Source of the DNA: a virus
Reading direction: 5' to 3' (one strand)
Length of the DNA: 33,361 nt
IMG/VR virus record: IMGVR_UViG_3300042691_025149
Span: 1-33,361 of that record
Positions 1 to 33,361 of this stretch are shown here, one piece after another. A model generated the notes under the pieces. The model was not told where the DNA came from. It worked only from the letters and a program-made list of their open reading frames with translations, and did no database searches. Each line of letters starts with the position of its first letter. The first letter of the stretch is position 1. Position numbers and translations under genes: made by a program.

Positions 1-484
1 TCTTCGCTTTGTTCTCCTTAGTTTGAACTTTACGTGGAATAGTAATATGAAGTAACCCATTATTGAAAGACGCATCCACCTTATCTGGATCCAGCTGATC
101 CGTGAGTCTAAATGAACGACTGAACGAGCTACGCTTCAATTCACGAAGTAGATAAACAGATTTATCAGTTTGCTCACTTTGCTGCGCCGTCTTTCCAACA
201 ATACTTAATACATCATCTTCAATTTGAATAGTGATGTCTTCCTTGTTATATCCTGCAATTTCTGCTTCAATTTCAACTTTATCGTCAAATGATAAAACGT
301 TAACTTTTGGGTATGCTGCCTTACTAAACGGTTCAATTCCAAAATTCTTGTAGATGTCTGGGAACTGACCACGGAAAGCATCATCAAAAAACCTGTCAAA
401 TGTATTCAATAAATTATCCCGATTGAATTCCATTTCCTTCTCAATAACCGATTTTGGTACCCGCTGAACTGTCCACTTTGTCAT
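1..484 (-). CDS. Small heat shock protein Hsp20 (3' end cut by window)
   Basis: I translated this directly: the ATG is at 484-482, preceded by AAGGAG, and the frame stays open to the window edge (161 residues seen). The start is MTKWTVQRVPKS. An alpha-crystallin domain follows: a beta-rich stretch KVEIEAEIAGYNKEDITI, then the C-terminal signature FNNGLLHITIPRK. Members of this family are ATP-independent holdases that bind unfolding proteins, and myoviruses such as cyanophages often carry one. The last residues and the stop codon are missing. It lies downstream of the HD gene, beyond a terminator-like hairpin, so it is probably transcribed separately. Confidence 0.9.
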   Translation of the reverse strand, partial: MTKWTVQRVPKSVIEKEMEFNRDNLLNTFDRFFDDAFRGQFPDIYKNFGIEPFSKAAYPKVNVLSFDDKVEIEAEIAGYNKEDITIQIEDDVLSIVGKTAQQSEQTDKSVYLLRELKRSSFSRSFRLTDQLDPDKVDASFNNGLLHITIPRKVQTKENKAK

Positions 485-573
485 AAGTGTTCTCCTTTAT
501 TATGTTTTCCGTTTCCACTATTGGATAACGGCGTAGGAACCCCGAAGGCGTCCCTAAAAATAAGTATAACAAA

Positions 574-610
574 ATGGACAAAATATAACGTTTTGTTATA
601 CTTTGTCCAT
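574..610 (-). terminator. Hairpin terminator after the HD gene
   Basis: ATGGACAAA (574-582) pairs with TTTGTCCAT (602-610). An inner TATAAC/GTTATA pairing shares the same hairpin. On the minus strand a TTTTGTT run follows. It lies just after the stop of the HD gene and would separate that operon from Hsp20. Confidence 0.6.
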
Positions 611-615
611 TTAAA

Positions 616-1251
616 TTAAAACCGAGTCTTATCGTTTTCCACCGAACATGCCATGTGATCAGCCCAGTGAATAAGTCGGGGAAGATTTGTTTTCATTGCA
701 TATGGAGCAAAATTAATCAGATAACTCTTTGTACCTTCGTCATATAGACCGTCTGACAACTTAATTCCTAACCATTCGTTCTGGGTAATTTGAATGTTGT
801 ATTTCTGTAACAGGAATAAGGCGCGATCCGTAATCTTAAAGTACTGAAGGTTGTCATTCATCTTATACATCTCGCCACGTTTACGGTGCCAATCCGAGTC
901 TTGATCAACATAGTGCGGACCTTCTTCTGGGTTACCCAACTTTCCGAGATCGTGATGGAGTGCGGCAAAGATAAGTTCTTGCTTTGTAAAGTTTACGTCA
1001 CCCTCAAGTGTCTTATACAGTGATGCCATCTTCAAAGCAGTTTCCGTGACACGAAGTACGTGATCAAGATATCCACCCGGCCATGCATTATGGAAATGCG
1101 CCTTTCCGGAAGCAGGTGCCATCATGAGTTCATCCTGCATAACGGAATACATTTCCTTCAACTGTTCCGCACGAGGATCGGCGTTGATGTACTCCATAAA
1201 CTTTTCATAATTTGCTTGAATCTTTTCTTCTGAGTTTTCAATCGTAAACAT
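616..1251 (-). CDS. HD-domain phosphohydrolase
   Basis: A 211-residue protein. Metal-binding HD-superfamily residues are visible: H64 in a PGGYLDHVLRV context and HHD at 99-101 in ALHHDLGKLG. A His/Asp-rich segment PHYVDQDSDWHRKRGE follows. Family members hydrolyse nucleotides or other phosphoesters with divalent metals; T4-like phages commonly carry such genes. The substrate cannot be read from sequence. A role in nucleotide salvage or RNA turnover is inference. It is transcribed in the same direction as the HNH gene, 21 bp upstream. Confidence 0.75.
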   Translation of the reverse strand: MFTIENSEEKIQANYEKFMEYINADPRAEQLKEMYSVMQDELMMAPASGKAHFHNAWPGGYLDHVLRVTETALKMASLYKTLEGDVNFTKQELIFAALHHDLGKLGNPEEGPHYVDQDSDWHRKRGEMYKMNDNLQYFKITDRALFLLQKYNIQITQNEWLGIKLSDGLYDEGTKSYLINFAPYAMKTNLPRLIHWADHMACSVENDKTRF

Positions 1252-1272
1252 AAAATAACCTTTGAGTAAAAT

Positions 1273-1800
1273 TTAATTAAGTTGGTACATGGATAACTTC
1301 TTTTGACTATTTTTCATCCACAACTCAAACAACGTGGGTGTAACGGGCTTCTTCAGTAACGTCATATTCGTATCTTCCAGATCGGTGTCTGCTTTCTTGT
1401 TATTACATGTAGAACATGCAGTCACCAAATTATCCCACGTAGACTTGCCACCCTTACATTCTGGAATTACGTGATCTCGTGTCAAGAACTCAAAACTACG
1501 TAACTCTGCCCTAGATCTATTACAATATTGACAAGTGTAGTTGTCACGTATAAACAAATTACGTTGACTCAATGCGGCTGATGTTCTAAAGATCTTTCTT
1601 CCTCGTACAAACATTTTTAAGGCAACAATTAATGGTACTTTAAATGTTTGTCTTGGAGATCGGACTTCTAATGTAGGGTGTTCCTCAACAATAACAGCCT
1701 TTCCTTCCAGAATCAAGAGCAATGCACGTTTTGATGTTGTAATGGATATAGGTTCGTATGTAGAATTGAGAACAACGCACCGTGTTGTTTCAAACTCCAT
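1273..1800 (-). CDS. HNH endonuclease
   Basis: A 175-residue protein. The C-terminal half has a complete zinc-bound HNH motif: C90-x2-C93, DH at 109-110, N124, and C129-x2-C132 followed by N133-N134-K. The N-terminal half (CVVLNSTYEPISI) is the domain usual in bacterial and phage HNH nucleases of this size. It probably cuts DNA. It could be a homing-type, packaging-linked or host-DNA nuclease. No interrupted gene is seen nearby, so homing is unsupported. Confidence 0.85.
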   Translation of the reverse strand: MEFETTRCVVLNSTYEPISITTSKRALLLILEGKAVIVEEHPTLEVRSPRQTFKVPLIVALKMFVRGRKIFRTSAALSQRNLFIRDNYTCQYCNRSRAELRSFEFLTRDHVIPECKGGKSTWDNLVTACSTCNNKKADTDLEDTNMTLLKKPVTPTLFELWMKNSQKKLSMYQLN

Positions 1801-1803
1801 AAA

Positions 1804-2121
1804 TCATTCCTCTGGTTTATTTGATTCTTTGATCAATTTATCAACTTGATATTTGATCATAAGATCTTTTGTCCGTTGCGCATATTCGTATTCTTCTGCT
1901 TTTACGAAAATTTTTAATGCTTCATCCAATGTATCTAATACTTTACGTCTAGGGATCCATGCGAACATACTCTCGTCTTCAAACTTGAAGAGTTCAATAC
2001 GTTCATTAGTTGTTGTCAAGTTCCTGTTAAGTTCACGTAGTATATACTTGTATACAAGAACTTTGTTCTCTGTGATGAACTTGTCCCAGACTTGAGCAGA
2101 TTTATTTGGAAGAACGAGCAC
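1804..2121 (-). CDS. Hypothetical protein with UVR-like helical hairpin
   Basis: A 105-residue protein that I do not recognise. The region TLDEALKIFVKAEEYEYA followed by QRTKDLMIKYQ resembles the UvrB/UvrC (UVR) helical hairpin that mediates protein contacts. The resemblance is weak and by eye only. Its start overlaps the end of the zinc-ribbon gene by 20 bp, and its stop lies 4 bp before the HNH gene, so the three are probably co-transcribed. Confidence 0.6.
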   Translation of the reverse strand: MLVLPNKSAQVWDKFITENKVLVYKYILRELNRNLTTTNERIELFKFEDESMFAWIPRRKVLDTLDEALKIFVKAEEYEYAQRTKDLMIKYQVDKLIKESNKPEE

Positions 2122-2533
2122 TCTTTCGACCTCTAACCGAAGTTTTTTTCGGTGTCTTTTTTGTGACTTTTACTTTTTTAACTACTTTCTTAATTGAAGG
2201 CTTGGGTACTGCGTCAGATGTATTTTCTTTCTTAAGACGTTTGATTTCCGCAGGATCCGTTACTTCAACGCCTTTGGAATACACAATTCCGTCTTGTTCA
2301 AAGTACATCTTAAAATGCCAGCCACGGGGCTTCGGTGTACCAGTAGATTCTTTTTTATATCCTGTGGGTGGTGCAACCATTTTCTGTACGCAGTGCGCAC
2401 ACGTTACACGAGCTACATCGGACGGAACTTCTACTTCTTCATTACCACATTCACCACAAATCAAATAGTGTCTACCGCTAATTTTACGGACTTCTGACTT
2501 CGACAACTTCTTGATTCTACGTTTCAGTGCCAT
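2102..2533 (-). CDS. Zinc-ribbon protein with basic AT-hook-like tail
   Basis: A 143-residue protein. A four-cysteine zinc ribbon is formed by C26-x2-C29 and C45-x2-C48. The last 35 residues are rich in Lys and Arg and include RGRKSARSSK, an AT-hook-like minor-groove motif. This layout suggests a nucleic-acid-binding protein, possibly a transcription or nucleoid factor. The specific function is unknown. The N-terminus (MALKRRIKKLSKSEVRKISG) is also strongly basic. Confidence 0.7.
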   Translation of the reverse strand: MALKRRIKKLSKSEVRKISGRHYLICGECGNEEVEVPSDVARVTCAHCVQKMVAPPTGYKKESTGTPKPRGWHFKMYFEQDGIVYSKGVEVTDPAEIKRLKKENTSDAVPKPSIKKVVKKVKVTKKTPKKTSVRGRKSARSSK

Positions 2534-2534
2534 G

Positions 2535-2798
2535 TTAACCTCGTGCTTTCCAAAGTCTGTATTGTTTGTTCCACCGAGCTTCTAGAAATTTTACTTTGTT
2601 TTTTGCCCACACTGGAGAATCTAATTTCTTGATTCTCTCATTTAACTCAATTAATCTTGCACGTGCGTTAAACAATTGAGCTAAATTTTTTGCTTCTACG
2701 ATCATCTGCATAACTTTCACACATTCGGACTCAATAAATTCTTTTTCTGAATTTGTACGAAATATGTTTTTGAGGTAGTGTTTAATTTTTTCATACAT
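2535..2798 (-). CDS. Small helical hypothetical protein
   Basis: An 87-residue protein with charged, helix-forming sequence (VMQMIVEAKNLAQLFNARAR, LIELNERIKKLD) and no recognised motif. It ends 1 bp before the zinc-ribbon start, so translation may be coupled. It is the first gene of the short operon between tmRNA and HNH. Confidence 0.6.
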   Translation of the reverse strand: MYEKIKHYLKNIFRTNSEKEFIESECVKVMQMIVEAKNLAQLFNARARLIELNERIKKLDSPVWAKNKVKFLEARWNKQYRLWKARG

Positions 2799-2835
2799 TG
2801 TTTACTCCGACAAAATATAAACACCAACCGTTGAG

Positions 2836-3172
2836 TGGACCCGAGGGGAGTCGAACCCCTGTCCGAGATTGCTTCCTACTAAGTTTTTATGTACGTAGTT
2901 CCTTGTAATATTTCGTCCGCCTCTTGACAAGGAACAACCATAAGTCGGACATAGGACAGTTGTGTATCATGTTAGCTACGGTCCCTTACTAACACTATAC
3001 CACGTAAATGAACAAAGTAACCCTACGTGGGTCAGATCACTTCGTCAGGCTGCAATTAAGCAGCGAGGGCTAAATTATAGTTGCCAGTTAGATTTTTTGG
3101 TCTGTTTTACTCGTCTTACCAAACGAGGTACAAAGCTTAATCATCCACACCCCGTCGAAACCAGGCGGGCCC
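2836..3172 (-). ncRNA. ssrA: tmRNA (transfer-messenger RNA)
   Basis: The 5' end (3172-3166, GGGCCCG) pairs with the 3' end (CGGGTCC at 2843-2837) into a 7-bp acceptor stem with a G3-U70 wobble, the alanyl-tRNA synthetase identity element. The discriminator is A at 2836, and CCA is not encoded. The 5' block GGTTTCGACGGGG and the T-arm ACAGGGGTTCGACTCCCCT are the usual tmRNA landmarks. Length is about 337 nt. It rescues stalled ribosomes and tags nascent peptides for proteolysis. It sits in one piece, not permuted, among phage genes. Confidence 0.95.
3056..3085 (-). other. tmRNA tag reading frame
   Basis: Inside tmRNA the frame from GGC at 3085 reads GNYNLALAA and then TAA. The ALAA end matches the conserved ClpXP-type degradation signal. 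The resume codon is inferred to be GGC (Gly), since tags usually begin with Ala or Gly. The preceding sequence is the normal A-rich resume region. Confidence 0.85.
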
Positions 3173-3393
3173 TAAAACAAATTATCCTTAATAACCTTTA
3201 TAAGTGTAAAAAATAAAATTATAGAGGCACCGAGAATAACCAAAATGATTGGAGACAAAACCAGTGTCCATGAATAATTGATATAACCTAATATTTTAAG
3301 GACTACTAGTAACATCTCTGCTAAAATGATCACGGTAGATGGACCAAAGTCCAGTATAACTCGTGTCTTTATTTCTTTCGTAACCGTAGACAT
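3172..3393 (-). CDS. Small two-TM membrane protein
   Basis: A 73-residue protein starting MSTVTKEIK. I chose this Met because GGAGGTGTGT lies directly before it; an earlier in-frame Met lacks such a site. Two hydrophobic helices are visible (TVIILAEMLLVVLKILGY, LVLSPIILVILGASIIL), with a charged C-terminus. It could be holin-like, but there is no lysis gene beside it. Its stop codon ends on the first base of tmRNA, an unusually tight packing. Confidence 0.65.
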   Translation of the reverse strand: MSTVTKEIKTRVILDFGPSTVIILAEMLLVVLKILGYINYSWTLVLSPIILVILGASIILFFTLIKVIKDNLF

Positions 3394-3444
3394 ACACACC
3401 TCCGAAATCATTGTCTTTAAATATACATATCAATCAACAGAAAG

Positions 3445-3921
3445 TCAAGGTTGTTGATCATGCAATGTTTTAATACTTATAATCTTATATGTTGCTTTTC
3501 CTTTTGGCAATGACGCAACTCCTGTTTCACCAACCTGCTTATCACATAAAGCCTTTCCAATCGGTGACTGAGAGGTTACTTCTACATACTCCGTGGTTGC
3601 GGCATCAGTTATTGCACCCAAGACGAGTTTAAACGTGACTATTTTATTCTCTTCTAGATGATTTACTTCAACAATTGATCCTACGCCTACGTTAGTTTTT
3701 GAAACATTTTGTAAATTAATAGCTTTATAAGTATTTAATCTGTCGATCAATTGCTGTAGTCGTATACTCGCAAAATACTGTCTGGAAATCACTTCGGAAA
3801 ATTCAGAATTTTCTTTTAGATCCCCGCTTTCAATAGCATTTTGCATCTCTTGGGGGATCGTAACAGACAATTCATATCGCAACTCATTAATTTCATTTTC
3901 TAGATACTTTCGTTCGTTCAT
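3445..3921 (-). CDS. GreA/GreB-type transcription elongation factor
   Basis: A 158-residue protein, the usual length for GreA. The N-terminal coiled coil carries the tip motif GDLKENSEF (33-41), where D34 and E37 match the acidic pair that coordinates the catalytic Mg2+ in the RNA polymerase secondary channel. The C-terminal domain has SQSPIGKAL (118-125) and GETGVASLPKG, typical of the FKBP-like GreA domain. The product should rescue backtracked RNA polymerase by stimulating transcript cleavage. A phage copy suggests adjustment of host polymerase during infection. Confidence 0.9.
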   Translation of the reverse strand: MNERKYLENEINELRYELSVTIPQEMQNAIESGDLKENSEFSEVISRQYFASIRLQQLIDRLNTYKAINLQNVSKTNVGVGSIVEVNHLEENKIVTFKLVLGAITDAATTEYVEVTSQSPIGKALCDKQVGETGVASLPKGKATYKIISIKTLHDQQP

Positions 3922-3945
3922 AAAATACTCTCATACAAAAGACAA

Positions 3946-3979
3946 AATAGAAATGAGGAAGTATATCCCCATTTCTATT
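3946..3979 (-). terminator. Rho-independent terminator of the 4020-4328 gene
   Basis: AATAGAAATG (3946-3955) pairs with CATTTCTATT (3970-3979), a perfect 10-bp stem. On the minus strand it is followed by TTTTGTCTTTTG. It lies about 40 bp past the stop of the upstream minus-strand gene. Confidence 0.75.
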
Positions 3980-4019
3980 CTGATAAGTATTAAAGTTGTA
4001 TTTTAAAACAACATTTTAC

Positions 4020-4328
4020 TTATGCAACTGTCCACTCCGTGATGGCGCGACCACGTGCTGCTGGACGAGTCGAGTTCGTCACACCGGCGTATTCAAAATT
4101 CGGTTCACGAAGAACGGAATTGATGAAAGAAAGACGAGTGCGAACCTGCTGCGGACGGACACCTTCACGATCAAGGTAGGTGTGGGCGTCATCGGCGGTA
4201 ACCGTGCCAGTGGAACGACGACGAGCGAGACTGTAAAGCCAGCTCTTCATACGGTTGGCGGTACGATCAAACTCATCAGGGGTGTACGTCTTAACGGTGA
4301 AACGCTGCGTTGAATTAGTGTTGCGCAT
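4020..4328 (-). CDS. Basic hypothetical protein, possibly winged-helix
   Basis: A 102-residue, Arg/Thr-rich protein that I do not recognise. The middle (TVTADDAHTYLDREGV, then RTRLSFINSVLRE) and the end (RPAARGRAITEWTV) look like the helix-turn-helix and wing of a small winged-helix fold, but this is by eye. It has its own promoter and terminator, so it is a single-gene transcript. GC content is higher than in its neighbours. Confidence 0.7.
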   Translation of the reverse strand: MRNTNSTQRFTVKTYTPDEFDRTANRMKSWLYSLARRRSTGTVTADDAHTYLDREGVRPQQVRTRLSFINSVLREPNFEYAGVTNSTRPAARGRAITEWTVA

Positions 4329-4357
4329 ACATAACCTCTACAGTTAGTAGTTTTTTT

Positions 4358-4392
4358 GCAAGGACTATTGATTTAGTGTGTCTGTGCCTTGC
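4358..4392 (-). promoter_or_regulatory. Leader hairpin before the 4328 start
   Basis: GCAAGG (4358-4363) pairs with CCTTGC (4387-4392) in the leader RNA between the promoter at 4411-4439 and the ATG at 4328. The role is unknown. It is not followed by a U-run on the minus strand, so it is not a simple terminator. Confidence 0.4.
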
Positions 4393-4410
4393 TTCACGTG
4401 ACACTCTTGT

Positions 4411-4439
4411 ATAATAACCTATCTGTTACTTGATGTCAA
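4411..4439 (-). promoter_or_regulatory. Sigma70-type promoter, minus strand
   Basis: On the minus strand: TTGACA (4439-4434), 17-bp spacer ending ATAGGT, then TATTAT (4416-4411). The start point is expected near 4404. It drives the 4328-4020 gene. CCCC before the -35 and ATAGG before the -10 match the promoter family of the right end. Confidence 0.8.
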
Positions 4440-4449
4440 GGGGTATTTT

Positions 4450-4686
4450 TTATACGTCATTAATTGGTTCGACGTTAATATTAAGTTTCTGGGCAATTTG
4501 ATTACACTTTGTATTGATATTGTCCATGTGATCCTCAATATCCCCGTACCACAACTTGCCATACTGCTTACTGAAGATAATCATATTCTTCAATACACTC
4601 TTTTCTGCTGACATATTACCCACTGTACCAAACAATTCAGTAGCCATATCCACGGCAGGTTGTACATCTTCTTCTGTGTAAAACAT
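4450..4686 (-). CDS. Hypothetical acidic protein
   Basis: A 78-residue protein with mixed helical sequence (QPAVDMATELFGTVGNM, KLNINVEPINDV). I see no recognised motif. It ends 11 bp before the -35 box of the next promoter and starts 11 bp after the stop of the four-cysteine protein, so those two are probably co-transcribed. Confidence 0.6.
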   Translation of the reverse strand: MFYTEEDVQPAVDMATELFGTVGNMSAEKSVLKNMIIFSKQYGKLWYGDIEDHMDNINTKCNQIAQKLNINVEPINDV

Positions 4687-4697
4687 AAAATCCTCTA

Positions 4698-5030
4698 CTA
4701 CTTGTTTTGTTGAGAAAGTGTGTTATCAACTTCCATTGTATAACACGGGAGACATAAACATTTTGTTTCTACCATCCATTCGTCATGTTGCCTTCTGAAT
4801 CCGTACGCACCACAGCTTTCACAGGTACGTACCGATTCCCGTTCCATAACGTAGGTTACACAATCTACAATGTATTGGGTATGTTTGTCAAGGGTCTGAA
4901 TATTAATTCTTAACATACCCCTATATCTTTCTATGTTCTGAAGTGTTATATTAGGTAGTTTTTCAAAGAGAGCGTTTAGTTTATCTTCAAACTTATCTCT
5001 CCAACCTTTACCAAAGTTTTCTAATATCAT
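4698..5030 (-). CDS. Four-cysteine zinc-binding hypothetical protein
   Basis: A 110-residue protein. C-terminal cysteines CESCGAYGF and CLCLPCY form two CxxC-type pairs, consistent with one structural zinc. The N-terminal two thirds look helical (KFEDKLNALFEKLPNITLQN). The function is unknown; a nucleic-acid or protein adaptor is possible. Confidence 0.6.
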   Translation of the reverse strand: MILENFGKGWRDKFEDKLNALFEKLPNITLQNIERYRGMLRINIQTLDKHTQYIVDCVTYVMERESVRTCESCGAYGFRRQHDEWMVETKCLCLPCYTMEVDNTLSQQNK

Positions 5031-5043
5031 ATTATTAACGTTT

Positions 5044-5348
5044 TTAAACTTTTCTTTTTGGTACTTTTTCTTTTATAAGACGCAATCCTACGGATATACG
5101 TTTATAACTACGTATGTGATAACGTATTAATATTTTATAAATTGTAGTGTGATCACATTGTACTAAGCGCTTACTTATTCACTGAATGGAAGTTTCTTCA
5201 TTTCCCGAAACATGTCGGTAGCTTCCGTATTTTCTTCTATTTCTTCTTTCTTGTTTACCTTATTTGCTAATTGTTGTTTCTTAGCAAGATTTTCTTCCGA
5301 CTTCTTCTGTGTCTTTTTTAGCAAAGACTGTAACTGCTTTTCATTCAT
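5044..5348 (-). CDS. HTH DNA-binding protein, split by a -1 frameshift
   Basis: Reading from ATG at 5348 gives 57 residues (MNEKQLQSLLKKTQKK...KKLPFSE) and a stop at 5177-5175. Reading on from 5178 in the -1 frame gives 44 more residues, ISKRLVQCDHTTIYKILI and a basic tail ending VPKRKV, stop at 5046-5044. Joined, the junction reads LPFSEISKRLVQCDHTTIYK, a convincing helix-turn-helix; the second part alone has no normal start codon. This is therefore a single-base deletion, a sequencing error, or programmed -1 frameshifting. No classic slippery heptamer is visible at the junction. Confidence 0.65.
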
Positions 5349-5350
5349 TA

Positions 5351-5785
5351 TCATGAATCGTCTTCATCCTCTTCAAAGTTATCATCTTCGTCCTGTTCAA
5401 ACAAGTTTTTCAACTTACTAATTTCATCATCGGAAAAATATTCAGACTCCTCGCCACTGTTTTTAATTTTATCAATTAATTCATCCAATGTTTTCGCAGA
5501 ATACTTTCCATCACTAGTTTTGTAAATCTGACCAAATTTTCGTGTATCATCAATTTGGTCAACCATCCCTTCGGTCATCTGAATAAATTCAGTAAACCCT
5601 TGTGCCATCTTAGATGTAGTTTGTTCTATAAACATTATTTTACTGACGATACCTCCAAGTCCTACGTGCATTTGCTCAATCAAAGTTTTAATTTTTATTA
5701 AATTGGCAAATACCACGAACACTAGAAATATTGATATAAAATTGATTACAGTAGAAACTACAAAAACCGTTTCTATAATAGTCAT
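5351..5785 (-). CDS. Membrane-anchored protein with acidic tail
   Basis: A 144-residue protein. One N-terminal transmembrane helix (VFVVSTVINFISIFLVFVVF) is followed by a helical domain and a very acidic end (EQDEDDNFEEDEDDS). There is no family match by eye. Its stop is 2 bp before the start of the frameshifted HTH gene, so the two are probably translationally coupled. Confidence 0.65.
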   Translation of the reverse strand: MTIIETVFVVSTVINFISIFLVFVVFANLIKIKTLIEQMHVGLGGIVSKIMFIEQTTSKMAQGFTEFIQMTEGMVDQIDDTRKFGQIYKTSDGKYSAKTLDELIDKIKNSGEESEYFSDDEISKLKNLFEQDEDDNFEEDEDDS

Positions 5786-5809
5786 TCAAAATCCTTATGT
5801 CAAGGGGCA

Positions 5810-6160
5810 TTAATCATCGTTCTTTGGTTTAATTACGGTATAAGTACCTGTTGTTGCTTTGTACTCATTTAACTCATCGGTTAGCCGTGACACCTCCATT
5901 TTTAGTTCGTTAGTCACTTCTACTTGATGATAGTACTTTTCTTTCCATTCGTCAAGAGACTTTTGCAATAAATATAATTCTTCTTTTACTGCATCAAGTT
6001 CTTCACGAAGTTCTTTACGTAAGGATAAATGTTCTTCTAATCTATCCTTTTTCTTATTGGAAAGTTTTGTGACGTACTGTACAACACCACCCGCAACTAT
6101 TGCTCCAAGTGTACCAAATATAGCTGTATTAAGTTCCCCCCAAAGTCTTTCAGTTGCCAT
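5810..6160 (-). CDS. Membrane-anchored coiled-coil protein
   Basis: A 116-residue protein. An N-terminal hydrophobic helix (IFGTLGAIVAGGVVQYV) is followed by about 60 residues of heptad-like coiled coil (LREELDAVKEELYLLQKSL, LKMEVSRLTDELNEYK). The shape resembles inner-membrane spanins or phage membrane-scaffold proteins. There is no lysis gene beside it, so the role is open. Confidence 0.6.
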   Translation of the reverse strand: MATERLWGELNTAIFGTLGAIVAGGVVQYVTKLSNKKKDRLEEHLSLRKELREELDAVKEELYLLQKSLDEWKEKYYHQVEVTNELKMEVSRLTDELNEYKATTGTYTVIKPKNDD

Positions 6161-6198
6161 GTGATAATCTCAATAAGGTTACATGACTCAAAAAAACC

Positions 6199-6402
6199 TT
6201 ATTTAATTTTACCTGTACGTAACCGTTTTGGAAAAACTACTTGGGTTAAATAAAAAACAATAGTTGATACACCAACAGCAATAACGTCATGGTGACCTAT
6301 ACCTGGTGTATGACCGGCATAGGTACCCAAGACGCAACCTGCAAAAAATATTAATGTTGCACATAACGGATTATGATTGGTATTACACCCTTCTGTACTC
6401 AT
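6199..6402 (-). CDS. Small two-TM membrane protein
   Basis: A 67-residue protein with two hydrophobic stretches (PLCATLIFFAGCVLGTYAG; DVIAVGVSTIVFYLTQVVF) separated by GHTPGIGHH, then a basic end. The size and topology fit a holin or a small membrane modulator. No family is recognised. Confidence 0.55.
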   Translation of the reverse strand: MSTEGCNTNHNPLCATLIFFAGCVLGTYAGHTPGIGHHDVIAVGVSTIVFYLTQVVFPKRLRTGKIK

Positions 6403-6439
6403 ATCAAACTCCGTGTTATACTACAAATAAATAGTAAGA

Positions 6440-6685
6440 TTACTTCAAACTATCCAAAACAAATACGTTGCAAAGTGGTTCTGCCTTCATGACAATCAAC
6501 GTATCTCGTGCCGAACGACTGACACTTAGCAGAGCGGGACAAATAGCGTCTTTGCGAGCACTTTCTACAATTGCAGTACGTTTGGTGTCCTCTCTAATAA
6601 CCCAAGCGAGTGCACCGATTACAACTGCCACGCCTGTCCAAAAAACAATATCTTTAATAATCTTCTGAATCTTCGTCTTCTCCAT
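6440..6685 (-). CDS. Single-TM secreted-face protein
   Basis: An 81-residue protein. The basic N-terminus (MEKTKIQKIIKD) precedes one transmembrane helix (IVFWTGVAVVIGALAWVI). The exported part has two cysteines (DAICPALL, PLCNVFV) that could form a disulphide. Its start overlaps the end of the upstream gene by 32 bp. Confidence 0.55.
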   Translation of the reverse strand: MEKTKIQKIIKDIVFWTGVAVVIGALAWVIREDTKRTAIVESARKDAICPALLSVSRSARDTLIVMKAEPLCNVFVLDSLK

Positions 6686-6881
6686 AACCTGTTTCCTCCT
6701 CCTCTACGAGTTCTATACTGTCGGTATCGTCAATCAATTCAATGCCAACGATGCCGTCTTGTGTTAACAAATCAGAGTTGTCAACGGCGGTATATGCGTA
6801 ATCTAACGCATCTTCAGGAGATTCTCCCCATACGGTTAATTTTGCGTAGACTATATAACGTTCTAATTTAGAATTACTCAT
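6654..6881 (-). CDS. Acidic hypothetical protein
   Basis: A 75-residue protein starting MSNSKLERYIVYAKLTVWGE. The C-terminus is Glu/Asp-rich (VEEEETGYGEDEDSEDY). A CAGGAGAACACTT ribosome site precedes the ATG, almost identical to that of Hsp20. It is the first gene of the leftward operon that begins at the 6906-6934 promoter. Confidence 0.65.
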   Translation of the reverse strand: MSNSKLERYIVYAKLTVWGESPEDALDYAYTAVDNSDLLTQDGIVGIELIDDTDSIELVEEEETGYGEDEDSEDY

Positions 6882-6905
6882 AAGTGTTCTCCTGAATGTT
6901 CTCTC

Positions 6906-6934
6906 AACTTAATCTCGTTAATGTCGTTTGTCAA
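6906..6934 (-). promoter_or_regulatory. Promoter for the leftward operon
   Basis: On the minus strand: TTGACA (6934-6929), 17-bp spacer, TAAGTT (6911-6906), a weak -10. It lies about 25 bp upstream of the 6881 start and is divergent from the 6966-6994 promoter. Confidence 0.6.
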
Positions 6935-6965
6935 GTAGACCTTTTAATAATATATAATACGGGAC

Positions 6966-6994
6966 TTGACATAAATTCGTTTAACAATTATATA
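6966..6994 (+). promoter_or_regulatory. Promoter for the rightward genes
   Basis: TTGACA (6966-6971), 17-bp spacer, TATATA (6989-6994), then the ATG at 7018. With the leftward promoter it forms a divergent control region of about 130 bp. Confidence 0.75.
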
Positions 6995-7017
6995 TAAAAA
7001 ACTCTTACCTGAAAAAT

Positions 7018-7227
7018 ATGTTAATCTATTCTATAGTTTTAAACGTTGTTTTAATAACTACGTTGTTGGTATTTATAATAAGGTATAGGAAACGTACCCG
7101 TTATATTACACAATTATTTGGTCGTGCATGGTACTTGGAAACGAGTCTTATGGATATATATAATCATTGTAATACAGAAACTCAAAGTAAAATAGAGGAT
7201 GTTTTAGGCAAAATAAAACCATTATAA
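7018..7227 (+). CDS. Small single-TM protein
   Basis: A 69-residue protein with an N-terminal transmembrane helix (SIVLNVVLITTLLVFIIRY), a basic stretch RKRTRY, then a soluble part. It is the first gene after the rightward promoter. No clear Shine-Dalgarno sequence is seen. The function is unknown. Confidence 0.6.
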   Translation: MLIYSIVLNVVLITTLLVFIIRYRKRTRYITQLFGRAWYLETSLMDIYNHCNTETQSKIEDVLGKIKPL

Positions 7228-7251
7228 AATATCACCAATCGGGGACTTCAG

Positions 7252-7713
7252 ATGCCACGGAAAAAACGTATAACAAAAAAAATATTGTTTGCCAAGACAA
7301 TTGAAATTCTCCAACCCTACTTGAATTTGAGTGACTGGCACATTACTGTTAGATATTCCAGTCGGATGAAGAATACCGCAGATTGTGAAGCGTCACCAGA
7401 ATACAAAGAAGCGGTCATTCGGTGTAATACAAAGCAACTGGGCGAACTGAGTCACTATGATGTGGTATCAGTTGCTATTCACGAGATGGTTCATTGTATA
7501 TTATGGCCATTGACGGATTGGACCGAAAGTTTGTGTAAAAAAGACGAAAGTAAATTATTGATGACCAGTAGACTTGAAGAAGGTATTGTCACCAATTTTG
7601 AAAAGATGCTGGTGGTGATGGCAGAAGATATTCTAAAGAACAAACTAGCTGAACAGGGATACTCTGACATTGAACTAGTATTTAAAGAATTTGAGGTATA
7701 TACGGAAAAATAA
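7252..7713 (+). CDS. Zinc metallopeptidase-like protein
   Basis: A 153-residue protein. HEMVH at 77-81 inside VVSVAIHEMVHCILWPL is a gluzincin-type HExxH zinc motif on a helix. The upstream region (LNLSDWHITVRYS, then AVIRCNTKQLGELS) resembles small phage and SprT-like peptidase proteins. The third zinc ligand is not certain; E104 in SRLEEGIV is a candidate. It probably cleaves proteins, but the target is unknown. Confidence 0.65.
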   Translation: MPRKKRITKKILFAKTIEILQPYLNLSDWHITVRYSSRMKNTADCEASPEYKEAVIRCNTKQLGELSHYDVVSVAIHEMVHCILWPLTDWTESLCKKDESKLLMTSRLEEGIVTNFEKMLVVMAEDILKNKLAEQGYSDIELVFKEFEVYTEK

Positions 7714-7718
7714 ATAAT

Positions 7719-7801
7719 GGACGGGTGGCTGAGTGGCTGAAAGCACGGGTCTGCAAAACCCTTGGAGAAATCCCACGCCGGTTCAAATCCGGCCCCGTCC
7801 T
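7719..7801 (+). tRNA. tRNA-Cys (GCA) with long variable arm
   Basis: Acceptor GGACGGG/CCCGTCC, T-arm GCCGG-TTCAAAT-CCGGC, and anticodon loop CTGCAAA giving GCA. The discriminator is U, the Cys identity base. The variable region is 14 nt and contains GGA-GAAA-TCC, a class II arm that ordinary tRNA-Cys lacks. Stem 27-43 has a C-U mismatch. Confidence 0.85.
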
Positions 7802-7821
7802 CTGTTACATAGGAGATAATT

Positions 7822-8178
7822 ATGCAGAACAAACGAGTATTTGTATTTTCAAGTAATATAGAAGGTAGACATACGACTGGGATGGCATTACGTGCATACG
7901 AAGATCACGGTGCAATCTACGGTGAAGGGTATGGGCCACAGGGGAGTAGTTTTGCCATCCCTGTAAAAGATGAGCACTTAAAGTTTTTACCTTTGAATAA
8001 AATAAAATTATATGTAGATAAGTTGCTACGTTACGCGGAATTAAACCCAGACCTAACATTCCAGGTAACACAGATTGGGTGTGGACTTGGTGGATATGAG
8101 GACACCGATATTGCTCCCATGTTTAAAAACGCTCCACGCAATTGTATTCTACCAGTTGGGTGGAGAAATCTTAAGTGA
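7822..8178 (+). CDS. Macro-domain-like phage protein
   Basis: A 118-residue protein with VFVFSSNIEGRHTTGMALRA near the start, GPQGSSFAIPVK in the middle, and QIGCGLGGYEDTDIAPMFK near the end. These glycine-rich loops match a widespread phage family with a macro-like fold, whose relatives bind ADP-ribose or related nucleotides. Ligand and role are unproven. It follows tRNA-Cys by 20 bp with AGGAG before the ATG. Confidence 0.7.
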   Translation: MQNKRVFVFSSNIEGRHTTGMALRAYEDHGAIYGEGYGPQGSSFAIPVKDEHLKFLPLNKIKLYVDKLLRYAELNPDLTFQVTQIGCGLGGYEDTDIAPMFKNAPRNCILPVGWRNLK

Positions 8179-8453
8179 AACACATTCTGTACGCAAAACC
8201 CAAAACACTGTCAGAAACCGATGAACATAAAATCGTCAAACGAAAGTGGTGGGCAGTTTTCTTACTAGTTATTGGTGGAATTATGTTAGCGGGAAGAGTG
8301 CCTAACATCCCACCCAGCGTTCCCTACGCACTATTCTTTTTTGGACACGGGGGTATGTTACATAGTTTTTGGAATAAACACGATTACCCAATGGTTATTG
8401 TAAACGCCACGTGGTTGTTGATTGATATCATTGGCGTGATACGATGGATGTAA
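8175..8453 (+). CDS. Small membrane protein
   Basis: A 92-residue protein with a GTG start overlapping the previous stop (GTGA), so translation is coupled. Hydrophobic helices: WWAVFLLVIGGIMLAGRV and MVIVNATWLLIDIIGVI, with a possible third around PYALFFFGHGG. The function is unknown. Confidence 0.65.
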   Translation: MKHILYAKPKTLSETDEHKIVKRKWWAVFLLVIGGIMLAGRVPNIPPSVPYALFFFGHGGMLHSFWNKHDYPMVIVNATWLLIDIIGVIRWM

Positions 8454-8611
8454 AATCTCCATGCATTAAAATTTGCAAACTTACCGAAAAAGGTTATTGT
8501 TCGGGATGTCGTCGGTCGGTTACGGAAATAAAAAACTGGCGAACATACACAGGTTTCGTTAAAATTTTAGTATGGATGAAAATATGTTGGAGACGATTTC
8601 GCTTATTGTAA
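8444..8611 (+). CDS. DUF1289-type cysteine mini-protein
   Basis: A 55-residue protein starting MDVKSPCIKICKLTEKGYC. The pattern C-x3-C, then GYCSGCRRSVTEIKNW, is the DUF1289 signature, so a small zinc or metal site formed by four Cys is likely. Bacterial homologues have no firm function. The ATG overlaps the end of the previous gene by 10 bp, and its tail (VWMKICWRRFRLL) overlaps the next gene by 40 bp. Confidence 0.7.
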   Translation: MDVKSPCIKICKLTEKGYCSGCRRSVTEIKNWRTYTGFVKILVWMKICWRRFRLL

Positions 8612-8976
8612 GTGTTGCGGCCGGCGTATTATCTTCATTGGACGTTGTAAAAAATGTACAAGGAATAAAAAGAGCAAAGTCATCTTTCTTTTTGGAAGAG
8701 ATAGCTACAACGATTGATGAGGTGGTAACAAAATTTAAAAATAACGAAGTACCTCACGGCGCATGCATGCGAATGAGGCAATATTCATTACATTTTGTAG
8801 ATACGTTAGAAGGGTTAATTGACACAGAGCAGTTGATAAGTTATAGCAACATGTTATATTACGCACATGAGTTGGAATTGTTATATAAAGATGTACAAGA
8901 CGATAACAATAAGTTAGTTGAACTGGAAAAAGCTGCGGGAATGTTCCGAGCAGCGGCTATGTTGGCAAAAATTTAA
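8572..8976 (+). CDS. Helical hypothetical protein
   Basis: A 134-residue protein. An N-terminal hydrophobic segment (TISLIVSVAAGVLSSLDVV) may anchor it. The rest is predicted helix (FLEEIATTIDEVVTKF, ELELLYKDVQDDNNKLVEL). No family is recognised. No clear ribosome site precedes the ATG, which lies inside the DUF1289 gene, so translation may be coupled. Confidence 0.6.
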   Translation: MDENMLETISLIVSVAAGVLSSLDVVKNVQGIKRAKSSFFLEEIATTIDEVVTKFKNNEVPHGACMRMRQYSLHFVDTLEGLIDTEQLISYSNMLYYAHELELLYKDVQDDNNKLVELEKAAGMFRAAAMLAKI

Positions 8977-8989
8977 ACAAGAGGTTATT

Positions 8990-9241
8990 ATGTTAAATAC
9001 AATGGGACCGAACGACAAACTTAAGTTACTTGGAGCATTGAAGGATATCAGTACGTCAATGGCTCGTATGGAAGCAGAAAAGGATCTTCAGAAGAATGTC
9101 AAGAACGACATTTGTAAGGAGTTGGACTTGAATAAGAAGGTATTTTCCAAGTTAGCAAAGACGTATCATAAGCAAAACTTTGCCGACGAAGTTGCGACTC
9201 ACGAAGAGTTTGAACAACTATACGAGGTTGTTACGAAGTAA
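8990..9241 (+). CDS. Small helical hypothetical protein
   Basis: An 83-residue protein. I chose MLNTMGPNDKLK as the start because GAGGTTATT lies before it; the frame is open further upstream but runs into the previous gene. Helical, Lys/Glu-rich sequence (ISTSMARMEAEKDLQKN). It is followed 7 bp later by tRNA-Met. Confidence 0.6.
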   Translation: MLNTMGPNDKLKLLGALKDISTSMARMEAEKDLQKNVKNDICKELDLNKKVFSKLAKTYHKQNFADEVATHEEFEQLYEVVTK

Positions 9242-9248
9242 GTAGTAT

Positions 9249-9322
9249 GGCACCGTGGCGCGAGTGGTTTAGGCACTCCCCTCATAAGGGAGGTTACGTT
9301 GGTTCAAATCCAATCGGTGCTA
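9249..9322 (+). tRNA. tRNA-Met (CAT), possibly tRNA-Ile2
   Basis: Acceptor GGCACCG/CGGTGCT with a G-U end pair, anticodon stem CTCCC/GGGAG, loop CTCATAA. It lacks the GGG/CCC stem orientation of initiator tRNA. Elongator Met and lysidine-modified Ile2 cannot be separated by eye. Confidence 0.85.
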
Positions 9323-9324
9323 TA

Positions 9325-9453
9325 TGGTAGTGCAGTTGGTCGGGACAACGGCGGTAAATTGGGTTCGCTACTCGTTATAACTTTTACCGCGCTATACTTC
9401 AGTCATCTGTATGGGGTAGGCCAAGGAATCGGGGTTCGAATCCCCCACTACCA
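9325..9453 (+). ncRNA. tRNA-like RNA with expanded loop and variable region
   Basis: The ends TGGTAGTG (9325-9332) and CACTACCA (9446-9453) pair over 8 bp. A T-arm GGGG-TTCGAAT-CCCC and a D-arm GTTG-GTCGGGA-CAAC are in the right places. The anticodon-stem position GCGGT/ACCGC (9351-9355/9386-9390) encloses about 30 nt instead of 7, and the variable region is about 40 nt. No anticodon can be assigned. It is a tRNA-derived or tRNA-mimicking RNA, or a tRNA with an unidentified insertion. Confidence 0.6.
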
Positions 9454-9463
9454 CTATTTATAT

Positions 9464-9504
9464 AAAAGGTTCTGTGTCTAACGACACGGAACCTTTTTGT
9501 TTTC
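9464..9504 (+). terminator. Strong rho-independent terminator
   Basis: AAAAGGTTCTGTGTC (9464-9478) pairs with GACACGGAACCTTTT (9483-9497), with a four-base loop and a T-rich tail. It ends the transcript carrying tRNA-Met and the tRNA-like RNA. Confidence 0.9.
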
Positions 9505-9548
9505 GTAAGGGTTCGTTAAGGTTTTATAACATTTAACGGAGACTTGTA

Positions 9549-10019
9549 ATGGCTGAAGTAGATTTGAAGAAAACCAAACTGCTCGCTGATATTGATTTGA
9601 AGAAAAGTGAGTTGATGGCAGAATTGGAATTAAAGAAAGCAGATGGTGAACTAAAGCATATGGAGTTTAAGTCCAGTGCTAAAGAAGTAGCAAGTAAATA
9701 CATCGGAAAGAGTGCTATTCCGTGGATTGTCTTATTGGTTATTGTCGGGGTGGTATCCAGTGCATTTCTTCCATCGGAATCATTACCAGCCGTGATTGGG
9801 TTAGTATCCACTGCGGTTATGGCATTAATCACGATGTTGGCTGGAATTACGGGTACAAAGGAAAAAGAAGAGAAGCCAGAAATTGAAATCATCAAGAGTC
9901 TTATCAAGCAATTAGATGAAGCACGGGAAGCAATGAACGTGGAAATTGATGGTGACAACGTGGTGGTATCAAAAGGTGATACGACGATGAAAACTACTGG
10001 TAAGAAAAAAGGTAGATAA
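9549..10019 (+). CDS. Two-TM protein with N-terminal coiled coil
   Basis: A 156-residue protein. Repeating heptads (DLKKTKLLADIDLKKSEL, MAELELKKADGELKHMEFK) precede two transmembrane helices (IPWIVLLVIVGVVSSAF; VIGLVSTAVMALITMLAG) and a charged tail. Phages near endolysins often carry such a protein; a holin or membrane-scaffold role is possible. RBS AACGGAGACTTGTA precedes the ATG. Confidence 0.65.
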   Translation: MAEVDLKKTKLLADIDLKKSELMAELELKKADGELKHMEFKSSAKEVASKYIGKSAIPWIVLLVIVGVVSSAFLPSESLPAVIGLVSTAVMALITMLAGITGTKEKEEKPEIEIIKSLIKQLDEAREAMNVEIDGDNVVVSKGDTTMKTTGKKKGR

Positions 10020-10021
10020 TC

Positions 10022-10420
10022 ATGTTTATTCCCAACAAAACACTTCACGCAATTAAAGTGGTAGCACTAATTGTTGTTACTACTTTGGTTATGGTAATTG
10101 CGGGACAATTTGTTTTGTATGTAAAAATGGCAGGTGACAATAAAGTTGCACTAGATTCGCTACAAGTCCAACTTGATACATTGACCACCGCATCGCAACT
10201 ATTTGACAAAGGGTCATTAAAGAAACACACGGTGACGGAAAGTCAAATTACCGATGCGGTTACGACTATCACATTGTTGGAAACAAAGGTCACAGAATTG
10301 GAAGAATCGGTGAGCTTGTTAAAAACATCTACAGATATATTAATTGTCAACGAATGTAAGGTTATGCCGTATTATATGGATAAGACATTAATGACTACGT
10401 GTAAGAATAAAGGTTTCTAA
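10022..10420 (+). CDS. Membrane-anchored coiled-coil protein, spanin-like
   Basis: A 132-residue protein. One N-terminal transmembrane helix (VVALIVVTTLVMVIAGQFVL) is followed by a periplasmic coiled coil (ALDSLQVQLDTLTTASQL, TLLETKVTELEESVSLLK) and two Cys near the end. The layout fits an inner-membrane spanin, though no outer-membrane lipoprotein partner is adjacent. It starts 2 bp after the previous stop. Confidence 0.6.
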   Translation: MFIPNKTLHAIKVVALIVVTTLVMVIAGQFVLYVKMAGDNKVALDSLQVQLDTLTTASQLFDKGSLKKHTVTESQITDAVTTITLLETKVTELEESVSLLKTSTDILIVNECKVMPYYMDKTLMTTCKNKGF

Positions 10421-10443
10421 TCTTTACTTGATTGGAGAACGTT

Positions 10444-10770
10444 ATGTCAGAAGAAGTTACAAAGTCAAAAAGTGAACTCGTAGAAAAAATAGTCTTTGGT
10501 GCTATACCCATTTTATTAACGTGTGTTGGTTATTTGTTAACGGCACTCATTGATATGGACAATAAAATAACGGTTCTGGAAAATAAAGTTGCCGTGGTTG
10601 TAACTGCCGAGAACAAACCCATCCCATCCGAAGGAACCACGGTGGCAATGGAACAAATTCGGGCAGAAGCAGCAGAAAATCGTGCCGCATTAAAACTGGA
10701 AGCGGCAATGGCACGTGCCACATTAGAAAATCGTATAACGGTTTTGGAAACTAAACTTGAACGCCGTTAA
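10444..10770 (+). CDS. Membrane-anchored coiled-coil protein
   Basis: A 108-residue protein starting MSEEVTKSKSE; GGAGAACGTT directly precedes this ATG, so I prefer it to an in-frame upstream start. One transmembrane helix (VFGAIPILLTCVGYLLTAL), then a coiled coil (KITVLENKVAVVV ... NRITVLETKLERR). The ITVLE-K segment occurs twice, which suggests internal repetition. A lysis or membrane role is inferred from its neighbours. Confidence 0.6.
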   Translation: MSEEVTKSKSELVEKIVFGAIPILLTCVGYLLTALIDMDNKITVLENKVAVVVTAENKPIPSEGTTVAMEQIRAEAAENRAALKLEAAMARATLENRITVLETKLERR

Positions 10771-10782
10771 TTGGAGAACGTT

Positions 10783-11136
10783 ATGGGAAACACAAAGGTA
10801 GATTTAACCAAGTTACCAGAAGCTAAAAGTCTATTTTCTAAATTTTCAAGTATTTTCAAAGACACCAACGATTTCAATGAAAAGACCATTATTGGATTTA
10901 TGGCATTTGCGGTCATGGTCATTATTGCTGGTGTAGATGTAGTGACGGGTGTATATGGACAACATTTAGAAATTAAGGAATACATTTACAATTCCTTTTT
11001 GATGTTGACTATCGGATCATTCGGTATTGCTGGTTTAGAAAAGTTTTCCCCTGCTGCCAAAGTAAAAGCGGAACACGCAGTAAACAACGAACCCGTCGTA
11101 TGTTCAAACTGTGGTAACGAGAATATGGATGTATGA
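10783..11136 (+). CDS. Membrane protein with C-terminal CxxC
   Basis: A 117-residue protein starting MGNTKVDLTK. Its ribosome site TTGGAGAACGTTATG is identical over 15 bases to that of the previous gene. Two hydrophobic helices (IIGFMAFAVMVIIAGVDVV; NSFLMLTIGSFGIAGLE) and an end with VCSNCGNEN, half a zinc ribbon. It may be a holin-type protein, as it comes just before nuclease and lysis genes. Confidence 0.6.
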   Translation: MGNTKVDLTKLPEAKSLFSKFSSIFKDTNDFNEKTIIGFMAFAVMVIIAGVDVVTGVYGQHLEIKEYIYNSFLMLTIGSFGIAGLEKFSPAAKVKAEHAVNNEPVVCSNCGNENMDV

Positions 11137-11545
11137 ATATACTATTAAAAAATTATTAAAGGTCGTTGACGGGGATACGATTAAGGTAGAAATTGATTTA
11201 GGATTTGACTTGAGCGTCACAACTACCATCCGATTGGCAGGAATAGATACACCAGAAAGTCGTACCAAAGACTTAAAAGAAAAACAATTGGGATTGGATG
11301 CAAAAAAGTGGTTGGAAACTACATTAACTGCTGCACAAGTTGTTCGTATAAAAACCGAAAGGGATGCCGATGAAAAGTATGGTAGGTTATTAGGAACTTT
11401 ATATTTACCAACGGAATCTAAAAGTATAAATGAATTAATGGTTGAAAATGGTTATGCATGGAAATATGACGGTGGAACAAAACAAAAAAATCTACAGGAG
11501 CTATTAGATATTCGTAATAGCCGAGGAAATTCCAATGGCATTTAA
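11129..11545 (+). CDS. Staphylococcal-nuclease-like (SNase) protein
   Basis: A 138-residue protein. SNase motifs in order: VVDGDTIKV, IRLAGIDTPESR, the catalytic-region segment DEKYGRLLGTLYL, and INELMVENGYAW. These enzymes are Ca2+-dependent nucleases that cut DNA and RNA. No signal peptide is visible, so a cytoplasmic role such as host DNA breakdown is likely. I chose MYEYTIKK, which overlaps the previous stop; a GTG six codons earlier is also possible. Confidence 0.9.
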   Translation: MYEYTIKKLLKVVDGDTIKVEIDLGFDLSVTTTIRLAGIDTPESRTKDLKEKQLGLDAKKWLETTLTAAQVVRIKTERDADEKYGRLLGTLYLPTESKSINELMVENGYAWKYDGGTKQKNLQELLDIRNSRGNSNGI

Positions 11546-12128
11546 CAAAGACCAAATAGAAAAGGCAATAAAAGACAAAGGTTATGTGTGGTTTGAAGGT
11601 GAAAACTTAGATGTCAATATCGTCGGTATCAGAAATGCTGCAACTGGAAAGAAAGTCACCAACGTCTTTGATGATTGGATGACTCTTTCTTATAAAGAAG
11701 CAGGTGTGTGGAAATTTCATATCTGGCCTTGTACCACGGATCCCGGCACGAAAGCAGTGAAAGAATTCAGCAATCCTAATGGCGTGGCTCGTCTGGTTCC
11801 TGGACAATACAGAGGATCTCATACCATTCGGTTACATCAGGGAAAATATGAAGCACTTGGACAACAGAAGCCTGTTACTGTGTGGCGTGATAAGAATAAA
11901 GATATGACATTTGACGAAAGCACAAAAGAGACGGGATTGTTTGGTATCAACATACATCGTTCTAATCCAAAAACGGAATCCGAGTTTGTAGAAAACTGGA
12001 GTGAAGGATGTCAAGTCTTTAAGCGAGTAAAAGATTTCAACTTGTTCATGACCATCATCAACAAGTCCGCAAAGGTTCACGGAAATAGTTTCACGTATAC
12101 TTTACTCACTTCAGGAGACATCAAATAA
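11535..12128 (+). CDS. L,D-transpeptidase-like peptidoglycan protein
   Basis: A 197-residue protein. GINIHRSN (H141) followed 18 residues later by WSEGCQVF (C159) matches the His/SxGC catalytic pattern of the YkuD-type L,D-transpeptidase fold. Phages use related proteins as cell-wall amidases or peptidases. No signal peptide is seen. Its start overlaps the SNase end and its stop overlaps the GH19 start (TAATG), so it is part of the lytic operon. Confidence 0.65.
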   Translation: MAFNKDQIEKAIKDKGYVWFEGENLDVNIVGIRNAATGKKVTNVFDDWMTLSYKEAGVWKFHIWPCTTDPGTKAVKEFSNPNGVARLVPGQYRGSHTIRLHQGKYEALGQQKPVTVWRDKNKDMTFDESTKETGLFGINIHRSNPKTESEFVENWSEGCQVFKRVKDFNLFMTIINKSAKVHGNSFTYTLLTSGDIK

Positions 12129-12727
12129 TGGATATCAATAAACTCAAGGGAGCCGTTCCCGACGAAGTACTCTCACAAATTCCTGGTGTGATGGAAAAAT
12201 TTCAAATCAATACACCACTCCGTCTCTGCCACTTTCTCGCGCAATGTGCACACGAAAGTGGAAACTTCAAGGCAGTCAGTGAAAATTTAAATTACGGTGC
12301 AAAAGGATTATTGGGTACGTTTAAAAAATATTTCCCAACTGAAGCAAAGGCACTGCAATATGAACGGAAGCCGGAAAAGATTGCCAACCTCGTATATGCA
12401 AGTCGCATGGGAAATGGTGATGAAGCATCTGGTGACGGGTTCAAGTATCGTGGTCGTGGATATATTCAATTGACGGGAAAGGTCAATTACGAATCATTTG
12501 ATAAAGTCGTAGACGAAAACGTCACGGCAAACCCAGACCTTGTAGCAACTAAGTATCCATTACTCTCTGCCGCATGGTTTTGGAATTCTCGTACACTAAA
12601 TGCCTTAGCAGATAAAGGAGCAACTGATGCCGACGTAACCGCTATTACCAAGAAGGTGAATGGTGGAACGCATGGATTGGAAGATCGTATTGCTAAATTT
12701 AAAAAGTTTCACGGATTATTAAAATGA
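12128..12727 (+). CDS. GH19-family endolysin
   Basis: A 199-residue protein. QCAHESGNFKAVSENLNYGA carries the catalytic Glu (E43) and second Glu (E52) of glycoside hydrolase family 19; YRGRGYIQLTGKVNYESF and YPLLSAAWFW are further family blocks. It should cleave peptidoglycan glycan strands at lysis. It overlaps genes on both sides, consistent with a tight lysis operon. It has no signal sequence, so release would need a holin. Confidence 0.92.
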   Translation: MDINKLKGAVPDEVLSQIPGVMEKFQINTPLRLCHFLAQCAHESGNFKAVSENLNYGAKGLLGTFKKYFPTEAKALQYERKPEKIANLVYASRMGNGDEASGDGFKYRGRGYIQLTGKVNYESFDKVVDENVTANPDLVATKYPLLSAAWFWNSRTLNALADKGATDADVTAITKKVNGGTHGLEDRIAKFKKFHGLLK

Positions 12728-13500
12728 TTGATGCTATATCACTCGCACACAGTGCGTTATTTGCTAGACTAAGTAATCTTGCATATAAAGAGCCAGATGT
12801 TGCGGGTAAAGTGTTTAAAAAAATGGGATATGATTCTACATTTTATGAAAACGCCGGAAGTAACGTGTATATATTGGAAGGTGGGGAAGATATCATTGTC
12901 GTATGTCGTGGCACTGAACCAAAACAATGGAGTGATATCAAAGCAGACTTAACGATTGACAGAGTACCCTCGCGTTCTGGAAAAGGACAGGTCCATAAAG
13001 GATTTAGGACGTATACTGATCATGTGTGGGACGATGTAAAAAATCATGTGCTCCAACATCCCGATAAAAAACTATGGCTGACGGGACATAGCTTGGGTGC
13101 GGCAATGGCAACGTTGATGGCTCGTCGGTTTGTACTAGATCCAATCAATAGACATGTAGAAGCATTATTTACATTTGGTTCTCCGCGCGTAGGCAACCGA
13201 GAATATATTAATGAGTTTAATAACTTAGTAACGCATTATCGGTGGGTCAACGACGGGGATATTGTAACAAAGGTTCCGTTTTCTCCGTGGTATTTTCACT
13301 GTGGAACAAAGTATCACCTTTCGTCGGCTGGACTATTCAGCGAGAAAGAAAAAATACAGAAAAAAATATTATTAGTAGGAAAACTATTAATAGGATTTTG
13401 GAGAGGAATGTGGAACATAGTAACGTCAGATGCGAAAGATCATTCGTCCGATATTTATGCTCAACGTTTAAATTATTGGACAATTAATAGTACCCCTTGA
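12724..13500 (+). CDS. Class 3 lipase / phospholipase-like
   Basis: A 258-residue alpha/beta hydrolase of the lipase class 3 type. GHSLG at 121-125 (LTGHSLGAAMATLMAR) holds the nucleophile S123. The acid is probably the Asp in WVNDGDIVTKVPF; the His is probably near the C-terminus (KDHSSDIY). It overlaps the endolysin by 4 bp. The position suggests it acts on membrane lipid at lysis, possibly the outer membrane. A metabolic role is the alternative. Confidence 0.88.
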   Translation: MIDAISLAHSALFARLSNLAYKEPDVAGKVFKKMGYDSTFYENAGSNVYILEGGEDIIVVCRGTEPKQWSDIKADLTIDRVPSRSGKGQVHKGFRTYTDHVWDDVKNHVLQHPDKKLWLTGHSLGAAMATLMARRFVLDPINRHVEALFTFGSPRVGNREYINEFNNLVTHYRWVNDGDIVTKVPFSPWYFHCGTKYHLSSAGLFSEKEKIQKKILLVGKLLIGFWRGMWNIVTSDAKDHSSDIYAQRLNYWTINSTP

Positions 13501-13524
13501 CAAACGGATTTTAGTAGTTATATT
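13497..13524 (+). promoter_or_regulatory. Promoter for tRNA-Ser and tRNA-Arg
   Basis: TTGACA (13497-13502) overlaps the lipase stop codon; 16-bp spacer, TATATT (13519-13524). It drives the two tRNAs that begin 15 bp later. Confidence 0.8.
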
Positions 13525-13538
13525 AAAAGGAGATACTA

Positions 13539-13620
13539 GGAAGGTTCGCATAATGGTATTGCACCGGATTACTAATCCGACGACCGAAAGGTCATGTGGG
13601 TTCGACTCCCTCACCTTCCG
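13539..13620 (+). tRNA. tRNA-Ser (ACT)
   Basis: Acceptor GGAAGGT/ACCTTCC, discriminator G, and a long variable arm GACC-GAAA-GGTC, all serine features. Anticodon loop TTACTAA gives ACT, an unusual A34; GCT is the normal anticodon for AGU/AGC codons. Confidence 0.85.
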
Positions 13621-13623
13621 CTT

Positions 13624-13697
13624 CTCCTCGTAGCTCAGATGGATAGAGCAACAGACTTCTAATCTGTGGGTCGGGGGTTCGACTCCCTCCGAGGAGG
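13624..13697 (+). tRNA. tRNA-Arg (TCT)
   Basis: Acceptor CTCCTCG/CGAGGAG, discriminator G, anticodon stem CAGA/TCTG with loop CTTCTAA giving TCT. It reads AGA/AGG and lies 3 bp after tRNA-Ser. Confidence 0.95.
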
Positions 13698-13735
13698 CTT
13701 CCCGTAGTACCGTTCACAACACACAAGGAGTATTC

Positions 13736-13906
13736 ATGTTCGGTGTCAATAACGTGGTGCAGATTTACGATCACGCAGAACACACGTATAATGGAAAGGT
13801 TGGGATTATTCGGCGAATTGATACGGTACGAGGACACATCTTTTATATGGTAGAAATTGGAAATCGGCTAATTGCCTGTTCTCCCGATGAGTTAATGGAA
13901 GATTAA
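13736..13906 (+). CDS. Small SH3-like/KOW-type protein
   Basis: A 56-residue protein starting MFGVNNVVQIYDHAEHTYNG, then GKVGIIRRIDTVRGH and FYMVEIGNRLIACSPDEL. Short alternating beta strands with a Gly turn suggest an SH3-like barrel, and it resembles the protein at 17401-17583. An AAGGAGTATTC site precedes the ATG. The function is unknown; RNA or protein contacts are possible. Confidence 0.6.
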   Translation: MFGVNNVVQIYDHAEHTYNGKVGIIRRIDTVRGHIFYMVEIGNRLIACSPDELMED

Positions 13907-13931
13907 TTATAATATAATTTAATAGTAATAA

Positions 13932-13965
13932 CCCCCTGTCAATTGTAACAAAAGTTGACAGGGGG
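13932..13965 (+). terminator. Inverted repeat, probable terminator
   Basis: CCCCCTGTCAA (13932-13942) pairs with TTGACAGGGGG (13955-13965), an 11-bp stem, directly followed by the next promoter. The T-tract is short, so an operator role is also possible. Confidence 0.55.
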
Positions 13966-13994
13966 TTGACTTTTCGGTATTATAAGTGTATATT
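13966..13994 (+). promoter_or_regulatory. Promoter for the metallopeptidase-VWA gene
   Basis: TTGACT (13966-13971), 17-bp spacer, TATATT (13989-13994). The start point is expected near 14001, and the ATG is at 14021 after TGAGGAAAAC. Confidence 0.85.
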
Positions 13995-14020
13995 AAGGTA
14001 TACTTCTAAATGAGGAAAAC

Positions 14021-16174
14021 ATGACAACGAAGCCCCAGCACTCAAGCTACTGGTTGGATCAGGATGTGTTTGATGATGACGATATTGAAACAGGCCCTTC
14101 CCGCGACGAAACACTTATTCGTATGATGCGGTTGGCGGCAGTTCGTCGGGGTATTTCCAATTTCGTGAATATTCTGACCAACCGTAACGACATTAAAGTA
14201 GAATTTTCCAGCGGTCGTAATTCCTATACGGACGGCAGCACGGTTGTTATTTCTGCTGACGAAGATGCCAACAAGTTTGATCCAATGGTCGGTCTTGCAC
14301 TTCACGAGGCTGCGCACATCAAATTGTCTAATTTTCAATTTCTTACGGCAATCCAGAATGTACGAAACGTGGTAACGTCTGGATATGATGCGTCTCACTG
14401 GAACGGATACACCGACAGAGATGTGATGAACAATCTGTTTCATCCCGCACTGACGAAGACTATTAATAGTAATTCGTCTGATAAGTACGCACGCCTCGAA
14501 CGTCTTCGTACGGCGTTTGAAGATATTCATACCATCATGAACGTGTTAGAAGATCGCCGCATTGACAAGTACGTATATCAGACAGCGCCTGGCTATCGTC
14601 CGTACTACAATGCACTGTACGAAAAATATTTCTTTACCGCAGAAGTTGGTAAGAATCTTCGGTTCAATCCGCAGTGGCGTGAACTGACGGTAGAGAATTA
14701 TATTAATCGTCTAATCTATTTCTTCCATCCCGCAAATAAGATGGACGCACTGCCGGGTATGAAGAAGTTGTACAAGTTGATGGACATTGATACGATTGAA
14801 CGTGTTGGTGAACCGTCGCATGATTGGCAAACGTCTTCTAAGTACGAGACGATGCCACGTCTGTGGAAAGATGCAAATTTGATTTATGTACATATTCTCA
14901 AGTTTGTTGCTGACGCAGAGGAAGCAGGTCAGAAGCCTTCCAATAATCAGTCGCCTGAGAACGGTGATAGTACTGGTACGCCACCCACCCCTCTTCAAGA
15001 TTTGCCGAATTTGGATATGCCCGAATCGTCGGAAATGGTTGCAACTGATGTTGAAACCGACAAGAAGGGTAAGCCGGGCAAGTTTGATCCCACAAAGGCT
15101 GCAAAGGAAATGAAGAAGGCTCAAGAAGTGATTGCTGGTGAAGCAAAGAAGAAAAAGATTACCAAGGCAGAAGCCGAGGCAATTTCTGCAATTGAGCAGG
15201 CACAGGCTGACATGGTAGATATCAAGGGCGATGGTGTTCCGTTCGGTCGGTGCATTGTTCTCCGAAAGCTCAACGATAAGGTGTTGGAGCAGGATTGGTA
15301 CATCTTCCGTAATCATTGGAATAGTTCACATAAGGAACGAGCAATCGTCGCCGGTCGCAGGATGGGTGCCATTCTCGCACAACGTCTCCAAGTGCGTAAT
15401 GATCCAATGATGACGAAGCAGACGCGACTTCCGCAGGGTAATATTGATCGTCGGTTGCTCGCACAGTTGGGTATGGATATTGAACAGGTATTCCATAAGA
15501 GTCGTACGGATATTCATCGTCCTGCGATGTTGCATCTGACGATTGACGCATCGGGTTCTATGTCGGGTGACAAGTGGAACAAGACGATTGCCGTCGCGGT
15601 TGCACTTGCATACGTTGGTAGTAAGATTCGGAACGTGGATACTGTCATTAGTATTCGGGGCGGTACGGAAATTCCACTCGTGAGTATTATCTTTGATTCA
15701 CGCCGTGATCAGTTTCAGACGTTTATGAAGAATGTTCGGAAGATTGCTCCTGCGGGTGGAACGCCAGAAGGTCTGTGCTTCAAGGCAACGTTGGATCTCG
15801 TTCTTGAATGTGCTGACACGCACGATGTGTATTTCATTAACTTCAGTGACGGGGAACCGTCATTCAGTTATACGAAAAGGTCGTCGTTGTCAACCAAGGA
15901 CACATCGGGGTCGTCGTCGGACTACTACAATTATGGTGGCGAACATGCGTGGAATCATACCCGTGCGATGATCAAGCAAATTCGTGATCGTGGAGTCAAG
16001 GTACTAAGTTATTTTATTAGTGAAGTTCCGAAAGAGAGAATTATGAATACTCCGTATAGTGGAGTCCGTGCTTTCAAGACCATGTACGGGGAAAATGCGG
16101 AATTTATTAATGTAGAAAATGCTGGTGAAGTACTCCGAACCCTTAATAAATTGTTATTAACTCGGGGTACTTGA
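14021..16174 (+). CDS. Metallopeptidase-like plus VWA protein (CobT-like)
   Basis: A 717-residue protein. The N-terminal domain carries HEAAH at 95-99, a zinc-peptidase motif, with LEDRRID at 176-182 as a likely third-ligand segment. A low-complexity linker rich in Asn, Pro, Lys and Ala covers about 310-410. The C-terminal VWA domain has an intact MIDAS, DASGSMS (509-515), and NFSDGEPS later. The next gene is a MoxR-type AAA+ ATPase, the standard partner of VWA proteins (CobS/CobT, CbbQ/CbbO). The pair probably acts as a metal-dependent protein-remodelling or proteolytic machine; the target is unknown. Confidence 0.85.
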   Translation: MTTKPQHSSYWLDQDVFDDDDIETGPSRDETLIRMMRLAAVRRGISNFVNILTNRNDIKVEFSSGRNSYTDGSTVVISADEDANKFDPMVGLALHEAAHIKLSNFQFLTAIQNVRNVVTSGYDASHWNGYTDRDVMNNLFHPALTKTINSNSSDKYARLERLRTAFEDIHTIMNVLEDRRIDKYVYQTAPGYRPYYNALYEKYFFTAEVGKNLRFNPQWRELTVENYINRLIYFFHPANKMDALPGMKKLYKLMDIDTIERVGEPSHDWQTSSKYETMPRLWKDANLIYVHILKFVADAEEAGQKPSNNQSPENGDSTGTPPTPLQDLPNLDMPESSEMVATDVETDKKGKPGKFDPTKAAKEMKKAQEVIAGEAKKKKITKAEAEAISAIEQAQADMVDIKGDGVPFGRCIVLRKLNDKVLEQDWYIFRNHWNSSHKERAIVAGRRMGAILAQRLQVRNDPMMTKQTRLPQGNIDRRLLAQLGMDIEQVFHKSRTDIHRPAMLHLTIDASGSMSGDKWNKTIAVAVALAYVGSKIRNVDTVISIRGGTEIPLVSIIFDSRRDQFQTFMKNVRKIAPAGGTPEGLCFKATLDLVLECADTHDVYFINFSDGEPSFSYTKRSSLSTKDTSGSSSDYYNYGGEHAWNHTRAMIKQIRDRGVKVLSYFISEVPKERIMNTPYSGVRAFKTMYGENAEFINVENAGEVLRTLNKLLLTRGT

Positions 16175-16199
16175 CAAGTAGGGCAAAAGGTGTTATATT
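16171..16199 (+). promoter_or_regulatory. Promoter for the AAA+ gene
   Basis: TTGACA (16171-16176) overlaps the VWA stop codon; 17-bp spacer, TATATT (16194-16199). The expected start is near 16206, giving a leader of about 37 nt. Confidence 0.85.
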
Positions 16200-16242
16200 A
16201 TAAGAGTGTCAATTAAACAAACTTTCTAACAACGAGGAAACA

Positions 16243-17397
16243 GTGGCTAAGGAAATCGTAGTAACCCTGAATGACGCGGGTGATGTTGTGGATCTGAACG
16301 GTAAGTCGTATTCCGATCTCCCTGCTCATACGGTACGAGCTCTCCGAAAGGAGGGTGGATGTTTTCGGTTGGCGACAACCAAGACTGGCGGTACGCAGTG
16401 GCGACACGAGGATATTAGTTACTACAATCACCTTGCAAAGACGGCGGTCCCGTTGGATAATGTAGATAATCGTACGGATGAGATGCAGCAGGACGTTGAG
16501 CAGTTCATCAAGAATAGTGCAACGCTTCGTCCGACGAATCTGATTCTTTCGGATCTCAAGTGGAAGTATCTGATGCGCTCGGTTGTTCGTGGTAAGAATA
16601 TCATGATGACGGGTCCGTCTGGTTGCGGTAAGACTCTCGCCGTCCAGAGTGTTGCTAAGGCTCTTAATGGTCGGCAGTTCTTCTACTTCAACCTTGGCGC
16701 AACTACCGATCCGCGTTCTACTCTTATCGGAAATACGCACTACAGTAAGGACAAGGGTACGCACGTTGCTGACGCTCTGTTCGTCCGTGCTATTCAAACG
16801 GAAAATGCAATTATCCTTATGGACGAATTGACTCGTGCGAATCCAGACGCGTGGAATATTCTGATGACGGTCCTTGATGAAAATCAGCGTTATCTCCGTA
16901 TTGATGAAAAGCCGGAAACGCCGACGATCAAGGTTGCGAAGGGTGTCACGTTTGTCGCCACCGCCAATATCGGTGCTGAGTATACCGCAACTCGTGTTCT
17001 GGATCGTGCCATGATGGATCGGTTCTCCGCAATTGTTGAGATGGAGCCACTGTCCAAGGATGACGAAGCTACCCTACTTCGCATGACATACCCGAATCTG
17101 ACAGAAAAAGATGTAATTGCAATTTCGGAAATTGCCTCGCACACTCGTGTACAAGCTCGGTCGGATGACCCAAAGGTTACTACCTCTATTTCCAGTCGTC
17201 TGACAGTGGAGATGGCAGGGTTGATTCACGATGGGTTCAGTCTCGCAGAGGCAGCAGAGGTGTGTATCTACCCCTTCTTCAGTGAAGCAGGTGGTGTGGA
17301 TTCGGAACGTACCTACATGAAGCAGTTGGTTCAGAAGTATCTCCCGTCTGATTCGGCAGGTAATACGCCGTGGGGAAATACGTCCGCCTCTTTCTAA
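16243..17397 (+). CDS. MoxR/CobS-type AAA+ ATPase
   Basis: A 384-residue protein. Walker A GPSGCGKT (124-131) and Walker B IILMDE (D194/E195) are intact; sensor and arginine-finger segments (TFVATANIGAEYT, LDRAMMDRFSAIVEM) follow. The first 100 residues are an extra N-terminal domain. GTG is the start, after AACGAGGAAACA. MoxR-family ATPases form hexamers and work with VWA partners to load metals or remodel proteins; the partner is the preceding gene. CobS homologues also occur in T4-like cyanophages. Confidence 0.92.
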   Translation: MAKEIVVTLNDAGDVVDLNGKSYSDLPAHTVRALRKEGGCFRLATTKTGGTQWRHEDISYYNHLAKTAVPLDNVDNRTDEMQQDVEQFIKNSATLRPTNLILSDLKWKYLMRSVVRGKNIMMTGPSGCGKTLAVQSVAKALNGRQFFYFNLGATTDPRSTLIGNTHYSKDKGTHVADALFVRAIQTENAIILMDELTRANPDAWNILMTVLDENQRYLRIDEKPETPTIKVAKGVTFVATANIGAEYTATRVLDRAMMDRFSAIVEMEPLSKDDEATLLRMTYPNLTEKDVIAISEIASHTRVQARSDDPKVTTSISSRLTVEMAGLIHDGFSLAEAAEVCIYPFFSEAGGVDSERTYMKQLVQKYLPSDSAGNTPWGNTSASF

Positions 17398-17400
17398 AAA

Positions 17401-17583
17401 ATGATTATGAAGATCGGAACTCTGATACGTATTAGGGATGGTCCGTGGAAAGGTTGGGCAGCACATATAGTGGATGACTGTTTTCGTGTCACCAACCAAC
17501 GATGTACCATGCTAATTAAACTGAAGGCTAACCCTGAACTAGAAATTGAAATCAACGTGGAGGACGTAGAATCACATGGGTAA
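17401..17583 (+). CDS. KOW/SH3-like small protein
   Basis: A 60-residue protein (58 if the second Met at 17407 is used). TLIRIRDGPWKGWAAHIVDD matches the KOW-type motif (strand, DGPWKG turn, strand) seen in NusG and ribosomal proteins, followed by a second beta pair ending IEINVEDVE. It probably binds RNA or a transcription or translation partner. No clear ribosome site precedes it. It begins 3 bp after the ATPase stop. Confidence 0.65.
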   Translation: MIMKIGTLIRIRDGPWKGWAAHIVDDCFRVTNQRCTMLIKLKANPELEIEINVEDVESHG

Positions 17584-17749
17584 GACGTATAAAGATCAAC
17601 GGAAATATGACAAGAGAGCTCGTCACAGAGAAGACGATACAGTTGGTAAAAGTGTTCCTAGAAAGAATAGAAAGCATTATGAAGAAATTATTCCAGAAGA
17701 CGAGCCGTTGAACCCATATGAGATTTACGATTACGAAGATTACGAATAA
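17576..17749 (+). CDS. Charged small protein
   Basis: A 57-residue protein starting MGKTYKDQRKYDKRARHRED; the first half is strongly basic and the end acidic and Tyr-rich (NPYEIYDYEDYE). It overlaps the KOW gene stop by 8 bp. It is probably disordered; nucleic-acid contact is plausible. No family is recognised. Confidence 0.55.
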   Translation: MGKTYKDQRKYDKRARHREDDTVGKSVPRKNRKHYEEIIPEDEPLNPYEIYDYEDYE

Positions 17750-17760
17750 AAACTGACCCC

Positions 17761-17789
17761 TTGACAAATGACGTAAACGGGGTTATATT
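17761..17789 (+). promoter_or_regulatory. Promoter of the main tRNA array
   Basis: TTGACA (17761-17766) after CCCC, 17-bp spacer, TATATT (17784-17789). The first array elements follow within 55 bp. Confidence 0.85.
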
Positions 17790-17843
17790 ACAAGAGTAAT
17801 GAAGAACGATACGTTGTTTGACAAAAGAAATATGAAAAGCACG

Positions 17844-17892
17844 GGGGTTGGTGACCAGAGTGGGTCACGCAACCAGAAGAGTTACCAACCCC
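17844..17892 (+). ncRNA. Structured RNA block 1 of the tRNA array
   Basis: GGGGTTGGT (17844-17852) pairs with ACCAACCCC (17884-17892), 9 bp. Inside, ACC/GGT-type hairpin TGACC (17852-17856) pairs with GGTCA (17863-17867). It has no ORF of its own. It sits 5 bp before tRNA-Glu and would be released with it. Confidence 0.5.
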
Positions 17893-17897
17893 ACAAT

Positions 17898-17969
17898 GCG
17901 GCGTTCGTCTATCGGTTAGGACTTGGCCCTTTCAAGGCCACAAGATGGGTTCGACTCCCATACGCCGTA
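17898..17969 (+). tRNA. tRNA-Glu (TTC)
   Basis: Acceptor GCGGCGT/ACGCCGT with a G-U end pair, anticodon stem GGCC/GGCC, loop CTTTCAA giving TTC, T-arm ATGGG-TTCGACT-CCCAT. Confidence 0.92.
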
Positions 17970-18066
17970 CTTCTCGTCTACTTAGTTGAATTGCCGGACG
18001 TTAAACTTGGAATTCAATCCGTACCATAATACGGTTAGATTTATGGATTACGTTAGTAATTCTGAT

Positions 18067-18147
18067 AGGTGAATTACGAAGGTTGGAGGGGAGCGGTTCT
18101 AGACCGTGCTGGTAACCTTGGGTACCTAGAAAATACCCGAATCACCT
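18067..18147 (+). ncRNA. Structured RNA block 2 of the tRNA array
   Basis: AGGTGA (18067-18072)/TCACCT (18142-18147), AAGGTT (18079-18084)/AACCTT (18114-18119), and GGGTA (18120-18124)/TACCC (18134-18138) form a branched fold. GGGGAG in the second loop can also pair with CTCCCC just after the block, a possible pseudoknot. The upstream part (17970-18066) also holds short hairpins. The block looks vaguely tRNA-sized, but the T-loop is not canonical. Confidence 0.5.
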
Positions 18148-18159
18148 CCCCACCTCTAT

Positions 18160-18231
18160 TGGCCTATAGTATAACGGTCATTACGGCGGACTTTGGATCC
18201 GCATATCATGGTTCGATTCCATGTGGGCCTA
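18160..18231 (+). tRNA. tRNA-Gln (TTG)
   Basis: Anticodon stem GCGGA/TCCGC, loop CTTTGGA giving TTG, T-arm CATGG-TTCGATT-CCATG, discriminator A. Position 1-72 is a U-U mismatch and 6-67 is U-G, so the acceptor is weak at its end, as GlnRS prefers. Confidence 0.9.
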
Positions 18232-18288
18232 TGTACGTCAAACATCCTTGACGTATGGTAATACAAAACAATATGGAGAATTACAAAT

Positions 18289-18465
18289 ATGCGTAATATT
18301 CTTTTCGCAGCAATTCTGTTTACCGCAGCATGTACGTCAAATACGTCTGATACGACTAGTGATACCGCACGAGTTGTTGGTGATACTTCTGTGGTAACGG
18401 GTGATACACTAACTGGTGGTGGTAAGTGTGATCCTAAACTGGTATGTGACAGTACCAAGATGTAA
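18289..18465 (+). CDS. Small secreted lipoprotein
   Basis: A 58-residue protein. Signal MRNILFAAILFTAAC ends in a lipobox (TAAC) with the Cys at position 15. The mature part is Thr/Asp/Ser-rich with two more Cys (KCDPKLVCD), perhaps a disulphide. ATGGAGAATTACAA precedes the ATG. It lies between tRNA-Gln and tRNA-Ala. The role is unknown; surface exclusion or an envelope effect is possible. Confidence 0.75.
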   Translation: MRNILFAAILFTAACTSNTSDTTSDTARVVGDTSVVTGDTLTGGGKCDPKLVCDSTKM

Positions 18466-18475
18466 TTAGAAGTAC

Positions 18476-18548
18476 GGGTCCATAGCTCAGCTGGGAGAGC
18501 GTCCGCTTTGCAAGCGAAAGGTCGTCGGTTCGATCCCGACTGGATCCA
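18476..18548 (+). tRNA. tRNA-Ala (TGC)
   Basis: Acceptor GGGTCCA/TGGATCC keeps the G3-U70 pair, the alanine identity element. Anticodon loop TTTGCAA gives TGC. The discriminator is A. Confidence 0.95.
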
Positions 18549-18555
18549 CTTTACT

Positions 18556-18638
18556 GCCCCGATGGTGAAATCGGTAAACACAGGAGACTTAAAATCTCCC
18601 GCCTAAAAAGCTTGCCGGTTCGATTCCGGCTCGGGGCA
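18556..18638 (+). tRNA. tRNA-Leu (TAA)
   Basis: Acceptor GCCCCGA/TCGGGGC, anticodon stem GGAGA/TCTCC, loop CTTAAAA giving TAA, and a class II variable arm. Confidence 0.95.
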
Positions 18639-18648
18639 CTGTAGTACT

Positions 18649-18722
18649 GCTTCCATAGTGTCAACGGTCAGCACAAGAGACTTTTAATCTTTTAGGTCTT
18701 GGTTCGAATCCAAGTGGAAGCA
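18649..18722 (+). tRNA. tRNA-Lys (TTT)
   Basis: Acceptor GCTTCCA/TGGAAGC, loop CTTTTAA giving TTT, discriminator A. A second tRNA-Lys with the same anticodon but different body lies at 30888-30960. Confidence 0.95.
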
Positions 18723-18729
18723 TGAATAC

Positions 18730-18803
18730 CCGCCTCTAGCTAAATGGTGACAGCATCCGTCTTATATACGGACGATATACAGGTTCAAGTCCTGTGGGGC
18801 GGA
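18730..18803 (+). tRNA. tRNA-Ile (TAT)
   Basis: Acceptor CCGCCTC/GGGGCGG, anticodon stem TCCGT/ACGGA, loop CTTATAT giving TAT. It reads AUA directly, without lysidine modification. Confidence 0.9.
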
Positions 18804-18815
18804 CTTTGTAGTACT

Positions 18816-18889
18816 GGTCCTTTAGCTCAGTTGGTTAGAGCAGCGAACTCATAATTCGAAGTGCGGGGGTTCAAGTCCCTCAAGGACCA
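18816..18889 (+). tRNA. tRNA-Met (CAT)
   Basis: Acceptor GGTCCTT/AAGGACC, anticodon stem CGAA/TTCG, loop CTCATAA giving CAT, discriminator A. Since Ile(TAT) is present, elongator Met is more likely than Ile2, but not certain. Confidence 0.9.
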
Positions 18890-18893
18890 TATT

Positions 18894-18965
18894 GCACGTG
18901 TCATATAACGGCTATTATCCTAGCCTTCCAAGCTAGAGACGCGGGTTCGACTCCCGCCACGTGCT
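18894..18965 (+). tRNA. tRNA-Gly (TCC)
   Basis: Acceptor GCACGTG/CACGTGC, anticodon stem CTAGC/GCTAG, loop CTTCCAA giving TCC, discriminator U as in bacterial tRNA-Gly. Confidence 0.95.
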
Positions 18966-18984
18966 CTAAATTATTGAGGTTTAT

Positions 18985-19125
18985 ATGAATTTGATGACAC
19001 TTTTAGAACAGTATAAAATTGTCGAACATATGGCAAAATGTAAATTATATGTTCAAATTGATGATACTATCTATTCGGTAAAAGATCTACTTTCACGAGA
19101 ACATTATGATTGCACTTCTAGGTGA
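18985..19125 (+). CDS. Very small hypothetical protein
   Basis: A 46-residue protein: MNLMTLLEQYKIVEHMAKCK start, then LYVQIDDTIYSVKDLLSREH. TTGAGGTTTAT precedes the ATG. The end overlaps the phosphoesterase gene start by 20 bp, suggesting coupled translation. No motif is recognised. Confidence 0.55.
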   Translation: MNLMTLLEQYKIVEHMAKCKLYVQIDDTIYSVKDLLSREHYDCTSR

Positions 19126-19777
19126 CATTCACGGAAATACCAAACGACTTGCTTGGGCAATTAAACAAGCAGAGGATCAAGGTGCGGTTGCTCTTATTCA
19201 ACTTGGTGATTTTGGAATGTTCACGAAGAATGAAATGGATGCAACGTTTAAATACGTTTGTTCAAAATCAAACATCCCGGTCTATTTTATTGATGGGAAC
19301 CATGACGATTGTACACGTTGGGTTGGGTTGACCGACGTTACACAAATTTGGGAAGATACAAATTTGTTTTATGTACCCCGTGGAACTGTGATGGAGTTGG
19401 ATGGTCGGACGGTTGCCTTCATGGGTGGTGCAGCAAGTATTGACAAACATACCCGAATTCGTTACCATTGGCATTGGGATGAAGAAGAGAATATCAGTCC
19501 GCAAGAAGTTCTTCGTTTGATGGAAAATGTGAAAGATAAAAAGATTGATATGTTCTTAACGCACTGTCCACCGAACTCTGTGATCAACGATCATTTTGAT
19601 CCTCGTGGTAAATTACAATTTGGTGTTCCCATAGATTGGCACGATCATAATCAAGATATTATTGAAAATGCGTGGAGAAGTATGGGATTCCCAGATATTT
19701 ATTCTGGCCACATGCACAAACGAGTAGAAGGCGGTACATATCGTATCTTGGATATTGACGAATTGATTTTTGTATGA
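19106..19777 (+). CDS. Calcineurin-like metallophosphoesterase
   Basis: A 223-residue protein. All five metal-binding blocks are present: GDIHG (6-10), GDFG, GNHDD, THCPP, and GHMHK near the end. These dinuclear enzymes hydrolyse phosphate mono- or diesters; phage members include DNA-end or nucleotide phosphatases. The substrate is unknown. It overlaps both neighbouring genes. Confidence 0.92.
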   Translation: MIALLGDIHGNTKRLAWAIKQAEDQGAVALIQLGDFGMFTKNEMDATFKYVCSKSNIPVYFIDGNHDDCTRWVGLTDVTQIWEDTNLFYVPRGTVMELDGRTVAFMGGAASIDKHTRIRYHWHWDEEENISPQEVLRLMENVKDKKIDMFLTHCPPNSVINDHFDPRGKLQFGVPIDWHDHNQDIIENAWRSMGFPDIYSGHMHKRVEGGTYRILDIDELIFV

Positions 19778-19998
19778 ACAGATTAGATAGGTTATATAAA
19801 CGATTACAAAAAATTGGAATAGAACTCACGTTAGTCGGAAACTATCCGTGGATCTATTTACATAAAGTAAACGGCAATATCGTGTCAGAAAAGTTTATGG
19901 CCGAACATGGATTTACGATTGCATTTTTGGTCGGTAGAACTGGTATGGAATTAACGGATACAAAAAAGATATTTGAAATAATCAGAAAGTATAGATAA
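19774..19998 (+). CDS. Hypothetical protein
   Basis: A 74-residue protein starting MNRLDRLYKRLQKIGIEL, then LVGNYPWIYLHKVNGNIV and GFTIAFLVG. The start overlaps the phosphoesterase stop (ATGA). The form looks like a small helix-plus-sheet fold. It recalls conserved short cyanophage proteins, but I cannot name one. Confidence 0.6.
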   Translation: MNRLDRLYKRLQKIGIELTLVGNYPWIYLHKVNGNIVSEKFMAEHGFTIAFLVGRTGMELTDTKKIFEIIRKYR

Positions 19999-20008
19999 CA
20001 TTGCAGGG

Positions 20009-20285
20009 CGGGTCTTACCCGATTAGTGGTCGTATGGAAAGACATCTGTTTGAAAGTTCCCTGAAACTCACCGAAAGGAACTGAGGATGAATGCCGACGT
20101 TGTATAGGGGTGGCTGGAACCTGGTGAATGAGTCTCCGTCCAGGCGGCACACAGATGAAAGTTGCAACTCTTCATCACCTGATATTGCAGGACAACATCT
20201 TTCCCGCTTTGTTATCTCACTTTTCGCATGGGCATACATGCGTGATGGGTAAATACGTCTTGATGCTCAACATGCCGATCAAGAC
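20009..20285 (+). ncRNA. Large structured RNA in the tRNA array
   Basis: About 280 nt without a gene. Paired parts: CGGGT/ACCCG (20009-20021); a long-range helix CATCTGT (20043-20049)/ACAGATG (20151-20157); inside it an H-type pseudoknot, GTTCC (20056-20060)/GGAAC (20077-20081) and CTCA (20067-20070)/TGAG (20082-20085); CCTGG/CCAGG (20120-20144); GATGAA/TTCATC (20154-20176); CGCATG/CATGCG (20225-20242); GTCTTGAT/ATCAAGAC (20257-20285). It is not RNase P, tmRNA or a known intron by its core motifs. It ends 27 bp before tRNA-Thr. Confidence 0.6.
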
Positions 20286-20312
20286 ACAAGAATGATGAAT
20301 GTTAATGTTTGT

Positions 20313-20385
20313 GCTGGCATAGCTCAGTTGGTAGAGCAACTGATTTGTAATCAGTAGGTCGGGGGTTCAAATCCCTCTGTCAGCT
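20313..20385 (+). tRNA. tRNA-Thr (TGT)
   Basis: Acceptor GCTGGCA/TGTCAGC, anticodon stem CTGA/TCAG, loop TTTGTAA giving TGT. Confidence 0.95.
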
Positions 20386-20389
20386 CTTT

Positions 20390-20464
20390 AGGGGAATAGC
20401 GTAGTCCGGTTATCGCGCCTGCTTTGGGAGCAGGAGGTCGGGGGTTCGAATCCCTCTTCCCCTA
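20390..20464 (+). tRNA. tRNA-Pro (TGG)
   Basis: Acceptor AGGGGAA/TTCCCCT, anticodon stem CTGC/GCAG, loop TTTGGGA giving TGG, discriminator A. Confidence 0.95.
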
Positions 20465-20467
20465 TTT

Positions 20468-20541
20468 AAATGTTAGGTGCAATCGCAGAATCTGGCGGTT
20501 AAACTGTGACAGAAAAAGACTTCATGGTTCGTCTAACATTT
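20468..20541 (+). ncRNA. Structured RNA block 3, tRNA-sized
   Basis: AAATGTTAG (20468-20476) pairs with CTAACATTT (20533-20541), 9 bp, giving a 74-nt closed unit between tRNA-Pro and the next block. GGTTCG occurs near the 3' side but no T-stem forms. It may be a decayed tRNA or an independent RNA. Confidence 0.45.
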
Positions 20542-20542
20542 T

Positions 20543-20661
20543 AAAATGTGTGTGACTAATAGCTGCTTACCGAGCAGTGCTCCGGCGAGAAACAGAGAAT
20601 GTGACATATGACACGGACTCTATCGGTACAGAAAATCTTGTCAATTTTCTGCACACATTTT
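20543..20661 (+). ncRNA. Structured RNA block 4
   Basis: AAAATGTGTG (20543-20552) pairs with CACACATTTT (20652-20661), 10 bp. Inside: CTGCT/AGCAG (20563-20577) and CAGAAAAT/ATTTTCTG (20629-20651), the latter abutting the closing helix. tRNA-Val starts 3 bp later. Confidence 0.5.
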
Positions 20662-20664
20662 CTT

Positions 20665-20738
20665 GGACAATTAGCTCAGCTGGTTAGAGCATCGCTTTTA
20701 CACAGCGAGGGTCGGCGGTTCGAATCCGTCATTGTCCA
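20665..20738 (+). tRNA. tRNA-Val (TAC)
   Basis: Acceptor GGACAAT/ATTGTCC, anticodon stem TCGCT/AGCGA, loop TTTACAC giving TAC, discriminator A. Confidence 0.95.
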
Positions 20739-20741
20739 TAC

Positions 20742-20815
20742 GCCTTTGTGACGGAACTGGCATACGTACGGGACTCAAAATCCTGGTTTTGTGGGTTCAA
20801 CTCCCACCGAAGGCA
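20742..20815 (+). tRNA. tRNA-Leu (CAA) with short variable region
   Basis: Acceptor GCCTTTG/CGAAGGC, leucine-type D-arm (ACGGAACTGGCA), anticodon loop CTCAAAA giving CAA, T-arm GTGGG-TTCAACT-CCCAC. Only five bases (GTTTT) lie between anticodon stem and T-stem; the class II variable arm expected of leucine is missing. Confidence 0.85.
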
Positions 20816-20819
20816 TCTT

Positions 20820-20904
20820 GGACAGTTGGCAGAGTGGTCTATTGCAACGGTCTTGAAAACCGTCGAACCGAAAGGTTCCGAGAGTTCGAATCCCTCACTG
20901 TCCG
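20820..20904 (+). tRNA. tRNA-Ser (TGA)
   Basis: Acceptor GGACAGT/ACTGTCC, discriminator G, loop CTTGAAA giving TGA, and a long variable arm GAACC-GAAA-GGTTC. Confidence 0.95.
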
Positions 20905-20911
20905 TTTCTAT

Positions 20912-20986
20912 GGTGATTGTAGCTCAATCGGTTAGAGCATCGGATTGTGGTTCCGAAGGCTGCGAGTTCGATTCTCGTCGATCACC
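20912..20986 (+). tRNA. tRNA-His (GTG)
   Basis: Encoded G-1 pairs with C73 (GGTGATTG/CGATCACC, 8 bp), the histidine hallmark. Anticodon loop TTGTGGT gives GTG. Confidence 0.95.
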
Positions 20987-20989
20987 CTT

Positions 20990-21061
20990 GCCCCGATAGT
21001 GTAGTGGATAGCACTTTTGTCTTCGGAACAAACAGCGAGGGTTCGAATCCTTCTTGGGGCA
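20990..21061 (+). tRNA. tRNA-Arg (TCG)
   Basis: Acceptor GCCCCGA/TTGGGGC, anticodon stem TTTGT/ACAAA, loop CTTCGGA giving TCG. Confidence 0.93.
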
Positions 21062-21064
21062 TAC

Positions 21065-21144
21065 GCACTTATGGCGGAACTGGCAGACGCACCAGACTTA
21101 GGATCTGGCGGGAAACCGTGGGGGTTCGACTCCCTCTAAGTGCA
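21065..21144 (+). tRNA. tRNA-Leu (TAG)
   Basis: Acceptor GCACTTA/TAAGTGC, loop CTTAGGA giving TAG, class II variable arm GCGG-GAAA-CCGT. This is the normal form lacking in Leu(CAA). Confidence 0.95.
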
Positions 21145-21147
21145 TAT

Positions 21148-21232
21148 GGGAGTGCCGCAGAGTTGGAGGACTGCACCAGACTGTAAATCTGTCGCCTAAT
21201 AAGCCGAGTAGGTTCGAATCCTTCCACTCCCA
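21148..21232 (+). tRNA. tRNA-Tyr (GTA)
   Basis: Acceptor GGGAGTG/CACTCCC, anticodon stem CAGA/TCTG, loop CTGTAAA giving GTA, class II variable arm as in bacterial Tyr. Confidence 0.95.
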
Positions 21233-21236
21233 TTTA

Positions 21237-21356
21237 AACGAGACATATTCATCATTGGTTGATAGCCTTGAGCGGATGGCAAACCGGGACTACGCAACGA
21301 AGCAGCCTAGCCAGCGCGATGAAAAGTCCCAATGGGGGACGAGAATATGTCTCGTT
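21237..21356 (+). ncRNA. Structured RNA block 5 with 14-bp closing helix
   Basis: AACGAGACATATTC (21237-21250) pairs perfectly with GAATATGTCTCGTT (21343-21356). Inner options: CATTGG/CCAATG, and GGGACT/AGTCCC. It lies between tRNA-Tyr and tRNA-Ile. No ORF is visible. Confidence 0.6.
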
Positions 21357-21360
21357 ATAC

Positions 21361-21435
21361 CGTCACTTAGCTCAGCCTGGTTAGAGCATCCGTCTGATAC
21401 ACGGAAGGTCCAAGGTTCAACTCCTTGAGTGACGA
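21361..21435 (+). tRNA. tRNA-Ile (GAT)
   Basis: Acceptor CGTCACT/AGTGACG, anticodon stem TCCGT/ACGGA, loop CTGATAC giving GAT, discriminator A. Confidence 0.95.
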
Positions 21436-21454
21436 TTTCCCTTTTTCTACCCAT

Positions 21455-22021
21455 ATGAATAATCTTATTGTTATCGGTCACCCCGACAGAAAGAGTTTTT
21501 GTTATAATGGTATCATGAAAACCATTCAACACGAACTCAAGCAACACAAACAAAATATAGAAATTATTGATCTATATAAAGACGATCTTTCTATTAAGAA
21601 AAAAGAAGTTATCCAGCATTATAAAGATCTTGTCACATGGGCAGACCGTATATATTTTATATCTCCTGTCTGGTGGTTCCGTTGTACTCCATTGATGGAA
21701 GAATTTTTTGATGTGGTATTCACGCCAGGATTTGCCTACAAGTTTATGCCATTAATTCCTAAGTATGGATATCCAAAACCATTATTATCTAATAAGAGAG
21801 TTAGAACATATTTAACGCACGGAGCTCCTGCGCTTCCGGTCTTGACTTTGTACCTCAATGCGGTTAAATTACGGTTATCCCTTGGTGTGTACTCATTCGT
21901 CTTCGGATGGTTTAAGGCAAAGACACGCCAGTTCTGGAGTGTTCCATTTGTTACCCAAGAGACACGGGAAAAGTATTTGGAGCAAGTAAAGAAGGATATT
22001 CAAAAAGACATTAAACGATAA
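21455..22021 (+). CDS. Flavodoxin-fold NAD(P)H oxidoreductase
   Basis: A 188-residue protein from MNNLIVIGHPDRKSFCYN; the frame is open upstream but only through tRNA-Ile. The first strand and phosphate-binding turn (IVIGHPDRKSF), SPVWWFRCTPLMEEFFD and GFAYKF match Flavodoxin_2 quinone reductases (MdaB/NQO-like), which bind FMN or FAD and reduce quinones. No clear ribosome site precedes the start. A metabolic or redox role in infection is inferred. Confidence 0.85.
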   Translation: MNNLIVIGHPDRKSFCYNGIMKTIQHELKQHKQNIEIIDLYKDDLSIKKKEVIQHYKDLVTWADRIYFISPVWWFRCTPLMEEFFDVVFTPGFAYKFMPLIPKYGYPKPLLSNKRVRTYLTHGAPALPVLTLYLNAVKLRLSLGVYSFVFGWFKAKTRQFWSVPFVTQETREKYLEQVKKDIQKDIKR

Positions 22022-22026
22022 AGGTT

Positions 22027-22386
22027 ATGCGATTCCTTACACGAAAGTTGGTACAGCCCGGCGACCTCAACGTTAATGGGACATTGTTTGGTGGTCGGTG
22101 TTTGGCATGGGTAGACGAAGAAGCGTCAATCTATGCAGCAATTGAAACACGGCACAAGAAAGTCGTTACCAAAAGTATTTCGGCAATCAACTTCGCCGCA
22201 CCGGCATTTCAAGGGGATGTCGTAGAAATTGGCATTGCCCTAAAGAAGATTGGTACAACATCTATCACCTTAGAAGTACAGGTACGTGATCTTACCACAC
22301 AACGAGTTATCGTGGATATTGACGAAATGATATTTGTGTGTGTTGATGAAAACGGGCGACCAACCAAACACAGTTTAGCAAAATAA
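22027..22386 (+). CDS. Hotdog-fold acyl-CoA thioesterase (YciA-like)
   Basis: A 119-residue protein. The hotdog pattern is clear: NVNGTLFGGRCLAWVDEEAS carries the catalytic Asp (WVDE), then INFAAPAFQGDVVEIG and IVDIDEMIFVCVD. It hydrolyses acyl-CoA thioesters and probably acts as a multimer. It is transcribed with the flavodoxin-fold and PQ-loop genes. Such enzymes are rare in phages, so lipid or CoA metabolism may be reshaped. Confidence 0.88.
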   Translation: MRFLTRKLVQPGDLNVNGTLFGGRCLAWVDEEASIYAAIETRHKKVVTKSISAINFAAPAFQGDVVEIGIALKKIGTTSITLEVQVRDLTTQRVIVDIDEMIFVCVDENGRPTKHSLAK

Positions 22387-22387
22387 T

Positions 22388-22678
22388 ATGGAATTAATCG
22401 GTTATATCGGCAGTATCTTTCTCACGATCAATGCGGTACCAGAATTGATCAGAACGATACAAGACAAACGATGTCATATTGGATGGCCCATGCTGGTCTT
22501 GTGGTTTCTGGGTGAAGTTTTCATGACGATTTACGCACTCTCGTTACATAACATTCCTCTCATTTTGAATTACGTTTTCAACTTCTTAGTCGTCATTATC
22601 ATGTTGTGGTACAAGTTCCAGACTATGCATTTACAGCACGGCTATAATATATTGAGAAAGAAACACTTAAATCTATGA
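22388..22678 (+). CDS. PQ-loop/SemiSWEET-like membrane protein
   Basis: A 96-residue protein with three transmembrane segments: LIGYIGSIFLTINAVPELIR, WPMLVLWFLGEVFMTIYAL and YVFNFLVVIIMLWYKF. The IGYIGS plus P(E)L arrangement matches PQ-loop repeat proteins such as bacterial SemiSWEET sugar transporters (about 90 residues), with PE in place of PQ. The substrate is unknown. Confidence 0.7.
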   Translation: MELIGYIGSIFLTINAVPELIRTIQDKRCHIGWPMLVLWFLGEVFMTIYALSLHNIPLILNYVFNFLVVIIMLWYKFQTMHLQHGYNILRKKHLNL

Positions 22679-23190
22679 AAGTCTTTATCGGAAAGTATCC
22701 AAAAAAAGCAGACCGTGAGCAAAAGATCAAGGTTCAGATTGACCCGTGGGATACATGGAGTATGGATAATACTCTTGCTCATATCATTGCTCCGATGTTG
22801 AAGCAACTCAAGGCAACGCAACATGGGGCACCCAACGTTGATGCAGAGGATGTTCCTGAAGAACTGCGAAAGCCCGAACTAGTTGGTGAATATGACGTAG
22901 ATGAGAATCATTTCAAGCGGTGGGAGTATGTATTAGATGAGATGATTTTTGCCTTTGAAAGTAAGCTCAATGATTGGGAAGAACAGTTCTGGAAGGTGAA
23001 ACCCGAAATTGATTGGAACGATCCGTTTGAAACTGGAAAGATAATGGACGGATTTTCTAAAGTGGATGTCAGTCCTCTCAAATGGAAAACTGAAGGGGAA
23101 TGTGATTGGGACGCACGAACAGCGTATCAAGCACGGATCAGTAATGGGTTTCGTCTTTTTGGTAAATACTACGAAGGACTATGGGATTAA
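22675..23190 (+). CDS. Conserved phage hypothetical protein
   Basis: A 171-residue acidic, Trp-rich protein. IDPWDTWSMDNTLAHIIAPM and LKQLKATQHGAPNVDAEDVP recall a conserved uncharacterised family seen in large phages. Later regions (WEEQFWKVKPEIDW, RISNGFRLFGKYYEGLW) look helical. The function is unknown. It overlaps the PQ-loop gene by 4 bp. Confidence 0.65.
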   Translation: MKVFIGKYPKKADREQKIKVQIDPWDTWSMDNTLAHIIAPMLKQLKATQHGAPNVDAEDVPEELRKPELVGEYDVDENHFKRWEYVLDEMIFAFESKLNDWEEQFWKVKPEIDWNDPFETGKIMDGFSKVDVSPLKWKTEGECDWDARTAYQARISNGFRLFGKYYEGLWD

Positions 23191-23193
23191 ATT

Positions 23194-24042
23194 ATGAAAA
23201 AACTATTTCTTGCTTTACTACTCGCAGTTAATACTGCACACGCACAAGTTGTTTCACAACAGAATTTGGTACAACAGGACTTGGGATGGTATACCGTCAC
23301 CCAAGGAAATGGAAATGCTACGGTCACAGGCGCAAATCCACGATATGGGTTTGGTGATGTCGGTGAGCAATCTTTACAACTCCAAACATCAGGTAAGATG
23401 AACGATTGGATCTTTGCTTACCGATACGCAGAAACCAATTGGGGTATGTTATCTGATATCACCAACTTGAGTTTTGATTGGTTCCGTGTCTCTAATCCGA
23501 ATTGGGATGCGGATATAACCAAGGATGGCATTCAACTATATGATTGGAAGTATAAGTCACCTGCGTTTCGTTTGTTCTTTAGTGACCATACAGAGATTGT
23601 ATGGGAAAATTATTTCAATCGTCCAATTGACAACGATTTAAGTTATGTTGATACATGGCAGACTTCAGACATGATGAATGGCAATTTCTGGTATCGTGAT
23701 GGGGTTGGGTATAGTCTGAATACGAATCCTTGTACTACCAATGAAATGCCAATTTGGGGCGGGAATGTACAAACGTTGAGTATCACAAAACTTATTGATT
23801 GCTACGGTGACAAGCAAGTAGTTGGTGTTGGGGTTGGATTGGGTAGTCAATGGCCGTATCAGTACAAAGGGTTTGTGGATAACGTGAGAATTTCCAGTAG
23901 GGGTAATGAAGTCTTGAATACCAATTTTGATCGTCGTGGTCATGGTCCTGTAACTACGGTTCCTGAACCCACTACATACGCAATGATGTTATTGGGATTG
24001 GTCGGACTTGGATTTGTAGCACGAGGACGGAAGACTTCATGA
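23194..24042 (+). CDS. PEP-CTERM exported protein
   Basis: A 282-residue protein. An N-terminal signal (KKLFLALLLAVNTAHA) precedes a beta-rich domain with aromatic repeats. The C-terminus is VPEPTTYAMMLLGLVGL, a PEP motif and hydrophobic helix, then ARGRK. Host exosortase cleaves this signal and anchors or releases such proteins, often with exopolysaccharide. Finding one in a phage implies a host with an exosortase system. It overlaps the following gene (ATGA). Confidence 0.85.
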   Translation: MKKLFLALLLAVNTAHAQVVSQQNLVQQDLGWYTVTQGNGNATVTGANPRYGFGDVGEQSLQLQTSGKMNDWIFAYRYAETNWGMLSDITNLSFDWFRVSNPNWDADITKDGIQLYDWKYKSPAFRLFFSDHTEIVWENYFNRPIDNDLSYVDTWQTSDMMNGNFWYRDGVGYSLNTNPCTTNEMPIWGGNVQTLSITKLIDCYGDKQVVGVGVGLGSQWPYQYKGFVDNVRISSRGNEVLNTNFDRRGHGPVTTVPEPTTYAMMLLGLVGLGFVARGRKTS

Positions 24043-24134
24043 TTGGAGCGTTTCTTTGGTTTGGTGTCATTGTCATTACCGCATGTGGTGGCACCTACCT
24101 TGCTCATAGATTTTTACGACACGAGGAAGAATAA
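24039..24134 (+). CDS. 31-residue single-TM peptide
   Basis: MIGAFLWFGVIVITACGGTY and a charged end HRFLRHEEE. The helix and the ATGA overlap with the previous gene, plus the overlap with the next ATG, suggest a coupled small-membrane-peptide gene. A lipobox-like ITAC occurs but is not a clear signal. Confidence 0.5.
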   Translation: MIGAFLWFGVIVITACGGTYLAHRFLRHEEE

Positions 24135-24256
24135 TGTTTATCGTCGGTATTATTGTTATCGTATGTTGTATCTTTATCGCAATCCAATGGACCGAAGGGA
24201 TAGATGACATGATGAAGGATCATCCCGATTACAAGGGTGAGGATTTTCTACAATAA
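24134..24256 (+). CDS. 40-residue single-TM peptide
   Basis: MFIVGIIVIVCCIFIAIQWT and a charged end. It overlaps the previous stop by 1 bp. Two tiny membrane peptides in a row may act as membrane modulators; the function is unknown. Confidence 0.5.
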   Translation: MFIVGIIVIVCCIFIAIQWTEGIDDMMKDHPDYKGEDFLQ

Positions 24257-24263
24257 GTCATAT

Positions 24264-24336
24264 TCCCAGATAGCTCAGTCGGTAGAGCAGGTGACTGTTA
24301 ATCACCGGGTCGGGGGTTCAAGTCCCTCTCTGGGAG
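24264..24336 (+). tRNA. tRNA-Asn (GTT)
   Basis: Acceptor TCCCAGA/TCTGGGA, anticodon stem GTGA/TCAC, loop CTGTTAA giving GTT, discriminator G. Confidence 0.95.
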
Positions 24337-24338
24337 CT

Positions 24339-24391
24339 TTCCTGCGAAAACATGGATGGTGTGCAGGAACCATTCTAGAGTCCGTGTTTTC
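24339..24391 (+). ncRNA. Compact pseudoknot RNA between two tRNAs
   Basis: TTCCTGC (24339-24345) pairs with GCAGGAA (24363-24369). GAAAACATGGA inside that loop (24346-24356) pairs with TCCGTGTTTTC (24381-24391) beyond it, an H-type pseudoknot; TGGT/ACCA can extend it. tRNA-Asn ends 2 bp before and tRNA-Trp starts 2 bp after. Confidence 0.6.
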
Positions 24392-24393
24392 AT

Positions 24394-24466
24394 GCGTTCG
24401 TAGCTCAATTGGTAGAGCACTAGTCTCCAAAACTAGGGGTTGGGGGTTCAAGTCCCTCCGGACGTG
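24394..24466 (+). tRNA. tRNA-Trp (CCA)
   Basis: Acceptor GCGTTCG/CGGACGT with G-U pairs, discriminator G, anticodon stem CTAGT/ACTAG, loop CTCCAAA giving CCA. Confidence 0.95.
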
Positions 24467-24468
24467 CT

Positions 24469-24490
24469 CTGGACAAGATAGTCCAGTTTT
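24469..24490 (+). terminator. Terminator after tRNA-Trp
   Basis: CTGGAC (24469-24474) pairs with GTCCAG (24481-24486), then TTTT. Confidence 0.7.
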
Positions 24491-24493
24491 AAG

Positions 24494-24526
24494 ACAACCA
24501 CATATTGTACGGTTGTTAGTTTTTTT
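24494..24526 (+). terminator. Second terminator
   Basis: ACAACC (24494-24499) pairs with GGTTGT (24511-24516), followed by a T7 run. Tandem with the preceding hairpin, it would stop tRNA-array transcription before the lipoprotein gene. Confidence 0.75.
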
Positions 24527-24546
24527 CACTTTATAGGGAGTAGAAC

Positions 24547-25674
24547 ATGAAGAGAGTTTTGTTTGCAGCAATTGCAGTATTCAGTCTCGCCGCATGTACC
24601 GAAGCAGTGGTTGCCCCAACGCCGGTCACGCCGGCTGTTACAACGGTAGCACTCAACGTTACGGCTGCGCAGATTGAAGTCGGTCGCACGATTAATATTA
24701 CCCCAACGGTCAAGGATCAACGAGATTCGGTGATGACGGGTAAGACGGTTACGTGGTCATCCAATAACACGCCAGTTGCCACGGTTTCATCCACTGGTAT
24801 TGTCACGGGTGTCACGAAGGGTCAGGCGACGATTATGGCTACCGTTGAAGGAAAGATTGCCACCGCCACTGTATTCGTGACGGACGCATCAGTTGCCACG
24901 GTATCCTTGGTCGCAGCAGTTCCCACCCCGTTCTTTGTGGGACAGACCGTACTTGCGACCGCTTCTCCACGAGACATTAACAACAATGTTCTTGGTGGTT
25001 TTGCAGTCACATGGACATCCAGTAATACTGCCGTCGCTACCGTATCCGCAACAGGATTGATTACCGCGGTGTCCGCTGGTTCGACCACTATTACTGCGAC
25101 CTCAAGCGGTAAGTCAGCAAGTTTAGTGGTTAATACGTCATTGGTTCCCGTATCCACCGTTACCGTCACCGCACTCAAGCCCGCACAAATTGGACGGAAT
25201 ATCCAGTTGTTTAGTACGTTGAAGAGCACGGGCGGTACGACACTCACCGCAGACCAGCGTATCTTTGGATGGGCGAGTACGGATACCACGGTTGCCACCG
25301 TATCAGCAACAGGTGTATTGACCGGCATTTCGGCAGGTACCGCAGTCGTTACATGTGTTGTGGAAGGCAAGGTGGGACTATTTAACGTTACCGTCAGTCA
25401 AGTCGGTATTCAGTATCTTACCGTGACACCTGACAGTGTAGATATCAAGGTTGGTGGGACGCGTCAGTTTAGTGCACAGGCGTTTGATGCAGATAGTGTG
25501 GTTCTGTCCACCGCAGCATTGAATGGTCGCATCTTTACGTGGACTTCTTCAGATCTCACGTTGGCTGCAGTGTCCGCCAACGGATTGGTCACGGGTCTGT
25601 CCACTGGTAGGGCTGATATCACCGCAACGGTTGGTACGGTCACCAAGACGGCAAAGGCAGTTATCGTTCCGTAA
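24547..25674 (+). CDS. Ig-like (Big2) repeat lipoprotein
   Basis: A 375-residue protein. Signal RVLFAAIAVFSLAAC has a lipobox at Cys17. The rest is repeated Big2-like domains, each ending TWSSNNTPVATVSSTGIV or TWTSSNTAVATVSATGLI and TAVSAGSTTITATSSGK. At least four repeats are visible. Big2 domains are surface-adhesive; proteins of exactly this type are frequent in Gemmatimonadota. The role may be surface masking, adhesion or superinfection exclusion. GGGAGTAGAAC precedes the ATG. Confidence 0.88.
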   Translation: MKRVLFAAIAVFSLAACTEAVVAPTPVTPAVTTVALNVTAAQIEVGRTINITPTVKDQRDSVMTGKTVTWSSNNTPVATVSSTGIVTGVTKGQATIMATVEGKIATATVFVTDASVATVSLVAAVPTPFFVGQTVLATASPRDINNNVLGGFAVTWTSSNTAVATVSATGLITAVSAGSTTITATSSGKSASLVVNTSLVPVSTVTVTALKPAQIGRNIQLFSTLKSTGGTTLTADQRIFGWASTDTTVATVSATGVLTGISAGTAVVTCVVEGKVGLFNVTVSQVGIQYLTVTPDSVDIKVGGTRQFSAQAFDADSVVLSTAALNGRIFTWTSSDLTLAAVSANGLVTGLSTGRADITATVGTVTKTAKAVIVP

Positions 25675-25683
25675 TACAAACGT

Positions 25684-25767
25684 GTGAGCATGTCTTCCTA
25701 CCATTTGGTATAGTCATCTCACTACTCACCGCCAGTTGGGTACAACGGGGTCGCTCCCCGAACTGGC
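25684..25767 (+). ncRNA. Structured spacer before tRNA-Asp
   Basis: Two hairpins: GTGAG/CTCAC (25684-25722), and GCCAGTT (25731-25737)/AACTGGC (25761-25767) enclosing CGGGG/CCCCG (25746-25760). No ORF. It resembles the spacers in the main array. Confidence 0.45.
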
Positions 25768-25771
25768 AGTT

Positions 25772-25843
25772 GGAGCATTGGTCTATCGGTTAGGACGACA
25801 GCCTGTCACGCTGTAAGGACGAGTTCGACTCTCGTATGTTCCG
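25772..25843 (+). tRNA. tRNA-Asp (GTC)
   Basis: Acceptor GGAGCAT/ATGTTCC, discriminator G, anticodon stem CAGC/GCTG, loop CTGTCAC giving GTC. Its 3' half is duplicated at 26919. Confidence 0.95.
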
Positions 25844-25873
25844 TTACTTTGTATAGTGTTGGACTGGCTCGTG
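25810..25873 (+). repeat. 64-bp direct repeat, copy 1 (in tRNA-Asp)
   Basis: Identical to 26919-26982. It covers the last 34 bases of tRNA-Asp and 30 bases beyond. The two copies are 1109 bp apart and enclose the glycosyltransferase-like gene, the layout of an attL/attR pair or a recombination duplicate. Confidence 0.9.
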
Positions 25874-25934
25874 TTACTACTACACGACATAACCGGAGAA
25901 ACGTTTATACATAACATCAGAGGAAAAAGCGTAC

Positions 25935-26858
25935 ATGAAAATTAATATATATGCACTTCCCAGAGATGATAATTGGAGTTTTACCGCATTTCATTATAGA
26001 TTTTATGAGTATTTATCTAAAAATTGTCCTTCTGGAATTGAACTTGTCTTAAAAGACCGAGAGATAGAGAAAAATTTACGAGGTGTAAGTGATCAGTGGC
26101 ACGGTGCATGCAAATTTGGAGGATTTTATACTATAATAGAAAATGATGTCACTAAAAAATATATTTTAATTTCTTTTTGGGACAGACTTGAAGATGTAGT
26201 ATATCACAGAGATGGTACAGACTGGGATTATGAAAATTGCGTACAATTATTGACAAGTACCGGTGTGCACAGTAAATTTTGGAAATTTACATATACGCCG
26301 TTCACGTTCATCCCAACCACTGTATATATTGAAAATAAAATTGAAGATTTATATAATGCTAATATTCCAAAGGTCATACATGATAAACTAAAGTTTAACG
26401 GAAAGCTTTATGATTTTAGAAGATATATGGCGTCGGATAACCGATTTAATGTAACAGAGGATTATTATACTCCGGATGAATATTTCGAAGATCTTACTAC
26501 ACATAGAATTGCATTGGGACTTCCTGGTGCAGCGGAAACGTGTAACCGTGACGTAGAAATATTAGGACTCGGGAACGTATTACTGCGAAAAAAGATAACC
26601 GCTAAATATCACAACGAACTCATCCCGGATTATCATTATGCAGCTGTTGAATATGAAGACATTCAAAATGAACCGTCTGATATATATTGGAAAACATTAG
26701 CCGATCGTTATCTGGAAAAATTTGAACAGATAAAAAACGATGATGAATATTTAAACTTCTTGGCTAAGAACGGACGCGATTGGTACGCAGAAAATGCAAA
26801 AATAGATTCGGCTATAAAATTGGCAGCAAAAATAATTGATTTTAACAAATTATTATAA
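25935..26858 (+). CDS. Glycosyltransferase-like protein on a repeat-flanked segment
   Basis: A 307-residue, AT-rich gene. The C-terminal third, ALGLPGAAETCNRDVEILGL plus NVLLRK and PDYHYAAVEYED, fits the nucleotide-sugar-binding and acidic region of exostosin/fucosyltransferase-like enzymes found in phages. The N-terminus (INIYALPRDDNWSFTAFH) is an open start to a Rossmann-type domain. It may modify surface glycans or DNA. GAGGAAAAAGCG precedes the ATG. It is probably acquired cargo. Confidence 0.6.
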   Translation: MKINIYALPRDDNWSFTAFHYRFYEYLSKNCPSGIELVLKDREIEKNLRGVSDQWHGACKFGGFYTIIENDVTKKYILISFWDRLEDVVYHRDGTDWDYENCVQLLTSTGVHSKFWKFTYTPFTFIPTTVYIENKIEDLYNANIPKVIHDKLKFNGKLYDFRRYMASDNRFNVTEDYYTPDEYFEDLTTHRIALGLPGAAETCNRDVEILGLGNVLLRKKITAKYHNELIPDYHYAAVEYEDIQNEPSDIYWKTLADRYLEKFEQIKNDDEYLNFLAKNGRDWYAENAKIDSAIKLAAKIIDFNKLL

Positions 26859-26918
26859 CGTAAATTGAATTTGTCTAGTCCGTTTGTAACTACCGCTTCA
26901 CTACATTTGTTTGCTTTA

Positions 26919-26982
26919 GCTGTAAGGACGAGTTCGACTCTCGTATGTTCCGTTACTTTGTATAGTGTTGGACTGGCTCGTG
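26919..26982 (+). repeat. 64-bp direct repeat, copy 2
   Basis: A perfect copy of 25810-25873 carrying only the 3' part of tRNA-Asp, so it is not a functional tRNA. It lies 60 bp after the glycosyltransferase stop and runs into the end of the next gene. Confidence 0.9.
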
Positions 26983-27192
26983 ATGTTGCTTATGGTCCTT
27001 GGGTTCTGGGCGCCCAACGTGTGGCGGTTTAGTTTTCCCCTGCGCATATTTCACCGCATCTTCCCGATCTATAAAGTATCGGATATCCCCCGTATTACTT
27101 TTCGCACCATAAAACTTTTTCGGCGTGACCCATACTTCGCCATCGCTATATTCTTCGGTGCGTTCCATTAAGATGTCAAGTAATGATATCAT
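26953..27192 (-). CDS. Small hypothetical protein ending in the repeat
   Basis: A 79-residue protein starting MISLLDILMERTEEYSDGE. Middle YFIDREDAVKYAQGKTK looks like a conserved small phage protein. The last residues (about 10) are encoded by repeat copy 2, so the original C-terminus may have been replaced when the segment formed. Its start overlaps the next gene's end by 17 bp. Confidence 0.6.
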   Translation of the reverse strand: MISLLDILMERTEEYSDGEVWVTPKKFYGAKSNTGDIRYFIDREDAVKYAQGKTKPPHVGRPEPKDHKQHHEPVQHYTK

Positions 27193-28432
27193 GTCGTGAG
27201 GAAAAATTGGCTTTGATTTTTTCTAGTAAACTTTCTCGTTTCACAGAAAAAAATAAGGCACGGTTGTGTTCTAATATATATTTATCTCGTTTATATAAAT
27301 CATATAACGTGGATTGATTCATGTCCAATAATTTCTTCACGGATGCAAAATATTGATACAGTCGTGACTCACGACCATCATTGGGAATCACCGGGTCGTC
27401 CGGAATATCATCATAACTATAATCAATCCAATCGGGTAATAGAAATCCATACGACTTAATATCTTTTATTAATCCCGAATATCCGTACGGTAAAATAAAA
27501 TTTCCTTTGATGAGCGGATCCCATGTTTTTTCCGTAATAGCACGATACCCCGTGGTTCGTACACATGTTTCACCATAAATGGATACGATACTATCCTCAT
27601 AATATCGGTTGTGTGCAGGCCAAAACGTTCCTCCTCCCTGACTAAACAATACGTCTGTGATACGTGGTGTCATTTCTTGTGCATCAATAACAATTCCGTT
27701 TGACTGATCACCTATATAACCTTTGGTTGGATCTAAGACCTCTCGCAATAAACGTCTAGCAAGCGTTCTATACGGAACGTATAGTTCGTCAGATATTTCA
27801 TACGTACGCATAATTGCAAGATAATGTTTAGCAGTTACGTTTTTTTCAATCGGATTTAACGTATACATTGCTTGAGTGGCATCATACGTATACAGTCGAT
27901 CACGTAAATCGTGCGCAGTATATTCACAGAAATATACAATATGTCGATGCCAACATAAATCATAAAAAAGCACATCGTTAGGCAACGTGTCAGTAGTATC
28001 CCGAGTATGTAAGCTATGATCTATAAACACTAGATTATTCTGCTTCACCATTTCACGTAGAAATTTGGTCGTTGGTGCGTCTCGCGGCTCGTCAAAAAAC
28101 CAGTCGTACATGTGTTCGTATAGATGAAATACATTCAACACAATGACCTTTTTCTCACCAATAACTCCGTGTCGTTGAATGTACGCCCAACACTCGTTCA
28201 TAGTATCTATGTCTAAATAAAGTAGGACGATCCAATCACTGTCCTCAAACGAAGTTGTATAGGCGATCTGATCTGTGTGGGGATCCCAGTCAAACAACAT
28301 GGAATGGCCCGTATTAAATTTGGTGGGGTTACTTGGGTCGGATGGCATCCATATTTTAATCATAGCGCTAGCTCGCTCAATGGGTACCCCTATACATATC
28401 TTGACAGCGCTCTTCCCAAAGGGTATATTCAT
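27176..28432 (-). CDS. Glycosyltransferase-like protein
   Basis: A 418-residue protein from MNIPFGKSAVK; a longer form would need a TTG start and overlap the sigma gene. The C-terminal region TGYRAITEKTWDPLIKGNFI, LPYGYSGLIKDIKSYGFLLP matches a phage and bacterial glycosyltransferase-like family, where TEK.W.PL and the following lysine bind a sugar-nucleotide. N-terminal WIVLLYLDID resembles an Asp-rich metal site. The target may be LPS, tail protein or DNA. Confidence 0.65.
   Translation of the reverse strand: MNIPFGKSAVKICIGVPIERASAMIKIWMPSDPSNPTKFNTGHSMLFDWDPHTDQIAYTTSFEDSDWIVLLYLDIDTMNECWAYIQRHGVIGEKKVIVLNVFHLYEHMYDWFFDEPRDAPTTKFLREMVKQNNLVFIDHSLHTRDTTDTLPNDVLFYDLCWHRHIVYFCEYTAHDLRDRLYTYDATQAMYTLNPIEKNVTAKHYLAIMRTYEISDELYVPYRTLARRLLREVLDPTKGYIGDQSNGIVIDAQEMTPRITDVLFSQGGGTFWPAHNRYYEDSIVSIYGETCVRTTGYRAITEKTWDPLIKGNFILPYGYSGLIKDIKSYGFLLPDWIDYSYDDIPDDPVIPNDGRESRLYQYFASVKKLLDMNQSTLYDLYKRDKYILEHNRALFFSVKRESLLEKIKANFSSRHDIIT
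28401..28429 (+). promoter_or_regulatory. Promoter for the late sigma gene
   Basis: TTGACA (28401-28406), exact 17-bp spacer, TATATT (28424-28429). It lies within the 5' end of the opposite-strand glycosyltransferase-like gene; the ATG follows at 28457. Confidence 0.85.
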
Positions 28433-28456
28433 ATCATACTCTTTCACCCTATATCT

Positions 28457-29137
28457 ATGCCTATCTATTGGTCTAATACGCTCGACGACATTATCGTACA
28501 ATATAACCAGTCAACCGATTTCGATGAGCGGGAAACCTTATATCGTACCCATATAGATAAGCCTCTTCGTACTATGATTGAAATCTTATTGCGTAAGTTT
28601 TATGGGGTAGCTACGCTCGATATGGAAGAGTTTTATGATATTCTCACGCATGTTACGTTGCAATTACCAAAATATAATGAATATCAAGGAAAGAGTTTCA
28701 GTTATTTCACCGTTATTATTAAACATCGTATTTTACATGCACGAGAAGTAAAACATCGTACTACCACGCAATATAGTGATATACTGGGATGGAATCATTA
28801 TATTGAAGTTGCTGACATGTTGGAGCATGCCGATGACTATGAACCGATCACGGCAACTCCGCTATATCCTTCACAACTGATGTATTATATGGATATGGAT
28901 GATACCCCTGCTGATGCCATTTATGAACGGATGCGTACGCTCCATATTCCTACTATTTTCAAGAAGATTCGGCAACGAAAGATTGCAACCGCCGTCATTG
29001 CCTTATTCCATAACCATGATGTACTGACCAAATATCATAAAAAAGAATTTCTTGAGCAGATACGACAGCAGACGGGCTATAAAACCGTTCATATTAAAGC
29101 AGTGATTAGTAAATTGATTCCGCATATCTTTCCCTAG
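28457..29137 (+). CDS. Late-transcription sigma factor, T4 gp55-like
   Basis: A 226-residue protein from MPIYWSNTLDDIIVQYNQ; an upstream in-frame start would lie inside the opposite gene, so I chose this Met after the promoter. The region LPKYNEYQGKSFSYFTVIIK followed by HRILHAREVKHR matches the sigma region 2-like segment of T4 gp55 and cyanophage late sigma proteins (NP-AYFTQI type). Such factors direct host polymerase to phage late promoters. No clear region 4 is seen. Confidence is moderate, since identity is low. Confidence 0.65.
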   Translation: MPIYWSNTLDDIIVQYNQSTDFDERETLYRTHIDKPLRTMIEILLRKFYGVATLDMEEFYDILTHVTLQLPKYNEYQGKSFSYFTVIIKHRILHAREVKHRTTTQYSDILGWNHYIEVADMLEHADDYEPITATPLYPSQLMYYMDMDDTPADAIYERMRTLHIPTIFKKIRQRKIATAVIALFHNHDVLTKYHKKEFLEQIRQQTGYKTVHIKAVISKLIPHIFP

Positions 29138-29138
29138 C

Positions 29139-29163
29139 AAAAAAATTTTCAGCGGAATTTTTT
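29139..29163 (+). terminator. Possible terminator after the sigma gene
   Basis: AAAAAATT (29140-29147) pairs with AATTTTTT (29156-29163) around CAGCG. It is A/T-only and weak, but it is the only hairpin after the stop. The sequence then turns GC-rich from about 29240. Confidence 0.4.
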
Positions 29164-29378
29164 GTAACGGATAGACAGAAATCATTAATTACCGTATAGG
29201 AAAAAAAAGTTTTCAGGAAAAAATGGTAGCGAAACGCACGTCACCCACCCGCGGGTTTTCGACATGACATTTCGTCCAGTTACGTGAAACCTCTGCGTAC
29301 ACCCGCTTGGATCCACTGTCAACCCCCCAGCGCTCATCGTTACATTCTCCCGAAGTTTGTAACAATCATTCTCCACAC

Positions 29379-29407
29379 TTGACGGGGGCAGGGGGCAGTG
29401 GTATTAT
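29379..29407 (+). promoter_or_regulatory. Promoter, leaderless start
   Basis: TTGACG (29379-29384), 17-bp GC-rich spacer, TATTAT (29402-29407), ATG at 29414. The ATG lies 6 bp after the -10, at the expected transcription start. A CCCGAAG...TGTAAC motif lies 30 bp upstream. Confidence 0.75.
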
Positions 29408-29413
29408 TATACT

Positions 29414-29635
29414 ATGATTACTTCACTGCTTCTTTCTGTCACGCTGGTCACCGACACCACGGTCACCATCACTCGTGAATCCCGTGACATGCAGTTCGGT
29501 CGGGATAAGGTGTCCATCGAACTCACTCACACGGCAGTCCGTCTCGGTTGCGTCAAGCACGAGATCACGGTCGGTGACCTCAAGGTCAAGGGTACCCTCT
29601 ACGTCTGGACTGGCACACTGATCTGTACGAAGTAA
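29414..29635 (+). CDS. Small hypothetical protein
   Basis: A 73-residue protein starting MITSLLLSVTLVTDTTVTIT, with beta-type alternating sequence and two Cys (RLGCVKHE, TLICTK). No ribosome site is possible if the mRNA is leaderless. The gene stops 4 bp before the next -35. No family is recognised; it is a candidate early inhibitor. Confidence 0.55.
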   Translation: MITSLLLSVTLVTDTTVTITRESRDMQFGRDKVSIELTHTAVRLGCVKHEITVGDLKVKGTLYVWTGTLICTK

Positions 29636-29639
29636 CCCC

Positions 29640-29668
29640 TTGACAGTTCGTAGTTAATAGGTTATAAT
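29640..29668 (+). promoter_or_regulatory. Repeated early promoter, leadered
   Basis: TTGACA (29640-29645), spacer ending AGTTAATAGGT, TATAAT (29663-29668). CCCC precedes the -35. The leader of about 25 nt carries AAAGGAAAACG before the ATG. Confidence 0.9.
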
Positions 29669-29698
29669 ACATCATACACTAAACGAAAGGAAAACGAT

Positions 29699-29881
29699 AT
29701 GTCTACGGTCTATGTGGTGGCAGGTGGTGTGAACTACGAAGGTGAGGCACTTGATACGGTGCGGGTGTTCCTCTCCCGTGACGCCGCCGTTGCCTACGGT
29801 GAGTCTCTGACGGCTGAGCAGGAAGACTTGGATGAGACGCGGTACGACTACTACGAGATCGTAGAGACGGTGGTGTCCTAA
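29699..29881 (+). CDS. Small acidic protein
   Basis: A 60-residue protein: MSTVYVVAGGVNYEGEALDT, VFLSRDAAVAYGESLTAEQE, YDYYEIVETVV. The pattern (beta strand, helix, beta strand) resembles phage small proteins of the VYVV...S...A..Y type, which occur widely without known function. It overlaps nothing and precedes the next gene by 1 bp. Confidence 0.6.
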   Translation: MSTVYVVAGGVNYEGEALDTVRVFLSRDAAVAYGESLTAEQEDLDETRYDYYEIVETVVS

Positions 29882-29882
29882 G

Positions 29883-30092
29883 ATGCTCGCCTACCGTTTC
29901 CAGTATGCCAATGGGTACTCTGCCCACATGACGGTGCCCCAATACGAACGGGCGTGTGAGATTGCCTTCGCATGGGGGTTGACGCACACGGTAATCGTCG
30001 AGCCCGTTTTCGGATCGGGTGGGAAGGAGTTCATGATCAATACCGGCTCCATGTGGATCGCCGTCCTGCCCGATGGGAGCAGCCATTCATGA
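29883..30092 (+). CDS. Small hypothetical protein
   Basis: A 69-residue protein: MLAYRFQYANGYSAHMTVPQ, YERACEIAFAWGLTHTVIVE, MWIAVLPDGSSHS. Compact alpha/beta appearance; no recognised family. Translation is probably coupled, as the start lies 1 bp after the previous stop. Confidence 0.55.
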   Translation: MLAYRFQYANGYSAHMTVPQYERACEIAFAWGLTHTVIVEPVFGSGGKEFMINTGSMWIAVLPDGSSHS

Positions 30093-30259
30093 TGTATCTT
30101 ATTATTCTGTTCACCGCCCTCGCCTGTGTGGGGGTAGCGACACCCCTCACCATCCTTACCCTGCGGTGGATTGAACGGACCAGGGAGTCGCCTAGCCCCC
30201 TTCCCGCCCCCAAAGTGGAACCCCAACCAGAGCCCCCACGGCGTATCCGCCTACGGTAA
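30089..30259 (+). CDS. Single-TM protein with proline-rich tail
   Basis: A 56-residue protein from MMYLIILFTALACVGVATPL with one helix, then a tail with many prolines and arginines. The start overlaps the previous stop (ATGA). It may be a membrane-active early protein; the function is unknown. Confidence 0.55.
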   Translation: MMYLIILFTALACVGVATPLTILTLRWIERTRESPSPLPAPKVEPQPEPPRRIRLR

Positions 30260-30302
30260 CCCGAAGAAACCCCGAAGGAAATGTAACAGTTTCCTAGACC
30301 CC

Positions 30303-30330
30303 TTGACTCTACCCAATATAGGGTTATATT
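30303..30330 (+). promoter_or_regulatory. Repeated early promoter, leaderless
   Basis: TTGACT (30303-30308), 16-bp spacer ending ATAGGGT, TATATT (30325-30330), ATG at 30338. CCCGAAG...TGTAAC lies at 30271-30287. Confidence 0.85.
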
Positions 30331-30337
30331 ACAGTAT

Positions 30338-30526
30338 ATGACAAACGACAACACTACCGCACAGACGCAGAGCAGCACCCCCGCCCCTACCCTCAAGCGT
30401 GACGAGTCCGCCGTGGGTGGTTACTACCACGGTCCTAGCAACCAGGCTGGGTTGACGAATCGGGAATATTGGGAAATGATGGACCTGTGGGAAGATGAGA
30501 AATATGACAGAAAATATAACTGGTAA
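30338..30526 (+). CDS. Small charged protein
   Basis: A 62-residue protein. The N-terminal half is Ser/Thr/Pro-rich (MTNDNTTAQTQSSTPAPTLK); the C-terminal half is acidic and aromatic (REYWEMMDLWEDEKYD). It is probably disordered with a binding helix. It ends 4 bp before the next -35. Confidence 0.5.
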   Translation: MTNDNTTAQTQSSTPAPTLKRDESAVGGYYHGPSNQAGLTNREYWEMMDLWEDEKYDRKYNW

Positions 30527-30530
30527 CCCC

Positions 30531-30559
30531 TTGACTTCCCGCAGTTAATAGGTTATATT
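30531..30559 (+). promoter_or_regulatory. Repeated early promoter, leadered
   Basis: TTGACT (30531-30536), 17-bp spacer CAGTTAATAGGT at its end, TATATT (30554-30559). The leader has AAAGGAGATCAAC before the ATG at 30586. Confidence 0.9.
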
Positions 30560-30585
30560 AGATCATACACTCAAAGGAGATCAAC

Positions 30586-30840
30586 ATGGCTAAGGACGTT
30601 TCGAAGGTTCGCAAGGCTACCGCTCGTAAGGCTCTCACCAAGGAAATCCAGGCCCTCCGCAAGATTGAGGCGGCACTCGTCAAGGCTCGTGTGGCGATTG
30701 AAGCCAACAGCGAGAACCTGCACGGCGACAACTACAACCAGATGGCGGATGTGTTCAACAAGCTCGGGATCGCCATCACGGTGGCTGACTCGGCGGTGCA
30801 GGACCGAGCCCACGCCCTCGCCCAGACCTTCGTCAAGTGA
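30586..30840 (+). CDS. Basic helical small protein
   Basis: An 84-residue protein. Highly Ala/Lys-rich helices (SKVRKATARKALTKEIQALR, KIEAALVKARVAIEA) suggest a small four-helix or nucleoid-like protein that could bind DNA or polymerase. It has the clearest ribosome site of the early region, consistent with high expression. Confidence 0.6.
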   Translation: MAKDVSKVRKATARKALTKEIQALRKIEAALVKARVAIEANSENLHGDNYNQMADVFNKLGIAITVADSAVQDRAHALAQTFVK

Positions 30841-30887
30841 CGGGCACGAGGATTGGCCTTAGACCTCGCTAAATATTAGGGCCCCTC

Positions 30888-30960
30888 GCTCCGGTAGCTC
30901 AGTTGGTAGAGCAGTTGGCTTTTAACCAATAGGTCGTGGGTTCGAATCCCTCCCGGGGCA
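30888..30960 (+). tRNA. Second tRNA-Lys (TTT)
   Basis: Acceptor GCTCCGG/CCGGGGC, anticodon stem TTGG/CCAA, loop CTTTTAA giving TTT. Its discriminator A is 1 bp before the -35 box of the next promoter. It is isolated from the other tRNAs. Confidence 0.95.
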
Positions 30961-30961
30961 C

Positions 30962-30990
30962 TTGACAAACTTCCACTAATAGGTTATTAT
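30962..30990 (+). promoter_or_regulatory. Repeated early promoter, leaderless
   Basis: TTGACA (30962-30967), 17-bp spacer ending CTAATAGGT, TATTAT (30985-30990), ATG at 30996, 5 bp later. Confidence 0.88.
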
Positions 30991-30995
30991 ACAGT

Positions 30996-31094
30996 ATGTC
31001 ACCTGACTTCATTAATCTTATGGTGTTCGTCGGTATCCTTTCCGTAGGGTACTGGGCTGGTCGTCTCATCCTCTTCATCATGGAGCAGTTCTAA
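30996..31094 (+). CDS. 32-residue single-TM peptide
   Basis: MSPDFINLMVFVGILSVGYW followed by AGRLILFIMEQF. One membrane helix with an Arg near the end. It is the first gene after a leaderless promoter. Confidence 0.55.
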   Translation: MSPDFINLMVFVGILSVGYWAGRLILFIMEQF

Positions 31095-31095
31095 G

Positions 31096-31257
31096 ATGCC
31101 ACGCAAGAAGCAGATCGTCAGTCCCGCACAGCAGACCACGTACGAACGCAAGATGGCAGAAGCCATTGCCGAGTATAAGGTGTGGATGCAGAGCAAGAAG
31201 AAGGTGAGTGTCAAGGCAATCCTTGATCATACCCTGCCCGTGAGTGGCAGCCGATGA
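31096..31257 (+). CDS. Small basic protein
   Basis: A 53-residue protein: MPRKKQIVSPAQQTTYERKM, AEAIAEYKVWMQSKKKVSVK. Very basic N-terminus with a helical middle. It starts 1 bp after the previous stop, and its stop overlaps the next ATG. It may bind nucleic acid. Confidence 0.55.
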   Translation: MPRKKQIVSPAQQTTYERKMAEAIAEYKVWMQSKKKVSVKAILDHTLPVSGSR

Positions 31258-31607
31258 ACCGCCCGACGTTGCAGGAGATCCGCAAGGAAGCCCTCGACGC
31301 ATCCAATGAGATCGCCATTGCATGGGAGACACTGAGCAGCGATCCACTCTACCGCTCTGACTTTGAACGCACCTTGACTGCCTGCGAAGAGTTGGTGCCC
31401 GATATTGAGCAGTTGTATGTGAAGCTCGTACGTGGCGAGAACGTCCTAGAGGATGGCGAGGAAACGGCGATCAGCTATGCAGATCGGGAGATGTTCCTTG
31501 ATAAGCTGGAGGATGAACTATACGCCAGTTATCAAGTGCTGGATCTCTGGAACCGCTATCAGTTGATTGAAAGCATTACGACCCTTGACAAACAGTCGCA
31601 ATGGTGA
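31254..31607 (+). CDS. Acidic helical hypothetical protein
   Basis: A 117-residue acidic protein of helices (IRKEALDASNEIAIAWETLS, EELVPDIEQLYVKLVRGEN). No family is recognised. Its stop codon lies within the spacer of the next promoter, so expression of the two is linked in layout. Start overlaps the previous stop (ATGA). Confidence 0.6.
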   Translation: MNRPTLQEIRKEALDASNEIAIAWETLSSDPLYRSDFERTLTACEELVPDIEQLYVKLVRGENVLEDGEETAISYADREMFLDKLEDELYASYQVLDLWNRYQLIESITTLDKQSQW

Positions 31608-31613
31608 TATATT
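31585..31613 (+). promoter_or_regulatory. Promoter of the SWIM-gene transcript
   Basis: TTGACA (31585-31590), 17-bp spacer, TATATT (31608-31613). It gives a leader of about 137 nt before the ATG at 31757, far longer than others nearby. Confidence 0.85.
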
Positions 31614-31642
31614 AAAAGAGTGAAGGGAAGGGAGTCCTACCG

Positions 31643-31711
31643 TCCTAATCAGAGAGGATGCGACCACATGAGTTGGCTAGAACCATATGGTCGGGGTTGA
31701 GTCACTAGCCA
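31643..31711 (+). promoter_or_regulatory. Structured 5' leader with pseudoknot
   Basis: CGACCA (31661-31666) pairs with TGGTCG (31688-31693), and TGGCTAG (31674-31680) in its loop pairs with CTAGCCA (31705-31711), an H-type pseudoknot. A TCCT/AGGA hairpin (31643-31658) precedes it. A riboswitch, a protein-binding leader or a stability element is possible; no known class was recognised. Confidence 0.5.
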
Positions 31712-31756
31712 TGACAATAGAGGCTACATTGCAAAGGTAACAAGAGCAGGAGACAC

Positions 31757-32119
31757 ATGAGACGCCAGAACTGCTCACTCCCAACCCACCGTAACATGCA
31801 ATATAAGATTTGGTCCACTTATCCGCCCACGCTGTCCCGCACCCCCAACGGCTACATGAAGGTCTACGGCGGGACTGTCACCAAGCTCATCGCAGGGAAG
31901 ATGGAGATCCCTACAGATACCGCACTGCCGATGAGCACCACCCTCGCACAGTTTGAATGGCAACGCCCCGTCTCTAAACCTTTTCAGCCGCACGTGCGTA
32001 CCGTAGAGGGAAGCAAGGGTAAGACCTATACGATCAAGAGCACGCCGAGTGGCAAGTGGGAATGCAGTTGCAGTGGATACACCTTCCGCAGAACTTGTAA
32101 ACATATTAAAGGAGTCTAA
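31757..32119 (+). CDS. SWIM zinc-finger protein
   Basis: A 120-residue protein. The C-terminus carries KWECSCSGYTFRRTCKHIKG, a CxC...CxH SWIM zinc site, preceded by KGKTYTIKSTPSG. SWIM domains bind DNA or protein in nucleases, recombination factors and helicases. The N-terminal 75 residues have no recognised domain. AGGAG precedes the ATG. It is the first coding gene of the leadered transcript. Confidence 0.85.
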   Translation: MRRQNCSLPTHRNMQYKIWSTYPPTLSRTPNGYMKVYGGTVTKLIAGKMEIPTDTALPMSTTLAQFEWQRPVSKPFQPHVRTVEGSKGKTYTIKSTPSGKWECSCSGYTFRRTCKHIKGV

Positions 32120-32120
32120 C

Positions 32121-32243
32121 ATGCATACGAACGAAGCCTTTCTTAAGCGCACCGATACGGCCGCCCTCATGCTGGAAGCTGTTGAACTTGGTCCGAAGTA
32201 TGTGGAAGCACTGAAGGAACAGATCGCCCGCCTTGGTGTCTAA
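32121..32243 (+). CDS. Small helical protein
   Basis: A 40-residue protein: MHTNEAFLKRTDTAALMLEA, then VELGPKYVEALKEQIARLGV. AAAGGAGTCTAAC precedes the ATG; the frame runs further upstream within the SWIM gene. It overlaps the next start by 1 bp (TAATG). No family. Confidence 0.55.
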   Translation: MHTNEAFLKRTDTAALMLEAVELGPKYVEALKEQIARLGV

Positions 32244-32458
32244 TGCGCACCTGCGTTCGTTGTAAGAGCACCATCCCAAATGAACGCCTAGAGGTGCTGC
32301 CTGACACGCACACGTGTGTTAGTTGTTCGGGAGTACAGAAGTATGTCGGCGCAATGGTATTTGATCATAAGACTGCGGGACGCCTTGAGTTCGTTAGACC
32401 AGAGAACAAGGAAGCAGTCACCGCACTCAAACGGTTTGTAAATAGAGCACGTAACTAA
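32243..32458 (+). CDS. DksA/TraR-like four-Cys zinc finger
   Basis: A 71-residue protein. CVRCKSTIPNERLEVLPDTH, then TCVSC, is the C-x2-C...C-x2-C DksA/TraR-type zinc finger with the typical IPxxRLExLPDT segment. The full-length coiled-coil acidic tip is absent, so it may be a truncated regulator that binds polymerase or another partner. Overlaps the previous stop by 1 bp. Confidence 0.75.
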   Translation: MRTCVRCKSTIPNERLEVLPDTHTCVSCSGVQKYVGAMVFDHKTAGRLEFVRPENKEAVTALKRFVNRARN

Positions 32459-32493
32459 TTATACCCTGTGGGTTCACAATCACAGGAGGTTAT

Positions 32494-32586
32494 ATGCCAC
32501 ATCCACGCAAGTGCGGAAAGGGTCGTCGCAAGGTAGGGAGTAAGAAGCGACGGAACCGATGGAAGAACAGAAAACGTAAGTTCTAG
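32494..32586 (+). CDS. 30-residue highly basic peptide
   Basis: MPHPRKCGKGRRKVGSKKRR, then NRWKNRKRKF: over half Lys/Arg. AGGAGGTTAT precedes the ATG. It could bind RNA or polymerase, or act as an antiterminator-like peptide. A strong terminator follows at once. Confidence 0.55.
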   Translation: MPHPRKCGKGRRKVGSKKRRNRWKNRKRKF

Positions 32587-32591
32587 GAATG

Positions 32592-32610
32592 CCCCCGCAA
32601 GGGGGTTTTT
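32592..32610 (+). terminator. Rho-independent terminator
   Basis: CCCCC (32592-32596), loop GCAA, GGGGG (32601-32605), then T5. It ends the transcript of the SWIM operon. Confidence 0.9.
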
Positions 32611-32691
32611 CTATTACGCCCCCGCTGTGATAAAACACCCCGAATAAACCCCGAAGGGTTTGTAACGGAATTGTAACGGAGGTTTTTACCC

Positions 32692-32720
32692 CTTCCCTTT
32701 CCCCATTAATAGGTTATATT
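32692..32720 (+). promoter_or_regulatory. Repeated early promoter with degenerate -35
   Basis: The spacer ATTAATAGGT and TATATT (32715-32720) are as in the other early promoters, but the -35 position reads TTCCCT. The ATG is at 32728, so the mRNA would be leaderless. CCCGAAG and two TGTAAC copies lie at 32650-32677. Confidence 0.75.
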
Positions 32721-32727
32721 ACCTTAT

Positions 32728-32931
32728 ATGATTAATACTAACGATATCGGTACGCAGATGGTGGACACGCTCACGGGCGATACGGTCACGGTCATTGCTC
32801 TTGAGCAGTGGAAGGGTGGACTGGCGGTGTGTGTCCGCAACCCCAATACCCCCAACCCGGCGGGTATCCCAGGGCTGGAAAACTTCTGGCTCGACTCCCG
32901 CCACCTCGCCCCCTTGACTTCTGACAGTTAA
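32728..32931 (+). CDS. Small hypothetical protein
   Basis: A 67-residue protein: MINTNDIGTQMVDTLTGDTV, VTVIALEQWKGGLAVCVRNP. Beta-rich with a DSRHLAPL end. SH3-like appearance, as in small phage KOW proteins. Its stop codon TAA is part of the next promoter spacer. Confidence 0.6.
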   Translation: MINTNDIGTQMVDTLTGDTVTVIALEQWKGGLAVCVRNPNTPNPAGIPGLENFWLDSRHLAPLTSDS

Positions 32932-32942
32932 TAGGTTATATT
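32914..32942 (+). promoter_or_regulatory. Repeated early promoter, leaderless
   Basis: TTGACT (32914-32919), 17-bp spacer with AGTTAATAGGT, TATATT (32937-32942), ATG at 32948. Confidence 0.9.
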
Positions 32943-32947
32943 ACGGT

Positions 32948-33139
32948 ATGAACCCAATCAACAAAACCTACCGCGTCAACCGCTTCGCAGAAGTCGAAGG
33001 CAACAACGCCTCCGGCTGGGCGGTCATCAACCTCGTCACCGGGCTGCAGTCGGGTCCGCTGTGGCGTACCTACCTTGAGGCGAAGCAGGCCGCCTCTTTC
33101 TTTAAACTCTATTACGAAGCGGTGGAGCAGGGGCGGTAA
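32948..33139 (+). CDS. Small hypothetical protein
   Basis: A 63-residue protein: MNPINKTYRVNRFAEVEGNN, GWAVINLVTGLQSGPLWRTY, LEAKQAASFFKLYYEAVE. A beta-strand start with a C-terminal helix. The form is common among phage early proteins of unknown function. It ends 4 bp before the next -35. Confidence 0.55.
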   Translation: MNPINKTYRVNRFAEVEGNNASGWAVINLVTGLQSGPLWRTYLEAKQAASFFKLYYEAVEQGR

Positions 33140-33143
33140 CCCC

Positions 33144-33172
33144 TTGACTTCCGCCAGTTAATAGGGTATATT
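33144..33172 (+). promoter_or_regulatory. Repeated early promoter, leaderless
   Basis: TTGACT (33144-33149), 17-bp spacer with AGTTAATAGGG, TATATT (33167-33172), ATG at 33178. Confidence 0.9.
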
Positions 33173-33177
33173 ACGGT

Positions 33178-33361
33178 ATGACTTCAAACGGAGAGTATAT
33201 GGGCCACGTCCCGATGTGCAAGGTGTGCGGTGAGTACGAGGCAGGTACGTTCCACGGTGGTGACGTAGATTTCTGTTCCGATACCTGCGCCGACCGAGCG
33301 CACGGATACATGATCGACGCCATGTACGAGGATATGGCGGCACAGTACGACGATGATCCGT
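33178..33361 (+). CDS. Zinc-finger-like small protein (cut by window edge)
   Basis: 61 residues are visible from MTSNGEYMGHVPMCKVCGEY. CKVCGE and FCSDTCAD supply four Cys (CxxC...CxxxC), a probable zinc knuckle; the end is acidic (EDMAAQYDDD). It is driven by its own leaderless promoter and truncated at the window end. Confidence 0.6.
   Translation, partial: MTSNGEYMGHVPMCKVCGEYEAGTFHGGDVDFCSDTCADRAHGYMIDAMYEDMAAQYDDDP

Follow-up and report, generated by a model that had tools for sequence, protein, structure and literature searches.

Two separate conserved RNAs predicted side by side in a viral tRNA array

A gene-free block among tRNA genes

What does the gene-free block in front of the tRNA-Thr gene of this viral tRNA array encode? 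A sequence-only reading had drawn positions 20009-20285 as a single multi-helix RNA of about 280 nt, held together by a long-range helix and an H-type pseudoknot. The window, by which we mean the whole 33,361-nucleotide stretch analysed here (a 33-kb virus record, G000), carries 26 tRNA genes and one tmRNA, and tRNA arrays of similar kind occur in related contigs. The T4-type major capsid protein (Gp23) is encoded by four of the nine large records tested, and G018 and G024 encode both Gp23 and the RNA that we call RNA A below. The block is flanked by two features:

19774-19998, + strand: upstream ORF of 74 aa, whose stop codon TAA lies inside helix P1 of RNA A
20313-20386, + strand: tRNA-Thr(UGU), the next gene of the array

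The 314-nt stretch 19999-20312 is without a convincing gene. It had been taken for the largest non-coding block between genes, but by our gene list it is the fourth largest gap, after 1-615, 5031-5350 and 26859-27175, some of which may hold uncalled genes. The claim that no reading frame explains the segment was borne out, since the indels among homologues are not multiples of three and no frame over the block is kept; the longest frame on the antisense strand varies from member to member (31-79 aa). Rfam 15 returned no match to 19994-20300 at the gathering cut-off or even at E≤5, so that the known-family hit named beforehand as evidence against a new fold was absent and the exclusion of RNase P, tmRNA, SRP and group I introns stood. 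Among the RNA A homologues Rfam gave nothing beyond tRNA overlaps, partly among the best 150 matches listed, and it matched none of the divergent copies of the second RNA, RNA B; blastn against annotated phages and plasmids found neither RNA. Together with a limited paper search, these results suggest that neither has been described before. A likeness to RNase P seen by eye (GGAAAG, ACAGA) was rejected, as it had no Rfam support and GGAAAG pairs here with CUUUCC.

Several other parts of the region drew our attention. A promoter scan gave results no better than shuffles, and a terminator scan returned 9 candidates versus 5.0±1.9 in shuffles, mostly on the opposite strand or within tRNAs. Of the sigma-70-like promoters in the region the best, TTGACA-17-TATATT at 17761-17789, lies at the start of a segment just 5' of tRNA-Glu (17747-17897) that is 88% conserved in L021 and L022, and is perhaps the promoter of the tRNA array. 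The block before tRNA-Gln (18079-18158) is 79-90% conserved in L025, L035 and L023 and folds no better than shuffles, while the one before tRNA-Asp (25675-25770) folds better (z = -3.1). Two blocks between tRNAs at 20466-20663 each have a long closing helix (AAUGUUAG../..CUAACAUU and AAAUGUGUG../..CACACAUUU; z = -1.7 and -2.2); homologues of the first occur in L009, L010 and L035, and the ends of the second recur in L025 and L016. A further non-coding block, between tRNA-Tyr and tRNA-Ile (21236-21356), is closed by a 14-bp helix and scores z = -3.96 against shuffles, with no homologue among the fetched related loci. As for proteins, 14021-17397 encodes a 717-aa protein weakly matching a phage 'cobalamin biosynthesis' family, followed by a MoxR/CobS-like AAA ATPase (16243-17397), and the phage protein at 23194-24042 has a C-terminal PEP-CTERM sorting signal, which is unusual in phage and a possible clue to the host.

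Fold and covariation of RNA A

We collected homologues of RNA A by way of neighbouring proteins, by searching their records at the DNA level and with the invariant 19-mer TTAGTGGTCGTATGGAAAG, which resulted in an alignment of nine distinct sequences including the window, all from related phages. The sole cellular-genome match to the 19-mer, L086, looks coding and lacks the fold, and we regard it as a chance match, as we do the apparently coding DNA that looser patterns picked up in L085, L096 and L097. The members are 194-270 nt long and share a fold in which P1 closes the molecule around seven other helices, with GGAAAGR and YCUUUCC pairing over a long range as a pseudoknot. In the window its parts are as follows:

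19994-20216, + strand: RNA A, the whole unit closed by P1, with nine distinct homologues and a 184-bit match of model R1 at 19995-20215
19994-20004, + strand: P1, 5' strand, pairing with 20206-20216, in the window with two U.U mismatches
20009-20021, + strand: P2, hairpin CGGG-UCUUA-CCCG, 4 bp, loop UCUUA invariant
20026-20101, + strand: arm P3-P4-P5
20026-20033 with 20094-20101, + strand: P3
20036-20042, + strand: pseudoknot 5' strand GGAAAGA, between P3 and P4, 7 bp with 20198-20204
20043-20047 with 20085-20089, + strand: P4 (CAUCU)
20055-20060 with 20077-20082, + strand: P5 hairpin, its stem freely exchanged among relatives
20102-20109 with 20178-20188, + strand: P6, enclosing P7 and P8
20154-20176, + strand: P8, hairpin GAUGAA/UUCAUC, with the palindrome AGUUGCAACU (20160-20169) in its loop
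20198-20204, + strand: pseudoknot 3' strand UCUUUCC, just before the P1 3' strand
20206-20216, + strand: P1, 3' strand, pairing with 19994-20004

It is covariation, not folding energy, that lifts this structure above chance. The window copy folds no better than its shuffles (z = -0.1 for the block and -0.42 for RNA A alone), and the relatives fold somewhat better than shuffles (z = -1.9 to -2.3). Across the alignment, in which 95.5% of the cells are paired in the common fold, changes on both sides of the pair were found in 19 of 60 pairs, against 8.4±1.9 in shuffles (0/500) and 1-5 when the structure was slid. With a tree-based null, implemented in Python, four structure pairs reached E<0.05, and 5 of 18,085 non-structure pairs exceeded the same cut. 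The R1 alignment, like that behind the RNA B model R3, leans towards its own model; the misalignment of P5 by one column in some rows has lowered the P5 count, not raised it.

Both-sided changes occur in 4 of 10 P1 pairs, and the P2 stem reads CGGG/CCCG, CGAG/CUCG, CGUA/UACG or CGGC/GCCG among relatives, both of its variable pairs being significant. P4 appears as CAUCU/GGAUG in the window, CAUUC/GAAUG in L021 and CAUCC/GGAUG in L073, and P8 has three covarying stem pairs around a palindrome, AGUUGCAACU, that is identical in eight of nine members; in L021 the whole hairpin with its palindrome is absent. The core of P3, GUCG/CGAC, never varies, and covariation thus neither supports nor refutes it. 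The pseudoknot is kept in all nine members, its last pair being A-U in three and G-C in six, so that its support consists of a single covarying pair (E=0.14, tree-based null) and of invariance. At the position of P7, L026 and L031 have what appears by eye to be a second P3-P5 module, in which the GAUGAAUAACGACGAU strand is repeated but GGAAAG is not.

How does this fold compare with the one that had been drawn by eye? A non-coding, multi-helix, pseudoknotted RNA is indeed what the homologues point to, and covariation came out in favour of a conserved fold, though largely not the drawn one. Both signature features are lost in homologues, the outcome that had been named as speaking against them. 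The long-range helix, 20043-20049 with 20151-20157, has its full set of pairs only in the window and in L025, the closest relative; elsewhere it has C.A and A.A at its ends, C.A also inside it in L073, and its 3' strand is mostly missing in L021, while its 5' strand pairs instead with GGAUG at 20085-20089 to form P4. Stem 1 of the H-type pseudoknot at 20056-20085 survives as the conserved hairpin P5, but stem 2 is confined to the window, being CUCA/UGAG there, CUCU/UUAG in L025 and without counterpart elsewhere. The boundaries also shifted: the real 5' end lies about 15 nt upstream of 20009, in an overlap with the stop codon of the ORF before it.

RNA B and the separate distribution of the two RNAs

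The 3' part of the block behaved differently from RNA A. At the DNA level, 20003-20208 found its matches in other contigs than 20221-20295 did, and the second of these segments contains a two-hairpin element:

20222-20293, + strand: RNA B, two hairpins; model R3, 98 bits
20225-20230 with 20237-20242, + strand: RNA B hairpin 1, loop GGCAUA
20257-20264 with 20278-20285, + strand: RNA B hairpin 2

The loops GGCAUA and GCUCAACAUGCC are complementary, giving a candidate kissing interaction of 20231-20235 with 20272-20276. The loop cores GGCAU/AUGCC are complementary in every member; their invariance is partly a product of our search patterns, and we therefore treat the kissing contact as inferred. 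In 12 distinct aligned members, to which more divergent copies in other phages can be added, both-sided changes were seen in 11 of 14 pairs versus 5.8±1.4 in shuffles, and seven of the 14 were significant under the tree-based null. When the pattern was loosened, this hairpin pair also turned up in other phages, L134, L135 and L139 among them, along with many further matches without any stems. RNA B stands beside tRNA genes in most members. The divergent copies in L139, L142, L128, L118 and L136 lie outside tRNA arrays: by eye, a GC-rich stem with U after it encloses the hairpin pair in L139 (2208-2264), L142 (10240-10290) and L128 (reverse strand), and a terminator-like hairpin, likewise seen by eye, follows the pair in L118 and L136. 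No annotated relatives of these contexts were found. RNA B is a separate, probably cis-acting element, and the terminator-like stems that enclose or adjoin it in some phages hint at a role in termination.

The two RNAs also come apart in their occurrence. RNA B is present without RNA A in L016, L033, L036, L115 and L124, among others, and RNA A without RNA B in L015, L026, L031, L035 and L073; they adjoin in the window, L025 and L023, and are 6.4 kb apart in L021. In favour of a single 280-nt RNA folded as drawn by eye, the window sequence itself does allow the drawn pairings, but with the two parts separable in relatives and neither the long-range helix nor the H-type pseudoknot conserved, we give this idea next to no credence. 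Comparative analysis thus indicates that the block is a real structured locus, made up of two separate conserved RNAs side by side.

RNA A was found in nine of 50 related records, many of the 41 without a match being fragments, and every one of the nine members sits in the midst of tRNA genes and is encoded on their strand. P1 starts 1 nt after tRNA-Gly in L015 and 0 nt after tRNA-Met in L026, and in six members the upstream frame ends within P1, its stop falling at nucleotides 2-4 of the helix in the window, L031, L035, L021 and L073 and at 7-9 in L025. These upstream frames differ in their C-termini, except that those of L031 and L073 are related, and L033 offers an empty site, with tRNA-Gly followed directly by RNA B. 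From the differing frames and the empty site it follows that RNA A is modular and not tied to one neighbour; and the starts abutting tRNAs, the stops inside P1 and L033 together mark a sharp 5' boundary and a module gained or lost as a unit. In L016, another apparently folded non-coding sequence (1191-1490) lies between tRNA-Gly and RNA B, the place taken by RNA A elsewhere; it has no Rfam match, and a B12-riboswitch look noticed by eye in L016 was discarded for lack of Rfam support.

Possible roles and relation to known phage RNAs

The conserved fold, the placement in arrays on the tRNA strand and the modular distribution of RNA A are direct observations, and several explanations compete for them. 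We give about an even chance to the view that RNA A is a stand-alone RNA released from the tRNA-array transcript and RNA B a separate, likely cis-acting element. RNA A would be co-transcribed with the array, and the enzymes that excise the neighbouring tRNAs would free it as a molecule closed by P1. The pseudoknot GGAAAGR/YCUUUCC would tie together its body, which would present the invariant loops UCUUA (P2) and AGUUGCAACU (P8). The molecule may work in trans, either as the scaffold of a component of translation or RNA processing, from host or phage, or as its ligand. It is possibly dimeric through the P8 palindrome, although dimerisation is not essential to all members, given that L021 lacks P8. 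Against this view count the window copy, which folds no better than shuffles, and the small sample of nine sequences from related phages. RNA B, in turn, would most likely be a cis-acting element that affects termination, processing or the formation of 3' ends.

Alternatively, RNA A, and RNA B with it, might be cis-acting spacers of the tRNA precursor that separate tRNAs, guide their processing or stability and have no function once the precursor is cut. That in L015 and L026 the 3' end of a tRNA borders RNA A and that RNA B adjoins tRNA genes in most members fits this well, yet most related arrays do without RNA A (41 of 50 records, many of them fragments), its neighbours differ between members, and its invariant joints and loops exceed what a spacer needs, which leaves the spacer role unlikely, if still a serious contender. 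The patchy, modular occurrence next to tRNAs, as for accessory genes, would also suit a counter-defence or decoy RNA, such as bait for a tRNA-attacking host nuclease or a CRISPR-type effector; this we find improbable, as no CRISPR or other Rfam family scored above cut-off, partly among the best 150 matches listed, and the fold is not tRNA-like. Very improbable is a catalytic or mobile RNA, a ribozyme or intron-like element inserting beside tRNAs and genes: the sharp 5' boundary and the six upstream frames ending within P1 are what it would lead one to expect, but there was no ribozyme or intron family match, partly among the best 150 matches listed, and no interrupted gene or tRNA at the sites read.

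With less than even confidence, we tentatively propose that RNAs A and B represent two classes of phage RNA not described before. RNA A would be an exchangeable module of T4-type tRNA arrays, with a pseudoknot and possibly able to dimerise with itself, and RNA B a two-hairpin kissing-loop element recurring in apparently unrelated phages. Being compact (about 200 nt), supported by covariation and equipped with a testable dimer loop, RNA A would be easier to express, probe and solve than giant RNAs. The near-identical loops of RNA B in unrelated phages provide a concrete motif for searches and for tests of regulatory elements, and its repeated occurrence in or next to terminator-like stems makes it a candidate new cis-regulatory or antitermination RNA.

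For RNA B, the put RNA of phage HK022 invites comparison, a short phage RNA whose effect on transcription termination is exerted in cis. Both have two hairpins, and some divergent RNA B copies lie in or beside terminator-like stems, but the complementary loops and longer linker of RNA B set it apart from put; R3 gave no match in the HK022 genome at E≤5 in a run without positive control.

Conserved RNAs of unknown job recur in phage tRNA islands, T4 rnaC and rnaD, GOLLD and ROOL being examples. The T4 pair are late RNAs detected on Northern blots (PMC9697503) and, like RNA A, small structured RNAs of unknown function within the tRNA cluster of a T4-type phage, rnaD lying 1 nt from tRNA-Arg; they measure 139 and 119 nt, against 194-270 nt for RNA A. 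With filters off, the best R1 overlap with rnaC was 2 bits, the whole T4 genome matched neither R1 nor R3, and blastn of rnaC and rnaD against the window gave short low-scoring matches only, many at the tRNA T-arm-like end of rnaC. GOLLD and ROOL occur near phage tRNA islands and form RNA-only complexes that oligomerise via kissing loops (PMC12286853). They resemble RNA A in belonging to phages or prophages, in their frequent nearness to tRNA islands, in being pseudoknotted and in having no known function, and to their assembly by loop contacts (PMC12286853) the invariant palindromic loop of RNA A adds a hint of a parallel. GOLLD, however, often exceeds 800 nt and is thus far larger, no secondary structure shared with GOLLD or ROOL was recognised, and neither matched RNA A in the Rfam scans, provided that the library includes both, as is implied by Rfam being the source of the GOLLD, ROOL and OLE models in that study (PMC12286853). 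By the sequence tests made, RNA A is not a member of the T4 rnaC/rnaD or GOLLD/ROOL families. It resembles them in kind: the trait common to all of these RNAs, that of being phage-encoded and beside tRNA genes, is found in every one of the nine RNA A members.
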